A stretch of 64,000 nucleotides of DNA from Sphingomonadales bacterium (GTDB taxonomy: Bacteria; Pseudomonadota; Alphaproteobacteria; Sphingomonadales; Sphingomonadaceae), in NCBI GenBank assembly GCA_017309275.1, contig JAFKLT010000032.1, positions 1 to 64,000 of the forward strand, given 5' to 3'. The notes beneath the pieces were generated by a model. The model saw nothing but the letters and a program-made list of their open reading frames with translations, was not told where the DNA came from and ran no database searches. Below are positions 1-64,000 of the stretch, piece after piece (within the stretch, counting starts at the first letter, position 1; each line of letters begins with the position of its first letter). The translations under genes and the position numbers were made by a program.

Positions 1-342
1 GGCGCGCGCGATGGCGCGCTGACCGAGGTGACCGGGCTGGTCGAGAAGCCGCGCGTCGAGGACGCGCCGTCGAACCTGATCATCTCGGGCCGCTATATCC
101 TGCAGCCCGAGGTGATGCGCGTGCTGGAGAAGCAGGAGAAGGGCGCCGGGGGCGAGATCCAGCTCACCGATGCGATGGCCTCGATGATCGGGACCCAGCC
201 CTTTCACGCCGTCACCTTCGACGGCGCGCGCTATGACTGCGGGTCGAAGGCCGGCTATGTCCAGGCCAACCTCGCGCTCGCGCTCGAGCGTCCCGACATC
301 GCCGACGACGTTCGCGCCTTCGCCATCGATCTGCTCAAATAA
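1..342 (+). CDS. galU: UTP-glucose-1-phosphate uridylyltransferase, C-terminal part (truncated by window edge)
   Basis: The frame is open from base 1, so the gene starts upstream of the window. The visible 113 residues read through VTGLVEKP, NLIISGRYILQPEV, GEIQLTDAM and YDCGSKAGYVQAN, which are the conserved C-terminal blocks of bacterial GalU. The enzyme joins UTP and glucose-1-phosphate to give UDP-glucose, a precursor for cell-surface polysaccharides. It sits at the edge of a large exopolysaccharide locus, and phosphoglucomutase, which makes its substrate, lies at 33280-34911, so the two bracket the locus. The stop TAA is at 340-342. The identification is firm, but the N-terminal half cannot be judged. 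Confidence 0.95.
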   Translation, partial: GARDGALTEVTGLVEKPRVEDAPSNLIISGRYILQPEVMRVLEKQEKGAGGEIQLTDAMASMIGTQPFHAVTFDGARYDCGSKAGYVQANLALALERPDIADDVRAFAIDLLK

Positions 343-371
343 GCGGGGGAGTTTCTGGCGGGAAGGGGCCG

Positions 372-872
372 TCAGTGCGACAGCGTGAGCGTGTCGCCGT
401 CGATGCGAATGGAATCGAACTGCGCCAAGGCATTCTGCCCGAGCAGGGAGATTCCAACGTCGCGGCGCGGCACGGCGGCCTTCAGATTCTTGACGATATG
501 GCCGTCGAAGTTGATCTCTTTGATGATGATCCAATCGACCGCAACCGGACCGCCAGCGGTCAGGACCGCGCTCTTGTCGTTGGTCGTGACATAGGGTCCG
601 ACCCGGCGCGCGTCGCGATGGCTGAGCACGACATGGCTCGCGCCAGTGTCGACCAGAAAGCGGATCGATCCGTCCTTCAATGTCCCGTCGATATAGAAAA
701 GACCGTCGTCGGCGCGCATCGAACCGGTGCCAGCCGCCATGCGGGCGGGTTGGACCGCCGCCTCCCTCGCGGAAAAGGCGGCGGACGACAGGTCGCGGCT
801 TTCGGGTACGACAAGCGGCGCCGTCACCATGGACGCAAAGGCGCCGGACAGAAAGATGAACGCTTGCCGCAT
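372..872 (-). CDS. Retropepsin-like aspartic protease (TIGR02281-type, clan AA)
   Basis: This 166-residue protein has a hydrophobic N-terminus (about residues 1-20) that looks like a signal peptide or anchor. A single DTGASH active-site motif follows at residues 75-80 inside a beta-rich core (FLVDTGASHVVLS). Later comes the LLGQNALAQFDSIRIDG block typical of the small retropepsin-like clan AA proteases of proteobacteria. Having one DTG per chain means it should work as a dimer, probably in the periplasm. It converges with galU, 29 bp away. The substrate cannot be inferred from the sequence, and nothing ties it to the exopolysaccharide genes beyond position. Confidence 0.85.
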   Translation of the reverse strand: MRQAFIFLSGAFASMVTAPLVVPESRDLSSAAFSAREAAVQPARMAAGTGSMRADDGLFYIDGTLKDGSIRFLVDTGASHVVLSHRDARRVGPYVTTNDKSAVLTAGGPVAVDWIIIKEINFDGHIVKNLKAAVPRRDVGISLLGQNALAQFDSIRIDGDTLTLSH

Positions 873-995
873 GGGTGCCGCAATAGCGGGTGCAGCTTGC
901 GCATGCGTTTCTTCGCTTGCCTAATGGAGTGTTAACCAAAAAGCGCGAATGCGGCGAGCGTTTTCGTCAGATGCCGACCGGTGCTCGGCGCCGGA

Positions 996-1859
996 TCAGT
1001 CGGCGATGCCGTCGCGCTTCGTTTCTTCCAGCCGCTTTATCCGCCGCGACTGAAGCGCCGTGAAGCCCAACAGAAATGCCGTGAGGATCAGCCACTGGAT
1101 GGTCTGCAACCAATAGCGCATCTTCAGCGAATATTCGTCGCGATACAGCGTATAATAGGGGTCGCGGATACCGACGCCGATCGCGTTGAACAGCACGCGA
1201 GCGGTTCCGGGCAGGCCGCCTTCGACCAACAGGCCCGACCAAGCGGGGCGTTGGGTCAGGCCGGCGAGCTTGTCCTTGTTCGTTGCGTCCAGCTGCACGA
1301 AAAATGTCGCCGCGCCGCCACTGGCCGGACGATAGGGGGCGAACGCCATGCGGTCGTCGCCGATGAACCAGTCTTGGCCGAAGAACACGACCGTCCCAAT
1401 TTCGCCGCCGACCAGGCGCGCCGGCCCCTCGACGATCGGCACCGAACCGGCGTCGCTGGCGGCGATCGTCTGCTGGCGGCCGTCCGGGCCCGGAAGCGCG
1501 AAAAGCGTATAGGCCGCAAAGCCCAGGACGACGCAGAAGGATACAGCCGCAAAGCCATAGACAATCGCGCGGAGCGTCCGGGCGCGCTTGATCTGGACGT
1601 CCAGCGGCGGTTCCACATCGGGTTCCGGGTCACGCCGACGCAGGATGCGCAGGATCAGCCACGCCGGAAATATGGCGAGAAGGAACAGGAACAGAAACGT
1701 CAGAAGTGGCGCATAGGCGCCGAAATGCGCGATCTGCCATTCGGCCAGCCGGCCGAAGAAGCCGCGATATGTGGCCGCTTCCCAAAGGAAATAGAGGCCG
1801 CACAGCGCGATCCAGGCCCGAACGGCCAATTTGGTCAGCGATTTGGAACGGGTCGACAT
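996..1859 (-). CDS. Uncharacterised membrane protein with large extracytoplasmic loop
   Basis: I do not recognise a family. The 287 residues contain two N-terminal hydrophobic segments (about residues 10-30 and 47-70), a third near 95-120, a soluble segment of about 130 residues, and a last TM helix (WLQTIQWLILTAFLLGFTAL) followed by a basic tail. An ATG at 1913 is also in frame but would overlap the upstream PEP-CTERM gene by 38 nt. I chose ATG 1859 because it leaves a 16-nt gap and begins directly with a basic, membrane-inserting N-terminus. Being immediately downstream of a PEP-CTERM protein in an XrtV locus, it may be co-transcribed with it and have an accessory envelope role. That is inference only. 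Confidence 0.75.
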   Translation of the reverse strand: MSTRSKSLTKLAVRAWIALCGLYFLWEAATYRGFFGRLAEWQIAHFGAYAPLLTFLFLFLLAIFPAWLILRILRRRDPEPDVEPPLDVQIKRARTLRAIVYGFAAVSFCVVLGFAAYTLFALPGPDGRQQTIAASDAGSVPIVEGPARLVGGEIGTVVFFGQDWFIGDDRMAFAPYRPASGGAATFFVQLDATNKDKLAGLTQRPAWSGLLVEGGLPGTARVLFNAIGVGIRDPYYTLYRDEYSLKMRYWLQTIQWLILTAFLLGFTALQSRRIKRLEETKRDGIAD

Positions 1860-1875
1860 TGATGCAGCCGAGCGA

Positions 1876-2559
1876 TCAGGCGATCGACGCGGATCGAACG
1901 GTGCGCTTGTCATGGCGCCGCCGCATGGTCGCGCCTATCGCAAACAGGCCCAGCATCAGCGAAAGCCAGGTCGCGGGTTCCGGCACTGCAGACACCGGAT
2001 TTTCAGGCGTTCCGCCCGAACTTCCGCCCGTCGAGCCGCCATCGGTTCCTCCGCCCGTGCTTCCGCCACCCGAACTGCTGCCCGTGGCGGGCGGCGTGCC
2101 GGCGGAGAAGACCCGATTCGCGGCGGGGCCGAGTGCCGGGCCAGCCAAGGCCAGGACCGGCGCGACGTCGGCCGGCGTGGCAAAAGCTTCGGTAACCGCA
2201 GCGGCTGCAGGGTCGCCGACCGTTGCGGCAACCGCGGCAGCGGGCGCTATGGCTGCAGGGTCACGTTGCGCGATCGTCCCAAAATCGCGATCGCGCAGCG
2301 CGCGGCGAATTCGGTTGCGCGGTATGCGGTTGGCGTTCGTTACACGGACGACGCCATCGGGCTCGTCGGCATAGGATCCGTCATCGCTTTCGTCCGACGG
2401 CGGAATCGCCATCGCGGCCATCGCATTGGCGGCCGGTCCGGGGATTCCGATAATCGCGCGATCTTCCAGGCGCGTGAACCCGATCGCCACGACGCCCAGC
2501 AACAGCAGGACGCGGGTCGCCCGGTAACGTGAATGGGTGCTTTTCGCACTCTCTTCCAT
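1876..2559 (-). CDS. PEP-CTERM sorting-domain protein (predicted XrtV substrate)
   Basis: This 227-residue protein has an N-terminal hydrophobic segment (about 14-28), a low-complexity Ala/Pro-rich middle and a Gly/Ser/Thr-rich linker (about 165-190). It ends in a PEP-CTERM signal: VPEPATW, a hydrophobic stretch LSLMLGLFAIGATM, then RRRHDKR. This tripartite signal (PEP motif, TM helix, basic cluster) is what exosortases recognise and cut. An exosortase gene lies 1.4 kb away. The Gly/Ser linker is typical of surface-displayed substrates. No catalytic or binding domain is visible, so the role of the mature protein is unknown. The upstream space to the EpsD-like gene is 122 bp. Confidence 0.88.
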   Translation of the reverse strand: MEESAKSTHSRYRATRVLLLLGVVAIGFTRLEDRAIIGIPGPAANAMAAMAIPPSDESDDGSYADEPDGVVRVTNANRIPRNRIRRALRDRDFGTIAQRDPAAIAPAAAVAATVGDPAAAAVTEAFATPADVAPVLALAGPALGPAANRVFSAGTPPATGSSSGGGSTGGGTDGGSTGGSSGGTPENPVSAVPEPATWLSLMLGLFAIGATMRRRHDKRTVRSASIA

Positions 2560-2658
2560 TTTACGGTAACCCCCAGCTTCGATTCGTGGCGAACCTGTTA
2601 GCAGATCAGAGACTTAACAACAAACTAGCTGTCTTGGATTGGCACAACTTCGGCCATC

Positions 2659-2678
2659 CGGGGCGAAATATCGCCCCG
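2659..2678. terminator. Hairpin after the EpsD-like gene
   Basis: An 8-bp perfect stem (CGGGGCGA / TCGCCCCG) closes a 4-nt loop just downstream of the leftward EpsD-like gene, whose stop is at 2682-2684, and before the leftward PEP-CTERM gene. No T-tract follows on the minus strand, so it may be a weak terminator, a processing site or an attenuator between the two genes. The rest of the 2560-2681 gap shows nothing convincing. Confidence 0.45.
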
Positions 2679-2681
2679 AAA

Positions 2682-3542
2682 TCACGATCCGGACGTCGCG
2701 GCCTTCGTCGGCGACTTCTTCGCGACGGGCGCAAAACCGTCCTGATAAGTGATGTTGGCCTTGGTTTTCGCTTCGTCGAGGCGCTTCCGCAGCAGCTTGC
2801 CCAGATCCTCGGCGCGCATCACCTGTGCCGCCATCGGCCCGGCTTCCTGTTCGCTGACGGGCACCGGCTGCTGGCCGGTGATCACGCTGACGACGATCTT
2901 GCCCTGCGCGGGAATGATGAAGGGCTCGCCTGCGGGCAATGCCAGAATCTGCTTCATGATCGGCGGCGGGACGTTGCCCGAATCGATCGTGTTCTGCCCC
3001 TTGGAATAGCCAAGGTTGAACTGCTTCAGCGATGCCTCCACCTCGGCCAGTGTCTTGTCGGCCTCCAACTCTTTCAGGATCTTGGGGTCGCTTGGCATGT
3101 CGAAGCTGATCTGATCGACGCGATAGGCGGTGCGCTCGCTGAAGCGGCCCGGGTTCTCGGTGATGAACTTGCGGACGCCAGCGGCGTCGGGAACTCGGAC
3201 GGTGTCTGCGGTCTTCGCGCCATACATGCTGACGAGCAACTCTTCCTTCAGCCGGCGCTCGCGGATGATATAAGTCGGGTCGCGGTCGAGCCCGTCTTCC
3301 TTCGCGACTTGGGACATTAGGCGGCGTTCTATTATTTGTTGAAGGACCTGTCGACGAACGGCCTGCTTGTCGCCCGCGGGCGCGCCCGGCAGTTCGGCTA
3401 TTTCGGCGTTAAGTTCCTGTTGCGTGATTTCCTCGCCGTTAACAACGGCGACAACCTGGCCCGTGGGTTCCTTGCCACAAGCGGCGAGGACGATCGCGAC
3501 GGCGCACATGCATGCGAGTCTTGCAGTTGCTGTAGTTTTCAC
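2682..3542 (-). CDS. epsD: EpsD-family peptidyl-prolyl cis-trans isomerase lipoprotein
   Basis: The 286 residues begin with a lipoprotein signal (MKTTATARLACMCAVAIVLAACG, lipobox LAAC at about residues 19-22). A SurA/PpiD-like N-terminal helical domain follows (VAVVNGEEITQQELNAEI), then a parvulin-type region. This is the arrangement of the EpsD family of prolyl isomerases found in exosortase-linked exopolysaccharide loci. It should act in the periplasm on secreted proteins, possibly chaperoning exported or sorted substrates. It diverges from the XrtV accessory gene across a 107-bp gap likely to hold both promoters. The family assignment rests on lipobox, SurA-like start and context; its client proteins are unknown. 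Confidence 0.85.
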   Translation of the reverse strand: MKTTATARLACMCAVAIVLAACGKEPTGQVVAVVNGEEITQQELNAEIAELPGAPAGDKQAVRRQVLQQIIERRLMSQVAKEDGLDRDPTYIIRERRLKEELLVSMYGAKTADTVRVPDAAGVRKFITENPGRFSERTAYRVDQISFDMPSDPKILKELEADKTLAEVEASLKQFNLGYSKGQNTIDSGNVPPPIMKQILALPAGEPFIIPAQGKIVVSVITGQQPVPVSEQEAGPMAAQVMRAEDLGKLLRKRLDEAKTKANITYQDGFAPVAKKSPTKAATSGS

Positions 3543-3649
3543 TTACGTCCCCCAAGCCTTATTGTGACTAAATCCAGTCAGCGCTTTAGCACTAAAATTA
3601 CGGACTGCCTTAGCGATTTACACGATCGCATTACAACGGGGAAACCGAA

Positions 3650-3904
3650 TTGGAAACTGTCTACGATTGGGTCACAGTGGCGGTGTTCGTCGGCCTGGCG
3701 GTCCTGTTCCTGCAGCGCTCCTCCGAAGAGCATCCGCGCGACGAGATTTACCACTATGCGCCCCCGGCCATCGGCTGCGCGGTCGCGAACTATCTGGGGA
3801 ACGAGGGCTATATGTTCGCCGCGGTCCTGCTGATCGTCGGCATCCTCGCCTATATCTATTATATCCTGAAGCCGTTCGCGGCATCGGACAACGCCGACCG
3901 CTAG
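3650..3904 (+). CDS. XrtV sorting system accessory protein (small membrane protein)
   Basis: An 84-residue protein with two TM helices (about residues 6-20 and 55-75) flanking a short segment containing HPRDEIYHYAPPAIGCAVANYLGN. Its size, topology and that central block match the small accessory protein that accompanies exosortase V in sphingomonads. The start is a TTG at 3650 preceded by GGGGA at 3638-3642. It runs convergently into the exosortase gene, with 12 bp between stops. It probably helps XrtV function or substrate handling in the inner membrane, but no biochemical role is known to me. Confidence 0.8.
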   Translation: METVYDWVTVAVFVGLAVLFLQRSSEEHPRDEIYHYAPPAIGCAVANYLGNEGYMFAAVLLIVGILAYIYYILKPFAASDNADR

Positions 3905-3916
3905 AGCGCCGAATCG

Positions 3917-4879
3917 CTAGGCGGCCGCGGCCTTGCTGCCCGCGGCGCGAAACACGCGGCGCAGCAGCATGTCGAGCAGATAGATGGTGAAGAGCGAGAT
4001 GGCGAAGGTCGTCATCCCCGCGAAATTGTGCAGAAAGCCCTGCGCCGCCGCCTCGCCGCCGTGAAAGGTGATGAGGATCAGCAACAGCACGCGCACCAGG
4101 TTGGAGAAGATCGCAACCGGAATCGCCGCGACGATCAGGATCAGCATGTAACGCAGATTCGCCCGGTGGCTGAGATAGACGTAGAACAGCGTCAGCGCGG
4201 TCAGCGTGATGAGCGAGTTGAGCCCGGCACAGGCCGCCGCGACGAGCAGCTGATACTGGCCGATCTGGATCGTCACCCCCGCGCTGGCGATCGGATAGCC
4301 GATCATGTGGAGCAACGACACCGCGGTCTCGCTGATCCACAGCTTCAGCGGGTTGGTCAGCGCCGCGACCAGGCTGTCGGGCAGCGGCACGGCAAAGAGA
4401 AGATAGATGAGCGGCGCCCACAGCATCGACAGCGCCCGGAAGCCGATGAACGCGAACAGCGTCGCGACGAACAGGCCGTACATCGCATAGACTTCAAGCT
4501 CGATGACCGCCGCGATGCGAAAGAACACCATCGCCGCCGCGCACAGGAAGATCGCGGCATAACCCTGCCACAGCGGGGGCGCCTTTTGCAGCGCGCGCGT
4601 TTCGCGAAGCATCCGGACGAGCAGCCACAGCCCCGACGCCAGCACCAGCGGCCCGTGCGACCCCTGTTCGGTGGCCCAGCTCTGCGTCGCGATAAAGCGC
4701 CAGGTCGGCAGCGTGATCAGGACAAGCCCGATGATCACCGGCCAGCTATGGCGGAGCCAGACGGGGAGAGTCGGTTTCGCTATGGAGTTGCCCGAACGGT
4801 GCAAGTTAGACTTTCGTTTGCATCGGGCAAGCCTGATGTTCTGATCTTGATGAGCGCCCGCCCCTCTCGATCGAAGCAT
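3917..4879 (-). CDS. xrtV: Exosortase V
   Basis: A polytopic membrane protein with about eight hydrophobic segments and the exosortase signature. The catalytic Cys is in ACAGLNSL (about C217), Arg in NLVRV (R263) and His in FLHNF (H284, counted from the ATG at 4879). Exosortases are transpeptidase-like enzymes that cleave PEP-CTERM proteins at the membrane and probably transfer them to a surface component. The first 30 residues (basic, Cys-containing) look unlike exosortases and lack a good ribosome-binding site, so translation may instead begin near the TTG at 4804. The companion EpsI (11665-12375), the accessory protein and three PEP-CTERM substrates in this window support the assignment. 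Confidence 0.92.
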   Translation of the reverse strand: MLRSRGAGAHQDQNIRLARCKRKSNLHRSGNSIAKPTLPVWLRHSWPVIIGLVLITLPTWRFIATQSWATEQGSHGPLVLASGLWLLVRMLRETRALQKAPPLWQGYAAIFLCAAAMVFFRIAAVIELEVYAMYGLFVATLFAFIGFRALSMLWAPLIYLLFAVPLPDSLVAALTNPLKLWISETAVSLLHMIGYPIASAGVTIQIGQYQLLVAAACAGLNSLITLTALTLFYVYLSHRANLRYMLILIVAAIPVAIFSNLVRVLLLILITFHGGEAAAQGFLHNFAGMTTFAISLFTIYLLDMLLRRVFRAAGSKAAAA

Positions 4880-5036
4880 CTAGCAGAAGCCCTTCGGCCC
4901 TGGCAAGCGGTCGAAATCGGGACAGTCGGCCCGATATCGGACGTCACGATTTCCTGAGCGATCCTTTAGGCTTTCGGCCGCCATCCGGTCTCTGCTAGGG
5001 CGACCGGACGGGGGACCGGACAGGTAGGGAACCGGC

Positions 5037-6401
5037 TTGCAATTTTCTTTGAACGAATTCCTGAAAGGCGATGGAACGCGCGCGCGAGCGCTGCGAAGCT
5101 CGGCGATTCTCGTCTTCGGCTTCGGCAGTTCGAACGTGCTGCGCCTCGCGTCCAACCTCGTCCTGGCACGCCTGCTGTTTCCAGAGGCGTTCGGGCTCAT
5201 GTCGCTGGTCTATGTCTTCCTGACCGGCCTCGCGATGTTCTCCGACCTCGGCCTCAACCTTTCGATCATCCAGAACAAGCGCGGTGAGGAGCCCGAATTC
5301 CTTAACACCGCATGGACGCTGCAGATCATCCGCGGCGTCATACTCTGGCTCTGCGCCTGCGCGCTCGCCTATCCCGCGGCGCTGATCTACGGCGAGCCGC
5401 AACTGGCCCTGCTGCTGCCCGTCGTCGGCCTGACCGCGATCATCCAGGGCTTCACCACGACAAAGATCGCGTTGGCCAATCGCAATCTCCAGATCGGGGT
5501 CCAGGTCTCGACCGACCTCGCCAGCCAGGTCGTGACGCTGATCGTGACCGCCGTGATGGCGTGGTTCACCGGAAGCGTCTGGTCGCTCGTCGTCGGTTCG
5601 CTCGTCGGCGCCGTGCTGAAGGTCGTGGCGCAGCATCTGACGCTGAAGGGACCGCCGAACCGCTGGCATTGGGACCGCGAACTGGCGTGGGACATGATCC
5701 ATTTCGGCAAATATATCTTCCTCAGCTCGATCGCGGGATTTCTGATCAACCAGAGCGACCGCGCGATCCTGGGCGGCTATATCTCGCTGACCGATCTCGG
5801 CATCTTCATGGTCGGTTTCATGTTCGCGACCGTTCCCGTCGAGCTTGCCCGCGCGGCGGGCTCGCAGATCGTCTTTCCCCTGTTCAGCAAGTTCCCGCCC
5901 GCGCAAAGCGCCGACAACCGGGCAAAGGTGCTGAAGGCGCGCCGCCTGATCCTGCTCGCGACGGTCGCGCTCAGCGGACTGTTGTCGCTGGTGTCGGTGC
6001 CGATGGTCGAGCTGTTGTACGACGAACGCTATCACAAGGCGGGCCCGATCCTCGCCCTCCTCGGCTTCACGGTCACGGCCCAGATCGCGACGTCGAACTA
6101 TGATGGCTCGTATCTCGGCTCAGGCGATTCGAAACAGCATTTCTATCTGATCTCGGCGCAGGCGGCGGTGCAGGTCGTCACCTCGTTCCTGCTGATATCG
6201 CGCTTCGGAATTCTCGGCGCGATCTTCGCGGTGGGGCTGACCATGTTGCTCGCCTATCCGCTGCGTGCCCGCGTCGTGCACAAATATGGCGCGTGGGATC
6301 CGAAAGCCGACCTCGCCACGCTTGCGTTGGGTTGGGGGTGCGCGTTGCTGTCGCTCTGGATTTGGTGGGCCCAGGTGGCGACCGTCGGCGTGACGAGGTG
6401 A
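5037..6401 (+). CDS. Polysaccharide flippase of the MOP superfamily (Wzx-like)
   Basis: The 454 residues fold into about 12-14 predicted TM helices and begin with the flippase pattern (RSSAILVFGFGSSNVLRLASNLVLARLLFPEAFGLMSLV) typical of Wzx/RfbX-type oligosaccharide transporters. It should flip the lipid-linked repeat unit across the inner membrane so that the polymerase at 8466-9836 can join units. The start is TTG at 5037, with AGGTAGGGA just upstream. The gene stands alone rightward. It diverges from xrtV (157-bp gap) and abuts the next leftward gene, with stop codons side by side at 6401/6402. Confidence 0.9.
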   Translation: MQFSLNEFLKGDGTRARALRSSAILVFGFGSSNVLRLASNLVLARLLFPEAFGLMSLVYVFLTGLAMFSDLGLNLSIIQNKRGEEPEFLNTAWTLQIIRGVILWLCACALAYPAALIYGEPQLALLLPVVGLTAIIQGFTTTKIALANRNLQIGVQVSTDLASQVVTLIVTAVMAWFTGSVWSLVVGSLVGAVLKVVAQHLTLKGPPNRWHWDRELAWDMIHFGKYIFLSSIAGFLINQSDRAILGGYISLTDLGIFMVGFMFATVPVELARAAGSQIVFPLFSKFPPAQSADNRAKVLKARRLILLATVALSGLLSLVSVPMVELLYDERYHKAGPILALLGFTVTAQIATSNYDGSYLGSGDSKQHFYLISAQAAVQVVTSFLLISRFGILGAIFAVGLTMLLAYPLRARVVHKYGAWDPKADLATLALGWGCALLSLWIWWAQVATVGVTR

Positions 6402-7292
6402 TCAGACCCCGAGTGCGTCAAGCCGCGCGTGAAGCTCTTCTTCCGGCAAGTCGGAGCGCCAGTTCAGCTTGCTGAGCGGAAACCCGGCATCAAGAGCTTT
6501 TTGAAAAGGTTCTGCCGCGCAATTGCCCTCGAGATGCGTCTGAAGAAAGAAGGCCGGAACCGCTGGAAGCCCGCCGCTGGCGCGGAAGGCCAGCCGCAGC
6601 GCCTTGCTTCTCAGAATGCGCCATTGAAGCGTGTAGATCATCATGAAGTAGGTCGACGGCGTCTTCCGGAGTCGCGTGACATAGCGCGCATAACCCTCTG
6701 CCCACGGGCCTATCAGCGGATGATCGGGATGGGCGGCGATGAACCAGTTGTCGATCCACCGGTCGTGGTAGGGGCCGCGAAATGTGAAGAAGCCGGTTTG
6801 CCCGCCAAGCAGCGGCATCCAGTCAGACAAAGGCCGGTGACATAAGGTCGTGGCGTCCGTCCACACCCCTCCGAACTTCGCAAGAAGCATGAGGCGCAAT
6901 AGATTGGCGTGGAAACGAAACGGCAGATCATCGGCAAGAGCGGGAAGATCGACATAGTCGGCCATTGTGCTGCGGGTCAGCACACGAATATCCCAGTCGG
7001 CGTTCTTCTCTCTCCATGACGCGATGCAGCGTTGGACCAGCGCGGGGGCTTCCTGCTCGCCCTGCGCCCAGAAAATCCAGAGAATCTTGGGAATGTCGCT
7101 GTTCCGGTAGGGCGCGCTATACTCGTCGAAGGCTTTTGCTCCGCCCTCGCGCAGATGCATCGTCAGGCGCATGGTGTCGCGATTGGCGAACTTGCCATAT
7201 AGCTCGAAGCCCGGGGATTTCGGAAACTCGGTCAACCCCCACGACGTGAATTCCTTGATGCGTCGCCAGCCGCGACCCAGCAATTTTCTCAT
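6402..7292 (-). CDS. Capsular polysaccharide synthesis-type glycosyltransferase (Caps_synth / sugar-binding DXD family)
   Basis: This 296-residue soluble protein contains KILWIFWAQGEQEAPALVQRCIASW, then FRFHANLLRLMLLAKFGGVWTDAT, which is the Gly_transf_sug/Caps_synth arrangement: the nucleotide-sugar fold start and the acidic motif after GGVW. The acidic residue lies in WTDATT instead of a strict DXD. It is the last gene of the leftward block starting at EpsI, 103 bp after the GT4 gene. It likely adds one sugar of the repeat unit. Donor and acceptor cannot be read from the sequence. Confidence 0.8.
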   Translation of the reverse strand: MRKLLGRGWRRIKEFTSWGLTEFPKSPGFELYGKFANRDTMRLTMHLREGGAKAFDEYSAPYRNSDIPKILWIFWAQGEQEAPALVQRCIASWREKNADWDIRVLTRSTMADYVDLPALADDLPFRFHANLLRLMLLAKFGGVWTDATTLCHRPLSDWMPLLGGQTGFFTFRGPYHDRWIDNWFIAAHPDHPLIGPWAEGYARYVTRLRKTPSTYFMMIYTLQWRILRSKALRLAFRASGGLPAVPAFFLQTHLEGNCAAEPFQKALDAGFPLSKLNWRSDLPEEELHARLDALGV

Positions 7293-7395
7293 TTGCTTCC
7301 ACCCCGCGTCATGACCGATTCCACCCGTCGTCTTTCATCAGGGCCGACTCTCCATAGGCGTCAGGCAATGAAGAGTTCGCCTTTAGAGCTAGAAA

Positions 7396-8460
7396 TCATT
7401 TGGTCTGGATGCTGCTTTCCACGAAATCGACAAAGCTTGCTACCGATCGCTCCAGCGAGTGATCCCTCGATATCTGCAATGCTTCCTGCGAAATCCGGTC
7501 CCATTCGCTGCTGTCGAGGCGCGCGTATCGGATGATCGCGTCGGTCATTTCGCCGACATCATGCGACGACAACAATGTTCCGCCGCCGCTGGCCAGGATT
7601 TCCGGCGCCGCACCGGCGGGGGCCGCGATGACCGGTGTGCCGCAGGCCATCGATTCCAGCAGGGGCAGGCCAAAGCCTTCCTCGCGGCTCGCGAAAAGCC
7701 AGGCCGAACAGCGGCCATATATGTCCCTCAGCTGCGATTGCGGCGGCGCCATATGATATTCGACGAAATCGGGAAGGGGCAGGGCGTCGGTCGGCTCGCC
7801 GTGCCCGAATGCGACACAGCGAAGGTTCGGCACGATCTTTCGGGCGTTCGCAATCGCTTCGACCGCCAGGTCGCTGCCCTTGCGGGGATTGGGCGCGTAG
7901 ACGAAGCCGATCGTCGGTTCAGCGGGCATCGTGCGGGCGTCCGCAAAAAACAGGTCGGGATCGACACCATTGGCAACGACTGCCGGCGCATCAGCGCCCA
8001 GGTCGTCCACCAGAATCGCCTTCAGCCACTCCGATATCGTGACCTTTTGCACGGGAAGCCGAAGCGTCGCGTCGACGCGGGCCTTATGGCCGTTCCATAT
8101 TTCGTAATCCTGCACGAAATGGAGAGGCGTGCCCCGGTCGGCCGGAAAGTCGGCAAGCCATTCGGCGGTTTCCCACCACGTTGCGATAATGACATCTGCG
8201 GGCGGAACATCCGATGCCCGGATAGGCCGAAATTGCTTCAGGACCTTCACGGCAACGCCGGTGCTTTCGAAATGATGGTGGCGGGACGGCACCTTCCGAT
8301 GAATCAGATTCCGAAGCTTGCCCCGCAAATCATAGGGTCTGGGGGGAGGCGCGACGACCAGCACATCATGCCCCCGCCGACGCAGGCCCTCGGCATATTG
8401 AGCGACCACTCGGACGCCGCCTCCCATGTCGAGCGCGGCCATGAGAAAGGTAATGCGCAT
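7396..8460 (-). CDS. Glycosyltransferase family 4 (GT-B fold)
   Basis: The 354-residue protein opens with MRITFLMAALDMGGGVRVVAQYAEGLRRRGHDV, the GT-B N-terminal fold, and carries the C-terminal GT4 block (SREEGFGLPLLESMACGTPVIA) with the EX7E-like pattern. The start at ATG 8460 was chosen because it begins exactly at the first beta strand and lies 5 bp after the polymerase stop; an open frame extends upstream but runs antisense-like into the polymerase gene. It is part of the leftward EpsI-GH-Wzy-GT operon. It is expected to add a sugar to the growing lipid-linked unit. Confidence 0.9.
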   Translation of the reverse strand: MRITFLMAALDMGGGVRVVAQYAEGLRRRGHDVLVVAPPPRPYDLRGKLRNLIHRKVPSRHHHFESTGVAVKVLKQFRPIRASDVPPADVIIATWWETAEWLADFPADRGTPLHFVQDYEIWNGHKARVDATLRLPVQKVTISEWLKAILVDDLGADAPAVVANGVDPDLFFADARTMPAEPTIGFVYAPNPRKGSDLAVEAIANARKIVPNLRCVAFGHGEPTDALPLPDFVEYHMAPPQSQLRDIYGRCSAWLFASREEGFGLPLLESMACGTPVIAAPAGAAPEILASGGGTLLSSHDVGEMTDAIIRYARLDSSEWDRISQEALQISRDHSLERSVASFVDFVESSIQTK

Positions 8461-8465
8461 GACGC

Positions 8466-9836
8466 TCAACCGTTCACCGGGGTTGGCGATCCTGAAACGG
8501 AGGGGGCAACGTCGGGGCGAAATGCCCGGCGCGGAGGGCGTGCGGCAATGGCGAAGACCGCCCCGGCGATCAGCCAGGTAATGGGCCTGATCGAGGAATT
8601 CGGCACGCTGTCCATCAGATTGATCGCAAGCAGCGCGCATAGCGCGGCGGAAGAAACCGAAACGGCTTTCAGGCTTCGCTTGCGCCACAGCAGACGGATC
8701 GCGCCTCCGCACAGCAGGCCGAACATCGACAGATAGCCGATCCAGCCCCACGACCCGAAGACGATGATCCAGGTTCCGTCGGTCACGCTGAGATCGCGGC
8801 CATCATCTTCCGCATAGATGCGGTTCCGGCCCCAGCTTCCCCAGCCGAAGATCGGCTTTTGCGCCGTGCGTTGCAGCAACTGCTCCTCGTTGACCATGCG
8901 CAGGCCGAACGATCCCGCCCGGTCGGCGCTGAAGGCGTCGGTTGCTTCCAATATGGCGGCGGTGGGTATCAGGCCCGACGCGCGTACCGTCGGATAGACG
9001 AGGATCAGCACCGATATCAGCGCGCAGACGATCGTCAGCGATCGCGGCCGCAGCCATGCGATCAGCGGCACGAACAGCGATCCGATCAGCGTCGCGCCGA
9101 GCGATTTGCACAGGAACAGCATCAGCCACATGTAGGTGGCCATGATGCCGGCGTTCCGCCGCCGCTTCCCGCTCGATGCGCGCCATGTCGCCATGGCGGC
9201 CGTGACCGCCATCGCGCAGAAGATCGCCACCAGCAGCCCGTGGCCCAGGAACACGACCGGCCGGAACCCGCCCGCGCGCACCTGCTGCCCGAAACTATGG
9301 GGAAAAAAGCCATAGACCATGCGGTGGAGCTGCGGGCTCAGCCGCATCTCGATCAGCATCAGCACCGAATAGGCGAGCGCCGACAGCAGAAAGATGAAGA
9401 GCAGCCGCTGCCGCCGCTCGTCGCTGTTGATCAGGCCATATCCGGCGATGAAGGGAATCAGCGTGATCGCGTTCAGCGCCGCCTGCGCCGCGGCGTCGTA
9501 CATCGTCATCGCGGGAATGAACCGGTCGGCATAGACGAGGGGCTCGGGATTGAAGATCGCGGTGCCGAACGGCGAGAGAATGAAAATTGCAGCCAGCGCG
9601 GCCACGACCGGCTCCTTGAAGGCCCCCAGCCATTTTTCGCGCACGAAGATCATGCAGCATGCGAGGACCGCCAGATTGGATATGCTGGTCTTGTCGAGCG
9701 AGGGTATGAGCGGCAGCTCGAACGAGGTCTTGACCGGCAGCAACAGATAGGCGCCGAGCACCGACCACACGAGCGCCTGGTGCGGACGAAGCGTCACGAA
9801 CAGCAGGATCGTGACGATCGGCCACAGGATCAGCAC
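8466..9836 (-). CDS. O-antigen polymerase/ligase-like membrane protein (Wzy candidate)
   Basis: About 456 residues with roughly ten TM helices and the Wzy/O-antigen-ligase (PF04932-like) layout, including a periplasmic loop (about residues 290-345) holding ...FGWGSWGRNRIYAEDDG.... It is the only polymerase-like gene in the locus and so the probable Wzy. The annotated start is a GTG at 9836 with no ribosome-binding site. The frame stays open upstream to 9866, where a GAGGGG motif precedes two ATT codons and the encoded IPNLFAYFV would extend the first TM helix naturally, so the true start may be non-canonical. The distance to the upstream gene is about 50 bp. Confidence 0.85.
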   Translation of the reverse strand: MLILWPIVTILLFVTLRPHQALVWSVLGAYLLLPVKTSFELPLIPSLDKTSISNLAVLACCMIFVREKWLGAFKEPVVAALAAIFILSPFGTAIFNPEPLVYADRFIPAMTMYDAAAQAALNAITLIPFIAGYGLINSDERRQRLLFIFLLSALAYSVLMLIEMRLSPQLHRMVYGFFPHSFGQQVRAGGFRPVVFLGHGLLVAIFCAMAVTAAMATWRASSGKRRRNAGIMATYMWLMLFLCKSLGATLIGSLFVPLIAWLRPRSLTIVCALISVLILVYPTVRASGLIPTAAILEATDAFSADRAGSFGLRMVNEEQLLQRTAQKPIFGWGSWGRNRIYAEDDGRDLSVTDGTWIIVFGSWGWIGYLSMFGLLCGGAIRLLWRKRSLKAVSVSSAALCALLAINLMDSVPNSSIRPITWLIAGAVFAIAARPPRRAFRPDVAPSVSGSPTPVNG

Positions 9837-9887
9837 GAAATAGGCGAACAGATTCGGAATGAGAATGCCCCCTCGGCGGTACGGTTA

Positions 9888-11609
9888 TCAGGCGCGCGGA
9901 CTATTGCAGTCGATCAGCGCGCGCATCTTCGGACTTTCGGAATTCGGCGTGTCATAGGTCGCCTTCGCGCCCCAGCTTCCCCAGCGCGTTCCCTGGCGCC
10001 CGACGCTGCTGAAATGCGCGAACAGGGTGCAGCCGAGGTCGCGGTTGAGCCGCAGCAGCTCGATATAGAGGTCGTACATGCGCGGATGCTTCTGCGCCGC
10101 CGCCAGCGCGGGATTATAGGGATGCTCGCGCTGTCCCTCCGGCTGGATATGCTGGCCCGCTTCATAGGCGACATAGGTCAGGCCGTGCCGCTTTCCGAAA
10201 TCGACGGTTTGGGTAAAGCTGCTGCCCATACGCAGCGCCTGCAACTCGCCCATGATATCTTCGATCACGCTTTCCGGGGTCAACGCCGCGCCCAGCGTCG
10301 ACCATTTCTTTCGGATCGCGTCGCTTGGCCCGATATAGGCGGCGGGCGATATCGCATCGACCCCGCCATTATCCAGGCACCAGCGTATCGTGCGCTGCGA
10401 CGCGTCGAGCCAGCCCGCCTGAACAGCGCCGACGCGGATCAGCCGCTTGCGGTCGTCGCCCGTCCATTCGCGTTCCCAGATCGCGAACATCCGGCGCAAC
10501 AGCGCGCCGATCCGCTCGGGATGGTTGCTGCCTTCCTTCTTGCTGCCGTCCTTCCAGGCCTTTCCGCCCTTCGCCTCGACCAGCGCGCCCGCCAGCGGCG
10601 ACCGGATCATCCAGCCCGCCTGGGTGAACATCCAGTTCCAGACCTCGTTCGAATATTCCAGATAGACCTTCAGCCCCGGGTCCAGCTTTTCGCGGACCAG
10701 CTTGGCGAACTGTGCGATATAGTCGTCGGTCGCGCGGTGCGGGACGCAGAACCAGGCATCGATCTTCAGCATGTTGCACAGCTGGATCATGATCTCGATC
10801 GCGACGCCGCCGGCGAATTTCATCTGGAACGGCGTCGGCGCGGGGGCATAGGTCGCCTCGGGATCGCCGGGCACGCCCACCATCGTATAGAAGGTCGGGC
10901 GTTTCCGCCCCGCCCAATGCTCGTCGGTCGAATTGTTGATCTGCGCCCAGTCCATGAAGCGCAGGCAATGGAACGGCCGGCAAAAATCCAGGAATTCGGG
11001 GAGGAAGGGCTCCGCGACCAGGTCGACATTCTCGTCGGCCTCCGCGACCAGCCGGATGTTGCGCACATGGTTGCCCAGCTTCGATCGCTTGATCACGATC
11101 GCTTCATACTGGTCCTGCACATGCGCCATGCGGAACTTCACGCGCCCGGGCTTGCGCCCGATGATCTTGGTCGACGCCAGCCCGTCGATCTCGCCCTCGC
11201 CGTCGTAGAGCAGGGTGTAGATGCCGGGCTTGCGGCAGTTGGGGACATAGGTGAAGACCGTCTGCGGCTCGGTCTGTCCGGGCGCGGCGACCGGTACCTG
11301 CAGCGGATAGCCGTCGTCGTCGAACTGAAAGGACTCGTGCGTCTTCGTGTTTTGCGGACCCGATCCGCTGAGGTTGCGCGTCTGCCACGGACGCGCGCCC
11401 CAGAACAGGTTGCGAAAGGGGAAGCCGGGCTCCCAATCGGCGATGCCCGCCAGGTTGAACCCGATCGGCAGCTTGGGAAAAGCCTCGCCCCGCGCGACGG
11501 GTGCGCCGCCGCCGCTGCCGTCCGCCGCGCGCAGGCCCGCGAGCCCCAGCGTGAACAGGCCCGTCCCGGCTGCCGTGCCGATGAGCATCGAGCGACGATT
11601 TACCGCCAT
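9888..11609 (-). CDS. Exported glycoside-hydrolase-like protein (GH-A-type pattern), possible Tat substrate
   Basis: This 573-residue protein starts with MAVNRRSMLIGTAAGTGLFTLGLAGLRA, a twin-arginine-like signal peptide. Two segments resemble the acid/base and nucleophile strands of clan GH-A hydrolases: VYLEYSNEVWNW (Glu about 322, preceded by Asn) and YVAYEAGQH (Glu about 483). Aromatic-rich stretches fit a sugar cleft. It lies between EpsI and the polymerase in one leftward operon, so it may trim or modify the exopolysaccharide in the periplasm or outside. The start at ATG 11609 was chosen for the signal peptide; the frame is open 102 nt further. I cannot assign a GH family. Confidence 0.7.
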   Translation of the reverse strand: MAVNRRSMLIGTAAGTGLFTLGLAGLRAADGSGGGAPVARGEAFPKLPIGFNLAGIADWEPGFPFRNLFWGARPWQTRNLSGSGPQNTKTHESFQFDDDGYPLQVPVAAPGQTEPQTVFTYVPNCRKPGIYTLLYDGEGEIDGLASTKIIGRKPGRVKFRMAHVQDQYEAIVIKRSKLGNHVRNIRLVAEADENVDLVAEPFLPEFLDFCRPFHCLRFMDWAQINNSTDEHWAGRKRPTFYTMVGVPGDPEATYAPAPTPFQMKFAGGVAIEIMIQLCNMLKIDAWFCVPHRATDDYIAQFAKLVREKLDPGLKVYLEYSNEVWNWMFTQAGWMIRSPLAGALVEAKGGKAWKDGSKKEGSNHPERIGALLRRMFAIWEREWTGDDRKRLIRVGAVQAGWLDASQRTIRWCLDNGGVDAISPAAYIGPSDAIRKKWSTLGAALTPESVIEDIMGELQALRMGSSFTQTVDFGKRHGLTYVAYEAGQHIQPEGQREHPYNPALAAAQKHPRMYDLYIELLRLNRDLGCTLFAHFSSVGRQGTRWGSWGAKATYDTPNSESPKMRALIDCNSPRA

Positions 11610-11664
11610 GCGTAAAGTCCTTCGATTGGCCGACCGTAACCGGTGCGATTCCATCGGTCCTCGT

Positions 11665-12375
11665 TCAGAAGAGAACGTCTTTCCTGAACTGCGGCGAGGA
11701 GGCTGCGACAAAGGCCTTGAGGAACGTCTCGAGAATCTCGGGCGAATAAAAGGGTTCGCCCTCGATCGTCGACACGCGAAACAGCAATCCGTCGGGCGTC
11801 ACGCCGCTGGCGTTCGAAAGCGCCATCGTCCAGCGCTGCTCCATCCAGCCGACCGGATAATCCTGGCCGACGCGGACCCAATAGATGATCCGTTCGTTCA
11901 GGCCGCCGCGCTGCGCGACGAGCTGGCGCCCGTCGACGGTCTTTGCGCCGAGATTGATCTCCACCGGCTTGGTCCAGAGAATCGGGAAGCCCGACGCCGG
12001 ATAACAGACCTCCGGCCGGTGCACCTGCACGTCGTTCTGCTGCACGCTGCTGTAGGCGATGAGCAGCATGATCGCGGGAACGCCCTTGCCCTCATAGATG
12101 CGGGTTTCGAGATTCTGGTACAGCTTGTCGCTGGCTTCGTCGGGCGCGGCGGTGACGATTTCCGCGGTCTTGCGCGACCGCCACGGGCCGACGGTGTCGG
12201 GGATCATGCTTTGAAAGCGTTCAGTCGGGATCGGTGCCGCGTGCGCCTTTGGCATGTTCAGATAGGAAAAGGCCGCCCCGCCGGCGAGGCCCAGCCCGAT
12301 CAGCAGGCTGCGCCGGTCGATCGCCGGTACGGTTTCCGCCTTGGCGGCGTCGGAAGGGGTGTCGCTGTTTTCCAT
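11665..12375 (-). CDS. epsI: Exosortase-associated protein EpsI, V-type
   Basis: The 236 residues carry an N-terminal DRRSLLIGLGLAGGAAF segment that looks like a twin-arginine signal/anchor. The EpsI domain follows, with IPDTVGPWRS, LLIAYSSVQQNDVQVHRPEVCYPASGF and RIIYWVRVGQDYPVGW. The HRPEVCYP-type motif is diagnostic for the EpsI family, which is fused to or encoded beside exosortases. Here it is separate from xrtV, as in V-type systems, and heads the leftward operon. It acts in the cell envelope together with the exosortase, by an unknown mechanism. It diverges from the GT4 gene at 12513. Confidence 0.9.
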   Translation of the reverse strand: MENSDTPSDAAKAETVPAIDRRSLLIGLGLAGGAAFSYLNMPKAHAAPIPTERFQSMIPDTVGPWRSRKTAEIVTAAPDEASDKLYQNLETRIYEGKGVPAIMLLIAYSSVQQNDVQVHRPEVCYPASGFPILWTKPVEINLGAKTVDGRQLVAQRGGLNERIIYWVRVGQDYPVGWMEQRWTMALSNASGVTPDGLLFRVSTIEGEPFYSPEILETFLKAFVAASSPQFRKDVLF

Positions 12376-12512
12376 TTGCTTTCCAGATGCCGTTTAATCG
12401 GCGTTTTTGAACTTCGCCAAGGAAAAAAGATCGTTAACCAGGCGAGCGTTTCCTTGCAAAGAAGCACGAACCCCCTAGTCGGAGAGGGCGAATCTGTTCG
12501 AGGGGCCGAACA

Positions 12513-13727
12513 TTGAGACTTGCCTATTTGACGAATCGCTATCCGGCGGTGAGTCACAGCTTTATTCGTCGCGAGATCGAAGCGATCGAAGCCGAGGGGG
12601 CTGATGTCGAGCGCTTTTCCGTGCGTCCGGCCGACCCGACCGGCTTACCCGATCTACGCGACCGGGCCGAGCTGGACAAGACCGTCGTGCTGCTGGATGT
12701 CGGCCTGCCGCGCCTTCTGGCGGGCTTGCTGGGAACGGTGGCGGCGTCGCCTCGTATTGGGACAGCGGCTATAAGAATTGCCTTCGCGGGTGCGGGCTGG
12801 AACGTCGGGAACCTCGTTCGGCGCGTTGCCTATCTGGCGGAAGCCGCGCTGCTGGCGCGGCGGATGCGCGCGGCGAAGGTCGACCATCTGCACGCCCATT
12901 TCGGAACCAATCCCGCGATGGTCGCCCGCCTGGCGAGCAAATTGTCCGGAATTCCGTACAGCTTCACCGTCCACGGCCCCGACGAGTTCGACGCGCCGGT
13001 CCAGCTCGATTTGCGCGGCAAGATTGCCGATGCGGCCTTTTGCGTCGCGATCAGCAGCTATGGCCGAAGCCAGTTGATGCGCTGGAGCGCGGTCGCCGAC
13101 TGGCCGAAGATCGAGGTCGTGCGCTGCGGCGTCGACGCCGCCTTCCTCGACGGCGCACCGCCGCCGCCGCAACCGGCGGCCCGGTTCTGCGCGGTGGCGC
13201 GGCTCAGCGCGCAAAAGGGCATTCCGCTGCTGATCGAGGCGGCCGCCCGGCTACGCGACGAGGGGAAGGCGTTCGAGCTTGTCCTGGTCGGCGACGGCGA
13301 ACTGCGGAGCGAGATCGAAGCGATGATCGCGCGCCTGAACCTGTCGGAGATCGTCCGGATCATCGGCTGGGCGAGCTCCGAAGAGGTGATCCGGCATCTC
13401 GGCGAGGCGCGCGCGATGGTGCTGCCGAGCTTTGCCGAGGGACTGCCGGTCGTGATCATGGAGGCGCTTGCGCTCGAACGCCCCGTCGTCGTGACCGCGA
13501 TCGCTGGCACGCCCGAGCTGGTCGACGCCGAATGCGGATGGGTGATTCCCGCGGGGTCGGTCGATGCGCTGGTCGCGGCGATGCGCGCCGCCGTCGACGC
13601 CGCACCCGCCGCGCTGGCGACGATGGGCAAGGTCGGCCGCGAGCGGGTGGCGGCGCAGCATGACGCGCGGACGAACGGCCGCCAGCTGCACGCGCTGTTT
13701 CGGCGCCATCTGGAAGGGCGACGCTGA
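12513..13727 (+). CDS. Glycosyltransferase family 4
   Basis: The 404-residue GT-B protein begins MRLAYLTNRYPAVSHSFIRREI, a typical start for exopolysaccharide GT4 enzymes. It contains HLHAHFGTNPAMVARLASKLSGIPYSFTVHGPDEF and a C-terminal FAEGLPVVIMEALALERPVV donor-binding block. The start is TTG 12513 with CGAGGGG upstream. It is the first gene of a tight rightward block of four glycosyltransferases and an acetyltransferase, with one base before the next start codon. It should build part of the repeat unit on the cytoplasmic face. Confidence 0.92.
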   Translation: MRLAYLTNRYPAVSHSFIRREIEAIEAEGADVERFSVRPADPTGLPDLRDRAELDKTVVLLDVGLPRLLAGLLGTVAASPRIGTAAIRIAFAGAGWNVGNLVRRVAYLAEAALLARRMRAAKVDHLHAHFGTNPAMVARLASKLSGIPYSFTVHGPDEFDAPVQLDLRGKIADAAFCVAISSYGRSQLMRWSAVADWPKIEVVRCGVDAAFLDGAPPPPQPAARFCAVARLSAQKGIPLLIEAAARLRDEGKAFELVLVGDGELRSEIEAMIARLNLSEIVRIIGWASSEEVIRHLGEARAMVLPSFAEGLPVVIMEALALERPVVVTAIAGTPELVDAECGWVIPAGSVDALVAAMRAAVDAAPAALATMGKVGRERVAAQHDARTNGRQLHALFRRHLEGRR

Positions 13728-13728
13728 G

Positions 13729-14913
13729 ATGATCGCCCCGCTGATCTGGCTGGTCGCCGCGCCGCCGATCCTGGCCCTGAGCGTTTTCGTCGCCGAGATG
13801 CTTCTGGGGACCGCGCGCGCGCGCCGCCGAAGCTTTCCGGCGACGATGCCGTCGACCGTCCTGCTGATTCCGGCGCATAATGAAGCGGCGACGATCGGTG
13901 CGACGCTGCAGCAGCTGGAACCCCTGCTTTCGGACAGGATTTCGTTGCTGGTCGTCGCCGACAATTGCACCGACGAGACCGCGCAGATTGCAAGGGCGGC
14001 CGGGCACCGGGTCGTAGAACGTGCCGACGAGACCCAGCGGGGCAAGGGCTATGCGCTGTCTTTCGGCCGCGACTGCCTGAAATCGGATCCGCCCGGGTGC
14101 GTCATCGTCTTCGATGCCGATTGCGAGACCGATGCCGAATCGATCGCCGATCTGGCCAGGGCGTGCATCGGCGCGAACAGCGTGATGCAGGCCCGCTATG
14201 TCCTGCATTCCGACAAGGCCGCGTCGCCGAAGGTCCAGATTTCGAACTTCGCCTTCTGGGTGAAGAATGTCGTGCGGCAGCGGGGGCTGAAACGGCTGGG
14301 CGGCGGCGCGGTGCTGGTGGGCACGGGAATGGCGTTCCCGTGGAAGATTTTCAAAGACATGCCGCTCGCGACCGCGAATATCGTCGAGGATCTGGCGCTG
14401 GGCATCCATCTGACGCAGGCGGGACGGGCCCCCGCCTATCTGGAGCAGGCGCTGGTTTCGAGCGCCGCGGCGAGCGAAAGCGCGACCTTGGGGCAGCGGA
14501 CACGCTGGGAGCATGGCTTTCTGGGCATGGCGAAATCGCACGCCCTCCCGGCGCTGGGGCAAGGCATCGCGCGCGGCAATCGGACGCTGTTCCAGCTTGG
14601 CCTGCACCTGCTCGTGCCGCCGCTGGCCTTTCTGATCCTCTGTTCGCTCGCGGTGCTTGTCCTGCTGGGCGGCCTGGCGCTGCTGACCGGATACTGGCTG
14701 CCCGCGATCACGCTGGCGCTGTGCGTGGCGGCGGCGGCGGCGATGGTCATCCTGAACTGGGCGATCGAAGGGCACCGGTGGCTGAGTTTCGGCGCGATGC
14801 TGCGGCTGCCCTTCTATTTCATCTGGAAAATCCCCGTGTATCTGCGGTTTGCCAAGGGCGATGTCGCCGGGTGGACGCGGACCGAACGGCCGACGAACAG
14901 AGCGGAGCCATAG
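13729..14913 (+). CDS. Membrane-associated glycosyltransferase family 2
   Basis: The 394 residues have an N-terminal TM segment and a GT-A domain: STVLLIPAHNEAATIG, VVADNCTDET, VIVFDADCETD (the metal-binding DxD-like site). A QRTRWEHG motif follows at about residue 255, then three or four C-terminal TM helices. The QxxRW-like motif and the membrane helices are shared with processive and lipid-linked GT2 enzymes. The start ATG 13729 immediately follows the previous stop (TGA 13725-13727). It lies within the rightward GT block. Confidence 0.9.
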   Translation: MIAPLIWLVAAPPILALSVFVAEMLLGTARARRRSFPATMPSTVLLIPAHNEAATIGATLQQLEPLLSDRISLLVVADNCTDETAQIARAAGHRVVERADETQRGKGYALSFGRDCLKSDPPGCVIVFDADCETDAESIADLARACIGANSVMQARYVLHSDKAASPKVQISNFAFWVKNVVRQRGLKRLGGGAVLVGTGMAFPWKIFKDMPLATANIVEDLALGIHLTQAGRAPAYLEQALVSSAAASESATLGQRTRWEHGFLGMAKSHALPALGQGIARGNRTLFQLGLHLLVPPLAFLILCSLAVLVLLGGLALLTGYWLPAITLALCVAAAAAMVILNWAIEGHRWLSFGAMLRLPFYFIWKIPVYLRFAKGDVAGWTRTERPTNRAEP

Positions 14914-14917
14914 TCGC

Positions 14918-15946
14918 ATGATGCGGATATCCGTCGTCATCGTGAATTACCGGACGCCCGACATGGTCCTGGCATGTCTGAAGAGTCTCGACGCCGAGCG
15001 CGGCGCGTTTCCGGGCCTGAAGGCCGTCGTCGTCGACAATGCGTCGGGCGACGATTCGGTCGCGATCCTGACGCGCGAAACCGGCAAGGCGCCCTTTGCC
15101 GAATGGGTTCGCTTCACGCCCCTGCCGCACAATGGCGGGTTCGGTTGGGGGAATAACGAGGCGATATTGTCGCTGCTGGATGACGACGCGCCCCCCGAGG
15201 CGATCCTGCTGCTGAACCCCGACGCGATGATCGAGCCCGGCGCGATCACCGCCCTGGCCCAGGATATGGAGCGCCGCCCCGATGCCTGCGCGATCGGCAG
15301 CCAGCTGGTGAATCAGGACGGTTCGCTGTCGGGTTCGGCCTTTCGCTTTCCGACGATCGCGCGCGAATTCATACGCGGCGCCGGTATCGGCGGACTGGGT
15401 CGCATCCTGGGCATCAAGCCCATATTGGTGCCCATCGGCGAAGCCGGCGAGGTCGATTGGGTGACGGGCGCGAGCGTGCTCGTCCGCACGCAGGCGCTGC
15501 GCGAGGCGGGCATGTTCGACACGGGATTCTTCCTCTATTTCGAGGAGGTGGAACTGATGCACCGTTTCGGACAGCATGGGTGGAAATGCTATCATTGCCC
15601 CGACAGCCGCGTCGTCCATGTGGCGGGCGCGTCAACGGGCGTGGTCGACGGTCGATCGGGCGCCGCGCGCGCGCCGCCGGATTATGTCTTCCATTCGCGG
15701 CACCGCTATTTCGCGCTGACCGCCGGTCGGCGCGGCCCCTGGCTCGCCGATCTTGCGTGGCTGGGCGGCGATCTGCTTGCGCGGCTGGTCGGCCTTTTTT
15801 CGCGCCGTTATGCCGCGCATGACAATGTGGCGGAGCGCAAGGCGCTATTGCGGATCGGGATAGGGGCCGGCGGCAAGAGGGCGCATCCCGCGATCACCCG
15901 GACCGGCGATCCGGCGGGACGGCCTCCGGCATGGATGGAGACGTGA
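14918..15946 (+). CDS. Glycosyltransferase family 2 (rhamnosyltransferase-like)
   Basis: This 342-residue GT-A protein begins MMRISVVIVNYRTPDMVLACL and contains VVVDNASGDDSV, NGGFGWGNNEAI and LLLNPDAMIEPG. These are the hallmark blocks of WbbL-type GT2 enzymes, which often transfer rhamnose or related sugars. A C-terminal basic tail has a possible amphipathic helix. The start at 14918 has a GGAG about 6 nt upstream. The gene overlaps the next one by a TGATG junction at 15944-15948. The sugar specificity is a guess. Confidence 0.9.
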   Translation: MMRISVVIVNYRTPDMVLACLKSLDAERGAFPGLKAVVVDNASGDDSVAILTRETGKAPFAEWVRFTPLPHNGGFGWGNNEAILSLLDDDAPPEAILLLNPDAMIEPGAITALAQDMERRPDACAIGSQLVNQDGSLSGSAFRFPTIAREFIRGAGIGGLGRILGIKPILVPIGEAGEVDWVTGASVLVRTQALREAGMFDTGFFLYFEEVELMHRFGQHGWKCYHCPDSRVVHVAGASTGVVDGRSGAARAPPDYVFHSRHRYFALTAGRRGPWLADLAWLGGDLLARLVGLFSRRYAAHDNVAERKALLRIGIGAGGKRAHPAITRTGDPAGRPPAWMET

Positions 15947-16965
15947 TGGAAGCGAAGCCCATCGTCGTCGTCGTCATCGGCCGGAACGAGGGCGAGCGTC
16001 TGCGCCGCTGTCTCCGCTCGGTCGCGGGAGAGCTGCCGACGGCTTATGTCGATTCGGGGTCGACCGACGATAGCGTGGCCTTTGCGCGCGGCATGGGCGT
16101 GACGGTGCTGCCGCTCGACATGCGCATCGGCTTCACCGCCGCCCGGGCGCGCAATGTCGGCTGGCGCCACCTGGTCGACGAGGTCGAGAATGTCGCGTTC
16201 ATCCAGTTCGTCGACGGCGATTGCGAGCTGGACCCCGACTGGCTGGACAAGGCCCTGTCGGCGATGCGCGCCGAGCCCGGCCTCGCCGCCGTCTTCGGCC
16301 GCCGCCGCGAGCGCTTTCCCGAGCAGAGCATCTATAACCGGATGTGCGACGATGAATGGAACGTGCCCGTCGGCATCGTCGCGGCGTGCGGCGGCGATGC
16401 GCTGTTCCGCGTCGAGGCGCTGGTCGCGGCCGACGGATATAGCGATGACCTGATCGCCGGCGAGGAACCCGACCTTTGCCTGCGCCTGCGCCGGCTGGGC
16501 TGGAAGATCCGGCGCATCGATGCCGAGATGACGCTGCACGATGCCAATATCCTGAGCTTTGGAAGCTGGTGGAAACGGACCAAGCGCGCGGGCTTCGCCT
16601 ATGCCGCGCACGTCCTGCGCCATGGGGCCGGGTCCGATCCGCAATGGCGGCGCCAGGTGAACAGCATCCTGCTGTGGGGCCTTGTCTGGCCGCTCGGCGG
16701 CATCGTGCTGGCGGCGTTGCTGTCCTTCGTGAATCTGGCTGCGGGCGCGGCGATGCTGGGCGCGGTCGTCGGCAGCTATGCGCTGCAGGTCGTGCGCATC
16801 GCGATGCGCAAGCGCGCCGCGGGGGAGGACCGGGCGTTCGCATTTCGATATGCCGCGCTTATAATGACGGGCAAGTTTGCCGAGATGACGGGTGTCCTGC
16901 GTTGCTGGACCAGCCATGCCCTGAAACGCGGCGATACGCTGATCGAATATAAGAGGCCGACATGA
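15946..16965 (+). CDS. Glycosyltransferase family 2 with C-terminal TM helices
   Basis: The 339 residues start MEAKPIVVVVIGRNEGERLRRCL and show YVDSGSTDDSV, FIQFVDGDCELDPDWL and an ED-type block (IAGEEPDLCLRLRRLGWKI), then two TM segments near the C-terminus. ATG 15946 overlaps the previous stop. An upstream ATG at 15931 is possible but adds only five residues. It is translationally coupled to its neighbours on both sides, which implies a role in the same pathway, and is probably inner-membrane associated. Confidence 0.9.
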   Translation: MEAKPIVVVVIGRNEGERLRRCLRSVAGELPTAYVDSGSTDDSVAFARGMGVTVLPLDMRIGFTAARARNVGWRHLVDEVENVAFIQFVDGDCELDPDWLDKALSAMRAEPGLAAVFGRRRERFPEQSIYNRMCDDEWNVPVGIVAACGGDALFRVEALVAADGYSDDLIAGEEPDLCLRLRRLGWKIRRIDAEMTLHDANILSFGSWWKRTKRAGFAYAAHVLRHGAGSDPQWRRQVNSILLWGLVWPLGGIVLAALLSFVNLAAGAAMLGAVVGSYALQVVRIAMRKRAAGEDRAFAFRYAALIMTGKFAEMTGVLRCWTSHALKRGDTLIEYKRPT

Positions 16966-17501
16966 GCAGCGGTTTCATTGCCCTTTGGAAACAGGTGGCC
17001 GAGGATCTTCGGGCGCATGGCGGCGAATGGACGCGGCCGGGTTTTCGCGCGGTCGCGGTGCACCGTTTCGGCGTCTGGCGCATGACGGTGCGCACCACGG
17101 TCCTGCGCGCGCCGCTCAGCATCCTCTATCGCTGGGGCTATCGCCACTGCCGCAACGTCTATGGCATCGAGCTGCCCTATACGGTCCGGCTGGGACGGCG
17201 CGTGATATTCGAACATCAGGGCGGCATCGTCGTTCACGGAAGCAGCGCGATCGGCGACGACTGCATTATCCGTCAGAATTGCACGCTCGGCATAAGGCGG
17301 ATGGACGCACTGGACGACGCGCCGACGCTGGAGCGGGGCGTCTCGGTCGGCGCCGGCGCCGTCATCCTGGGGGCGATCCGGCTGGGCGAAAATGCGCAGG
17401 TCGGCGCCAATGCCGTGGTATTGTCGGACGTCCCGCCGGGATCGCTCGCGGTCGGCGTGCCTGCGAAGATCGTGGGGTCGACCGACGGGGCGCCGAGCTG
17501 A
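16962..17501 (+). CDS. Serine acetyltransferase-like hexapeptide-repeat acetyltransferase
   Basis: The 179 residues contain a left-handed beta-helix (residues about 75-170) with hexapeptide repeats such as VIFEHQGGIVVHGSSAIGDDCII and VGAGAVILGAIRLGENAQVGANAVVLSDVPPGSLAVGVPAKIV. This is the CysE/WbbJ-like O-acetyltransferase pattern. In a polysaccharide operon the likely role is O-acetylation of a sugar using acetyl-CoA, not cysteine synthesis. It starts by an ATGA overlap with the previous gene and closes the rightward block. Confidence 0.88.
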   Translation: MSSGFIALWKQVAEDLRAHGGEWTRPGFRAVAVHRFGVWRMTVRTTVLRAPLSILYRWGYRHCRNVYGIELPYTVRLGRRVIFEHQGGIVVHGSSAIGDDCIIRQNCTLGIRRMDALDDAPTLERGVSVGAGAVILGAIRLGENAQVGANAVVLSDVPPGSLAVGVPAKIVGSTDGAPS

Positions 17502-17517
17502 CCGGGTCCATAAGAGC

Positions 17518-17540
17518 AGCCGGGCCGCTCGGCGGCTTTT
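17518..17540 (+). terminator. Possible terminator of the rightward GT block
   Basis: A short AGCCG...CGGCT stem followed by TTTT lies 17 nt after the acetyltransferase stop, in the gap between two convergent operons. The stem is only 5 bp, so the call is tentative. Confidence 0.4.
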
Positions 17541-17558
17541 AGGAACCGCGAACCGTCA

Positions 17559-18620
17559 TCATCCGACCAACTGCTGGAATGCGACGCCGGCGCCAATGCC
17601 GATGCTCACCAGGACATATGCGGTAATCGCCAGCCAGCGCCCGATGGCGTCGCTGTACCAATTATTGCGTCGAAGCTGGATTTGTCGATCCACCAGAAGA
17701 TACAGTGCGAGAGCGATCAGCAGGTTCAGCACATATTCCGCCCAGACAAAGGCTGTGTGGCTGATCGGGAAATATCGCTTTGAGAGAAAATTGACGACGA
17801 ACACGCCGATCCAGTGGTTCAGGTAGAGCGGATAAGAAAGACCGCCCGCAATCTCGGCCATCGGGCGACGGCGACCCGGCTTTGCCATCGCGACCACCAG
17901 GGCGACCGCGAAGATCGGCGCAATCCTGTCGATCGACAATGCGGCCATTGCGACCGCGCACAGGATTGCGATGGCAAGGGCGGTCCAGCGGGTGATCGGA
18001 TTGCCCGAAAACGACGTCTTCGCTTCCATGATGGCGGCGCACACGCCCAAGGCTATCGCTGCAAAGTGCCAACCAACGCCCATCATTGCGACCGCGATGG
18101 CAAACCAAAGTGCGATAGAGCGGCCGCCGCGCACGAACAATATCAGCAACGGAGCAAGCAGATAGAATTGCTCCTCGACCGATATGCTCCAGAACTGATT
18201 GCCCGAACCGTCGAGGGGCATTTCGGTCAGCGCGGCCGGGAAGACGGTGAATATCTGGTGCGTGAACGTCAGGTCCATGACGAGATATTTGAGCCAGAAG
18301 ATATCCGGGCCTTCCTTCGCGAGTGCCACGCCGTAAAGCAGGACGATCGCGAGCGCGTAGGGAATCCAGATGCGGGTGGACCGGTTGAAGAAGAAGCGCG
18401 GCAGCTCCGCACGGTCCGTCCTGAGCAATATGCCGCCGATCAGCCAGCCGCTGAGCGCGAAGAAGACCTCGACCGCAAGGCGGCCATCGACCGGGTGTGG
18501 CAGCGCCAGCCCCGCGTGGTCCAGCACGACGATCGAAGCCAGCGCAAGCCGCAACCAGTCGAACAGCGGGTAGCCGTTCAGCTTTACAGCTTCCGGATTT
18601 GCGGCAGTGCCGGGCGTCAT
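17559..18620 (-). CDS. Acyltransferase 3 family protein (OafA-like)
   Basis: The 353 residues form about ten TM helices and include the family 3 acyltransferase signatures: FDWLRLALASIVVLDH near the N-terminus with its conserved His, VEVFFALSGWLIGGIL, and RFFFNRSTRIWIPY. Such integral membrane enzymes move acyl groups, usually acetyl, onto surface sugars from the cytoplasm to the periplasm. It is the last gene of the long leftward block, 31 bp after the hexapeptide acetyltransferase. The two enzymes suggest the polymer is acylated in more than one way. Confidence 0.9.
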   Translation of the reverse strand: MTPGTAANPEAVKLNGYPLFDWLRLALASIVVLDHAGLALPHPVDGRLAVEVFFALSGWLIGGILLRTDRAELPRFFFNRSTRIWIPYALAIVLLYGVALAKEGPDIFWLKYLVMDLTFTHQIFTVFPAALTEMPLDGSGNQFWSISVEEQFYLLAPLLILFVRGGRSIALWFAIAVAMMGVGWHFAAIALGVCAAIMEAKTSFSGNPITRWTALAIAILCAVAMAALSIDRIAPIFAVALVVAMAKPGRRRPMAEIAGGLSYPLYLNHWIGVFVVNFLSKRYFPISHTAFVWAEYVLNLLIALALYLLVDRQIQLRRNNWYSDAIGRWLAITAYVLVSIGIGAGVAFQQLVG

Positions 18621-18651
18621 GTTGCCAGGCGACTTTCGTCGGCTCTTCGCA

Positions 18652-19155
18652 TCAACCGCCCTTCGGCAGTACCAGCCGCCCCGGATTGCCGACGATGACG
18701 CCGTGTGGCGGGACGTCGATCAGCACCACGGCGTTGGCGCCGATGCGGGCGTGGTCGCCGATCGTCACGGGGCCGATGACCTTTGCGCCCGCGCCGATAT
18801 CGACATGTCCGCCGATCACCGGAACGCCTCTTTCGGTCGCGCCGACCGTGACCTGTTGAAAGATCAGGCAATTGCAGCCGATCGTCGCGTGCGGATGGAC
18901 GACTATGCCGTTCGGATGCGGGATCAGCAGGCCCCCGCCGATCGCGCTGTTGATCGGAATGTCCGCGCCCGTGACGATCGACCACCAGCGGTGGCGTAGG
19001 ACGGCAAAGCGCCGCGTCGCCCAGGCCAGCGCGCCGCGCGCATTCTGATAGTCGCGGATGCTCTTCAGCAGCGATCGCGAGGGATCCCAGCCGCGACCTG
19101 CCTTGCGTTCGCGCGTCCAGTCGGGGTCGATGGCGGAGATTTCGGGGGCGTTCAT
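18652..19155 (-). CDS. Serine acetyltransferase-like hexapeptide-repeat protein
   Basis: This 167-residue protein has an alpha-helical N-terminus (WDPSRSLLKSIRDYQN) and a left-handed beta-helix (INSAIGGGLLIPHPNGIVVHPHATIGCNCLIFQQVTVGATERGVPVIGGHVDIGAGAKVIGPV), much like CysE. The start ATG 19153-19155 overlaps the upstream GT4 gene by 4 nt, so coupling is clear. It probably acetylates a sugar of the repeat unit. A cysteine-pathway role is possible but less likely in this setting. Confidence 0.87.
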   Translation of the reverse strand: MNAPEISAIDPDWTRERKAGRGWDPSRSLLKSIRDYQNARGALAWATRRFAVLRHRWWSIVTGADIPINSAIGGGLLIPHPNGIVVHPHATIGCNCLIFQQVTVGATERGVPVIGGHVDIGAGAKVIGPVTIGDHARIGANAVVLIDVPPHGVIVGNPGRLVLPKGG

Positions 19156-20447
19156 GCCAGGAATCCGAATTCGGGCGGTTCGCCCTGCGGCCGCAGCAGC
19201 CATTCGTACACCGCGCGCACCTGGCTCGCCTTGGCCTGCCAGCTGTAGAGCGTTTCGACGCGCCGGCTGGCGGCGACGGACATGGCGGCCAGGTCGTATC
19301 GGCCCCCTGCAATATCGTCGACGAGGGTGCGGACCTGTTCCACGAGGCGGTCGCGCGGGCCGATGGGTATGGCAAAACCGCTCGCCGGATCGACCAGCTC
19401 GCCGGGGCCGCCATAGTCGACGACGACCGGCACGGCGCCCGACGCCATCGCCTCCAGCACGACGCCGCCGCCGAATTCGCGGACGCTGGGAAAGACGAGC
19501 AGGTCGGCGCCGGCGAGATGGTCGGCGACCTCCGCATGCGCGAGCCATCCGTGGAGCGTCACCGCCTTCTCGACCCCCAGTCGAGAGATCAGCGCCTTCA
19601 GCGGCTCCATTTCCGGGCCGTCGCCGATGATGTCGAGGTGCGCGCGGCCGTCCTGCAGCAGCTTATGGCACGCCTCGATCGCGATATCGGCGCCCTTGTA
19701 CGGCACCAGTCGGCCGACGAAGACCAGGCGCAGCGGGCCGCCGCGGGTGCGGGCCTGGGGCTTGAAGCGTTCGACGTCGATCCCGTTCTCGGGAATGTAG
19801 ATCGTCGGCCGGCGATAGCGCGCGAGCTCGCCCGCGGTATGGCAGGAACCGGCGATGATCGCGTTCGCGTTGCGATAGGTCGAGGCGATCGCCGGAAGGA
19901 AGGAATAGGCCTTTCGCACATAGGACAGCCATTCCTTTTCCTTGATCCGCTCGCGGTTGAACTCGGGATGCCAGGGGAGGCCGCCGTTCAATGGGCCGAG
20001 GAGAAAGGGCGTGCCGGCGCGGTGGCAACGGCGGGCGAGGCTGCTCGGCGCGGTGGGGCTGAGCGGCGTGACGCGGTGCACCACGTCGAATTTCCCCGCC
20101 CGGATGTCCGCGCCGAAGCGGCGCCAGACGAGATGCTCGAAATAGGGGTAGGTGAGCGACTGGATGGCGGTGAGCGTCGTCCACCCCTTGCCGGCGCCGC
20201 CGCGCAAACGGTCGGCGATCCGGTAGAAGGGCGCGGCGACCGCCTCTGAATCGATCGCGGTGAAATCGCTGCCCTCGACCAGGCCTTGCGCCAGAAAGGC
20301 GTCGCGATTGCGGACCTGGGTGACGATATGGACGTTCGCGACGTCGCGCAGCGCGCTGACCATCTTCCAGCCGACGAGCGGGACGCTGACCCAATCGGGA
20401 TTGGCGGCCTCTGCGATCGCGAGGATGGTGGGTTTTGCGTCGCTCAT
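19152..20447 (-). CDS. Glycosyltransferase family 4
   Basis: The 431-residue GT-B protein contains FDVVHRVTPLSPTAPS, IYIPENGIDVERFKP, LRLVFVGRLVPYKGADIAIEAC and FPSVREFGGGVVLEAMASGAVPVVVDYGGPGELVD, the classic GT4 donor-site block (EX7E, with Glu in EFGGGVVLEAM). It overlaps both neighbours by 4 nt, so it belongs firmly to the leftward sugar-transferase operon. The donor sugar is unknown. Confidence 0.93.
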   Translation of the reverse strand: MSDAKPTILAIAEAANPDWVSVPLVGWKMVSALRDVANVHIVTQVRNRDAFLAQGLVEGSDFTAIDSEAVAAPFYRIADRLRGGAGKGWTTLTAIQSLTYPYFEHLVWRRFGADIRAGKFDVVHRVTPLSPTAPSSLARRCHRAGTPFLLGPLNGGLPWHPEFNRERIKEKEWLSYVRKAYSFLPAIASTYRNANAIIAGSCHTAGELARYRRPTIYIPENGIDVERFKPQARTRGGPLRLVFVGRLVPYKGADIAIEACHKLLQDGRAHLDIIGDGPEMEPLKALISRLGVEKAVTLHGWLAHAEVADHLAGADLLVFPSVREFGGGVVLEAMASGAVPVVVDYGGPGELVDPASGFAIPIGPRDRLVEQVRTLVDDIAGGRYDLAAMSVAASRRVETLYSWQAKASQVRAVYEWLLRPQGEPPEFGFLA

Positions 20448-21628
20448 CGCTCGATCGCGTCCACCAGCGTCGCGGCCGACACCGATGTGAGGAAATTCGC
20501 GTGCGCGTGCGCGCGTCCGGCGCTTCCGATCGCCTCGCGCATGGCGGGCCGGCGGGCCAGATCGCCCAGAATTTCGCCCAACGCCGCCTCGTCGCCCTGC
20601 GGAAACAGAAAGCCGGTCTTGCCATGTTCAATCATTTCGGGCGTGCCGCCGATGATCGAGCAGACGACCGGAAGCCCCACGCTCATCGCTTCCATTACCG
20701 CGACGGGCGCCGCTTCGCCGAGGCCGACGCTGGGCAGGACGAAGGCGTCGTAGCCCGCCAACAGCCCGGCGACCGCGTCGTTCGGCACGGGGCCCAGCAT
20801 GCGCACGCGGTCTTCAAGACCGGCCTTTGCGATCGTCGCCTGTATCTCGGCGGCATAATCGCCTTCGCCGATGATGTCGTAGCGGATGTCGATGCCCTGA
20901 TCGACGAGCGCGCGGACCGCGGCGATCGCGTGGCGGTGGCCCTTCATCTGGTTGAGGCGGGCGACGGTCACGATCTTCAAGCTGTCGGCGGCGCTCCAGT
21001 CGCCGGTCTTCTGGTTCGCGAGGTCATATTCGATGCCCATGCGGATCAGCTTGGGGGGCTCGGTCAGCCCTGGGACGTTCGCCTCCACCTGGCGGCACAG
21101 CGCCTCGGTCACGCAGGCGACGAACTTGGCGGGGCGGAACTTGAACGCGTGGCCGCGGCCATAGACCTCGAGGTCGCCGTGCAGCGACAGGCTGTAGGAC
21201 GGGCCGCCGGCCAAGCGGCTGAAGGCGAGGACATAGGCGGCGTCGGCGCAGCTGTGGCCGTGGATGTGGGTGATACCCTCGCGGCGGCCTATCGATTTCA
21301 GGCGAAGGCCGATCGTCGCGAGCGCGAGCATCTTGATCCAGCGCTCGTTCGTCTCGGCGAGCGGTGCCCGCACGTCGCCGCGAAGGAGGAGGGCGGGTGC
21401 GGCGAGGGCGGCGCGGGCCCAGCTCAGCACATCGGCGGCGCGGAAATCGGCGAGATAGCGCGTGCGGGCCGCGGCGACCGAGGAAAAGGCGTGCGTTGCG
21501 CTATCCTTTGGCCTGCGCGTCGACAGGATCGAGACCGGGCGACCGGCCTTTTCGATATGCACGATCTCGCGCCAGAAAAAGCCGTGCGTCTGGCCCGGAA
21601 ATTCCGGAACAAGATAACCGATCGTCAT
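20444..21628 (-). CDS. Glycosyltransferase family 4 (exopolysaccharide type)
   Basis: The 394 residues open with MTIGYLVPEFPGQTHGFFWREIVHIEKAG and contain HIHGHSCADAAYVLAFSRLAGGPSYSLSLHGDLEVYG, LKIVTVARLNQMKGHRHAI and LPSVGLGEAAPVAVMEAMSVGLPVV. It closely resembles in layout the GT4 enzyme at 12513-13727, which suggests a shared family expansion. The next gene downstream overlaps it by 4 nt. It should add a sugar to the lipid-linked precursor. Confidence 0.93.
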   Translation of the reverse strand: MTIGYLVPEFPGQTHGFFWREIVHIEKAGRPVSILSTRRPKDSATHAFSSVAAARTRYLADFRAADVLSWARAALAAPALLLRGDVRAPLAETNERWIKMLALATIGLRLKSIGRREGITHIHGHSCADAAYVLAFSRLAGGPSYSLSLHGDLEVYGRGHAFKFRPAKFVACVTEALCRQVEANVPGLTEPPKLIRMGIEYDLANQKTGDWSAADSLKIVTVARLNQMKGHRHAIAAVRALVDQGIDIRYDIIGEGDYAAEIQATIAKAGLEDRVRMLGPVPNDAVAGLLAGYDAFVLPSVGLGEAAPVAVMEAMSVGLPVVCSIIGGTPEMIEHGKTGFLFPQGDEAALGEILGDLARRPAMREAIGSAGRAHAHANFLTSVSAATLVDAIER

Positions 21629-21683
21629 GCACCCCCCGGTAGCGAAATCGCATAAATGTCTGGCTGAACGGGCAATATCATCG

Positions 21684-22436
21684 TCAGCCGCCCCGCACCG
21701 CCAGCAGGAAAATGCGCGGGCCGGTCAGCAGATAGCGCCGCCACAGCCGCCGCGGCTCGCTGAGCAGGCGATATGCCCATTCGAGGCTGAGCCGCTGCAT
21801 CCACGCCGGCGCCCGGCGCTTGCGGCCGATGATGAACTCGATCGACGCGCCGATGCACAGCCCGACGCCGCGGCACGTCCCGGCCTGGCGACAGGCCAGC
21901 GCGACGATCTCGCTCTGCGGCGCGCCGATCGCGAACAGTATGAAGTCGGCGCGTTCGTGCGCGACGAAGGCGACGATGTCTTCGATCGCGGCCGCGTTCT
22001 GCAAAACACCCATCGGCGGGCGGTGCTGGACGAGCGTCGATCCCGGAAAACGGTCGACAAGGTCCGCCACCATCGTTCCGTCGCCGCCCACGATCGCAAT
22101 CTTTCGGCCTTTGAAGGCGCCGCTGGCGAACAGATGCGCGGTCAGGTCGCTGCCCGGCACGACGTCGAGCCTGACCCCCCGAAATCGCGCAAGTTTCTGC
22201 AGGATACGACTGTCGCACAGCCGCATGGCGGCGGCCGAATAGGCGTCGCGAAAGCGGGCGGTGCTGTCGTCGGCGCGCTTGGGATTCAGCAGCAGCACAT
22301 GATCGACGTTCGGCGTCACGACATAGGAGAAGGAGTCGCGTGCGGACAGCGCCACAAGCTCCTCCGCCACCTGCTCGCAAGTCGATTCGTGAAATGTTAT
22401 TCCCAGAAAGGATCGACGGTGCGGCTCAATAGGCAT
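21684..22436 (-). CDS. WecG/TagA/CpsF family glycosyltransferase (GT26)
   Basis: The 250 residues include VTPNVDHVLLLNPKR, RLCDSRILQKLARFRG, VPGSDLTAHLFASG, KIAIVGGDG and ADFILFAIGAPQSEIVAL, the conserved blocks of the WecG/TagA/CpsF family. These enzymes usually add the second sugar (for example ManNAc or glucuronic acid type) to the lipid-linked first sugar. That fits its place directly after the initiating transferase, which it overlaps by 11 nt. Confidence 0.92.
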   Translation of the reverse strand: MPIEPHRRSFLGITFHESTCEQVAEELVALSARDSFSYVVTPNVDHVLLLNPKRADDSTARFRDAYSAAAMRLCDSRILQKLARFRGVRLDVVPGSDLTAHLFASGAFKGRKIAIVGGDGTMVADLVDRFPGSTLVQHRPPMGVLQNAAAIEDIVAFVAHERADFILFAIGAPQSEIVALACRQAGTCRGVGLCIGASIEFIIGRKRRAPAWMQRLSLEWAYRLLSEPRRLWRRYLLTGPRIFLLAVRGG

Positions 22437-23877
22437 TCTTGTCCCAGACGAGCTTGAACACGGTTTCGATCATGATGCGCAGGTCCATCAGCGGCGACCA
22501 GTTTTCGATGTAATAGATGTCATATTCGACACGCTTGCGCGCGCGCTCGGTCGTCGCGATTTCGCCGCGCAGCCCGCGAACCTGGGCAAGGCCGGTGATG
22601 CCCGGCTTGACCCGGTGGCGCGCGGTATAGCCCTTTACGGCGTCGAAATAATATTTGTCCTCGACGCGCATCATCGTCGCGTGCGGCCGCGGCCCCACGA
22701 TCGACATGTCGCCGCGCAGCACGTTGAAGAGCTGGGGCAGTTCGTCGATGCTCGTGCGCCTGATCACGCGGCCGACGCGCGTGACGCGAGGATCGTTCTT
22801 TTGCGTCCGCGCGGCGCCGCTGACATCCTGTCGGTCGACGTACATCGAGCGAAACTTCAGCACCGAGATTTCGTTGTTGTTGAAGCCGAACCGCTTCTGC
22901 TTGAAGAAGATCGGCCCCTTGCTTTCGAGGCGGATCGCCAGCGCGGTCAGCAGCAACAGCGGCGAGAGGAGGATGACCGCGACAAAGGCGATGCCGCGAT
23001 CCATCCTCTCCTTCAATATGCCGTCGACGTCGCGCACCGGCTGCTGCCAGATCGTGAAGACCGGCAGCGATCCCAGGAAGTTGATGCGATATCCCGGCTT
23101 CAGCTCCATCGCCTCGCGCGGCAGCACGCAAAGGTCGATCGACGCGGCGCTGAGCGTGTCGGCGATATATTCCAGCCGTTCCTGCGTGATTTCGGGCAGC
23201 GCGAGGATCACCTGGTCGAGCTGCCCCGTGCGCGCGAGCTGCAAAAGCGCTTCGAACCCGCCCAGATAGGGAAGCTCCTTGGCGGGATCTGCGGTGCTCG
23301 ATCGGTCGTCGGCATATCCGATGATGCGCAGGTGCGGCAGGCGTTGCAGCTCGATCAGCTCGAGCACGCGCCGGATCGTATCCGGGCTGGAGGCATAGAG
23401 CACGACGCGCTGGCCGACGACGCCCTTTGCCATCAGGTTCCAGATGATCTTGCGGAACGCCATTCGGCTGATGAACAGCCCGACCATGCTGAAGCCGATG
23501 AAATAAAGGGCGAGCCCGCGCGAAAATTCGCGCATCATTTCAAGCTGCAGGATCACGAGGCTGGTCAGGGCCGAGGCGAGCAGGAAGTCGGCCAGCGAGC
23601 CGCCGCCCGTATCCTCGCTCTGTCCCCGGAAGACCGCATAACCGTCGCGCGAAATGCGGATCAGGAAATAGTTGATGCACAGGATGATGGCGCCGGTGCG
23701 ATGAAGCCGCGCATCGTAATAATAGCCGACGGTCAGGTCATAGACGATCGTCGCCAAAAGAAACGCGATCAGGAAGCACGACAGGTCGTTGGCGATTCCA
23801 AGCGAACGCAGGACGTTCGAGGTAAAGCGGATATGTCCGTTGCCCCGCCTGGGGATGCTGTCTAGCTTCCCGTGCAT
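22426..23877 (-). CDS. Initiating sugar transferase (undecaprenyl-phosphate glycosylphosphotransferase)
   Basis: The 483-residue protein has four to five N-terminal TM helices, a CoA-binding-like cytoplasmic domain (GVVGQRVVLYASSPDTIRRVL), one further TM and a C-terminal bacterial sugar-transferase domain: SKGPIFFKQKRFGFNN, FRSMYVDR, RVTRVGRVIRRTSIDELPQLFNVLRGDMSIVGPRPHA and YTARHRVKPGITGLAQVRG. This is the WcaJ/GumD-type enzyme that loads the first sugar phosphate on undecaprenyl phosphate. ATG 23877 was chosen because earlier in-frame starts run into the upstream gene; even so it overlaps that gene by 16 nt. Confidence 0.95.
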   Translation of the reverse strand: MHGKLDSIPRRGNGHIRFTSNVLRSLGIANDLSCFLIAFLLATIVYDLTVGYYYDARLHRTGAIILCINYFLIRISRDGYAVFRGQSEDTGGGSLADFLLASALTSLVILQLEMMREFSRGLALYFIGFSMVGLFISRMAFRKIIWNLMAKGVVGQRVVLYASSPDTIRRVLELIELQRLPHLRIIGYADDRSSTADPAKELPYLGGFEALLQLARTGQLDQVILALPEITQERLEYIADTLSAASIDLCVLPREAMELKPGYRINFLGSLPVFTIWQQPVRDVDGILKERMDRGIAFVAVILLSPLLLLTALAIRLESKGPIFFKQKRFGFNNNEISVLKFRSMYVDRQDVSGAARTQKNDPRVTRVGRVIRRTSIDELPQLFNVLRGDMSIVGPRPHATMMRVEDKYYFDAVKGYTARHRVKPGITGLAQVRGLRGEIATTERARKRVEYDIYYIENWSPLMDLRIMIETVFKLVWDKNAY

Positions 23878-25478
23878 ACGCCACCTGCGGTTGCACAGAT
23901 CGTTTCGGGTGTGATGCGCGCGAACAGCCCGCGTCGACGCGGCGTTCCCGGCGGTTCGTCGACGGCATAGCTCTTGCGCGCTCGCGCGACGCCTGCGTTT
24001 GCCTTTGCCGCGCAGGCGGCATCGCCGAATTCGGCGCAAGTCCGGGAATAGATCGTCCAGGCGCGTATCGACGAGGGTTTCGCCATCGCGACGTCCTGGT
24101 CGAGCGAGACCGCGCGCTGGTTATCGCCGAGCCGGAGCAGATAGGCCCGGTACGCGTCGGCCAGCCGAAGGCTTTGCGGAAGGAAATCCATGCCTCGCTC
24201 AAAGGTTTGCCGCGCGCGGATTTCGCTGCCCTTGGCCGAATAGGCGCGCGCCAGTTCGACATAGCCCATGAAATTCTCCGGCGAATCGGAAACGACGACG
24301 TTGGCGTCCTCGATGGCGCGATCGACCCTGCCCTGCGAAAGACTGCGGGCGGTTCTCACCAGGAGGGCGTCCTCGTTTCGCGCGTCCGCTGCGAGGACGC
24401 GGTCCGCCAGTTGATATGCATGATTCTTGTCCCCCTGCGCCAGCATGATCCTCGACATCAGCGCCTGCGCGTCCAGCACGCCTTCGCCGTAGAGTCTTGC
24501 GAGCGGCAGCCTTGCCTTATCCAATTCGCCGCCTTCATAATAGAAGCGTGCCAATAATAATTGTTTAGCCCGCGTCCCATTTTCCGCGATGTAGCGAACC
24601 TGGGCCTCCGAAAGCGGCTTCGGATCATATTCCAGCCACAGGTTCACCAGGCCGGGGAGAAGGTCGGGATCGTTCGGCGCTTCCTCGAGGGCCTTGACCC
24701 CTTCCGCGCGCGCCTCCGCCACCGCTCCCGTCTTGTAGAGCAGGTTTATGTAATCCAGCGCATATTCGGTGTCGCCCTTCATCGCCTTGCGGATGTGCGG
24801 CAGGATTTTCTTCATTTGCACCTCGTCACCCTGGAGGCGGTAGATCTCCAGACGCGTGACATTCAGCGCATTGGTTTCGCCGATGGCGGCGATGGCGCTG
24901 TCGATCGCCTTGAGCGCGACATCATTTTTTCCCTGCAATGCGTCGATTCTCGCGGCGAGAATGGTGCCCCCCTCGTCGCGAGGATTGAGCGCCAGAATGT
25001 TGGACGCCATCTTGCGGGCATCGTCGAGCCGGCTGTCGTCGATGGCGATGAAGCCTTTGACGAGCATGGCCTGAACCGCGTTGGGCGCGAGCAGCAGCAA
25101 TCGGTCGGCGGCGTCTTCGGCCTCCCGAACCCGGCCGGTCTGGAGCCCGAGGTCGGCAATATTCTGAAGAATTTCAGGATTGTCCGCCTGCAGGTCGAGG
25201 GCCAGCGAATAGGCGTTGAAGGCGCTAGTCAGCCGTTCGGCGCGAAATTCGATTCGGCCCAGAAGGACGTAATAGTCGGCAACATCGTCGCGTTCGGAGA
25301 TGGCGCGCCGTATATTCGTTCGCGCATCTTCAAGATTTCCCGACTGGAGCTGGCTTTCGGCGACGGAGGCATAATCGGCGGCGCGCTGACCCGAATCCGC
25401 ACAGCCCGAAGACAGCGTCATAATCAGGATCAATGGCGCCGCGAGTACCGCGAGCCTGGAAGTCGGGAGAAGTTTCAA
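23862..25478 (-). CDS. Tetratricopeptide-repeat lipoprotein (PEP-CTERM/exopolysaccharide type)
   Basis: The 538 residues begin with a lipoprotein signal ending in LSSGC (about residue 25), followed by many TPR-like helical repeats through residue 480, for example QSGNLEDARTNIRRAISERDDVADYYVLLGR. This resembles the TPR lipoproteins (PrsT-like) linked to exosortase/exopolysaccharide loci, which probably scaffold polymer export or protein sorting in the periplasm. It heads the leftward operon and diverges from the exporter gene at 25643 across a 164-bp gap. Exact subfamily is uncertain. Confidence 0.82.
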   Translation of the reverse strand: MKLLPTSRLAVLAAPLILIMTLSSGCADSGQRAADYASVAESQLQSGNLEDARTNIRRAISERDDVADYYVLLGRIEFRAERLTSAFNAYSLALDLQADNPEILQNIADLGLQTGRVREAEDAADRLLLLAPNAVQAMLVKGFIAIDDSRLDDARKMASNILALNPRDEGGTILAARIDALQGKNDVALKAIDSAIAAIGETNALNVTRLEIYRLQGDEVQMKKILPHIRKAMKGDTEYALDYINLLYKTGAVAEARAEGVKALEEAPNDPDLLPGLVNLWLEYDPKPLSEAQVRYIAENGTRAKQLLLARFYYEGGELDKARLPLARLYGEGVLDAQALMSRIMLAQGDKNHAYQLADRVLAADARNEDALLVRTARSLSQGRVDRAIEDANVVVSDSPENFMGYVELARAYSAKGSEIRARQTFERGMDFLPQSLRLADAYRAYLLRLGDNQRAVSLDQDVAMAKPSSIRAWTIYSRTCAEFGDAACAAKANAGVARARKSYAVDEPPGTPRRRGLFARITPETICATAGGVCTGS

Positions 25479-25642
25479 ACCGCCTACCTCGTTTTAAATT
25501 ATGTAAGCTAGCTTTGTCGCTATTGCAGGTATCATTAAGTTGTCGAGGTTGATTCTTGGGTTAATGCGGTTGACTTTTCAGGGCAAGTGGGGCCAACCGA
25601 GCGGGTCGTAGGGACGACGCATCTTTCCACTAGAGGTGATCG

Positions 25643-26287
25643 GTGAAGAAAATGACCGCGGCGCTGTGGCTTGGCCTGGCGGTAAGTTACGGGGCGACCG
25701 CCTCTGCGCAATCGCCGCTTCCGCTGGCTTTCCAGGGCGCTCAGCCTGCCGCGGGTGCCGTGCAATCGGGCCCTGCGCTTCCCGTCTATCGCATCAATCC
25801 CGGCGACGAGCTCGAGATCAACGTGTGGCGCGAGGATCAGCTCCAGCGCGCCGTGAAGGTTCTGCCCGACGGAACGATCGCCTTTCCGCTCGTCGGCTCG
25901 ATACAGGCCGCCGGAAAGACCACGGTCGAGATCGAATCGGTTATTTCCGCGGGGCTCGCGAACAAATATGTCGACGGCAAGGTGCCCGATGTCACCGTCG
26001 CCGTGCGCAGCCCGGCCGGACTTCAGTTTTCTGTTATCGGAAAGGTAAAGGGCGCCGGTACGTTTACACCGGGCCGTTATGTTACCTTGCTTGAGGCCCT
26101 GAGCCTTGCTGGCGGCGCCGATGAGTTCGCCAGCCTCGACAGCATCGTCATCGTTCGCAAGACGGCGACCGGCCTGGTGAGCATTCCGGCGCGACTGGGA
26201 GGCATATTGAGGAGCAAGTCCGTCAGCGCCGACGCGGTAAGGAATATTCCGATGATCGAAAGCGGCGATACAGTCATCGTGCCATGA
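25643..26287 (+). CDS. Polysaccharide biosynthesis/export protein (Wza-like, Poly_export + SLBB)
   Basis: The 214 residues show a cleavable signal peptide (MKKMTAALWLGLAVSYGATASA), the polysaccharide-export domain (YRINPGDELEINVWREDQLQRAVKVLPDGTIAFPLVG) and one SLBB-like domain (FSVIGKVKGAGTFTPGRYVTLLEALSLAGG). No lipobox Cys is present, unlike classical Wza, so it would be a soluble or partner-anchored outer-membrane channel component. The start is GTG 25643 preceded by AGAGGTGAT. It is coupled by ATGA to the beta-barrel gene downstream. Confidence 0.9.
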   Translation: MKKMTAALWLGLAVSYGATASAQSPLPLAFQGAQPAAGAVQSGPALPVYRINPGDELEINVWREDQLQRAVKVLPDGTIAFPLVGSIQAAGKTTVEIESVISAGLANKYVDGKVPDVTVAVRSPAGLQFSVIGKVKGAGTFTPGRYVTLLEALSLAGGADEFASLDSIVIVRKTATGLVSIPARLGGILRSKSVSADAVRNIPMIESGDTVIVP

Positions 26288-27516
26288 AGCTGATCTATTC
26301 GCCTGCCTTGAACGACCGCTCTTTCACCGCGTGGCGCGTGCCGGCCGCGGCCGTGGCCGTGTTGCTGCTCGCGACGCCGGCGCATGCGCAGACCAAGAGC
26401 GAAGTCGTGGTGTCGGCCTCCGCCGGCTATGACAGCAACCCGTTCCTGGCCTTTGGCAACGACCGCGACGTGGCGTCGTTCCGGCTGGAGATGGTGCCGA
26501 CCATTTCGCGATCCGACGGCATCAGCAGTATAACGGTGTCGGGCCGGGTCGAGCATGTCGAATATGCCCGGCTTTACGATGCGGCCGATAATCTGTCGGC
26601 GAACATGTCGGCGACCTACCGTGTCAATGAACGTATGGAAGTCGCGGGACGGGTTCAGATTTCCAGCAGCATTTCGACGACGGATTTCACGCGCCCGCTG
26701 CTCGACACGCCGGGCGTCACGCCGATCGATCCCACCCTGCCGATCGACGACGACATCACGTTGCTGGGCGACCGGCAGCGGCGCAACAGCGCTTCGGCCG
26801 AATTCTCGCTGGCTTATACGCTCAGTCCGTTCGACCAGCTCCGCTGGTCCAGCGTGGCGCAGGCGCAGCGGTATCCGGGTTCGATCAACCTTCAGGATTC
26901 GGATTACGCGTCGCAGCGGCTGGCCTATTCGCGCCAGTTCAACGAGGACGTGTCGCTGGGCAGCAGCGTCGACGCCAGTGTCAGCAATTTCCGCAACGGG
27001 CGCATCGGCGACGCGACGATGGTGTCGCCGCAACTGTCGCTGGGGCTCCGGCTTTCGCCGCGCCTGCAGCTGTCGGGCAGCTTCGGCCTGTCCTTCACGC
27101 GCACCAAATTGGCGTTGGGAACCGTCAGCAGCACGACCCTCTCCGGGAATTTGCAGGCCTGTTACAAGGGATCGCTGTCGAATTTCTGCCTGAACGGCCT
27201 GCGCCAGGTGCTGCCGTCGGCAATCGGCGGCGTCCGCAAGCAGTCGTCGATCGGCGCGACTTATTCGCTTCGCCTGTCCGAACGCGAAACGATCCAGGTG
27301 GGCGGCAGCTACTCGCTGGCGTCGACCCCGCTCACCGGCATCGGCGGCGATTTCGAAAGCATCCGGTCCTACGCGCGGTACGAGCATCAGTTGAACGAGA
27401 AGCTTCGGCTTTTCGCCAGCGCCGGCTATTCCGATACCCAGGATAATCTTGGCCAGAAACGGTCGAATTTCCAGGGGGCTGTCGGGGTCTCGTTCAAATT
27501 CGGAAGCGTGCAATGA
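26284..27516 (+). CDS. Outer membrane beta-barrel protein of the exopolysaccharide export system
   Basis: The 410 residues have a signal peptide (about 1-35, ending HAQT) followed by alternating amphipathic strands rich in aromatic residues, with periodic surface turns and a C-terminal VGVSFKFGSVQ. This pattern fits a 14-18-stranded outer-membrane barrel of the group found beside Wza/Wzz genes in sphingomonad exopolysaccharide loci. It may form or support the export pore, complementing the non-lipidated Wza-like protein. Overlaps on both sides (ATGA) show translational coupling. Confidence 0.82.
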   Translation: MKLIYSPALNDRSFTAWRVPAAAVAVLLLATPAHAQTKSEVVVSASAGYDSNPFLAFGNDRDVASFRLEMVPTISRSDGISSITVSGRVEHVEYARLYDAADNLSANMSATYRVNERMEVAGRVQISSSISTTDFTRPLLDTPGVTPIDPTLPIDDDITLLGDRQRRNSASAEFSLAYTLSPFDQLRWSSVAQAQRYPGSINLQDSDYASQRLAYSRQFNEDVSLGSSVDASVSNFRNGRIGDATMVSPQLSLGLRLSPRLQLSGSFGLSFTRTKLALGTVSSTTLSGNLQACYKGSLSNFCLNGLRQVLPSAIGGVRKQSSIGATYSLRLSERETIQVGGSYSLASTPLTGIGGDFESIRSYARYEHQLNEKLRLFASAGYSDTQDNLGQKRSNFQGAVGVSFKFGSVQ

Positions 27517-28979
27517 GCGAGGACCGGTTCGACCGCGACGACGAAGGGGGCAATTTCTTCGCCCATCTTCCGACCATCATTCGCGAGCGCTATCGCTGGG
27601 CATTGCTGCCCACCATTCTTTGTTTCGTGGCGGGAATCGCGGCGGCTTTCCTGCTGCCGACGGTCTATCGGTCGACGGCGACGCTGCTGGTCGAATCGCC
27701 GCAGCTTCCCGAAGACGTGGTCGGGGTGCAGGACGGCGACGTCGTCGACCAGCGCATCGCCAAGATCCGCCAGCAGGTGCTGAGCCGTCCGCGGCTGATC
27801 GAGCTGATCCAGAAGCATCGCCTGTACAACGACGAGCGTTCGCGCAAATCGCTGTCCGAAATCGTCCAGCAGATGCGCGATGCGACGACGATCGAGGCGG
27901 TTTCGGCCGAATTGCAGCGCGGCGGCGGAAAGAATTCGACGATCGCCTTCACCTTGAGCTTCGATTATGAGGCCGCGGCGCAGGCGCAGGCGGTCACGCA
28001 GGACATGACCGAGCAGGTCCTGCTGATCGACGCGACGAAAAGCTCCGAACAGGCGACCAACACGGTGCAGTTCCTGACCGATCAGGCGGTGGCGCTGCAG
28101 ACACAGATCGGCGAGCTCGAAAGCTCGATCGAAACGATCAAGGCGCAGAACGGACTGGCGCTTTCCAGCGCGGGTTCGATGATTTTCAGCGGATCCACCG
28201 GCGGTTACGACGCGCAGATCATTTCGCTGCAGCGCGAAAATGCGCAGCTTGCCGCGCAGAAGGAGGCGCGCAAGACGTCCGCCGACCGCGATCCGGTGGT
28301 GGCAGCGGCCGAAGCCGAACTCGCCGCCGCGCAGGCGCGCTATTCGGACGATCATCCCGACGTCGCGATCGCGCGCCGCCGCCTGGCGCAGGCGAAAAAC
28401 CTTGCGGCGAACAATGTCGCCAAACTGCCGCCCGACATAATCGACCAGCAGATCGCGTCGAACAATGCGCAGATTTCGGCGCTGCAATCGGCGAAGGCGC
28501 AGGAAATGGGCCGCCTGTCGTCGGCGCAGAGCGCGCAGGCGCGGGCTCCGCTGGTCCAGGAACAGATCGCGCAGCAGCAGCAAAAGCTCGACGGGCTGAA
28601 CAAGCAATATGAAAGCGTGTCGACGCGCCTGATGTCGGCGCAGGCGAGCGCGAAGGCCGAGACCGAGCAAAAGGGCGAGCGCCTTTCGGTGATCGATCCG
28701 CCGGTGGTGCCCGAAGATCCCAACTCGCCCAATCGGCCGCTGCTGATCGCGGGTGGCCTGGTATTCGGGCTCGGGCTGGGCCTGTTCCTGATCCTGGCGG
28801 TCGAACTGTTCCTGCGGCCGATCCGCGATGTTCTTGATATCCGGTCGGTAACGGGCGCGATGCCGATGGTTTCGGTTCCCTCGATCGACGTGGCGGAGAC
28901 CACCGAAAAGGGGTTCCTGCGCCGTCTGCTCAATATCTTTTCCCGGCGAAAGCCCGCCATGCAGAGCGCGGAAGGCTAG
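27513..28979 (+). CDS. Polysaccharide chain-length/co-polymerase protein (Wzz/GumC family)
   Basis: The 488 residues have the Wzz N-terminal domain (ERYRWALLPTILCFVAGIAAAFLLPTVYRSTATLLVESPQLP), a long coiled-coil middle (about residues 190-380, rich in Ala/Gln/Glu) and a C-terminal TM helix (about 410-430). It lacks the C-terminal kinase domain, which is encoded by the next gene instead. It should control polymer length and link the polymerase to the export channel across the periplasm. The start overlaps the barrel gene by ATGA. Confidence 0.93.
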   Translation: MSEDRFDRDDEGGNFFAHLPTIIRERYRWALLPTILCFVAGIAAAFLLPTVYRSTATLLVESPQLPEDVVGVQDGDVVDQRIAKIRQQVLSRPRLIELIQKHRLYNDERSRKSLSEIVQQMRDATTIEAVSAELQRGGGKNSTIAFTLSFDYEAAAQAQAVTQDMTEQVLLIDATKSSEQATNTVQFLTDQAVALQTQIGELESSIETIKAQNGLALSSAGSMIFSGSTGGYDAQIISLQRENAQLAAQKEARKTSADRDPVVAAAEAELAAAQARYSDDHPDVAIARRRLAQAKNLAANNVAKLPPDIIDQQIASNNAQISALQSAKAQEMGRLSSAQSAQARAPLVQEQIAQQQQKLDGLNKQYESVSTRLMSAQASAKAETEQKGERLSVIDPPVVPEDPNSPNRPLLIAGGLVFGLGLGLFLILAVELFLRPIRDVLDIRSVTGAMPMVSVPSIDVAETTEKGFLRRLLNIFSRRKPAMQSAEG

Positions 28980-28988
28980 GATCTTTCA

Positions 28989-29774
28989 ATGAACAGCCTC
29001 CCCAATCTCCCGCGATCGGTTCATGAATTGGCGCCGGGCGGTCCTTTGCCGGGCGTCGGTGAAGTCGCCGAAGAACCGGGCCTCGAACTCAGCCCGAAGC
29101 TTGTCGGATTCGATTCGAAGGACGCCCGGTCGCGTTCGTTCAACCTGCTTCGCGCGCAGCTGATCAAGAAGCTGGCGGAGACGGGGGGCCAGCTAGTCGG
29201 CGTAACCTCGCCGGCGCCGCACGCCGGCAAGTCCTTCGTTGCCTCGAACCTCGCGGCGTCGCTGGGACAGCTGCCGAACAAGCGCACCTTTCTGATCGAT
29301 CTCGACCTGCGGCGCGCGACGATCGCGCAGATTTTCGGCCTCGACGCGAGCGAGGGCATCACCGAATATCTGGTGGACGACAGCGTCGAGCTTCAGAAGA
29401 TCGGCCGGCATTTTCGCGAGAGCAATCTTGTCGTCTATCCGACGCTTCCGGCGCCGGTGAACTCGGCCGAGCTGATGGTGAGCGAGCGCTTGGACCAACT
29501 GATCGCCCGCGCGCGCGCGCTTGGCGACGATGCCATCGTCATCGTCGACCTGCCGCCGGTGTTCGCCAACGACGACGCGATATTGGCGGCGGAGAAACTC
29601 GACGGCGTTCTGGTCGTCGTCGAACAGGGCGTCACGACGAAGAAGCAGCTTCAGGGGGCGATGCAGCTTTTGCACCCCACGCCGATCCTCGGGACCGTCT
29701 TCAACCGCTTCAAAGGTGGTAGCGGTGACCCTTATGGATATGGCGGCAAATATAGCGGCTATTATTCGGAATAG
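28989..29774 (+). CDS. CpsD/CapB-type bacterial tyrosine kinase
   Basis: The 261 residues contain a Walker A-like SPAPHAGKSF (about residues 75-84), Walker A' LIDLDLRR (about 100-107) and Walker B VIVDLPPVF. The C-terminus is tyrosine-rich (YGYGGKYSGYY). This is the BY-kinase fold whose autophosphorylation on the tyrosine cluster controls exopolysaccharide export. It is separate from the Wzz protein, as in CapA/CapB systems, and follows it by 9 bp. The usual Gly at the Walker A start is replaced by Ser/Pro, a common variation in this family. Confidence 0.92.
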   Translation: MNSLPNLPRSVHELAPGGPLPGVGEVAEEPGLELSPKLVGFDSKDARSRSFNLLRAQLIKKLAETGGQLVGVTSPAPHAGKSFVASNLAASLGQLPNKRTFLIDLDLRRATIAQIFGLDASEGITEYLVDDSVELQKIGRHFRESNLVVYPTLPAPVNSAELMVSERLDQLIARARALGDDAIVIVDLPPVFANDDAILAAEKLDGVLVVVEQGVTTKKQLQGAMQLLHPTPILGTVFNRFKGGSGDPYGYGGKYSGYYSE

Positions 29775-29780
29775 CATGCC

Positions 29781-29852
29781 GCGCGGTCGCGCATCGCGAT
29801 CGGTTACATTGCATTCGGGCGTATAGAAGCGCGGCTCGCTTCGCGACCGCGC
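29781..29852. repeat. Long-spaced inverted repeat after the tyrosine-kinase gene
   Basis: GCGCGGTCGCG (29781-29791) and CGCGACCGCGC (29842-29852) are perfect complements, 50 nt apart. The loop has its own short GC-rich pairings. It starts 6 nt after the kinase stop, so it could be an mRNA 3'-end structure for the Wza-Wzz-kinase operon. No T-tract follows. Confidence 0.5.
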
Positions 29853-30311
29853 CGTGTGTGGTGCTGTCAACCTGTCTTCCCAAACTTTATCCATCCCGGG
29901 CCCGCGTCCACGCCTTGGCGCGGCCGGCAGGGAAGGCCGCGCGCGGCGGCGGGACGATCTTTTCATCCTGACGTGCGCGCCGGCAGGGTCTGTCCGCCCG
30001 GGCCTCTTCCGCCGAGCCGTCTTCCGCGGGAATAGGACAATGCGCTCAATGCATTGGCGACCCCGCCCGCATCGGTCGCCGGGCCGCGCTTCTCAAGGCG
30101 TGGCATGGCGCGTCGGCGGCGCGATTAGTGCGATCCTGCGGGCCGCACAGCCGCCCCGCCGCAGCCCGTCCCGCCGCTGAACCGGCCTGGCCGAGTCGCT
30201 GCCAGAATGGCGGCATCTGCGCAGCTTGTGCGTAAGGCCGAATCCCCCGCGTGGGGGACGCGCGACCCCGAGTCGATCATAACATTTGCGCTAAACCTTT
30301 GTTTATCGTGC

Positions 30312-30328
30312 TGTTCCAGAATGGAACA
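30312..30328. promoter_or_regulatory. Perfect 17-bp dyad TGTTCCA-GAA-TGGAACA, candidate operator
   Basis: Seven-base arms flank a 3-base centre. The core CCAGAATGG also occurs 114 bp upstream, in GCCAGAATGGC at 30201-30211. Two related dyads in the same control region suggest binding sites for one dimeric regulator, perhaps for the PEP-CTERM genes. The regulator is unknown. Confidence 0.5.
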
Positions 30329-30475
30329 TCACTCGATTCAGCGCAATCCCGCTGGCGACGGCTGTGGCTGAAGGTGCGGATATTTATACCATAATATCAG
30401 CGTATTAAGGCATTTATGGCGATCGCGATCTTGCCCCGGAATCCTGCTTTGATACGGCCGCTGACTTAAGTCGCG

Positions 30476-30502
30476 TTGACAAAACTTAACGAATCGTAAT
30501 AG
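30476..30502 (+). promoter_or_regulatory. Candidate sigma-70-type promoter for the PEP-CTERM pair
   Basis: TTGACA at 30476-30481 is followed 15 nt later by TAATAG (30497-30502). The spacing is short, so the call is tentative. It would give a leader of about 205 nt before the first PEP-CTERM gene. Confidence 0.4.
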
Positions 30503-30716
30503 TGCCAACTCGGCAGACAAGCATAAGACTTGCAGCCGGGTTTCGCGCAATCGGGTCGAACATTGTGCTGAGGTCCCAATCAAAATGGGTCTTTGGACAC
30601 GGCAGTCCGCGGTGTGGCGGCGAGCATCCCTCGCAGCATGATCACGGGCCTCGCCGGCTATTTGTCGACATCGTTCAGACCCGTTCGGGGCGTGAGCGAG
30701 ACAAAGGGGTAGTAGT

Positions 30717-31358
30717 ATGAAAAAGACAATGATCTCGGCCCTCGCTGCGGCCGCTGCTTTCGCTCTCCCGGGGGTCGCATCGGCTTCCACCATCCTCAAT
30801 TCTGGCTTTGAAGCCGGCCCTGTGGGCACTGGCGCGCCGACCGGCTGGGCTACGAACAACCCGTCGCTGGTTCAGGTCGTCACCAGCTTCGGAAGCTACG
30901 CGCCGACCGAGGGCAGCAAGTTTGCGGTCCTGACGACGGGCGCCCAGGACATCGCAACGGTCCTGACGCAGATCTTCAACATGAACGCCGGCGAAGCGAT
31001 CAGCTTCATGGTGGCTTTCTCCACGACCGATTACCTGCCGTTCAACGACACCGGCGCGCTTGGCATTTTCGACTTCACGAACTTCGCCGGCACCACGCTG
31101 TTCACGCAGTCGGTTTCGAGCGTCGGTGACGGCGTCAGCGGCCCGTGGACGAAGGTGACCTTCGTTGCACCCGTGACCGGCTCCTATGCGATCAACGCAA
31201 GCGTCCGGAACGTCGGTGACGGTTCGGTCAACAGCTTCCTTCTGCTCGACGCTCCGGCGGTTCCCGAACCGGGTGCCTGGATGCTGATGCTGCTCGGCCT
31301 TGGTGTCGTCGGCTTCGGAATGCGTCGTCGCCCCAATCTTCGCGTCAACTTCGCCTAA
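30717..31358 (+). CDS. PEPxxWA-CTERM sorting-domain protein (predicted XrtV substrate)
   Basis: This 213-residue protein has a signal peptide (MKKTMISALAAAAAFALPGVASA), a beta-rich domain starting STILNSGFEAGPVGTGAPTGW that resembles carbohydrate-binding-like sandwich domains, and a sorting signal at the end: VPEPGAWMLMLLGLGVVGFGMRRR, then PNLRVNFA. It is the classic sphingomonad PEPxxWA type. The next gene encodes a second such protein 30 bp downstream. Exosortase V (3917-4879) is the likely processing enzyme. Function after sorting is unknown. Confidence 0.93.
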   Translation: MKKTMISALAAAAAFALPGVASASTILNSGFEAGPVGTGAPTGWATNNPSLVQVVTSFGSYAPTEGSKFAVLTTGAQDIATVLTQIFNMNAGEAISFMVAFSTTDYLPFNDTGALGIFDFTNFAGTTLFTQSVSSVGDGVSGPWTKVTFVAPVTGSYAINASVRNVGDGSVNSFLLLDAPAVPEPGAWMLMLLGLGVVGFGMRRRPNLRVNFA

Positions 31359-31388
31359 ATGGCTTCCACGAAACTAGGGATGGGTTAA

Positions 31389-32060
31389 ATGAAAAATGCT
31401 TTGCTTCTTGCGCTTTCACTTGCGGCGGTAACGCTGCCGGCGACGAGCGCGACTGCCGCGACGACCGTCGACGTCAGCACGGGTGTGACCTCCAACTGGA
31501 CGGTTCGTCCGGACCTGGTCAGCCTTCCCTCGACCGCGTTCATTCCGACCGAAGTTCACCCGGCTTGGGATGGCGGCTCGAGCAACCCCTTCGTGGACGG
31601 CGCACGCTGGATCACGCAGTTCAATCCCGGCACGCTGAACGTTCCGGAGAGCGAAGCCTATTTCGAAACCGTTTTCCAGATCGCCGACATCGCGAACATC
31701 TCGCAGCTGGCGCTGGCAGGCACCTTCTGGGTCGACAATGAAGTCCTGGAAATCCTGCTCAACGGCAACCTGATCACCGGTTCGGGCGGCACCTTCAACG
31801 GTTCGGGTACGGCTTTCGGCACGACGAATGCTTCGTACTTCCAGCAGGGCGCCAACACCCTGACGTTCCGGATCAAGAACTATGGTCCGAACCTTCCCGA
31901 AGGCACCACCGGACAGAATCCGGCTGGCCTCCGCGTCTCGGGCGTGTTCTCGGCCGTTCCGGAACCGGGCACCTGGATGCTCATGATGCTGGGTCTCGGC
32001 GCAGTCGGTTTCTCGATGCGTCGTCGCCAGAAGACGCAGGTGCGCTTCCAGTTCGCCTGA
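31389..32060 (+). CDS. PEPxxWA-CTERM sorting-domain protein (predicted XrtV substrate)
   Basis: The 223 residues have a signal peptide (MKNALLLALSLAAVTLPATSATA), a beta-sandwich-like body with WVDNEVLEILLNG, a pattern common to carbohydrate-binding jelly-roll domains, and the sorting signal VPEPGTWMLMMLGLGAVGFSMRRR ending QVRFQFA. It shares the PEP-helix-RRR-VxF(x)A tail with the preceding protein, but the bodies differ. The gene is closed by a strong terminator at 32093-32120. Both genes likely form one transcript. Confidence 0.93.
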   Translation: MKNALLLALSLAAVTLPATSATAATTVDVSTGVTSNWTVRPDLVSLPSTAFIPTEVHPAWDGGSSNPFVDGARWITQFNPGTLNVPESEAYFETVFQIADIANISQLALAGTFWVDNEVLEILLNGNLITGSGGTFNGSGTAFGTTNASYFQQGANTLTFRIKNYGPNLPEGTTGQNPAGLRVSGVFSAVPEPGTWMLMMLGLGAVGFSMRRRQKTQVRFQFA

Positions 32061-32092
32061 GTTAAGCTCCGGCCAACTTTCTGATCAGAGAA

Positions 32093-32120
32093 GGGTCGGC
32101 CTTTATTGGCCGGCCCTTTT
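32093..32120 (+). terminator. Rho-independent terminator after the PEP-CTERM pair
   Basis: A perfect 9-bp stem (GGGTCGGCC / GGCCGGCCC, with one G-T pair) closes a TTTATT loop and is followed by TTTT. It sits 33 bp after the second PEP-CTERM stop and just before the cell-wall hydrolase gene. Confidence 0.85.
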
Positions 32121-32136
32121 CATTTGAGACGTTGCT

Positions 32137-33186
32137 ATGGCACGCATGAAGACATTGCGATTGAAGCGGCAGACGTGGGGCCTTCCGGCGCTTCTCGTTG
32201 CGAGCGCGCTTGCGATGCTCGCCGCGCTTTGCGCCGTCTATATGGCGCTGTCGGCTCCGTCCAAGCGGCTGTCCCATCAGACCAGGGCAGCGGTCGAGGC
32301 ACCGGCCGAGCCCGAGCCGGAGACGCTTCAGTTCAGGCCCGGAATCGACGCGAAGACCGCGGCGGAAATGAATGCGGCGATCCCGCAGTCGACCGAACCG
32401 CTGGTCGACGCCCGCCCCTTTGCCGTCAACCTGCCGTCGATCGACGCCGGCACGCGGCTTTCGGCGGTCGATTGCCTGACCGCGGCGGTATATTATGAGG
32501 CGGCATCGGAAACGCCGACCGGCCAGCGGGCCGTCGCGCAGGTCGTCCTCAACCGCGTCCGTCATCCGGCCTATCCGAATTCGGTCTGCGGCGTGGTCTT
32601 CCAAGGTTCGCAGCGCAAGACGGGCTGCCAATTCACCTTTACGTGCGACGGCGCGCTCAATCGTCCTCCGTCGGCATCGGGCTGGGCGCGCGCGCGCGGG
32701 GTCGCGGTCGCCGCACTCGCCGGTTATGTCGAACCGAGCGTCGGCCTGGCCACGCATTATCATACGCAATGGGTCGTGCCCTATTGGAGCGCGAACCTCA
32801 CCAAGCTGCGAACGGTCGGCGCGCATATCTTCTATCGCTGGAACGGCAGCGCGGGGACGCGGTCGGCCTTCACCAATGCCTATGCCAAGTCGGAGATCAT
32901 CCCGGCATCGGCAATGGCGAGCCTTTCCGGATTCTTCCTGAGCGCCCCGCCGCAGGTCGATGCCGCGGTGCCGGTCGATACCAGCCTGGCGCAGCCGGCC
33001 CCGGCAACTGTCGCCGCCGCGAGCTCGGCGCTTCTCGTTCGTTCCGGCGGCGAGCTCAGCACGGCGCCGCGCGGCGCAATCGAAACGCGCGGCGGCAATC
33101 TGGAAAAGCCCGAATATCGCCTGAAAAGCGACGCCGTCGAGCATCGCTTCATCGACGATCGCGGAACGCTGCGCGACGCGCAATAG
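32137..33186 (+). CDS. Cell-wall hydrolase, SleB family (Hydrolase_2)
   Basis: The 349 residues have an N-terminal TM anchor (about 15-38), a Pro/Glu-rich linker and a SleB/CwlJ-type domain. The domain has DCLTAAVYYEAASETPTGQRAVAQVVLNRVRHPAYPNSVCGVVF, CQFTFTCDG and ATHYHT..VVPYW. The Glu in YYEAASE is the expected catalytic residue. Proteins of this family cut the glycan strands of peptidoglycan during growth or remodelling. A further ~100 residues lacking clear features follow the domain. The start ATG 32137 follows the terminator by 16 nt. Confidence 0.88.
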   Translation: MARMKTLRLKRQTWGLPALLVASALAMLAALCAVYMALSAPSKRLSHQTRAAVEAPAEPEPETLQFRPGIDAKTAAEMNAAIPQSTEPLVDARPFAVNLPSIDAGTRLSAVDCLTAAVYYEAASETPTGQRAVAQVVLNRVRHPAYPNSVCGVVFQGSQRKTGCQFTFTCDGALNRPPSASGWARARGVAVAALAGYVEPSVGLATHYHTQWVVPYWSANLTKLRTVGAHIFYRWNGSAGTRSAFTNAYAKSEIIPASAMASLSGFFLSAPPQVDAAVPVDTSLAQPAPATVAAASSALLVRSGGELSTAPRGAIETRGGNLEKPEYRLKSDAVEHRFIDDRGTLRDAQ

Positions 33187-34911
<1,725 letters not shown>

Positions 34912-34941
34912 CGGACGGCGCGCGCTTTCCCTCCCGCGCGG

Positions 34942-35658
34942 TCAGTCGAATTTTTCGTACCATGTCTCGCCATGGCGGAGCTTTGCGAATAGCCGCGCGG
35001 CGCCGAAGCGATATTTGTAGATGTGAAGCCGCATCCGGTCGGCGAAACCGAGCGGGAAATAGCGGCGGTTGAGGAAGATCGTGTCCTGATGGCCGATCCG
35101 CGACATGTTCACGCCATAGAAGCCCGCCGAATTCAGATGCCGCTTCACCTGCCCGACCTGATCGGCGGTGATCAATCCGCAAAAGTCGTGAAACTCGATC
35201 GTAAGCTGACCGATCCGGGCGAGCGTCTCGCCGTCGGTCTTCAGCAGCAGGTCGACTTCGGCGCCCTCCACGTCGACCTTGACGAGGTCGACGAACGGCC
35301 GCCCCGTCCAGTCGAGTATTTCGGGCAGCGACACCCCCCGAACGCGAATCTGCTCCGCACCGTCGGCGGCGGGCGCGTCGATCCGCGAGGCGAGGGGGTT
35401 GGTGCTGTCGATCTGAAAGGGCAGGTCGTCGACCGGGTTTCCCGTCGCTGCCCAGGGGCGAAGATGGATTCGGGGGTCACCGGACGGGTTGATGGCGTCC
35501 AGAAGATGCGGATTGGGTTCCAGGGCAAAAACCTCGGCGTCGAAGCGTTGCCGCATCTTCCGCGCAAATCGACCGGTGTTCGCGCCCAGGTCGACGATGG
35601 CGGATCCCGGGGACAGGGCCTTTCCAACAAGCGTATGCCATTCGATCGTCGTCAGCAT
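34942..35658 (-). CDS. FkbM family methyltransferase
   Basis: The 238 residues contain the SAM-binding start IVDLGANTGRFARKM, FALEPNPHLLDAI and the FkbM block FVDLVKVDVEGAEVDLLLKTDGETL. FkbM enzymes O-methylate sugars or other hydroxyls, often on surface glycans. ATG 35658 is preceded by GGGAGT at the right distance. The open frame extends 183 nt upstream but without a usable start site. Its location between pgm and the exopolysaccharide-related genes suggests polymer decoration, though this is inference. Confidence 0.9.
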   Translation of the reverse strand: MLTTIEWHTLVGKALSPGSAIVDLGANTGRFARKMRQRFDAEVFALEPNPHLLDAINPSGDPRIHLRPWAATGNPVDDLPFQIDSTNPLASRIDAPAADGAEQIRVRGVSLPEILDWTGRPFVDLVKVDVEGAEVDLLLKTDGETLARIGQLTIEFHDFCGLITADQVGQVKRHLNSAGFYGVNMSRIGHQDTIFLNRRYFPLGFADRMRLHIYKYRFGAARLFAKLRHGETWYEKFD

Positions 35659-35970
35659 AGATACTCCCGACTTTTCAAAGGTGCTTTGGTATGCGTCGAA
35701 GTCTAGCCCGGCCCGCGCCGGATTCAATCGGCATTCCGGTGTCGCGGGGTGGCGGATATCGGCGGCGGCGCGCCGTGCACGCATCGATATTTCGGCATGA
35801 TATTTCGAAAAACGTGGCGGCCCGCCGCGGAGGGAAGCCAAGCTCCGCTACGGGCCGCGACAGTATCTCTACTGCAAAAGTAGAGTGACATTCGCTTGCC
35901 GATATGGCTAGCTGTTTCTCCAACGAAACACCGTGTCAGAGCATCGCTTCATCGTCCTTTCTCCCACGCC
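35659..35970. other. Non-coding gap between divergent genes, with two hairpins
   Basis: This 312-bp gap separates the leftward methyltransferase from the rightward glutamine amidotransferase. It has no convincing gene. At 35817-35858 there is a 14-bp hairpin: GCGGCCCG pairs with CGGGCCGC, then after a 2/2 internal loop GCGGAG pairs with CTCCGC around a 10-nt loop. At 35867-35885 CTCTACT pairs with AGTAGAG around GCAAA. Neither is followed by a T-run. They may form a structured leader or binding sites. Confidence 0.55.
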
Positions 35971-36672
35971 ATGACCGCCAAAAAGGGACTCATCATTCGC
36001 CATGTGCCGCATGAGGGGATCGCGGGCTTCCGCGAACCCGTCGAGTCGGCCGGCTATGTTCTTGAGCGGATCGATGTCGCCGATCCCGCTTTTGGCGCGG
36101 TAGATCTGACCGAGCCCGATCTGCTGATCATGATGGGTGGCCCCATGGGGGTCTATGAAAGGGCCGAACACCCGTGGATCGCGTGCCAGCTGCGCCGCCT
36201 CGCCCGCCGTCTCGAGCATGATCGGCCAACGCTGGGCGTCTGTTTCGGGGCGCAGATGATCGCCGCGGCGCTCGGCGCGCCCGTCTATCCGGGGCCGGCG
36301 AAGGAAGTCGGCTTCCATCCGCTCAGCGCCGTCGATCCGACCTCGCCGCTGCGCCATCTGGCCGATGTCGACGTGCTGCATTGGCATGGCGACACGTTCG
36401 ACCTTCCGCCGGACGTCGAACTGCTCGCCTCGACGCCGTCGTATCGCCATCAGGCCTTTCGTCGCGGCCCGAACATTCTTGCGTTGCAGTTCCATGCCGA
36501 AATGGGGCTCGATCCGCGCTTCGATGCATGGATCGACCAGTGGCCGGAGGCGCTGGATGCGGTGGGCAGCAGCGCCGCCGCGATGCGCGCGCGTCATACC
36601 CAATGCGGTCCGGGCGCGGTTGCCGCGGGGCGACGGATGATCGCCGAATGGCTCGACGGGCTTTCCGGCTGA
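35971..36672 (+). CDS. GMP-synthase-like class I glutamine amidotransferase
   Basis: The 233 residues show the class I amidotransferase fold: LLIMMGGPMGVYE, the nucleophile elbow LGVCFGAQM (Cys about 90), and LQFHAEM with His/Glu of the triad (about residues 173-176). It lacks the synthetase domain, so it belongs to the free-standing group. That group hydrolyses glutamine or gamma-glutamyl compounds, with substrates generally unknown. The start ATG 35971 is chosen over an upstream in-frame codon because it begins at the first strand. No link to neighbours is obvious. Confidence 0.88.
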   Translation: MTAKKGLIIRHVPHEGIAGFREPVESAGYVLERIDVADPAFGAVDLTEPDLLIMMGGPMGVYERAEHPWIACQLRRLARRLEHDRPTLGVCFGAQMIAAALGAPVYPGPAKEVGFHPLSAVDPTSPLRHLADVDVLHWHGDTFDLPPDVELLASTPSYRHQAFRRGPNILALQFHAEMGLDPRFDAWIDQWPEALDAVGSSAAAMRARHTQCGPGAVAAGRRMIAEWLDGLSG

Positions 36673-36739
36673 AGGCGGGCGCAGGCAAAGAAAGCGGTCC
36701 GGATGCCCGGTTCGGCTGCTGCGCGGCGGTCAAAGATGC

Positions 36740-36792
36740 TGCCGCTACGGCAATGTAGCGCTACTTTAGGGTAACATGATACGTGAATCACG
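36740..36792. promoter_or_regulatory. Cluster of three dyads upstream of the LuxR-type gene
   Basis: In this gap of about 150 bp lie TGCCG-CTA-CGGCA (36740-36752), the perfect palindrome GTAGCGCTAC (36755-36764) and CGTGA-A-TCACG (36782-36792). The last is 28 bp before the start. Such spacing suggests operator sites, possibly for the LuxR-type protein itself. Confidence 0.5.
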
Positions 36793-36820
36793 ACGGCACG
36801 TAACTTGATTTCGATTCGTG

Positions 36821-37318
36821 ATGCTCTATGCCCAACGCGTGCAGGGTGACCCAGACAATTACATCAGTCTCCTTTCGGCCGCGCAAATTGAAACGCTGCG
36901 GCTGGTTTTTGAGCACAAAAATTCCAAGGAAATCGCTCGCATTATGGATGTTTCGCCCCATACGGTGGACGAAAGGGTGCGGCGAGCCCTAAAAAAATTG
37001 AATGTTTCCAATAGGATAGAGGCCGCTACGATCCTTGCGCGTAACGGTGTATTCGACCAGGTTACTCCCTATCAACCTTTGACATATCAATTGATCGACC
37101 TAGGCGACCCGGTCGCGGCGGATGATGCCGGACCGGGGCGTAGTTCGACGCGGCGGCTTTTCGACATAGGCACGCCATTTCCTACCGCGTCCCAGCCGGC
37201 CAACCGGCATGGGTTGATGGAAAGGATAATCTGGCCAATCCTGATCGCCTTCGCGACCATTTTGGCTTTTTCCGCTCTTTACTCGATCCTTGTTGGTCTT
37301 GGTCGTGTTCTGACCTGA
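36821..37318 (+). CDS. LuxR-type HTH regulator with C-terminal membrane anchor
   Basis: About 165 residues. A GerE/LuxR-type helix-turn-helix (LSAAQIETLRLVFEHKNSKEIARIMDVSPHTVDERVRRALKKLNVSNRIEAA, about 17-70) is followed by a linker of about 60 residues. A single C-terminal TM helix (about 134-158, RIIWPILIAFATILAFSALYSILV) closes the protein. There is no receiver or ligand-binding domain. A tail-anchored transcription factor would sit on the inner membrane and bind DNA from there. The start is either ATG 36821 or GTG 36818. It heads a four-gene cluster with short gaps. Confidence 0.88.
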   Translation: MLYAQRVQGDPDNYISLLSAAQIETLRLVFEHKNSKEIARIMDVSPHTVDERVRRALKKLNVSNRIEAATILARNGVFDQVTPYQPLTYQLIDLGDPVAADDAGPGRSSTRRLFDIGTPFPTASQPANRHGLMERIIWPILIAFATILAFSALYSILVGLGRVLT

Positions 37319-37364
37319 ATGCTGCGGGGGGGATCCGTTGGCATTCTTTACAAGGACCTACGAC

Positions 37365-37748
37365 ATGCTGAACGAACGACTCTCCGCTGCGAAGAAGATC
37401 GCTTCCGAACTGCACCAGGCCGAAGATGCAATCGATGAAACGATGATCCGTATCGCCAACCTCGCCGCCACGCTGCCGACCGCACGCCGCGACATCAACA
37501 TGTCGGCGATCGTCGGCCAGGAAGCGATGGCAAAGGTTGCGCACGCTCTTGCCGCCGCCGGCGAAGTCCGCCAGCTCCTTACCGACGCGCATATCTCGCT
37601 CACCGAGACGCAAAAGCAGATCGGTCTGGGAACGCGCATGTTCGGCGCCGGCGTCAAGCCGCCCGCGAGCGCCTCGCTGGTCGAGGATGGCGGCAACGAC
37701 ATCGGCGGTGCAGCGGTCGCGCACCTCGCGCTCGCCAAGGCGTCGTAA
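37365..37748 (+). CDS. Small helical protein of unknown function
   Basis: Not recognised. The 127 residues are almost entirely helical in pattern, with the start MLNERLSAAKKIASELHQAEDAIDETMIRIANLAATLPTARRDI resembling a coiled coil or helical bundle, and a Gly-rich tail. ATG 37365 has AAGGA upstream; TTG 37338 would add nine residues. It lacks a signal peptide or TM segment, so it is probably cytoplasmic. It lies second in the LuxR-type cluster, 46 bp after it. Confidence 0.7.
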   Translation: MLNERLSAAKKIASELHQAEDAIDETMIRIANLAATLPTARRDINMSAIVGQEAMAKVAHALAAAGEVRQLLTDAHISLTETQKQIGLGTRMFGAGVKPPASASLVEDGGNDIGGAAVAHLALAKAS

Positions 37749-37765
37749 GAGGTCGGACGAGCCAT

Positions 37766-38179
37766 ATGTGGACCGTGGCGACTTATTACGGGGTTTTGCT
37801 CCTCACCGTGGCCGTCGCGATGTGGCGCGGCGGCCATATGGAACGGTGGGCTGCCTATACCGCCTTGATTGCTTCGGTCTGCACCACCGTCCTGGCACCC
37901 GTTCCGGATTGGTCGCATATTGAATATAGTATCTTCGCAATCGACGTCGTCGCACTTGCGAGCTTTTGGTTCATTGCCTTCAAAACCCAGCGCTTCTGGC
38001 CATACTGGATCACCGGTTGGCAGTTGATCGCGATTTTCGGGCACCTCCAGAAGCTGATGTTTTCGGAGATACTGGCGCGGCCCTACGCGCTGCTTTCAAT
38101 GTATATATCTTACCCGATCCTATTTGTGATCTTGTATGCATCGGGTTCGACCAAACGGACGGGACACGCCGGGACCTGA
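37766..38179 (+). CDS. Uncharacterised integral membrane protein (4 TM)
   Basis: Not recognised. The 137 residues carry about four TM helices (about 5-18, 28-44, 55-70, 105-125) with a conserved-looking WPYWITGWQLIAIFGHLQKL between them. It starts 17 bp after the previous gene with GAGG upstream. Being in the same operon as a membrane-anchored regulator suggests it could be a partner or sensor, but there is no direct evidence. Confidence 0.7.
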   Translation: MWTVATYYGVLLLTVAVAMWRGGHMERWAAYTALIASVCTTVLAPVPDWSHIEYSIFAIDVVALASFWFIAFKTQRFWPYWITGWQLIAIFGHLQKLMFSEILARPYALLSMYISYPILFVILYASGSTKRTGHAGT

Positions 38180-38206
38180 TGAAGGACACCCAAAGGGTCT
38201 CATCGC

Positions 38207-38713
38207 ATGCAGCAATTTTCGAACCAAGAAATTGCCGAAATCAAGTCGCGGATCGACCAGATTCATGACCTCCTCGCCAAAAGCGGCGGAGAGGAACATT
38301 TGGTATCAGGATCCGCGACCTTTGGATTGTCGGCTGAATCCTCCGAACCGCGGCTGATCGACCAGCTCGCGCTCAGCATCCAGATGCGGCGGATGCGCAA
38401 GAGCCATTTCGGCACTTCGCAGATGTCGGGTCCCACGTGGGACATGATGCTCGACTTGATGCTGGCGAACGCCAACGGCCGCACGCTCAGCGCGAGCGAC
38501 CTGGCGACCGGCGCTGCGGTCCCGCTTTCGTCCGGACTCCGGATGATCGCGGCGCTCGAAGCCCTGGGGTTTGCGAAGCGTACGATCGACGAGCGCGACC
38601 GGCGCCGTTCGATCGTGCGACTGACCGACGCCGGCATCGAACGCATGGCGAGCTATTTCAAGAAAATCGGTGCGGCGATGAACAGCGGCTATAATCGGGT
38701 CGCCTCCGCCTGA
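38207..38713 (+). CDS. MarR-like winged-helix DNA-binding protein
   Basis: The 168 residues start with a helical segment (NQEIAEIKSRIDQIHDLLAK). A winged-helix domain (about 75-150) follows, with GRTLSASDLATGAAVPLSSGLRMIAALEALGFAKRTIDERDRRRSIVRLTDAGIERM. The recognition helix and wing (RDRRRSIVRLT) match MarR-type regulators. It ends the LuxR-type cluster, so the block has two DNA-binding proteins. The targets are unknown. It converges with fliA, 37 bp away. Confidence 0.82.
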   Translation: MQQFSNQEIAEIKSRIDQIHDLLAKSGGEEHLVSGSATFGLSAESSEPRLIDQLALSIQMRRMRKSHFGTSQMSGPTWDMMLDLMLANANGRTLSASDLATGAAVPLSSGLRMIAALEALGFAKRTIDERDRRRSIVRLTDAGIERMASYFKKIGAAMNSGYNRVASA

Positions 38714-38750
38714 GCCTAAGCCTTAGCCCGGCGAGACCAGCCGCCGGTTG

Positions 38751-39494
38751 CTACTCGGTCATTTCGCGCATCATGCGATCGATCTTGGCCATGGCGTCGC
38801 GCTTGATCTGACAGACGCGCGCCGCGCTGACCTCCAGAGTCAGCCCGATCTCCTGCAAATTCAATTCCTCGAAGAAATAGAGCTGCAGCACCATCTGCTC
38901 GCGGCCGTTGAGCCTGGCGATGCACAGGCGCAGCGCATCGAGCATGTCGTGCTGCTCCAGCGCCTCGCCGGCACCAGTCCGGTCGTCGGCGAAGAGAAAG
39001 GATCCTTCGTCGACCAGTTCGTCGAGCGAGGTCGAGCGGCCGTGCGTCGCGCTTTTCTCGAGCGCGAAATAATCGTCGGGCGAAAGGTCCAGCGCCGCCG
39101 CCATCTCGGCGGTCGACGGGGCCCGGCGTAGCTGCTGTTCGAGCATCGCGCGCGTCTGGTTCAGTTGCCGCGCCGCCGCCATCGCCGATCGTCCGACATC
39201 GGCCTCGCGCCGTTGCTGATCGATCATCGCGCCGCGGATGCGCGTCGTCGCATAGGTGGCAAAGGCGAAGCCGCGTTCCTCGTAGGTCCGGCTCGCCTCG
39301 ATCAGCGCGATCAGCCCGACTTGGATCATGTCCTCAAGGTCGCTTGTGCGCGAGACCCGCGAATGGACCTGCCAGGCGATCTTGCGAACGAGCGGTGCAT
39401 ATTCCTCGATCAGCGCCTCGGCGCTTTCGCCATAGCCATGCGCCCGCGCTGCGCGGCCGCCCGCTCCGAATTGATCGGGGCGCTCAATTTTCAT
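38751..39494 (-). CDS. fliA: RNA polymerase sigma factor FliA (sigma-28)
   Basis: The 247 residues have region 2 (YAPLVRKIAWQVHSRV, DLEDMIQVGLIALIEASRTYEERGFAFATYATTRIRGAMID), region 3 (STAEMAAALDLSPDDYFALE) and region 4 with the DNA-binding helix (LNLQEIGLTLEVSAARVCQIKRDAMAKI). FliA transcribes late flagellar genes and is held by FlgM, encoded at 42804-43100. It overlaps flhA by 11 nt and is the last gene of the transglycosylase-flhA-fliA operon. Confidence 0.96.
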   Translation of the reverse strand: MKIERPDQFGAGGRAARAHGYGESAEALIEEYAPLVRKIAWQVHSRVSRTSDLEDMIQVGLIALIEASRTYEERGFAFATYATTRIRGAMIDQQRREADVGRSAMAAARQLNQTRAMLEQQLRRAPSTAEMAAALDLSPDDYFALEKSATHGRSTSLDELVDEGSFLFADDRTGAGEALEQHDMLDALRLCIARLNGREQMVLQLYFFEELNLQEIGLTLEVSAARVCQIKRDAMAKIDRMMREMTE

Positions 39495-41607
39495 GGGGCT
39501 CGTCCTTCATCTGGGCATCTTCGCCGCCGGTAAGGCGCGGCACTTCGGCGCCGATCGTGGCAACGATCTCGGTCGCCTTGTTCGCCGGGATTTCGAGGTA
39601 GGAGATCACCGCGACGTCGGGGAAGGTCGCGCGCACCAGCCGCGAGAGTGCCGAACGGCAGAGCGGCGAGGCGACGAGCGCAAAGCTGCGCGTCGACAGC
39701 AGGAGCGGTTCGACCGCCTGGCCGATCTGTTCGATGATCTTCATTGCCATGCCGTGCTCGAACGGCCATTCGGCGCCGGGATTGGCGCGCACCGCCTGGT
39801 TCAGCAGCACCTCGATATCGGGGCTGAAGGTCACGACGGGCAGCGGCATGCGGCTCGGCACGATCGTCTGCACGATCAGCGCGCCGATGCGCTGACGCAC
39901 CGCCTCGACCAGATCGTTGTCGCCGAGCTGCTGGCTGGCGAGCGACACCATCGCTTCGGCGATCTTGCGGAAGTCGCGGAGCGGCACGCGCTCGACGAGC
40001 AGCGCCTTGCACAGCGCCGCGACGCGCGGGAGGGCATAGCCCTGCGGCGACAGGCTCTGCGCGAGCTGCGGATAATGGGCCTTGAGATTGTCGATCAGCG
40101 CCTGCGCATCGTCGAGGCCGAAGAGTTCCGACGCCGAACCGATGATGCTGTTGTTGAGGTGCGTCGCGACCACGGTCGCGGGGTCGACCACGGTATAGCC
40201 CGCGGCGATCGCGTCGTTCTGCGACGATTTCGGAATCCACAGCGCGTCGAGGCCGAAGGTCGGATCCTTGCAGGGGCGCCCGGTAACCTTTGCGACGAGA
40301 TCGCCCGAATCGAGTGCGAGCATCTCGTTGGGGAATACCTCGTCCTCGCCGACGATCACCCCGGCGACCGAGATGCGGTAGACGTTGCCCGGCAGCGACA
40401 GGTCGTCGGCGACCTTCACCGGCGGAACGACGAACCCGAGTTCCTTCGAAAGCTGGCGGCGGATACCCGTGATGCGGGTCATCAGCGGCGCGCCCTTGCG
40501 TTCGTCGACCAGCGTGACAAGCGCATAGCCGATTTCGAGCTGGCATGGACCGACGTCGCTGACGTCCGCCCATTCGATATGGTGCGGATCGGGAGCGGGC
40601 GCGGCGGGCGGAGGGGCGGCCTGCGCCATCTGTTCGGCCTTGCGAAGCTGCCAGCCGATCCCGCCGGCGATCGCGGCGGCCGGAAGAATGAGCATCTGCG
40701 GCATCGCGGGAACGAGGCCGAGAATGAAGAGCACGCCGCCAACGGCCATCCAGACGTGCGGCGAGGCGAACTGGCTGCCGATCTGGCCCGAAAGATCGTG
40801 CGGCGAAGCGACGCGGGTGACGATCGCAGCAGCGGCGATGGAAAGCAGCAGCGCCGGAATCTGCGCGACCAGTGCGTCGCCGATCGCAAGCGTGACATAG
40901 GTGCTGCCGGCCTCGGAGAAGCTGAGGCCGTGGCTGAACATGCCCAGGATCAGGCCGCCGACGATGTTGACGAACAGGATCAGCAGGCCCGCGACCGCGT
41001 CGCCCTTCACGAATTTCGAAGCACCGTCCATCGAGCCGTAGAAATCGGCCTCGGTCGCGACTTCCTGGCGGCGAGCCTTCGCTTCATCGGGCGTCAGCAG
41101 GCCGGCGTTGAGGTCGGCGTCGATCGCCATCTGCTTGCCCGGCAAGGCGTCGAGGGTGAAGCGCGCCGACACTTCGGAAACGCGGCCGGCACCCTTGGTG
41201 ATGACGACCAGGTTGATGATCATCAGCACGACGAAGACGAAGATGCCGACGACATAGTCGCCGCCGATCAGGACCTGACCGAACGCCTCGATAACATGGC
41301 CTGCCGATGCCGTACCCTCATGCCCGTGGACGAGCACGACGCGCGTCGAGGCCACGTTCAGCGAGAGGCGGAACAGGGTCGCGAGCAACAGAACCGTCGG
41401 GAAAGCCGAGAAATCGAGCGGCTTGGACGCCTGGAGCGCGACCATCAGGATCGCGAGGCTGATCATGATGTTCGCGACGAAGCTGATGTCGAGGATGATC
41501 GGCGATACCGGGATCACCATCAGCGCGACGAGAATCAGCATCGCCGCGGGCAATGCCGCGGCCCCCGCGATGCGGGTGATGTTGCTCAGCTTGAGGCCGC
41601 CCATCAT
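39484..41607 (-). CDS. flhA: Flagellar type III export gate protein FlhA
   Basis: The 707 residues have eight TM helices in the N-terminal half with the FlhA signature VVITKGAGRVSEVSARFTLDALPGKQMAIDADLNAGL. A large cytoplasmic domain (about 350-707) follows, ending in RLTGGEDAQMKDEPHEN. FlhA forms the cytoplasmic ring of the flagellar export gate. ATG 41607 is preceded by GGAGG; a second ATG directly follows at 41604. The start overlaps the transglycosylase stop by a TGATG-like junction, and its own stop lies inside fliA. Confidence 0.97.
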   Translation of the reverse strand: MMGGLKLSNITRIAGAAALPAAMLILVALMVIPVSPIILDISFVANIMISLAILMVALQASKPLDFSAFPTVLLLATLFRLSLNVASTRVVLVHGHEGTASAGHVIEAFGQVLIGGDYVVGIFVFVVLMIINLVVITKGAGRVSEVSARFTLDALPGKQMAIDADLNAGLLTPDEAKARRQEVATEADFYGSMDGASKFVKGDAVAGLLILFVNIVGGLILGMFSHGLSFSEAGSTYVTLAIGDALVAQIPALLLSIAAAAIVTRVASPHDLSGQIGSQFASPHVWMAVGGVLFILGLVPAMPQMLILPAAAIAGGIGWQLRKAEQMAQAAPPPAAPAPDPHHIEWADVSDVGPCQLEIGYALVTLVDERKGAPLMTRITGIRRQLSKELGFVVPPVKVADDLSLPGNVYRISVAGVIVGEDEVFPNEMLALDSGDLVAKVTGRPCKDPTFGLDALWIPKSSQNDAIAAGYTVVDPATVVATHLNNSIIGSASELFGLDDAQALIDNLKAHYPQLAQSLSPQGYALPRVAALCKALLVERVPLRDFRKIAEAMVSLASQQLGDNDLVEAVRQRIGALIVQTIVPSRMPLPVVTFSPDIEVLLNQAVRANPGAEWPFEHGMAMKIIEQIGQAVEPLLLSTRSFALVASPLCRSALSRLVRATFPDVAVISYLEIPANKATEIVATIGAEVPRLTGGEDAQMKDEPHEN

Positions 41608-42425
41608 GCGTTGCCTCCAAGCGAGGCGAGGCGGCGATAGGCGCTTGCGGCGAAGTCCATCGACAATTTCTTTGGCATGGGCTGAATATCCATCATCGGA
41701 AGGGGCGGGCGTCCGCCGCCGGCGCCGCTGGCGCTGGCCATCTGCATGCGCCAGCCGGAAGCGGGTATGGCGGCGCCGGGCATCATCCCGGCACCGCCAT
41801 CCGCATCGAGCTTGGCGCGGAAAAATTCGCGAATTTCGCCGAGGCTGCGCATGCTGCCGTCGGCGTTGTAGAAGACGGGGCGGTTTGCCGCCGCGGCCTC
41901 GGGCATCATCGTCGCGCCGGCCTGGTCGGGATTTTCGTCCCATGCCGAAAGAAAACGGGCGGCCCCCGCCGATCCCAGAAAATGGGCGAGATACAGGTCG
42001 ACCGGCTCGGCGGCGCGGCCGATGCGGCTTTCGATATAGTCCTGGTTATCGGAGGTCAGCGCCGCGGCCATGTTCGAGGCCGCGACCGGATCGTCACGCA
42101 GGCCGAGGATCTGGTCGCGCAGCATGGGATCGGCGATGCTGAAGCGGCCCGACGCGTCCTGACCGATCGCGTTGGCTGCCCAGCCGAGCCCATGGTCCGC
42201 GCCGTGGCGGCGCAGCGTGGCGAGCCAGGTCTGCTTGGTGAACTGATAAAGCCCGCGCGCGGACGAGGTCGGCGCTTTTGCGGTGGGATTGAAGCGGCTT
42301 TCGACGCGCGCGACGTCGACCAGATAGTCGAAGTCGACCCCGGTGCGCGTCGATGCATTCTGAACCGCATCCAGGACGGGGACAGCGCCGGGCGCCGGTG
42401 TCGCAGAGGGGTTGATCAGGTTCAT
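41604..42425 (-). CDS. Lytic transglycosylase (SLT domain), probable flagellar rod-assembly hydrolase
   Basis: The 273 residues include DYLVDVARVESRFNPTAKAPTSSARGLYQFTKQTWLATL, the SLT fold with its catalytic Glu in ARVESRF (about residue 42), then the GSAGAARFL block. A linker and Pro-rich tail (PPLPMMDIQPMPKKLS) follow. It has no signal peptide, so export through the flagellar apparatus is likely, as for the SltF-type enzyme of Rhodobacter. FlgJ in this cluster lacks a muramidase domain, and this protein probably supplies it. It is led by a sigma-54 promoter at 42457-42472. Confidence 0.85.
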   Translation of the reverse strand: MNLINPSATPAPGAVPVLDAVQNASTRTGVDFDYLVDVARVESRFNPTAKAPTSSARGLYQFTKQTWLATLRRHGADHGLGWAANAIGQDASGRFSIADPMLRDQILGLRDDPVAASNMAAALTSDNQDYIESRIGRAAEPVDLYLAHFLGSAGAARFLSAWDENPDQAGATMMPEAAAANRPVFYNADGSMRSLGEIREFFRAKLDADGGAGMMPGAAIPASGWRMQMASASGAGGGRPPLPMMDIQPMPKKLSMDFAASAYRRLASLGGNA

Positions 42426-42456
42426 GCAATTGGTTCCGCTGTTTCAGCAGACCAAA

Positions 42457-42472
42457 AGCAATCATCGTGCCA
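42457..42472 (-). promoter_or_regulatory. Sigma-54 promoter for the transglycosylase-flhA-fliA operon
   Basis: On the minus strand the sequence reads TGGCACG-ATGA-TTGCT, a near-exact match to the -24/-12 consensus (TGGCACG-N4-TTGCW). It lies 32 bp before the transglycosylase start, giving a short leader. A FleQ-box-like dyad sits about 86 bp upstream, within flgN. Confidence 0.92.
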
Positions 42473-42481
42473 TTTTGTAGA

Positions 42482-42503
42482 AAATCACAATAATATGTGA
42501 TTT
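42482..42503. repeat. AT-rich perfect dyad between flgN and the sigma-54 promoter
   Basis: Arms AAATCACA and TGTGATTT flank ATAATA. It starts just after the flgN stop codon and lies directly upstream of the sigma-54 element. It may be a weak flgMN terminator or a protein-binding site; its TCACA...TGTGA order is the reverse of a CRP site. Confidence 0.55.
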
Positions 42504-42504
42504 A

Positions 42505-42804
42505 TCAATAGCTTAATGCAAGACCCCGGTGGTGCGTTCCGCGGATTTGATGGTTCATGTCAATCCTCTGACGCGTCCAGTCCTTCAGGACGTTGACCCG
42601 GATGGCGGCCGCCTCGAGCTGGGCGAGGGTCTTTGTGATCAACGTGCGTGCCTGCGCTTCGCCCCCCTCGGGGATCGCGGCACCGCGAAAGAGGATCACC
42701 GCCGTCGCAAGTTCTTCGGTCGCGGCGATGATCGCGCCGGCATCCTGCCCGTCAAGAGCGCCGACCAGAAGGTCGAGCTTCGTCTGGATGTTTTCCATCG
42801 GCAT
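42505..42804 (-). CDS. flgN: FlgN-type flagellar export chaperone
   Basis: The 99 residues are helical and low in cysteine and aromatics. They match the FlgN layout (MENIQTKLDLLVGALDGQDAGAIIAATEELATAVILFRGA), with the C-terminal LKDWTRQRIDMNHQI region. FlgN chaperones FlgK and FlgL to the export gate, and both are encoded downstream in this cluster. Its start ATG 42804 overlaps the flgM stop (TGATG), so the two are coupled. The assignment leans on context as well as sequence. Confidence 0.75.
   Translation of the reverse strand: MPMENIQTKLDLLVGALDGQDAGAIIAATEELATAVILFRGAAIPEGGEAQARTLITKTLAQLEAAAIRVNVLKDWTRQRIDMNHQIRGTHHRGLALSY
42558..42573. promoter_or_regulatory. FleQ-box-like dyad inside flgN, likely enhancer for the flhA operon
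   Basis: TGTCAATCCTCTGACG matches CGTCAATCTTTTGACG at 43870-43885 in 13 of 16 positions. Both resemble the known FleQ box (GTCA-N-TAAA-T-TGAC). It lies about 86 bp upstream of the sigma-54 promoter at 42457. Confidence 0.7.
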
Positions 42805-43100
42805 CAGTCGGCGCGCCCCTGGGCGTAGCTCAGCATGGCGAGTGCGATATTCTTGGCATCGGTCGTGTAGGTGCCTTCGGCGATCGCGGCGCGCAGCGAG
42901 GCGACGCGTGCGGCGTCGACGGGCGGCGGCTGCGACGCGAGGTCGCTTGCAAGCCGTATCAGCTTTGCGCCCGGCAGCGCGGCAGACGCCGCGGAGTGCG
43001 ACGCCGCGGCGGTCGCCGCGTCGGCATTGCCCGTGATCTTGCGCACGGGAGCGGTGCGGACGACGCCGCCCACCGGCCCGATTTTGCTGTCTCCCGACAT
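42804..43100 (-). CDS. flgM: Anti-sigma-28 factor FlgM
   Basis: The 98 residues are short, charged and largely disordered at the N-terminus, with the conserved C-terminal region PVDAARVASLRAAIAEGTYTTDAKNIALAMLSYAQG that binds FliA. ATG 43100 has GGAGG seven bases upstream. ATG 43112 is in frame but lacks a good ribosome site. It is coupled to flgN. FlgM holds FliA until the hook is complete and is then exported. Confidence 0.88.
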   Translation of the reverse strand: MSGDSKIGPVGGVVRTAPVRKITGNADAATAAASHSAASAALPGAKLIRLASDLASQPPPVDAARVASLRAAIAEGTYTTDAKNIALAMLSYAQGRAD

Positions 43101-43189
43101 CTTCGCCTCCATAAGCCCCGTCGGAAAATCGACGGAAACGTCTCACAAGCGTTTAACGGATGGCGTTTCGGGAGATTAAGGGCCGGTTA

Positions 43190-43242
43190 CCGAAAAAATA
43201 AAAAAAGAAACCCGGCGGTGTCGGAAAGCCGACGCCGCCGGG
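43190..43242 (-). terminator. Strong rho-independent terminator after flgA
   Basis: A 14-bp stem (CCCGGCGGTGTCGG / CCGACGCCGCCGGG, one G-T pair) with an AAAG loop at 43211-43242 is followed on the minus strand by a long T-rich run (TTTCTTTTTTTATTTTTT). It ends flgA transcription and separates flgA from flgMN. Confidence 0.95.
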
Positions 43243-43269
43243 CCAGTGGGGCTGACTGTGATCAGGATA

Positions 43270-43773
43270 TCAGTCCATGAGGCGAGCACGCCCCGGACCG
43301 GTTACGATGGCGCTCATCAGATTCTTCGGATCGGTGCCGCGCAGTGCGATCGTCTCGCCGACCCGGCCGTCCTGGGTCGCGATCGCCGAATAGCTGACAG
43401 CGAAATTTTCGGTCTCGATCGTCACGCGGACATTGTCGCCGCGGCGGATCACGACTGACGACGCGGTCGCGGCAAAGCTGGGCGATACGGTCGCCGCGCC
43501 GCTTGGCCCCGTCATCGGAACGCGCAGGCGCCAGCCCAGCGAGTCACAGCGCACGGCAAGGGTCTGTGCGTCGATAGCGGTGACCGATGCCTGTTCCGGA
43601 CACCGCGCCAGCTTGATCCGGCGGTCGATCGGGGTGGCGGTACGGCCCATCGCATTTGCGACCATCTGGGTCAGCGTATCGACCGTCTGCCAGTCCTGGA
43701 TCGCCTGCTGCGCGCTTGCGGTTGGAATGGCGATCAGGCTGGCGGCGATACCGATGGCAAATTTGCGGGTCAT
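43270..43773 (-). CDS. flgA: Flagellar basal body P-ring formation chaperone FlgA
   Basis: The 167 residues have a signal peptide (MTRKFAIGIAASLIAIPTASA) and the FlgA/SAF-type body, with VVIRRGDNVRVTIETENFAVSYSAIATQDGRVGETIALRGTDPKNLMSAIVTGPGRARL at the end. It helps assemble the FlgI P ring in the periplasm. It is transcribed leftward from a sigma-54 promoter back-to-back with flgB's and is closed by its own terminator. Confidence 0.93.
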   Translation of the reverse strand: MTRKFAIGIAASLIAIPTASAQQAIQDWQTVDTLTQMVANAMGRTATPIDRRIKLARCPEQASVTAIDAQTLAVRCDSLGWRLRVPMTGPSGAATVSPSFAATASSVVIRRGDNVRVTIETENFAVSYSAIATQDGRVGETIALRGTDPKNLMSAIVTGPGRARLMD

Positions 43774-43811
43774 GGCGAAAATCCTCGCTGGTCATATTCG
43801 CCGGACCAAGT

Positions 43812-43827
43812 TGCACGATGTGTGCCA
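43812..43827 (-). promoter_or_regulatory. Sigma-54 promoter for flgA
   Basis: The minus strand reads TGGCACA-CATC-GTGCA, close to the -24/-12 consensus with correct GG-N10-GC spacing. It lies about 40 bp upstream of the flgA start and 43 bp from the shared dyad at 43870. Confidence 0.8.
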
Positions 43828-43869
43828 GTCGCGCTCCGCCGCCGATTTCCGCGGGCAGCGGCTGAACGA

Positions 43870-43885
43870 CGTCAATCTTTTGACG
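43870..43885. promoter_or_regulatory. FleQ-box-like dyad between flgA and flgB
   Basis: CGTCAA-TCTT-TTGACG is a perfect dyad. It is midway between the two divergent sigma-54 promoters, 43 bp from the flgA -24 element and 75 bp from that of flgB. The sequence fits the FleQ-box type, so the sigma-54 activator at 53833 is the natural candidate to bind it. Confidence 0.72.
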
Positions 43886-43959
43886 AGCAGCCGACGGGTG
43901 CATGGGTGTTCGTCGCCGACGTTCTCATAATACATTGATAAATAGCAATAAATTGATTT

Positions 43960-43975
43960 TGGCACGCTGATTGCA
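43960..43975 (+). promoter_or_regulatory. Sigma-54 promoter for the flgB-flgL operon
   Basis: TGGCACG-CTGA-TTGCA is an exact match to the -24/-12 consensus. It lies about 97 bp before flgB. The AT-rich run just upstream could aid DNA bending. Confidence 0.93.
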
Positions 43976-44071
43976 TCATGCCTTGGTGTTTTTCCGCGCG
44001 TCCGTGCCAGTTCCGGCTCGGCGGCCCGTGAAAGGACCCGTCGCCGGCAAGGCGACAGATGAAGGATGTTG

Positions 44072-44425
44072 ATGATGGCAACCGAGAAGCTCTTTGGCCT
44101 GCACGCGACAGCGCTCCAGCTGCGCAGCCAGCGCATGATGATGCTCGCGTCGAACATCGCCAATGCCGCGACGCCGAATTACAAGGCGCGCGACCTCGAC
44201 TTTTCCAAGGCGCTCGATCTTGCGAGCCAGGGCGCCTCGACGTCGGGCGCGATCGAAGGCGCAATGGCCTATCGCGTTCCGGTCCAGCCCTCGCTCGACG
44301 GCAACACCGTCGAGATGGCGACCGAACAGACCGCCTTTGCCGAAAACGCGCTCGCCTATCGGTCGAGCCTCTCCTTCCTGCAGGGTCGCGTCAACACGCT
44401 GACCCGCGCGCTCAAGGGAGAATGA
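44072..44425 (+). CDS. flgB: Flagellar basal body rod protein FlgB
   Basis: The 117 residues include LFGLHATALQLRSQRMMMLASNIANAATPNYKARDLDF, the N-terminal rod-protein motif with SNIANAATPNYKARD. A helical C-terminus follows. FlgB is the first proximal rod subunit. Several in-frame starts cluster here; ATG 44072 or 44075 fits the AAGGA at 44062-44066. It is first in the flg operon. Confidence 0.95.
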   Translation: MMATEKLFGLHATALQLRSQRMMMLASNIANAATPNYKARDLDFSKALDLASQGASTSGAIEGAMAYRVPVQPSLDGNTVEMATEQTAFAENALAYRSSLSFLQGRVNTLTRALKGE

Positions 44426-44427
44426 CG

Positions 44428-44832
44428 ATGAACGGCAACTTCTCCGTCTTTGACATCAGCGGGCGCGCGATGTCCGCGCAGCTCGTCCGGCTGAACACCA
44501 CCGCATCGAACCTTGCCAACGCCGGCACGGTCGCGGGCAGCGAGTCCGAAGCCTTTCGCTCGCTCAAGCCCGTCTTTCGTACCGTGATGGATGCGCAGGG
44601 TCGCGCGACGGTCCAGGTCGACCAGGTCACGACCAGCAAGATGGCGCCCTCGAAGCGTCACGACCCGTCGAACCCGCTCGCCGACAAGGACGGCAATGTG
44701 TGGGAAGCCGCGGTCGATAGCGCGGCCGAACTGGTCGAGATGGTCGAGACCGCGCGCCAGTATCAGAACAATGTCCAGGTCCTGGAAACCGCAAAGGGCC
44801 TGATCAACGAAACGCTGCGGTTAGGACAGTAA
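44428..44832 (+). CDS. flgC: Flagellar basal body rod protein FlgC
   Basis: The 134 residues begin MNGNFSVFDISGRAMSAQLVRLNTTASNLANAGTV and end in AELVEMVETARQYQNNVQVLETAKGLINETLRLGQ, the rod-protein C-terminal motif. FlgC is a proximal rod subunit. ATG 44428 is preferred over 44422 because the GGAG upstream is better spaced. The start is just after the flgB stop (44423-44425). Confidence 0.95.
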   Translation: MNGNFSVFDISGRAMSAQLVRLNTTASNLANAGTVAGSESEAFRSLKPVFRTVMDAQGRATVQVDQVTTSKMAPSKRHDPSNPLADKDGNVWEAAVDSAAELVEMVETARQYQNNVQVLETAKGLINETLRLGQ

Positions 44833-44834
44833 TC

Positions 44835-45143
44835 ATGGCCGTCGCTTCGATCCAGAACCAGTATCAGAACTATTCGCCGACGCAGCTGAAGGGTCAGCAG
44901 CTCGACCAGAGCGACTTTCTTCGCCTGATGACGGCGCAGCTGTCGCAGCAGGATCCGTTCAACCCGGTCGATAACCAGCAGATGGTCGCGCAGATGGCGC
45001 AATTCTCCAGCCTGGCCGCCGCCAGCGAAACCAACACGGTGCTGAAGAATATTTCCGACCAGCTCACCGCGCAGACGAAGCTGCTGCAGGACATCAAGGC
45101 CGCCACGCCGGCGCCGACCCCCGCTTCGACCCCCACTACCTAA
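44835..45143 (+). CDS. flgD: Short hook-cap protein FlgD (N-terminal domain only)
   Basis: The 102 residues contain the FlgD core LDQSDFLRLMTAQLSQQDPFNPVDNQQMVAQMAQFSSL. They end in a Pro/Thr-rich tail and lack the C-terminal FlgD Ig-like/Tudor-like domains found in typical FlgD of about 220 residues. The N-terminal segment is the conserved part needed for hook capping in other species, so it may still work. Ten bases of TAA and a ribosome site precede flgE. Confidence 0.92.
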   Translation: MAVASIQNQYQNYSPTQLKGQQLDQSDFLRLMTAQLSQQDPFNPVDNQQMVAQMAQFSSLAAASETNTVLKNISDQLTAQTKLLQDIKAATPAPTPASTPTT

Positions 45144-45167
45144 TCATCACGCAGGAAGGATAATCTC

Positions 45168-45998
45168 ATGTCGTTCTATACTTCGCTTTCGGGCCTCAAG
45201 GGCGCCCAGACCGACATGTCGGTCATCTCGAACAACATCGCGAACGCCAACTCGATCGGCTTCAAGCGCAGCAAGGCGACCTTTGGCGACATCTTCGCCT
45301 CGTCGCCGACGCAGGCGACCAAGACGGTCGCGGGCCAGGGCCAGCGCCTGATCGGCATCGCGCAGCAGTTCACGCAGGGTTCGTACGAGACGAGCGAAAA
45401 GACGCTTGATCTCGCGGTGATCGGCGAAGGCATGTTCATCGTGAAGGGCGATCCGCCCCGCGAACAGATCACTTATACGCGTAACGGCGCCTTCAGCCCG
45501 CAGCCCGACGGCAGCGTCGTCGACTCGACGGGGCAGAAGCTGCAGCTCCTTCCGGTCGACGCCAACGGCAACGTCACCGATCGTACCTTTGCCGGCATGA
45601 CCGATTTCGTGCTGCCGAGCGGCGCGCCGTCGGATCCGACCGCGTCGCTGATCAACGTGTCGGTCGGCCAGGACGGCCTCGTCACCGCGACTTTCGCCAA
45701 TGGCGAGGACCAGGTGCTCGGCAAGGTCGCGATGGCGACTTTCCCCGCGATGGAAGGCCTTCGTCCGATCGGCGATGCGCACTGGCAGTCGACGGGCGAA
45801 AGCGGCCCGCCGGCGATCGACGCCGCGACCAACGGTCCGATGGGTGCGATCCGCTCGGGCGCGCTCGAGCGTTCGAACGTCGACATCACCGAGGAACTGG
45901 TGATGCTGATCGGCGCGCAGCGCAACTTCCAGGCGAATGCCAAGGCGATCGAGGGCGCGTCCACGCTGACCCAGACGATCATCAACATGCGCACCTGA
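45168..45998 (+). CDS. flgE: Flagellar hook protein FlgE (short form)
   Basis: The 276 residues begin MSFYTSLSGLKGAQTDMSVISNNIANANSIGFKRSKATFGDIF and end ERSNVDITEELVMLIGAQRNFQANAKAIEGASTLTQTIINM, both typical of FlgE. Its length is far below the usual 400 or more, so the outer D2-type domain appears absent and only the core and D1 regions remain. It forms the hook that links rod and filament. A ribosome site (AAGGA) precedes ATG 45168. Confidence 0.93.
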   Translation: MSFYTSLSGLKGAQTDMSVISNNIANANSIGFKRSKATFGDIFASSPTQATKTVAGQGQRLIGIAQQFTQGSYETSEKTLDLAVIGEGMFIVKGDPPREQITYTRNGAFSPQPDGSVVDSTGQKLQLLPVDANGNVTDRTFAGMTDFVLPSGAPSDPTASLINVSVGQDGLVTATFANGEDQVLGKVAMATFPAMEGLRPIGDAHWQSTGESGPPAIDAATNGPMGAIRSGALERSNVDITEELVMLIGAQRNFQANAKAIEGASTLTQTIINMRT

Positions 45999-46032
45999 TA
46001 ACCACGATTAGCCGCCTGCCGGGAGTATCCAG

Positions 46033-46776
46033 ATGGACCGCCTCATCTACACCAGCCTGACCGCGATGCGGGGCAGCATGGCCCGGCAGACGGCGATCGC
46101 GAACAATCTCGCCAACGCCCAGACGCCCGGGTTTCGCGCCGACATGGCCGAAGCGCAGTCGCTCTGGCTGGACGGATCCGCCTTCAACACGCGCGCCGTA
46201 TCCTCCGAAGAGGTACTCGGCGCCGATATGAAGGCGGGCACCGTCACCCAGACGGGGCGCGACCTGGACGTCGCGGTGCAGGGCGACGCCCTGCTCGTGG
46301 TACAGGCGCAGAATGGCGAGGAAGCCTACACGCGCCGCGGCGACCTTCAGCTTTCGCCGAGCGGGCTGCTCACCACGGGTGACGGCAGTCCGGTTCAGGG
46401 AGCGCAGGGCCCGGTGACGATCCCGCCCGCGGATTCGATCAGCATCGATACCGAAGGCCGGGTCTGGGTCGTGCCGACCGGCGGCGATCCGCAGAGCCCG
46501 CAGGAGGTCGACAGGCTGCGCCTCGCGACCCCGACGGGATCGGACATCGTCAAGGGCCTCGATGGCCTGTTTCGCGTGAAAGGCGGCGGGATCCTTCCCG
46601 ACGACCCCGAAGCGCGCCTGATTACGCGCTCGATCGAAGGATCGAACGTCGCCGCTACCACCGCGCTCGTCGAGATGATCGAGGCGAGCCGGAGCTGGGA
46701 TACGCAGCTCAAGATGATCACCGACGCGCGCGACATGGACAGCGCGACCGCCAATCTGATGCAGCTGCCCCGTTAA
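46033..46776 (+). CDS. flgF: Flagellar basal body rod protein FlgF
   Basis: The 247 residues begin MDRLIYTSLTAMRGSMARQTAIANNLANAQTPGFRADM and close with SIEGSNVAATTALVEMIEASRSWDTQLKMITDARDMDSATANLMQLPR, matching FlgF. It forms part of the proximal rod. It starts 12 bases after the GGAG at 46021 and lies between flgE and flgG. Confidence 0.95.
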   Translation: MDRLIYTSLTAMRGSMARQTAIANNLANAQTPGFRADMAEAQSLWLDGSAFNTRAVSSEEVLGADMKAGTVTQTGRDLDVAVQGDALLVVQAQNGEEAYTRRGDLQLSPSGLLTTGDGSPVQGAQGPVTIPPADSISIDTEGRVWVVPTGGDPQSPQEVDRLRLATPTGSDIVKGLDGLFRVKGGGILPDDPEARLITRSIEGSNVAATTALVEMIEASRSWDTQLKMITDARDMDSATANLMQLPR

Positions 46777-46788
46777 GGAGAATAGAAA

Positions 46789-47574
46789 ATGAGCTTCGGT
46801 GCCCTTCACGTCGCACGGACCGGTCTGGATGCCCAGGGCTTTCGGATGCAGGTTATCGCCAACAACCTAGCCAACGTGAATACGACGGGCTTCAAGCGCG
46901 ACCGCGCGAGCTTCGAAACGCTGAGCTATCAGATGATGACGGCGCCTGGTGCGCCCTCGTCGGCGGAGAACCGCTATGCGACCGGGTTAAACCTCGGTAC
47001 CGGCGTCGCCCTCAGCGGCACCGCGCGCATCGATACGCAGGGCACCTTTGCGACCACGGGCAACGGCCTCGACGTCGCGATCGACGGTGCCGGCTATTTC
47101 CAGGTGCAGATGCCCGACGGGCGCATCGGTTATACGCGCGCCGGCAATTTCGGGCGGTCGGCCGACGGCACGCTGGTGACGTCGGACGGCAAGCCTGTCC
47201 AGCCGCAGATCCAGATCGCCGAGGATGCGACCTCCGTTTCGATCGGTGCCGACGGGACCGTGTCGGCGACCGGCCCCGATGGTGCGATCACCGAACTCGG
47301 CCGGATCGAGATCGCGCGCTTCGCCAATCCGGCGGGGCTGCAGGCGATCGGCAACAATCTGCTGGTCGAGACGCAATCGTCGGGCGCGCCGCAGGTCGGC
47401 GGTGCCGGCGAGGAAGGCCGCGGTTCGCTCCGCGGGGGGATGCTTGAGGGGTCTAACGTCAATGTTGTCGAAGAACTTGTCGATATGATCGAGACGCAGC
47501 GGGCGTACGAGGTCAATTCGAAGATGATCTCCGCCACCGACGAGATGATGAAAAATGCTGCGCAAACACTCTAA
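46789..47574 (+). CDS. flgG: Flagellar distal rod protein FlgG
   Basis: The 261 residues begin MSFGALHVARTGLDAQGFRMQVIANNLANVNTTGFKRDRASFETL and end LEGSNVNVVEELVDMIETQRAYEVNSKMISATDEMMKNAAQTL, the FlgG signature. It makes the distal rod. It follows flgF by 12 bp and overlaps flgH by 20 nt. Confidence 0.96.
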   Translation: MSFGALHVARTGLDAQGFRMQVIANNLANVNTTGFKRDRASFETLSYQMMTAPGAPSSAENRYATGLNLGTGVALSGTARIDTQGTFATTGNGLDVAIDGAGYFQVQMPDGRIGYTRAGNFGRSADGTLVTSDGKPVQPQIQIAEDATSVSIGADGTVSATGPDGAITELGRIEIARFANPAGLQAIGNNLLVETQSSGAPQVGGAGEEGRGSLRGGMLEGSNVNVVEELVDMIETQRAYEVNSKMISATDEMMKNAAQTL

Positions 47575-48214
47575 GCTGCTGCTGATCGCGCTTGTCCTCG
47601 CGCCCGCTCCAGCGGCCGCGAAGGAGAAGGCCGCGCCCGACGCCTTTGCCGCATCGATGCCTGCGCCGCCGCCGGCTGTGCCAAGCAATGGCGCGATCTT
47701 TCAGGGCGGCTACACGCCGCTCACCTCGGGCGGGCGCGCGGGCCAGGTCGGCGATATTATCACGATCCAGCTCGTCGAGCGCACCGCCGCGACGAAGAGC
47801 AATGCCGCGACGATGCAGCGCGACGGCAGCATCGGCCTGACGCCACCGGCGACCGGCCCGCTGTCGCTGTTCAACCCGAGCGATATCGGTGCGAACGGCA
47901 ACCAGCAGTTCAAGGGCAAGGGCGACGCATCGCAGTCGAACGCCCTGTCGGGCGAGGTCAGCGTGACCGTCGCCGCCGTCTATCCGAACGGCACGATGCT
48001 GGTGAAGGGCGAGAAGCTGCTGACGCTCAACCGCGGCGACGAGCGCGTCCAGATTTCCGGCATCGTCCGTGCGATCGACATCAGCCCCGACAACCGGGTC
48101 CTGTCGACCCGCGTCGCCAATGCCAACATCCGTTACGTGGGCAAGGGCGAGATTGCGCGCGCCAGCAAGCAAGGCTGGCTGCAGCGTTTCTTCTCGATCA
48201 TCAGCCCCTTCTGA
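47555..48214 (+). CDS. flgH: Flagellar L-ring protein FlgH without a lipobox cysteine
   Basis: The 219 residues have a signal-like N-terminus (MLRKHSKLLLIALVLAPAPAAAKEKA) and the FlgH body, with VGDIITIQLVERTAATKSNAATMQR and LSGEVSVTVAAVYPNGTMLVKGEKLLTLNRGDERVQISGIVRAIDI. The canonical lipoprotein Cys at the cleavage site is missing and no Cys occurs anywhere in the protein. It should form the outer-membrane L ring but might be held by other means. It overlaps flgG by 20 nt. Confidence 0.9.
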   Translation: MLRKHSKLLLIALVLAPAPAAAKEKAAPDAFAASMPAPPPAVPSNGAIFQGGYTPLTSGGRAGQVGDIITIQLVERTAATKSNAATMQRDGSIGLTPPATGPLSLFNPSDIGANGNQQFKGKGDASQSNALSGEVSVTVAAVYPNGTMLVKGEKLLTLNRGDERVQISGIVRAIDISPDNRVLSTRVANANIRYVGKGEIARASKQGWLQRFFSIISPF

Positions 48215-48227
48215 AGAGGATAATGAA

Positions 48228-49337
48228 GTGACCAGGCGTCCGACCCTCATCACCCTGATTGCCATGTTCCTGGCGAGTTTCGTCTTCGCCGCGCCGGCGC
48301 ATGCCGAGCGGATCAAGGACATGGGCCAGTTCCAGGGCCTGCGCGCGAACCAGCTCACCGGCTATGGCATCGTCGTCGGCCTTGCGGGCACGGGCGACGA
48401 CAGCCTCGATTATTCGACGCTGGGGATGAAGGGCGCGGTCTCGCGCTTTGGCCTGACCCTGCCGCCGGGCGTCAACCCGGCGCTGAAGAATGCCGCGGCG
48501 GTGATGGTCACCGCAGAGCTGCCGCCCTTCGCGAAGCCCGGCCAGCGCCTGGATGTCACCGTCTCGGCGATCGGCAAGGCGAAGAGCCTGCGCGGCGGCA
48601 CGCTCGTCCTCGCGCCGCTCTATGGCGCCGATGGACAGATTTACGCGATGGTGCAGGGCAACCTGGTCATCGGCGGTCTGGGCGTCGACGCCGCCGACGG
48701 TTCGAAGCTGACGGTCAATGTGCCGTCGAGCGGACGGATCGCCGGCGGTGCGACCGTCGAGCGCGCGGTCGACACGGGGTTCGCCACCAGCGACCAGCTG
48801 ACGTTCAACCTCCACCAGTTCGATGCGACCAACGCGCAGCGCGTGACCGATGCGATCAACAAGTCGCTTCCGGGCAGCGCGGTGATGATCGACGGTGCCA
48901 GCATCGCGATCCGCGCTGCGGGCGGGGGCGACGAACGCATGCGCCTGATGTCCCGAATCGAGAATCTGGACGTAATCCGGGCCGAACCGCCGGCAAAAGT
49001 AATTGTTAATGCTCGCACGGGGACGGTCGTTATTAACGGCGCGGTCCGCGTCGGCACCGCGGCGGTGTCGCAGGGCAAGCTCACCGTCTCGATCAAGGAA
49101 TCGCCCACGGTGGTGCAGCCCGCACCGTTCAGCCGCGGGGAAACGGCGGTCGAGCAGTCGAGCGACATCGCCGTCGATCAGGAATATCGTCCGATGCTGA
49201 TGATCAAGCCGACGGCATCGCTCTCGCAACTCGTCGATGCGATCAATCGCATGGGCGTTCCTCCCGGCGACCTTGTCGCCATCCTCGAAGCGCTGAGCCA
49301 GGCCGGCGCGCTGACTGCGGAACTGGTGATCATATGA
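48228..49337 (+). CDS. flgI: Flagellar P-ring protein FlgI
   Basis: The 369 residues start at GTG 48228 with AGAGGA upstream. They have a signal peptide (TLITLIAMFLASFVFAAPAHA) and the FlgI core ERIKDMGQFQGLRANQLTGYGIVVGLAGTGDDSL. FlgI forms the P ring in the peptidoglycan, helped by FlgA (43270). The open frame extends upstream without a valid start. It overlaps flgJ by ATGA. Confidence 0.95.
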   Translation: MTRRPTLITLIAMFLASFVFAAPAHAERIKDMGQFQGLRANQLTGYGIVVGLAGTGDDSLDYSTLGMKGAVSRFGLTLPPGVNPALKNAAAVMVTAELPPFAKPGQRLDVTVSAIGKAKSLRGGTLVLAPLYGADGQIYAMVQGNLVIGGLGVDAADGSKLTVNVPSSGRIAGGATVERAVDTGFATSDQLTFNLHQFDATNAQRVTDAINKSLPGSAVMIDGASIAIRAAGGGDERMRLMSRIENLDVIRAEPPAKVIVNARTGTVVINGAVRVGTAAVSQGKLTVSIKESPTVVQPAPFSRGETAVEQSSDIAVDQEYRPMLMIKPTASLSQLVDAINRMGVPPGDLVAILEALSQAGALTAELVII

Positions 49338-49663
49338 CGACCCCCATTTCTTCGATCGGTTCGACCCCGACGCCCGCCGCAGCCGGCGGCGGCGATGGCG
49401 GACTGCGCAAGGCCGCCGAAGCCTTCGAGGCCGTAATCCTGCGCCAGCTGATGGCGTCGATGCGGCAGGCAAAGCTGGGCGACGATATCTTCGGGTCGAG
49501 CGCGACGGACAATTTCCGCGAGATGGCCGACGCCAAGACCGCGGACTCGATGGCCGCGCTCCGCCAGTTCGGCATCGCCGACATGGTGGAACAGCAGCTT
49601 CGCGCCCGCACCGCGAACATCGCCGCCAATGGCGGCGCTAATGTCGGGGGAGGCATCCAGTGA
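49334..49663 (+). CDS. flgJ: Rod-binding protein FlgJ, N-terminal domain only
   Basis: The 109 residues cover only the rod-binding domain (LRKAAEAFEAVILRQLMASMRQAKLGDDIFGSSATDNFREMADAKTADSMAALRQFGIADMVEQQL) with no muramidase domain. In enteric bacteria both are fused; here the hydrolase appears to be the separate SLT protein at 41604-42425. The start overlaps flgI by ATGA and its stop overlaps flgK's GTG start. Confidence 0.93.
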   Translation: MTTPISSIGSTPTPAAAGGGDGGLRKAAEAFEAVILRQLMASMRQAKLGDDIFGSSATDNFREMADAKTADSMAALRQFGIADMVEQQLRARTANIAANGGANVGGGIQ

Positions 49664-50985
49664 CCGATCTGCTCGGCATCGGCTATTCGGGACTGCGCGC
49701 CTATTCGCGCGCGCTGTCGACCGTGGGCGACAATATCGCCAATGCGCAGACGCCGGGCTATGCGCGGCGTCGGCTCGATCTCGCCGAAGTGCCGTCGGGC
49801 AGCAACATGGTGCTTTATCGCGGCAGCGTCATGCCGGGCGGGGTCGACGTCAAGGGCGTCGTCCGGTCGGTCGACCAGTGGCTGATCGCCGATGCGCGTA
49901 TCTCGTCGGGCGACTCCGAACGGGCGTCGGCCAAGCTGAACTGGATGAACAAGGTCGAGAGTGCGCTCAGCGACGACAGCAACGGCATCAAGACCGCGCT
50001 CACCAAATTATACACGACCGCCGACCAGCTGACGGCCGACCCGTCGAATCCGACACTGCGTGCACAGTTTCTGCAGGCGGTCGACGATGTCGCGTCGGGT
50101 TTCCGCGGTGCGGCCAGCCGGCTGCAGAGCCTGTCGGAAGGAACGTCGGCGGCGGCCACGGCCGAAGTGTCGCAGTTCAACACCAATCTGGAAGCGCTGG
50201 AACAGATCAACCTGGGGCTGCGCAAGGCGCGCGACGGGACGACGAACCAGGCGGCGCTGCTCGACGAACGCGACCGGCTGCTGGATCAGCTTTCGGCGCA
50301 GGGCGGCGTCAGCGCGACCTTCGATGCGCATGGCGCGGTAACGCTGCGCGCGACCGGAAGCGGCGACGTACTCGTCGGCGGCGGCGTCGTGACGCCGATC
50401 GCGGTCACGACTGCAGCCGACGGACGCCTGTCCTATACGATCGGGGGATCGCCCTTTCCGAACGCGACGGGCTCGCTCGCGGGTCTGGCGGAGGCTGCGA
50501 ACCATATCGCCGACCAGCGCACAGGCCTCGACACGATGGCGACGCAGTTCGCGACGCAGCTCAACAACGCGCATCAGGCAGGCCTCGACGCCAATGGCAA
50601 CGCCGGCCAGCCGCTGTTCACCGGAACGAGCGCCGCGACATTGACCGCCGCGCCGTTGACCGCGAGCCAGGTCGCCGCCGCGACCTCGACCTCGACCAAC
50701 GGCAACATGCTGACGCTGGGCGCGCTGCGCGGCGCGAACGATCCCGAGGCGACCTGGTCGGGCTATCTGGCCACCCAGGCGCAGGCGACGGCGTCGGCGC
50801 GTGCACAGGATGCCGCGGCAACGACGCGCGCCGATGGCGCCGCCGCCGCGCGCGACGCGGTGAGCGAGATCGATCTCGACAAGGAAGCGGCCGAGCTGCT
50901 GCGTTTTCAGCAGGCCTATTCGGCCGCGGCGCGCACGATCCAGGTCGCGCGCGAAACGATGCAGACGCTGCTGAGCTCGCTGTAG
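49660..50985 (+). CDS. flgK: Hook-filament junction protein FlgK (HAP1)
   Basis: The 441 residues begin at GTG 49660 with TDLLGIGYSGLRAYSRALSTVGDNIANAQTPGYARRRLDL and end in DLDKEAAELLRFQQAYSAAARTIQVARETMQTLLSSL, the FlgK pattern. It is the first hook-filament junction protein, carried by FlgN. At about 441 residues it is smaller than the ~550-residue enteric form, consistent with missing outer domains. Confidence 0.94.
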   Translation: MTDLLGIGYSGLRAYSRALSTVGDNIANAQTPGYARRRLDLAEVPSGSNMVLYRGSVMPGGVDVKGVVRSVDQWLIADARISSGDSERASAKLNWMNKVESALSDDSNGIKTALTKLYTTADQLTADPSNPTLRAQFLQAVDDVASGFRGAASRLQSLSEGTSAAATAEVSQFNTNLEALEQINLGLRKARDGTTNQAALLDERDRLLDQLSAQGGVSATFDAHGAVTLRATGSGDVLVGGGVVTPIAVTTAADGRLSYTIGGSPFPNATGSLAGLAEAANHIADQRTGLDTMATQFATQLNNAHQAGLDANGNAGQPLFTGTSAATLTAAPLTASQVAAATSTSTNGNMLTLGALRGANDPEATWSGYLATQAQATASARAQDAAATTRADGAAAARDAVSEIDLDKEAAELLRFQQAYSAAARTIQVARETMQTLLSSL

Positions 50986-50998
50986 GAAGGGCTGACCG

Positions 50999-51829
50999 AT
51001 GATTAACGCCGTTGGCAATCGCATGACGCGCGAGATCGCGCGCCAGGCCAAGCTCGCCGAAGCGCTGGAGCGAACGCAGATTCAGATTTCGACCGGCAAG
51101 CGCCTTCAGCGCATGTCCGACGATCCCGTCGCCGCGCGCCGCATCGCCACGATCGGCACCGCGCAGGCGAGCATGACGACCTGGCAGAGCAACATCAAAT
51201 CGGCCCAGGCGCAGGTGTCGCAGGCCGATGGCGTGCTCAAGTCGACGAGCGACCTGCTCGCCCGCGCGCAGGAACTGACGCTTTCGGCCGCCAACGGCAC
51301 GATGGGACCGACCGACCGGGCAACGATCGCGGCCGAACTCAGCGCCATTGCCGATGAAATCGACGGCATGGCTGCGACGCGCGATTCGAACGGCGAACCG
51401 CTGTTCTCGACCGGCGTGGCGCGCGTCGTCCGCTTCGACGCGGACGTCAGCTTCGCGCCGGTACAGTCGGCGGCGAGCGCCTTCGTCGTCGGGGGCAATT
51501 CGCTGTCGACCAGCCTGCGCGACGCCGCGACGGCCATTGCGGCCGGCAACAGCACGGGCATCGACGCGGCGGTCACCGGCATTTCGAACGCGATCAGCCA
51601 TGTCGCCGACCAGCAGGCCGCGCTTGGCCTTTCGGGTGGGCGGCTCGAGCGTATCGGCGAAAGCCTGTCGGCCCGCGGTATCGAAGTGTCCGACGAGCGC
51701 CAGTCGATCGAGGAAACCGACCTTCAGACGGCGATCGCGCAGCTCAATGCGCAGGATCTGACGCTCAGTGCCGCCCAGGCGGCCTTCGCCAAGATCAACC
51801 GGCAGACTTTGTTCGATCTTTTGCGCTGA
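50999..51829 (+). CDS. flgL: Hook-filament junction protein FlgL (HAP3)
   Basis: The 276 residues are flagellin-like: INAVGNRMTREIARQAKLAEALERTQIQISTGKRLQRMSDDPVAARRI at the start and QSIEETDLQTAIAQLNAQDLTLSAAQAAFAKINRQTLFDLLR at the end. It links FlgK to the filament. It follows flgK by 13 bp and ends the flg operon before a 103-bp gap to motA. Confidence 0.94.
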   Translation: MINAVGNRMTREIARQAKLAEALERTQIQISTGKRLQRMSDDPVAARRIATIGTAQASMTTWQSNIKSAQAQVSQADGVLKSTSDLLARAQELTLSAANGTMGPTDRATIAAELSAIADEIDGMAATRDSNGEPLFSTGVARVVRFDADVSFAPVQSAASAFVVGGNSLSTSLRDAATAIAAGNSTGIDAAVTGISNAISHVADQQAALGLSGGRLERIGESLSARGIEVSDERQSIEETDLQTAIAQLNAQDLTLSAAQAAFAKINRQTLFDLLR

Positions 51830-51932
51830 TCCGCCTCAATATTTCTGGCGCGCTGCCGTTAAGCATAAAGACGTCCTTTGATTTTGCGGGGCCCCGGTCG
51901 TCGAGATTGGTCCCGAATGGAGTTGCCTGCGC

Positions 51933-52796
51933 ATGTTTCCCGTAATCGGCATCGTCGTCTTGATCCTGCTGGTGTTCGGGGGATTCGCGCTTACGGGCGG
52001 CAATCTCGAGCCCGTCCTCCATGCCCTGCCGCATGAAATGCTCATCATCGGCGGCGCCGCGGTCGGCTCGCTGATCATCGGCAATTCGGGCGCCGACCTG
52101 AAGGCGCTGGCCGGCGGGTTGGGCAAGGTGTTCAAGGGACCCGCTTATAAGAAGCAGGACTATCTCGATTGCATCCTGCTCGTCTCGACGCTGATGAAGA
52201 TGATGCGCACCGATGGCCCCGTCGCGGTCGAGCCGCATATCGAGGATCCGAAGAGCTCGCCGCTCTTCCAGCAATATCCGAAGCTTCTGAAGGACGACAC
52301 GCTCGTCCACCTGATCTGCGACACGCTGCGCCTTGTCGTCGTGTCGTCGGGCACGCTCGATCCGCATGCGGTCGAGGATGTGATGGACAATGCGCTGAAG
52401 AACCATCGCCACCATGCGATCAAACCCGCCGACGGGCTGCAGAGCCTGGCTGATGCGCTTCCCGCGCTCGGCATCGTCGCCGCGGTGCTGGGCGTGGTGA
52501 AGACGATGGGTTCGATCGACAAGCCGCCCGAAGTTCTCGGCGGCATGATCGGTTCGGCGCTCGTCGGCACCTTCCTCGGCGTGCTTCTGGCCTATGGTCT
52601 CGTCGGTCCGTTCGCGGCGCGGGCGAAGACCATCATCGAAAGCGATGCCGCCATCTATCACACGGTAAAGCAGCTGATCGTCGCGTCGCTCCACGGCCAC
52701 CCGCAACCGCTGGTGATCGAAGCCGCGCGGTCGGGGGTCGACCATCACAACCAGCCGAGCTTTGCCGAGGTCTTTGACGGAATGCGAGGCCGCTGA
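51933..52796 (+). CDS. motA: Flagellar motor stator protein MotA
   Basis: The 287 residues have four TM segments and the MotA cytoplasmic loop with DTLRLVVVSSGTLDPHAVEDVMD and the PADGLQSLADALPALGIVAAVLGVVKTMGSI block. It forms the proton-driven stator with MotB. Its stop overlaps the motB start (TGATG). The 103-bp gap upstream has no confident promoter: TAAAG at 51866 is a possible but poor sigma-28 -35-like element. Confidence 0.95.
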   Translation: MFPVIGIVVLILLVFGGFALTGGNLEPVLHALPHEMLIIGGAAVGSLIIGNSGADLKALAGGLGKVFKGPAYKKQDYLDCILLVSTLMKMMRTDGPVAVEPHIEDPKSSPLFQQYPKLLKDDTLVHLICDTLRLVVVSSGTLDPHAVEDVMDNALKNHRHHAIKPADGLQSLADALPALGIVAAVLGVVKTMGSIDKPPEVLGGMIGSALVGTFLGVLLAYGLVGPFAARAKTIIESDAAIYHTVKQLIVASLHGHPQPLVIEAARSGVDHHNQPSFAEVFDGMRGR

Positions 52797-53653
52797 TGGC
52801 TGCACGCCCCAACCTTGTCCGCCCGATCATCATCAAGAAGATCATCGAGGAAGGCCATGGCGGTCACCACGGCGGCGCCTGGAAGGTCGCCTATGCCGAC
52901 TTCGTGACTGCGATGATGGCCTTCTTCCTTTTGATGTGGCTGCTCGGCGCGACGACCGAGAAGCAGCGCAAGGCGCTTGCCGACTATTTCGCGCCGACGA
53001 TCGTCAAGACGAAGGAAGGCAGCGCCGGGTCGAACGGGCTGTTCGGCGGCGATTCGATCGTGTCGGCCGACAATTATCCCCATCGCGCCGGCCAGACCGG
53101 CACGCGCTCGATCACCATTCCCAAGGATGCCGTCGGCGGTCCCAAGGAAGCGGCCGGCCGCGAACGCGAAAAGGAAAAGTTCGCGCAGGTCGCGAAATCG
53201 GTGAACGAGCGCATCCAGAAGAAGGGCGACCTCAAGCGGCTTGCCCGCAATCTGCGCTTCACGGTCACGACCGAGGGTATGCGCATCGACGTGATCGACG
53301 ATGCCGACTTCTCGATGTTCGTCATGGGAACCAGCCAGCTGACGCCGGAAGGCGCGCGGCTGTTCAGCGAAATCGCCAAGCCGCTGACCGAAACGCCGAA
53401 CCAGCTGATGATCCGCGGCCACACCGATGCCGCCCCCTGGTCGGCGAAGGCGGGCATGAACAACTGGCGCCTGTCGGTCGACCGTGCGGAGGTGGTGCGC
53501 AACTTCCTGGAGTATCGCGGGGTCAACGGAAACCGCTACGCGCGCATCGAAGGGGTGGCCGATCGCGAGCCCTATAACCCCACCGATCGATTCGATCCCC
53601 GCAATCGCCGCATCTCGATCACGCTCGGATGGCGGGTGGGCGACGATAAATAG
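52796..53653 (+). CDS. motB: Flagellar motor stator protein MotB
   Basis: The 285 residues have one TM helix at about 31-50 with the proton-binding Asp at about D35 (VAYADFVTAMMAFFLLMWLLG), a plug region and a C-terminal OmpA-like peptidoglycan-binding domain (LMIRGHTDAAPWSAKAGMNNWRLSVDRAEVVRNFL). It anchors the stator to the cell wall. Translation is coupled to motA. A pair of dyads follows before the sigma-54 activator gene. Confidence 0.95.
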   Translation: MAARPNLVRPIIIKKIIEEGHGGHHGGAWKVAYADFVTAMMAFFLLMWLLGATTEKQRKALADYFAPTIVKTKEGSAGSNGLFGGDSIVSADNYPHRAGQTGTRSITIPKDAVGGPKEAAGREREKEKFAQVAKSVNERIQKKGDLKRLARNLRFTVTTEGMRIDVIDDADFSMFVMGTSQLTPEGARLFSEIAKPLTETPNQLMIRGHTDAAPWSAKAGMNNWRLSVDRAEVVRNFLEYRGVNGNRYARIEGVADREPYNPTDRFDPRNRRISITLGWRVGDDK

Positions 53654-53719
53654 TGCCAATCTGGCAGTATTTGAAAACGTAAACATCGCAATAGCTTGGC
53701 TATTACTGCCAATCTGGCA
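53654..53719. promoter_or_regulatory. Two identical TGCCAATCTGGCA dyads upstream of the sigma-54 activator gene
   Basis: The 13-bp sequence TGCCA-ATC-TGGCA occurs at 53654-53666 and again at 53707-53719, 53 bp apart. Each has a 5-base inverted arm. They lie in the 179-bp gap before the activator gene, so they are candidate operators for it. The similar TGCCAACTCGGCA at 30503-30515 is less symmetric. Confidence 0.65.
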
Positions 53720-53832
53720 ATAACCCTTTGTTTTCAATGGGTTGTGCCGGATTGGATAATCTTTCGTTTACCATTTTCCTCAATCTCTGTGTCCATCGAA
53801 AGGGCGCCATGGGGGGCGCGGTGGAGACGAAA

Positions 53833-54876
53833 ATGACCGAGGTGGGGCAGAACAAGGCGGATACGTCGGCGCTGGAAGCGCTGATCATCGGGCACAGCCC
53901 GGCGGTGGTCCGCCTGCGTGAAATGATCCGGCGGATCGCCCGATCGAACGCTTCGGTCATGCTGTGCGGTCCCTCGGGATCGGGCAAGGAACTCGTCGCC
54001 CGCGCCATTCACGACGAAGGCGCCCGGTCCGGCAAGGCCTTCTCCGCAATCAATTGCGGCGCAATCCCCGGCGAACTGATCGAATCCGAACTTTTCGGGC
54101 ATGAAAAGGGCAGCTTCACCGGCGCCCATGCCCGCCGCATCGGTCATTTCGAAGCGAGCGAGGGCGGTACGCTCTTTCTCGACGAAATCGGCGACATGCG
54201 TTTCGACATGCAGGTCAAGCTGCTCCGCGTCCTGGAGGACCGGACGATCGTCCGCGTCGGCAGCAGCGAGATGAAGAGCGTCGACGTCCGCGTCATTTCG
54301 GCAACGCACCAGGACCTTGGCATCGCGATCTCCGACGGCCGCTTCCGCGAGGACCTGTTCTTCCGTCTCGGCGTCGTCGTGCTTCAGGTGCCCAGCCTGG
54401 CCGACCGCGTGGAAGACATACCGGCGCTGATCCGTCACTTTCAGCGCAAGATGCCGGCCGACGCCAAATGCCGCTATGACGACGCCGCGGTCGCGTTGCT
54501 GATGCATCACGCCTGGCCGGGCAACGTCCGCGAACTTCGCAACTTCGTCGAGCGCGCCAGTGTCCTTCACGGCGGCGAAACGCTTGGCGCGGATGATGTC
54601 GCGATACTTTTGAACCCGACCGCAGCGCTGGCGCCGCGGCCGTCCTTCGCCGGCGACGACGACCAGCCTGCAGGAATGCCCTTTGCGAAGACGCCGGCTC
54701 CGGGCCGTCCGATCGACCTCAAGCGCGAGATCGAGACGATCGAACTCGAACAGATTCACAATGCGCTCGATCTCGCCGACGGGATCATCTCGGAAGCCGC
54801 GCGTCTGCTGACGCTCAAGCGGACGACGCTGATCGAAAAGATGCGCAAATATGGAGTTCAGCAGCAGGCCGCCTAA
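53833..54876 (+). CDS. Sigma-54-dependent activator without receiver domain (FlbD/FleQ-like)
   Basis: About 347 residues: a short N-terminus, an AAA+ domain with Walker A GPSGSGKE (about 46-53), the sigma-54 contact loop GSFTGA (about 93-98, where most family members have GAFTGA), Walker B LFLDE (114-118) and arginine finger region GRFREDLFFRL. A Fis-type HTH follows at the C-terminus (IISEAARLLTLKRTTLIEKMRKYG). ATG 53833 is preceded by GGAG. The absence of a receiver domain implies control by other means. It lies between motAB and fliDS and probably drives the flagellar sigma-54 promoters. Confidence 0.9.
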   Translation: MTEVGQNKADTSALEALIIGHSPAVVRLREMIRRIARSNASVMLCGPSGSGKELVARAIHDEGARSGKAFSAINCGAIPGELIESELFGHEKGSFTGAHARRIGHFEASEGGTLFLDEIGDMRFDMQVKLLRVLEDRTIVRVGSSEMKSVDVRVISATHQDLGIAISDGRFREDLFFRLGVVVLQVPSLADRVEDIPALIRHFQRKMPADAKCRYDDAAVALLMHHAWPGNVRELRNFVERASVLHGGETLGADDVAILLNPTAALAPRPSFAGDDDQPAGMPFAKTPAPGRPIDLKREIETIELEQIHNALDLADGIISEAARLLTLKRTTLIEKMRKYGVQQQAA

Positions 54877-54906
54877 AACTACCCCACCAGTTTCGGCGCC
54901 GCTGAA

Positions 54907-54981
54907 TTCGGCACCGGTCGCATATTCCCTCTGTCGCCTGTCCCCACCTTTGGCGACGGCGGGGAAGCGGCCGGTGCCGAA
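54907..54981. terminator. Large inverted repeat between convergent genes
   Basis: TTCGGCACCGG (54907-54917) and CCGGTGCCGAA (54971-54981) form 11-bp arms about 53 nt apart. Inside lies a GTCGCC/GGCGAC stem (54933-54957). It lies between the activator and fliS and could terminate transcription from both sides, helped by CCCTTTTGGGG just after. Confidence 0.6.
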
Positions 54982-55002
54982 CCCTTTTGGGGAAGATGAA
55001 GT

Positions 55003-55407
55003 TTACTGGCGGAGTTGACGCCAGGCCGAGCTGACGGTGACGATGCCGCCCAGCAGCTCGTCGAGTTCCTCGGCGTCGTTGGCGGCCACGGCATCGTCGA
55101 GCTTGCGGCGCATGCTGCGATAGACGCGGGCGAGAGCCTCGGCGACGTCGCCGCCATTGTCATGGTCCAGCCCGACGTCCAGCCCGATGAGGATCGACCG
55201 CGCGCGATGCGCAGGCTCGGTCGCCGACACGCGCTGCCCCTGACGCACCATCGACGCCAGCACGCCGATCGCCGTCTCCAGCTCGTCATACAGCATGGTG
55301 ACCAGCTCGATCGGATCGGATGCGATCGCGCGGCTTTCGTTCTGCAAACGACGGTAAAGTCCGGCGGCGCGGACGGTCGAGGCGGTTGCGGGCACGGTCG
55401 TTACCAT
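55003..55407 (-). CDS. fliS: Flagellar export chaperone FliS
   Basis: The 134 residues are helical with the FliS pattern: GLYRRLQNESRAIASDPIELVTMLYDELETAIGVLASM. FliS prevents early assembly of flagellin and delivers it for export. Its start codon overlaps the fliD stop (TGATG). Here the flagellin gene itself is not in the window. Confidence 0.9.
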   Translation of the reverse strand: MVTTVPATASTVRAAGLYRRLQNESRAIASDPIELVTMLYDELETAIGVLASMVRQGQRVSATEPAHRARSILIGLDVGLDHDNGGDVAEALARVYRSMRRKLDDAVAANDAEELDELLGGIVTVSSAWRQLRQ

Positions 55408-56777
55408 CAGTTGTTATTCGAATTGGTCCACAGCTTGATCTGCTGTTCGAGATAGGCCTGCGTCGCCTTGAAGGCGTTCAGTTTGACGTCGAGCGCGGCA
55501 TATTGCTTCTCGAGCCGCGCCTTGTAGGCGGCCTCGCGCTCTTCGACCTTGGTGAGCTGTTCGGACAGCGACTTGCTCTTGTCCGCCAGCGATTTCTCGA
55601 CCCGCCCGATCGACCCGTCGGTCGCGACGGCCTTGTCGCGGATCGCGTCGAGTACGCCGGCGATACCCGGATCGGTGGTGCTGTTGTGGGTGCCGTCGCG
55701 CAGCGGATTGAACAGCGCCTCGACCGCACCGGCATCGGTGGCGAGCATCGCGTCGAGCTTGGTCTTGTCGAGCGTCAGCGTTCCGTCTTTCGCCGTCGAG
55801 ATGCCGATGTCCGAAAGCTTGTTGATGCTGCCATGGCTGGTCAGCACCTTGTTGACCATGCTTTGCAGCTCGCGCTCGAGTTCGCGCAGGCTGGTCGTGT
55901 CGCCCGACAGCTTCGATGCCGCCTGCAGGCTCTTCTTGAGCTGGTTGTAGACATCGACGAAATCGCCGACGGTCTGCTTGATCAGGTCGAGCGGGCGGTT
56001 CGCGCCGATGTCGACCGGCTGGCCAGGGGCTGCCTTCTTGAGCGTCAGAGAAACACCCGGAATGACGTCGTCGATCGTGTTCGACGCGCGGCTGAAGGCG
56101 ATGCCGTCGACCGTGAATTCGGCATTGGCGGCGGACTGGCCGACCGACAGGCCGCCATTGGTGGCGAAGGCGCTGAGCCCCGGATCCGCTCCGGAGTCGG
56201 CGGTCAGCGTGAAGGCATTGTCCGCGCCCGTCGCACCCTTCAGGATCAGGCGACTGCCGCCCTGGTCCGAAATGATCGACGCGGTGACCCCGGCGCCGCT
56301 CGCGTTGATCGCGGTGGCAAGGCCTTCGAGGCTGTTGTTGGTGCTGCCGACCGTGATCGTCTTGGCGACGCCGTTTACGGTCAGCGTCATCGTTCCGGTG
56401 CCGATCGCGGCGGTCTTGTCGGCGATGATGCCCGAATAGCTGCTCTGCGCGCGCGCCAGGCTGTTCACGACGAGCGTCGCGGCAAATTTGTCGGCCTGCA
56501 GGCCGGCGCGAGCGGTCGCGGAAAGAACGCTTTCGTCGGACACGGTGGGCTTGCTGCGCAGGGAGCCATCGGAAATCATCTGCTCGAGCGAATCGGCGAA
56601 GCCGACGAGGTCCGATCGGGCTTGCGATACCGCGCTGATCCGCGCCTGATTCGCGGTGACCATGCCGTTGAGACGCGTGACCTTGGGCTCGCGCGAGGCG
56701 CTCGACAGGTCGGTGACCAACTGTTTGATGTCGATACCCGAACCGGCGCCGAGAGAGCTGGCGATTGACGTGACCAT
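55407..56777 (-). CDS. fliD: Flagellar filament cap protein FliD
   Basis: The 456 residues begin MVTSIASSLGAGSGIDIKQLVTDLSSASREPKVTRLNGMVTANQARISAVSQARSDL and end in EEREAAYKARLEKQYAALDVKLNAFKATQAYLEQQIKLWTNSNNN, the FliD (HAP2) pattern. It caps the filament tip. It follows a sigma-28-like promoter (56800-56825). The length is within the family range. Confidence 0.95.
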   Translation of the reverse strand: MVTSIASSLGAGSGIDIKQLVTDLSSASREPKVTRLNGMVTANQARISAVSQARSDLVGFADSLEQMISDGSLRSKPTVSDESVLSATARAGLQADKFAATLVVNSLARAQSSYSGIIADKTAAIGTGTMTLTVNGVAKTITVGSTNNSLEGLATAINASGAGVTASIISDQGGSRLILKGATGADNAFTLTADSGADPGLSAFATNGGLSVGQSAANAEFTVDGIAFSRASNTIDDVIPGVSLTLKKAAPGQPVDIGANRPLDLIKQTVGDFVDVYNQLKKSLQAASKLSGDTTSLRELERELQSMVNKVLTSHGSINKLSDIGISTAKDGTLTLDKTKLDAMLATDAGAVEALFNPLRDGTHNSTTDPGIAGVLDAIRDKAVATDGSIGRVEKSLADKSKSLSEQLTKVEEREAAYKARLEKQYAALDVKLNAFKATQAYLEQQIKLWTNSNNN

Positions 56778-56799
56778 GGCAAAATATCCTTCGGACCTT

Positions 56800-56825
56800 T
56801 TAACGGACCGTTTTTCGGGTCTTTA
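56800..56825 (-). promoter_or_regulatory. Sigma-28 (FliA)-like promoter for fliDS
   Basis: On the minus strand, TAAAGACC-N10-TCCGTTAA resembles the FliA consensus TAAAGTTT-N11-GCCGATAA (TAAA box exact, -10 element 6 of 8). It lies 23 bp before the fliD start, after flhB's stop. The 1-nt shorter spacer lowers certainty. Confidence 0.6.
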
Positions 56826-56837
56826 AGCGCCGAAGGC

Positions 56838-57977
56838 TCAATTTTGTCGGCGGCCGTCGGGGTCGAAGCGATGCGTTGGCGGGACCTCGACCGACGGCTG
56901 GCTGGCGCCGTCGGCGACCATGCGTTCGAGCTGGAAGACGAAGGCAAGGACCGTCGCGACCGCGACGAACAATTCCTCCGGAATGACGCGGCCTGCGCGG
57001 GCGGTAAAATAGATCGCGCGGGCAAGCTGCGGATATTCGAGGATCGGGACGTCGGCGCCGCGCGCCAGCTCACGGATAGACAGCGCGACGTCGCCGCGGC
57101 CGCGCGCGACGACGACCGGTGCGGCATCCATGCCGGGGCGATAGCGCAGCGCGACCGAGAAATGCGTCGGGTTGGTGAGGACGACGGTCGCCTCCGACAC
57201 CGCCTTGCGCGCCGATCCGCTCAGGATTTCATGCTGGCGCTGGCGCTGTGCCTGCTTGAGTTCGGGCGCGCCATCGGACTCGCGCGCCTCTTCCTTCACT
57301 TCCTGCTTGCTCATCATCAGGCGGCGGTTGCGCTGATACCATTGTGCGGGAACGTCGATCAGCGCGATCACGACCAGTCCGCCCGCCATCGCGAGCATCG
57401 AATGGCCGATCGCCTTTCCGGCCAAGCCGATCGCGCCCTGCAGGTCGGCCTGCGCCAGGGTCATGATTCGCGGCATTGCATCGGAAACGAGGAAATAGCC
57501 GATCGTGCCGAGCAGCAGCACCTTGGCGAGCGACTTGATCAGTTCGATCACGCCCTGCGGACCGAAGATGCGCTTGAGCCCGCTCAGCGGGTTCATGCGA
57601 TTGCCCTTGAAATGCAGGGCCTTGCCGCGCCAGCCGAGCGAACCGAGCATCGCGGGGGCAGCGATGCTGGCGGCGAGTGCGAGGCCGAAAAGCGCGGCGA
57701 GCGGCAGGAGAATCTCGACCCCGTTCCGCATCACCGCCTCGCCCGGCGCGAAATGCGCGACATCGTCGGCGTCGAGCGTGAGTCCGCGCTTCAGCAATTC
57801 GCCTGCCGACTGGACGAGCCAGCCACCGGCGGCGATCAGCCAGCCCGCGCCGGCGAGCATCATGAGCGCGGTCGCCAGCTCGCGCGATACCAGCACATCG
57901 CCTTCGCGCGCCGAATCGGTCAGCTTCTTGGCGGTTGGCTGTTCGGTCTTCTGGTCGCGTTCGGTCGTCCCCGCCAT
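56838..57977 (-). CDS. flhB: Flagellar export switch protein FlhB
   Basis: The 379 residues have four N-terminal TM helices and a cytoplasmic domain with the self-cleaving NPTH motif (residues 269-272, in VVLTNPTHFSVALRYR). It switches export from hook to filament substrates. The gene follows fliR by 3 bp and is the last gene before the fliDS promoter. The N-terminus TTERDQKTEQPTAKKL is typical. Confidence 0.97.
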   Translation of the reverse strand: MAGTTERDQKTEQPTAKKLTDSAREGDVLVSRELATALMMLAGAGWLIAAGGWLVQSAGELLKRGLTLDADDVAHFAPGEAVMRNGVEILLPLAALFGLALAASIAAPAMLGSLGWRGKALHFKGNRMNPLSGLKRIFGPQGVIELIKSLAKVLLLGTIGYFLVSDAMPRIMTLAQADLQGAIGLAGKAIGHSMLAMAGGLVVIALIDVPAQWYQRNRRLMMSKQEVKEEARESDGAPELKQAQRQRQHEILSGSARKAVSEATVVLTNPTHFSVALRYRPGMDAAPVVVARGRGDVALSIRELARGADVPILEYPQLARAIYFTARAGRVIPEELFVAVATVLAFVFQLERMVADGASQPSVEVPPTHRFDPDGRRQN

Positions 57978-57980
57978 GGC

Positions 57981-58763
57981 TTAGCGTCCGGCGGCGATGG
58001 TGCGCGACATGTCGAGCGCGTCGGAAAGGAAATGGGCGATCGCCTCGGCCATCGCCGGGGTCGCCATCCCGAGCAGGATGACACCGGCGAGCAGCGTGGC
58101 GGGTAGGCCGACCGCGAACAGGTTCATCGCAGGCGCCGAGCGGCCGATCACACCCATGATCATCTGGACGAGAATCAGGACGAAGCCGACGGGCAGCGCG
58201 ATCGTCAGACCGGCGGCGAACATCAGGCTGGCAAAGCGCAATATGCCTTCGATCGCCGCAAAGGAAGGGAAGGCGTTGCCGGGCGGCAGCGCGCTGTAAC
58301 TGTCGACGATGATGCCGATCAGCAGCAGATGGCCGTTGGCAGCCAGGAAAAGCGCGGTCGCCAGCATCGACAGGAACTGGCCGACGACGGTGCTCGACGC
58401 GCCGCTGAGCGGGTCGACCATCGATGCGAAGCCCAGGCCCATCGCGTTGCTGATCGCCTCGCCCGCGAGAAGCGCGGCGGCAAGGCCCATCTGCAGTACG
58501 AAGCCGATGGCGAGACCGATCACGACCTCGCCGATGATCAGGAGCAGACCCGGGATGGAGACGATCCCATCGGCCGGCAGCGTCATGCCCGAAGCCGCGA
58601 CCGCGGGGACGCCGACGGCGAGCGCGATCACCAGCCGGAGCTGGACGGGCACGCTCGCGGCGCCGAACACCGGCGCGGCCAGAAAGGCGGCGCCGGGGCG
58701 GATCATCCCCAGCATCCAAAGCTGGAGCATCGCCTCGACGTTCGGGATGTCGGCGGGGTTCAT
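57981..58763 (-). CDS. fliR: Flagellar export protein FliR
   Basis: The 260 residues have about five to six TM helices, with FGAASVPVQLRLVIALAVGVPAVAA, LQMGLAAALLAGEAISNAMGLGFASMVDPLSG and LFLAANGHLLLIGIIVDSYSALPPG, the FliR pattern. It is part of the FliPQR export gate. ATG 58763 is used since the frame runs on into fliQ; an AGGA precedes it. Nothing unusual. Confidence 0.95.
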   Translation of the reverse strand: MNPADIPNVEAMLQLWMLGMIRPGAAFLAAPVFGAASVPVQLRLVIALAVGVPAVAASGMTLPADGIVSIPGLLLIIGEVVIGLAIGFVLQMGLAAALLAGEAISNAMGLGFASMVDPLSGASSTVVGQFLSMLATALFLAANGHLLLIGIIVDSYSALPPGNAFPSFAAIEGILRFASLMFAAGLTIALPVGFVLILVQMIMGVIGRSAPAMNLFAVGLPATLLAGVILLGMATPAMAEAIAHFLSDALDMSRTIAAGR

Positions 58764-58788
58764 GTGCGTCCTGGCGACCCTGGCAGCG

Positions 58789-59058
58789 CTAGCGGACCAG
58801 GTTCGGGATCTGCGCGAAAATGTCCTGCGTGAAGTCGGTGAGCAGCACCAGAATGCTGCTGCCGAAGATCGCAAGGCAGATGGCAGTGACGATCAGCTTG
58901 GGCACGAAGCTGAGCGTCTGTTCGTTGATCGACGTCGCCGCCTGCACCATGCCGAGCAGCACGCCGACGACCAGGATCGGGATTAGGATGGGCGCGGAGG
59001 CGAGGGCGAGAATCCACAGCGACTGCTGCGCGACCCCGACGAAATAATCGGCTTCCAT
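58789..59058 (-). CDS. fliQ: Flagellar export protein FliQ
   Basis: The 89 residues with two TM helices read MEADYFVGVAQQSLWILALASAPILIPILVVGVLLGMVQAATSINEQTLSFVPKLIV. The conserved QAATSINEQTLSFVPK block marks FliQ, part of the FliPQR gate. It lies between fliP and fliR with short spacers. Confidence 0.95.
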   Translation of the reverse strand: MEADYFVGVAQQSLWILALASAPILIPILVVGVLLGMVQAATSINEQTLSFVPKLIVTAICLAIFGSSILVLLTDFTQDIFAQIPNLVR

Positions 59059-59062
59059 GACC

Positions 59063-59863
59063 CTATGTCCCGAAGGAGGAGGCGAGCGATCCCATCGTCA
59101 GCGCCCAGCCGTCGACAAGGACGAAGAGCAGCAGCTTGAAGGGCATCGATATGACGGTCGGCGACAGCATCATCATACCGAGCGACATCAGCGACGATGC
59201 GACGATCAGGTCGATGATCAGAAAGGGGAGAAAGATCAGAAAGCCGATCTGGAACGCCGTCTTGAGCTCGCTGGTGACGAAAGCCGGCAGCAGGATCGAG
59301 AAAGGCACGTCCTTCGGGCTGGCATAGGTCGGTGCCTTCGCGATCTTTGCGAACATCATCAGATCCGACTTGCGCGTCTGCGTCATCATGAAGCCGTGCA
59401 GCGCGTCGCCCGAACGAGCGACCGCGGTACCGATGTCGATCTGTTCCTGACCATAGGGCTCGATCGCGACGCGATTGACCTCGGTGATCACGGGCTGCAT
59501 CACGAACAACGACAGAAAGAGGCTGAGGCCGACGAGCACCTGGTTCGGCGGCGTCTGCTGGAGCCCAAGCGCGTGGCGCAGGATCGACAGCACGATGATG
59601 ATGCGGGTAAAGCTGGTCATCATGAGGAGCAGCGACGGCAATACCGTCAACAGGCTCATCAGGACGAGGATCTGCAACGACAGCGACAGCGGGCGGCCGT
59701 TGCCGCCGATCTCGTTGACCGCGCGCGTCAGTCCGCTCGCTTCCGCTTCCTGCGCGAGCGCGGGCGTGGCGGCGGCAAGCAGCACAAGGCCGCCCGCAAG
59801 GGCGGCGCGGCGCAGCCAGCGCGAGCGCGGCGTCAGACCAGCGGCCGGCGTCCTAGCCAGCAT
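59063..59863 (-). CDS. fliP: Flagellar export protein FliP
   Basis: The 266 residues have a signal peptide (about 15-37, LVLLAAATPALA), then TM helices with LMSLLTVLPSLLLMMTSFTRIIIVLSILRHALGLQQTPPNQVLVGLSLFLS and PAFVTSELKTAFQIGFLIFLPFLIIDLIVASSLMSLGMMMLSPTVISMPFKLLLFVLVDGW, clear FliP. ATG 59863 overlaps fliO by 11 nt; an earlier open frame is not used. Confidence 0.97.
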   Translation of the reverse strand: MLARTPAAGLTPRSRWLRRAALAGGLVLLAAATPALAQEAEASGLTRAVNEIGGNGRPLSLSLQILVLMSLLTVLPSLLLMMTSFTRIIIVLSILRHALGLQQTPPNQVLVGLSLFLSLFVMQPVITEVNRVAIEPYGQEQIDIGTAVARSGDALHGFMMTQTRKSDLMMFAKIAKAPTYASPKDVPFSILLPAFVTSELKTAFQIGFLIFLPFLIIDLIVASSLMSLGMMMLSPTVISMPFKLLLFVLVDGWALTMGSLASSFGT

Positions 59864-60134
59864 GGAAGTCGCCCTGGCTGTTGTCGGCAAGGCGCGTAAC
59901 GTTACCCCGCGAGACCGACAGCAGAATCTGTTGCCCCGCAAATTCGACGACCGCCAGCTTCGTGCCGGGGCCGAGCGGGAGAACGCCGACCATTTCGACG
60001 GGACGCGCCTGCCTGGCGCCGCCACCGGCGATCGGCACGCCCATCTGGACGCGCTTCCACAGCCACAGGCTGCCCCATGCCATGCCACCGACGAGCGGCA
60101 GCAGGATCAGCAGGCGAAGAATATATTCGAGCAT
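59853..60134 (-). CDS. fliO: Flagellar biosynthesis protein FliO
   Basis: The 93-residue protein has one N-terminal TM helix (LRLLILLPLVGGMAWGSLWLW) and a short cytoplasmic domain with VEMVGVLPLGPGTKLAVVEFAGQQILLSVSRGNVTRL, the FliO pattern. It assists FliP stability. Its stop lies inside fliP, and its start overlaps the fliN stop. Confidence 0.88.
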   Translation of the reverse strand: MLEYILRLLILLPLVGGMAWGSLWLWKRVQMGVPIAGGGARQARPVEMVGVLPLGPGTKLAVVEFAGQQILLSVSRGNVTRLADNSQGDFHAG

Positions 60135-60463
60135 CAGGCCCTCCGGTCGAAACCGGCGATGCCGCGCTCGGGCGCGACCACTTCGGCGACCTGGATGCCA
60201 TAGCGGCCGTCGACGCTGACGATCTCGCCCTTCGCGATCAAGGTGCCGTTGGCATAGATGTCGAGAAGCTCGTTCGCGGCGCGATCGAGTTCGACGACAC
60301 TGCCTTCGGACATCGACAGCAGTTCGGCGAGGGTCATCGAGGTCGATCCGACCTCGACAGACACGCGCAGCGACACGCCGGCGAGCAGGTCGAAATTGGG
60401 GGCGCCGGCGATGCTCTTGTCGCGGCGGTCGGCCCGGGCGGGTGCTTCGGCCATGTCAGTCAT
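60134..60463 (-). CDS. fliN: Flagellar motor switch protein FliN
   Basis: The 109 residues include the SpoA domain with VSLRVSVEVGSTSMTLAELLSMSEGSVVELDRAANELLDIYANGTLIAKGEIVSVDGRYGIQVAEVV, typical of FliN. It is part of the C-ring switch with FliM. It overlaps fliM by 8 nt. Confidence 0.95.
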   Translation of the reverse strand: MTDMAEAPARADRRDKSIAGAPNFDLLAGVSLRVSVEVGSTSMTLAELLSMSEGSVVELDRAANELLDIYANGTLIAKGEIVSVDGRYGIQVAEVVAPERGIAGFDRRA

Positions 60464-61370
60464 TGTCCGGTCCTTCTTCGATACGTTCGATCATGATCGC
60501 GGCGTTCCCATTGGCTTCACCGATGCTACCGGACGCAAAATTGCGGCCGGCGACGGTTACTGGAACATTGCGCGGAATGGTTAACGGAATGATATCACCG
60601 ACCTCCAAAGAGAGCAGTTTGACCAAAGAAATTTCCGGGCGGGCCAAAACCGAGCGAACGGGCAGGCGAACATTCTTGAGCGCGCTGTTCAGCGTCGAGG
60701 TCCAGACCGGGTCGACCGACGGCGCGTCGCGCATCTCGGGAACCGGGTCGGCGCCCGCGATACCGCGCAGCGCGGCCTGCGGATAGGCGCACAGGATCGT
60801 CCGACCTTCGAACACGCCGCCGCGCAGAGTGAAGCGCTGGACGAGCAGGTCGTCATCGGCGCGCACCGCGGCCAGCTTGGCAGGATCGCCAGTGACGCAA
60901 TCGAGCTCGGGTTCGATCCCCGACTTCCACGCGGCGGCGAGTTGCATCCCCATGTCGCGGCCGAGGCGCGCGGCGAAACGCTCTTCGGCGTCGGTCAGGT
61001 CTTCGCGTTCGCCGACATTCTGACCCTTGCCGCCATAGAATATATCGACGAGCTGGAGCACCAGCGGACGCGTCGCGGCGAGCAGGACGGGGCCCTTCAG
61101 CGGCGGCGCGTGATAGCGCCAGAACAGGCCCGGCGACACTTCGTTGCACCAGTCGGCGAAACGCATCTGGACCGCGGGGGCGCGTTCGATCTGCACGGTC
61201 GGCGCGCCGAGCGCGCGGACGAGATCGCGCAGACTGCGCGCAAACTGGTTGCCGACGCTGTCCAGCACCGGAAAGGCATAGCTGCCCTCCGACTTGCGCA
61301 GCAGCAGCGAAGCCTTTGCGTCCGCGGCCTGCTTTGCCGTGGTGTCGACGGGTTTCGGTTCCAGGCTCAC
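60456..61370 (-). CDS. fliM: Flagellar motor switch protein FliM lacking the N-terminal CheY-binding motif
   Basis: The 304 residues have the FliM middle domain with YGGKGQNVGEREDLTDAEERFAARLGRDM and a C-terminal SpoA domain (LVKLLSLEVGDIIPLTIPRNVPVTVAGRNFASGSIGEANGNAAI). However the usual start with LSQDEIDALL is absent: the first residues are MSLEPKPVDTTAKQAADAK. The protein is also a little shorter than most FliM (about 330). Switching control by CheY may thus differ. It is coupled to fliL by ATGA. Confidence 0.93.
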   Translation of the reverse strand: MSLEPKPVDTTAKQAADAKASLLLRKSEGSYAFPVLDSVGNQFARSLRDLVRALGAPTVQIERAPAVQMRFADWCNEVSPGLFWRYHAPPLKGPVLLAATRPLVLQLVDIFYGGKGQNVGEREDLTDAEERFAARLGRDMGMQLAAAWKSGIEPELDCVTGDPAKLAAVRADDDLLVQRFTLRGGVFEGRTILCAYPQAALRGIAGADPVPEMRDAPSVDPVWTSTLNSALKNVRLPVRSVLARPEISLVKLLSLEVGDIIPLTIPRNVPVTVAGRNFASGSIGEANGNAAIMIERIEEGPDND

Positions 61371-61984
61371 TGAATCACCAGGCTCGTGAAATAGACATTG
61401 TCGACGCCGCCAAAGCCTTCCTTCTCGCGCAGCACATCGTTGATCGCGTTGGTAAGCTGGCGCTGGAGCTGCTGCTTGCCCTGCGAGGTGGACAGCAAGG
61501 CGGGGTCCTGTTCGGCCAGCGTCATCAGCACGGCCGAACGGATCGGCGTCTGCTGGCGCTTGATGTTCGTGATTACCTTGCCGTCGTAGAAGGTCGACAG
61601 GCTGATCCCGACCTGAAGGAAACCCGAACCGTCGGCGAGGTTCGTCGTGAACGCCTCGGTCATCGGGAAATAGGTCACCTCATATTTGCCGGGATCGACC
61701 TTGAACCGGTCGTTGGGAACCGACACGGTGCCGACCTTCAGCGGGCCTTCGCCTTCCTTGCCGCCTTCGGCAGCCGGTTCTTCGGACCCTTCGCTGCGCA
61801 CGACGAGCTTGGGATAATTATCCTCCGGCTTCGCCTCATGGCCGCCCAGGCCGCCGCCCAGGTAGATGCCTGCGCCGGCGCCCGCACTGATCAGCGCGGT
61901 GCCGCCGATGCCCAGCACCAGCAGTTTCTTCATCTTGCCGCCCTTTTTGGGTTCGGCGCCTTCGGGGGCTTTTTCCTTGCTCAT
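61367..61984 (-). CDS. fliL: Flagellar basal body-associated protein FliL
   Basis: The 205 residues have a Lys-rich N-terminus, a TM helix at about 20-42 (LLVLGIGGTALISAGAGAGIYL), a charged linker and a periplasmic stomatin-like domain (VTYFPMTEAFTTNLADGSGFLQVGISLSTFYD). FliL supports the stator. It lies 17 bp after fliK and overlaps fliM. Confidence 0.93.
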   Translation of the reverse strand: MSKEKAPEGAEPKKGGKMKKLLVLGIGGTALISAGAGAGIYLGGGLGGHEAKPEDNYPKLVVRSEGSEEPAAEGGKEGEGPLKVGTVSVPNDRFKVDPGKYEVTYFPMTEAFTTNLADGSGFLQVGISLSTFYDGKVITNIKRQQTPIRSAVLMTLAEQDPALLSTSQGKQQLQRQLTNAINDVLREKEGFGGVDNVYFTSLVIQ

Positions 61985-62001
61985 GGTCAGGTCCTTCCTG
62001 G

Positions 62002-63369
62002 TCAGGCAAAGCGGCCGCGGCGGTCCGCGGTGCGTTCGTCATGGGTGGAGTCCGCTTGGTCGGCGGCGGTTTCGATCAGATGGCTGGCGTCGGGCGTCGT
62101 TCCGCGACCCTGGCTCTGGTTCTGTTGCTGGCGTCCGGTTTCGACCGGCGTGTGCGTGACTTGCGCTTCGGTAACGCGCACGCCCTGCTGGCGCAGATCC
62201 TCGACCAGGCGCGGTTGCGCGGCCTGGACGATCGCCGCGGTCGCCTCATGCTGGGTGTCCAGCTTCAGCGAAACACTGTCGCCGTCCAGCGACATGGCGA
62301 CGTCGAGCCGACCGAGGTGGCGCGGCATCAGGCGAAAGCTGAGATCGCCCTTGTCCGACTTGGTCGCGGCGATGTCGGCGGCGAGCTGTGCGATCCACTG
62401 GTCATCGCTGGTCATGTCGAGCGTGCGCTCGGCAACGGGTGCGGCCCTGGCGGCTTCGGCCAACGGAGCGGCCCCCTGCATCGCGGTCTGCGTGAAGAGC
62501 ACCGTCATCGATGCGCCGGCGTCGGCCATCGGCTTGGCGGCCTTGGGCTCTGCGGCGGCGAGGGGCATGGCGGCCTGCGACGGTACCGCTTCCGGCTTTG
62601 CGGCAGTTGCGGGTTGTGCCGCCGCCGCGGTGGTGTCTGCGTGGCGTGCCGTCGGGGCTGCGACTGCAGGCTTCGACGTCTTGTCGGCGACCGGCTTGTC
62701 GACCGCAGGCATCGCGGTCGCCACGACAACCGCCGCCGCCGGCGCTTCGACGATCGCGGCCGCGGGCTGCGCGACCGGCTGGGTCGGTGTGGCAACCGCC
62801 TGTGTCGGGGTTGCGTCATCGGCGGGAGCATCGGCTTCGGTCTGGTCGACCGGAGCAGCCTTTTCGGCGGCCGGCGTCGTGCCCTTGAGCGGCGTTGCGA
62901 CCGCGATCAACAGGCTGGCTGCGGCGGCTGCGCTGTCGATGTCGGTCTTTTCGGTCGCGGCGACGGGCGCTGCCGGTGCGGCCGGTGCCTTCGCCGGAAG
63001 TTCAACGGCCATCTCCGCATCGACGGTCGGTTCGGCGACCGGCTGCGGCATGCCGAACAGCGCGGCGGCCGGCGGGGTCGGCGTGGCGGGAGGGGCAGGC
63101 AGCGCGGCGGCGTCGAATGCAAGCGGCGTCTCGGCCGTGACCGGCGCCGGCGTGCCGGGCTGGGCGGTCAGCTGCACCGCAAAGGGATTCGCCGCCAGCG
63201 GCGTGGCGGGAACCGGGGCGCCGACAGCGGCGGTCGGCAGGTTCGCGAACAATTGTTCGAAGCCGCCTTCGCCGGTCGTGCCGGCAGGCGCCGCCGCCGC
63301 GCCGGTTGCGGCGAGGATCGAGAGAAGCCCGTTCTGCGCGGGGCTCTGGGGAAGCGCGGCGCCCATCAT
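62002..63369 (-). CDS. fliK: Flagellar hook-length control protein FliK
   Basis: The 455 residues are long, Ala/Pro/Thr-rich and low-complexity for about 330 residues. They end in the FliK C-terminal domain: DLSFRLMPRHLGRLDVAMSLDGDSVSLKLDTQHEATAAIVQAAQPRLVEDLRQQGVRV. FliK measures hook length and triggers the FlhB switch. It overlaps fliJ by 4 nt. The low-complexity half shows no recognisable domain. Confidence 0.92.
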   Translation of the reverse strand: MMGAALPQSPAQNGLLSILAATGAAAAPAGTTGEGGFEQLFANLPTAAVGAPVPATPLAANPFAVQLTAQPGTPAPVTAETPLAFDAAALPAPPATPTPPAAALFGMPQPVAEPTVDAEMAVELPAKAPAAPAAPVAATEKTDIDSAAAAASLLIAVATPLKGTTPAAEKAAPVDQTEADAPADDATPTQAVATPTQPVAQPAAAIVEAPAAAVVVATAMPAVDKPVADKTSKPAVAAPTARHADTTAAAAQPATAAKPEAVPSQAAMPLAAAEPKAAKPMADAGASMTVLFTQTAMQGAAPLAEAARAAPVAERTLDMTSDDQWIAQLAADIAATKSDKGDLSFRLMPRHLGRLDVAMSLDGDSVSLKLDTQHEATAAIVQAAQPRLVEDLRQQGVRVTEAQVTHTPVETGRQQQNQSQGRGTTPDASHLIETAADQADSTHDERTADRRGRFA

Positions 63370-63809
63370 GCCGCACCGCCATCGAGCAGGCGCAGGCTCA
63401 TCGCGCGGCGGCGATGCGGGCGATTGGCGTCGGTGCGGCGCTCCAGCTCAGCCTCGGCCGAGCGGCGGCTGCGTTCATAGAGACGCACGGCCGATTCTTC
63501 CTTCACCATCGCGCTCTGGGCGATAATGCCGGCCTCGTCGCGGCGGACGCTGGCGTTGACGAGCGGTGTCGCCAGATTTTCCTTCGCCATGTCCAGGCGC
63601 ATGCCGAGCTCGCCGATCGTGTTGAGCGCGCGGCCCGCGACCGCCCCCTTCGCCATGGCGAGGTCGGCGCGCAGCGTCTCGAGGCGCTTCGACAGTTCGA
63701 CCAGGCTCGCAAGCTCGCCGTTGGCGCGCGCCAGATTGGCCTCCGCCATCTGATGTTCGACGGTGCGCACGCGGATGATGCGTTTGCGGCGTGCGGTGCG
63801 GGCGTTCAT
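63366..63809 (-). CDS. fliJ: Flagellar FliJ-like coiled-coil protein
   Basis: The 147 residues start MNARTARRKRIIRVRTVEHQMAEANLARANGELASLVELSKRLETLRADLAMA and are predicted helical throughout, as in FliJ, the central stalk of the export ATPase. It lies directly after fliI with an ATGA overlap. FliJ is poorly conserved, so position and helical pattern carry the call. Confidence 0.8.
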   Translation of the reverse strand: MNARTARRKRIIRVRTVEHQMAEANLARANGELASLVELSKRLETLRADLAMAKGAVAGRALNTIGELGMRLDMAKENLATPLVNASVRRDEAGIIAQSAMVKEESAVRLYERSRRSAEAELERRTDANRPHRRRAMSLRLLDGGAA

Positions 63810-64000
63810 GCGGAATATCCTTCAATCAGGGCTTGGCGGGAATTTTCGAAATCGATCTGCGCGTTCGCGGGCTGCGACACGAAGGCGAGTTGGTGGGCGT
63901 GGTACGCGATCGCTTCGTCGAGCACCGGATCGCTGCCGGCGACATAGGCGCCCATCAGCATCAGATCGCGATTCTCTTCATAAGCCGACCAGAGCTGGCG
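63806..64000 (-). CDS. fliI: Flagellum-specific ATPase FliI, C-terminal end (truncated by window edge)
   Basis: The final 64 residues are visible: RQLWSAYEENRDLMLMGAYVAGSDPVLDEAIAYHAHQLAFVSQ and onward, ending GYSA. The GAYxxGSDxxxDEAI block is typical of the FliI C-terminus. The frame has no start inside the window and continues past base 64000 on the minus strand. It overlaps fliJ by ATGA. Confidence 0.9.
   Translation of the reverse strand, partial: RQLWSAYEENRDLMLMGAYVAGSDPVLDEAIAYHAHQLAFVSQPANAQIDFENSRQALIEGYSA

Follow-up and report, generated by a model that had tools for sequence, protein, structure and literature searches.

A conserved dyad inside flgN as a probable upstream activating sequence for the sigma-54 promoter of a sphingomonad transglycosylase-flhA-fliA operon

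Introduction

Where can the activator of a sigma-54 flagellar promoter bind when a coding gene ends only 32 bp before that promoter? The question is raised by the window analyzed here, a stretch of 64,000 nt from a Sphingomonadales bacterium (assembly GCA_017309275.1, contig JAFKLT010000032.1, positions 1 to 64,000). Its minus strand carries genes for a lytic transglycosylase, FlhA and the sigma-28 factor FliA, preceded by flgM and flgN. The original prediction placed a FleQ-box-like enhancer for this operon within flgN.

In Pseudomonas, as here, the FleQ box is a 14-bp pseudopalindrome, GTCA-N6-TGAC, and ChIP-seq puts flhA, fliE, flgA and flgB among the FleQ targets (excerpt of PMC6120874). 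In those ChIP-seq data, sites for IHF and sigma-54 masked any other motif, and a robust FleQ consensus could not be derived (PMC6120874). Elsewhere the box is given as GTCAAT-N2-ATTGAC, with one upstream box being typical of flagellar operons (excerpt of PMC10723142).

Results

The promoter and the dyad inside flgN

The operon and its upstream region comprise the following features.

38751..39494, minus strand: fliA, sigma-28 (TIGR02479 FliA_WhiG, 202 bits, above cut-off)
39484..41619, minus strand: flhA, export gate protein, start codon provisional (FHIPEP, E 2e-232)
41604..42425, minus strand: lytic transglycosylase with an SLT domain, heading the sigma-54 operon (PF01464, E 5e-8)
42457..42472, minus strand: sigma-54 (-24/-12) promoter TGGCACGATGATTGCT of the transglycosylase-flhA-fliA operon (0 mismatches to TGGCACG-N4-TTGCW)
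42505..42804, minus strand: flgN, export chaperone by position, host gene of the proposed enhancer (open reading frame; homologue in 44 of 45 loci, own included)
42558..42573, core 42559-42572, minus strand: proximal dyad CGTCAGAGGATTGACA, proposed site of the FleQ-like activator, at flgN codons R-Q-R-I-D
42584..42597, minus strand: imperfect distal dyad GTCAACGTCCTGAA, lying 25 bp farther upstream than the proximal dyad, with a gap of 111 bp to the -24 element (one mismatch)

Sigma-54 promoters follow the consensus TGGCACG-N4-TTGCW, in which GG and GC are invariant. This pattern is matched exactly at two sites in the window, 42457-42472 on the minus strand and 43960-43975 on the plus strand, before flgB. 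The former had been described as an almost perfect sigma-54 promoter; its coordinates and letters were right, and we found no mismatch. The transglycosylase was found in 45 of 79 genomes (own included), all 45 belonging to the same genus, from which 48 genomes had been drawn. Every one of the 45 loci was inspected, and in each the -24/-12 element is present with at most one mismatch. Genome-wide, TGGCNCG-N4-TTGCW has exact matches at 10 places, 3 of them in the flagellar locus. One-mismatch scans were discarded as evidence, since they showed no excess (114 and 133 sites versus 147 and 120 for the reversed-pattern control), and zero-mismatch and composite patterns were therefore used. A single sigma-54 gene, rpoN, is present in the genome. 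The transglycosylase is 93% identical to that of S. soli strain BL03, and the closest titled loci are from Sphingopyxis, so the genome probably belongs to that genus or stands next to it; a plasmid origin was rejected, there being no plasmid match. Between the flgN stop and the promoter lies an A+T-rich inverted repeat, AATCACATATTATTGTGATT (42483-42502), which by eye is absent from most of the relatives printed.

The dyad core, GTCAGAGGATTGAC (42559-42572), lies inside the flgN frame (42505-42804) and 86 bp upstream of the -24 element, as predicted. Its 16-nt extension, TGTCAATCCTCTGACG (42558-42573), has the same letter as CGTCAATCTTTTGACG of the flgA/flgB gap (43870-43885) at 13 of 16 positions, which reproduces the earlier count. 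Assignment of both dyads to the FleQ-box type also holds, by a consensus that is itself disputed: 10 of the 12 named positions of GTCAAT-N2-ATTGAC are matched at 42559 and 11 of 12 at 43871.

Bare GTCA-N6-TGAC is common, occurring at 137 places in the 5.1-Mb genome, and we rejected a single-dyad scan as proof. Because the dyad is common and one-mismatch promoters show no excess, neither a bare dyad nor a sigma-54 site proves anything alone. A background frequency of dyads had been named in advance as grounds for refutation; the bare dyad is indeed at background, but the combination of dyad and promoter escapes it. Two matches to the composite GTCA-N6-TGAC, 66-96 bp, TGGCAYG-N4-TTGC exist genome-wide, and both fall in the flagellar locus; the control pattern has none. 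About 0.008 would be expected by chance (274 dyad ends x 31 spacings x 10 sites / 10.2 Mb of strand). Among 396 genomes of the order, 22 contain the composite, comprising 16 of the 19 same-genus genomes drawn (own included) and 6 others, and 1 contains the control pattern. The 6 outside the genus (G087, from another family, and G148, G197, G277, G375 and G380) were matched by pattern alone.

A perfect dyad is found in 44 of the 45 same-genus loci, with a gap to the promoter of 86 bp in 39, 85 bp in 3 and 87 bp in 2; these counts are not independent, because the genomes are related. The 49 closest titled loci (L169-L217), many of them strains already in the same-genus set and hence not independent of it, gave gaps of 86 bp in 44, 85 bp in 3, and 87 and 89 bp in 1 each. 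The exception, G015, is the most diverged same-genus genome with the operon (transglycosylase 57% identical). It keeps the promoter and lacks the dyad.

Other sigma-54 promoters of flagellar genes

Dyads of the same type accompany two divergent promoters in the window.

43812..43827, minus strand: sigma-54-like promoter TGGCACACATCGTGCA of flgA, 43 bp from the shared dyad (two mismatches)
43870..43885, no strand assigned: dyad CGTCAATCTTTTGACG common to the divergent flgA and flgB promoters (19 of 20 relatives)
43960..43975, plus strand: sigma-54 promoter TGGCACGCTGATTGCA of flgB, 75 bp from the shared dyad (0 mismatches; flgB, PF00460)

Of the 19 dyads in the flgA-flgB gap of the 20 relatives, 14 are perfect and 5 have one mismatch. 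The distance to the flgA element is 43 bp in 18 of these relatives and 75 bp in 1; that to the flgB element is 74-75 bp in 13, 64 bp in 5 and 86 bp in 1. The same gap in G015 holds a one-mismatch dyad alone, 158 bp from a two-mismatch element. For fliE, the promoter lies outside the window, on the minus strand of contig C25 at 68824-68839. We scanned for its dyad at a looser limit, with two mismatches allowed. Across 30 genomes (own included) this dyad is half-degenerate, with one mismatch in 19 and two in 11, the latter typically CGTCAAAAAAATGCCG; it lies 63 bp from the promoter in 27 genomes and 62, 52 and 65 bp in 1 each. G015 (L138, L168), a small genome, has an unusually placed dyad near flgA and a poor one before fliE. 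Family matches confirm fliE, fliF, flagellin, fliD and flgB.

A second dyad and other genera

In the 31 remaining titled loci (L218-L248, of which L218, L219 and L225 are also titled Sphingopyxis), dyads were sought 30-116 bp upstream of the promoter. At 83-112 bp, 20 of them have a dyad that is perfect or has a single mismatch, and 10 have no dyad; L238 (Sphingobium) has a one-mismatch match that we counted as chance. The dyad lies in the upstream reading frame in the 19 loci printed of these 20. Eight loci (L222, L225, L226, L228, L229, L233, L234, L245) have a perfect dyad, GTCAAATATCTGAC, at 111-112 bp, together with a one-mismatch dyad at 86-87 bp. They include four of the six loci titled Sphingorhabdus, the other two having a perfect dyad at 83 and 88 bp (L223, L227). 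Five more (L221, L230, L231, L237, L241) have a perfect dyad at 110 bp. There are two dyad places, 25 bp apart, and different lineages appear to have perfected different ones.

A group of mostly Sphingobium loci (L235, L236, L238-L240, L242-L244, L246-L248) keeps the sigma-54 promoter and not the dyad, apart from the one-mismatch match in L238. Several of these show, by eye, a GC-rich hairpin followed by a run of T after flgN. Since G015 and the Sphingobium-type loci keep the promoter without the dyad, the transglycosylase operon can evidently be driven otherwise.

Within the genus, the spacings between dyad and promoter share a helical phase. Six distinct values (43, 52, 63, 64, 75 and 86 bp) are in phase at 10.5 bp (R 0.88, Monte Carlo p 0.004), and with the period scanned from 9.5 to 12 bp the best fit was 10.9 bp (p 0.007). 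All 11 distinct same-genus spacings, a set that includes near-duplicates and is not independent, gave R 0.80 and p 0.0003. The distal 111 bp site is about half a turn off phase, and its addition brought p to 0.07. Sister-genus sites do not fit; as a general rule helical phasing was rejected (p 0.12 with all 18 distinct spacings, other genera included). Because the 110-112 bp sites of other genera break the phase, we claim phasing for the own genus only.

The activator

One gene in the window is the candidate for reading the dyad.

53833..54876, plus strand: receiver-less, FleQ-like sigma-54 activator with AAA+ domain and Fis-type HTH (PF00158, E 3e-66; PF02954, E 2e-9)

Its designation as FleQ held in part. 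The AAA+ domain and the Fis-type HTH are present; no FleQ N-terminal or receiver domain was found in the protein, which has no Pfam match before residue 19, and we therefore call it FleQ-like. At the 30 same-genus loci compared (own included), 12-123 open-frame residues precede the aligned part. The best solved relative is Pseudomonas FleQ (E 1e-86), with an alignment that runs through the HTH, and the HTH end RTTLIEKMRKYG resembles RTTLVEKMRKYG of FleQ. None of the NCBIfam activator models listed reached its cut-off, the best being NtrC (328 bits of 559); FlbD scored 281 of 750. FlhF was rejected as a FleQ partner; its three matches all fall below the family cut-off.

An orthologue at least 74% identical is present in all 44 same-genus genomes with the dyad. 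G018 carries the orthologue, and the transglycosylase was not found there. For 17 of the 31 further loci (L218-L248), the genome was searched as well. All 10 with the dyad carry an orthologue of the short activator (54-79% identity; the L218 copy is cut short), and the nine readable ends all read RTTLIEKMRKY. In the 7 counted as without the dyad (L235, L236, L238, L242, L246, L247, L248), the best matches were longer proteins, 40-45% identical (41-49% in a separate search), with another HTH. Because no close orthologue of the short activator was found in these seven, another activator must work in dyad-less Sphingobium-type loci. G015 has a 50% identical activator with an altered helix, GIQRTTLIGKMNKY. 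This co-occurrence suggests that the dyad and the short FleQ-like activator are linked, the seven sampled Sphingobium-type genomes having neither.

Could the dyad be real and yet be read by a regulator other than the one at 53833? With the activator itself counted, the genome yields 8 matches to it, which shows that it is not the sole sigma-54 activator; dyads of similar sequence may also be recognized by Fis-type HTHs. But across the 17 genomes compared, the dyad and the activator helix are present or absent together; G015, whose helix is altered, has no dyad; and the activator gene lies within the same flagellar locus. We regard a different reader as quite unlikely.

flgM and the order of expression

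Upstream of flgN, and at two further genes, elements of another type are found.

42804..43112, minus strand: flgM, anti-sigma-28 factor (PF04316, E 6e-11; TIGR03824 above cut-off)
43154..43179, minus strand: sigma-28-type promoter TTAA-N16-CCGTTA before flgMN (exact; 42 of 45 loci)
56801..56826, minus strand: sigma-28-type element TTAA-N16-CCGTTA before fliD, 55407-56777 (exact; FliD_C, E 2e-39)
contig C25:68925-68950: sigma-28-type element TTAA-N16-CCGTTA before flagellin (exact)

No sigma-54 element with at most two mismatches was found upstream of flgM in the 45 loci, L053 being covered for 38 bp only. Exact copies of TTAA-N16-CCGTTA number five genome-wide; flgM, fliD and flagellin are each preceded by one, and the reversed control is found twice. 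The flgM copy is missing at 3 of the 45 loci: L053 reaches a contig end, and L078 and L085 lack the element. The pattern resembles the sigma-28 consensus, and from this likeness and its three genes it looks like the sigma-28 promoter of the genus. As flgM, fliD and flagellin share the element, flgMN is probably expressed late and the transglycosylase-flhA-fliA operon early. The same shared element lends support to the earlier proposal that flhA and fliA would be expressed independently of flgMN.

Alternatively, the operon might be transcribed mainly by read-through from the flgMN sigma-28 promoter, with the sigma-54 promoter minor, or the dyad might mostly repress. A scan of this genome found no terminator in the 32 bp between the flgN stop and the sigma-54 promoter, and FleQ represses some promoters (excerpt of PMC10723142). 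Yet the -24/-12 element is kept at all 45 same-genus loci, and Sphingobium-type loci keep it although several show the hairpin and T run after flgN, as judged by eye. Moreover, a supply of FliA from sigma-28 promoters only would presumably be unable to start itself. Expression chiefly by read-through, or a mostly repressing dyad, is thus improbable.

Codon constraint in flgN

A family search with flgN gave no Pfam or NCBIfam match. We compared the codons at the dyad in 44 aligned flgN genes, with the rest of the same genes as background; shared ancestry lowers the effective number. CGT and ATT are each used in 44 of 44 (background 7.1% and 6.5%), as are CAG and GAC (88% and 85%). The third codon is AGG in 32 and CGG in 12 (AGG background 1.9%), and the codon after the dyad, where it encodes arginine, is AGA or AGG in 20 of 20 (AGA background 0.5%). 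No other conserved flgN column in the alignment fixes so rare a codon; TTA comes nearest, in 29 of 42 (6.8%), where the IHF-like stretch overlaps the flgN stop. Because rare codons (CGT, ATT) are fixed there, the DNA of the dyad itself appears to be constrained. It is extremely unlikely that conservation of the FlgN peptide T-R-Q-R-I-D alone accounts for the dyad and that the dyad has no regulatory role. The peptide residues are indeed invariant (44/44), and CAG and GAC are simply the usual codons. But CGT and ATT are fixed despite about 7% use elsewhere, and the next arginine codon is restricted as well. Like dyads also precede flgA/flgB and, in degenerate form, fliE, where the DNA is non-coding, and a perfect dyad stands at the other flgN position, 25 bp away, in 8 further loci.

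An IHF-like element

One more element lies between the dyad and the promoter.

42503..42515, minus strand: IHF-like site TAAGCTATTGATA (tentative), overlapping the flgN stop codon, 30 bp upstream of the -24 element (0 mismatches to consensus)

The IHF consensus is YAANNNNTTGATW. In 34 of 44 loci the best match departs from it at no more than one position, in 32 of them 29-31 bp from the promoter, compared with 2% of mononucleotide shuffles. Because the site overlaps the flgN stop, coding may contribute to its conservation. A strong claim for IHF was weakened by variation among relatives, 10 of the 44 loci having no match within one mismatch. Between the dyad and the flgB promoter, an IHF-like site was seen in the own genome and a few relatives. 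We tentatively place an IHF-like element between enhancer and promoter.

Discussion

We propose that the flgN dyad (42559-42572) serves the sigma-54 promoter (42457-42472) as an upstream activating sequence and is bound by the FleQ-like activator, a reading to which we give a probability of about 0.83. The fixed spacing, the codon constraint, the recurrence of the dyad at other sigma-54 flagellar promoters and its co-occurrence with the activator all argue for the predicted enhancer within flgN. Against it stand the frequency of the bare dyad, the promoters kept where no dyad is present, the mismatches in the fliE dyad, the loss of phase once other genera are added, and the failure of Pseudomonas ChIP-seq to yield a robust FleQ consensus.

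From the sequence, its conservation, the codon constraint and the co-occurrence, we infer activator binding, looping and an order of expression, which would run as follows. A dimer of the short activator would bind the dyad through its Fis-type HTH; the bound protein would oligomerise and, by looping of the DNA, contact sigma-54 polymerase at -24/-12. Transcription of transglycosylase, flhA and fliA would then fall into the early class, together with that of flgA, flgB and fliE. The site may lie inside flgN because that gene ends so close to the promoter, with synonymous codons chosen to keep it. flgMN would follow from its sigma-28 promoter, so that sigma-28 would be made before more of its anti-sigma factor.

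Several known systems are similar in part. The activator shares with Pseudomonas FleQ a near-identical HTH end, RTTL-EKMRKYG, and differs in having no FleQ N-terminal domain; the genome has no FlhF above cut-off. In P. aeruginosa, fliA is independent of sigma-54 (excerpt of PMC7064773), whereas here it follows flhA in a sigma-54 operon. Caulobacter FlbD/ftr likewise offers alphaproteobacterial sigma-54 flagellar promoters with enhancer and IHF, and ftr elements can sit downstream of the promoter (excerpt of PMC3096577). FlbD has a receiver domain and works with FliX; in the genome studied here no FliX was found, and the FlbD model is far below its cut-off. The Fla1 system of Rhodobacter sphaeroides, another alphaproteobacterium, uses sigma-54 activators, FleQ and FleT, with the fliE genes first and fliA later (excerpt of PMC7277832). 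It differs in having two partner activators and flgM and fliA in one sigma-54 class, whereas flgM here has a sigma-28-type element. In E. coli, too, sigma-54 regulatory DNA lies within genes and is conserved at the bases that matter (excerpt of PMC4591121), but there it is the sigma-54 sites that are intragenic; here the proposed enhancer lies within a gene and the promoter between genes.

In kind, then, the mechanism is a known one. The new points are where the proposed enhancer sits (within flgN), the codon signature that goes with it, the differences in its position between lineages, and an activator that has no receiver domain. Among the matches listed in a search of the open-access literature, none was a paper on sphingomonad sigma-54 flagellar enhancers, which is weak evidence of absence.

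A more speculative, and rather doubtful, extension is that the 3' end of flgN serves both as coding sequence and as a control module. It would offer the activator two possible sites, 25 bp apart, and which of them has been perfected would differ between genera. Late transcription of flgN through the enhancer might then displace the activator and shut fliA off, or might read through and boost it, so that a feedback loop would arise from gene order.

For a sphingomonad genus, these data outline a flagellar regulon that is explicit and can be tested. It comprises putative sigma-54 promoters, each accompanied by a dyad, for flgA, flgB, fliE and the transglycosylase operon, along with sigma-28-type elements before flgM, fliD and flagellin. 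Co-occurrence links a FleQ-like activator that lacks a receiver domain to a DNA box. The data also suggest that a control element can persist inside a coding gene through codon choice, with its position differing between genera.
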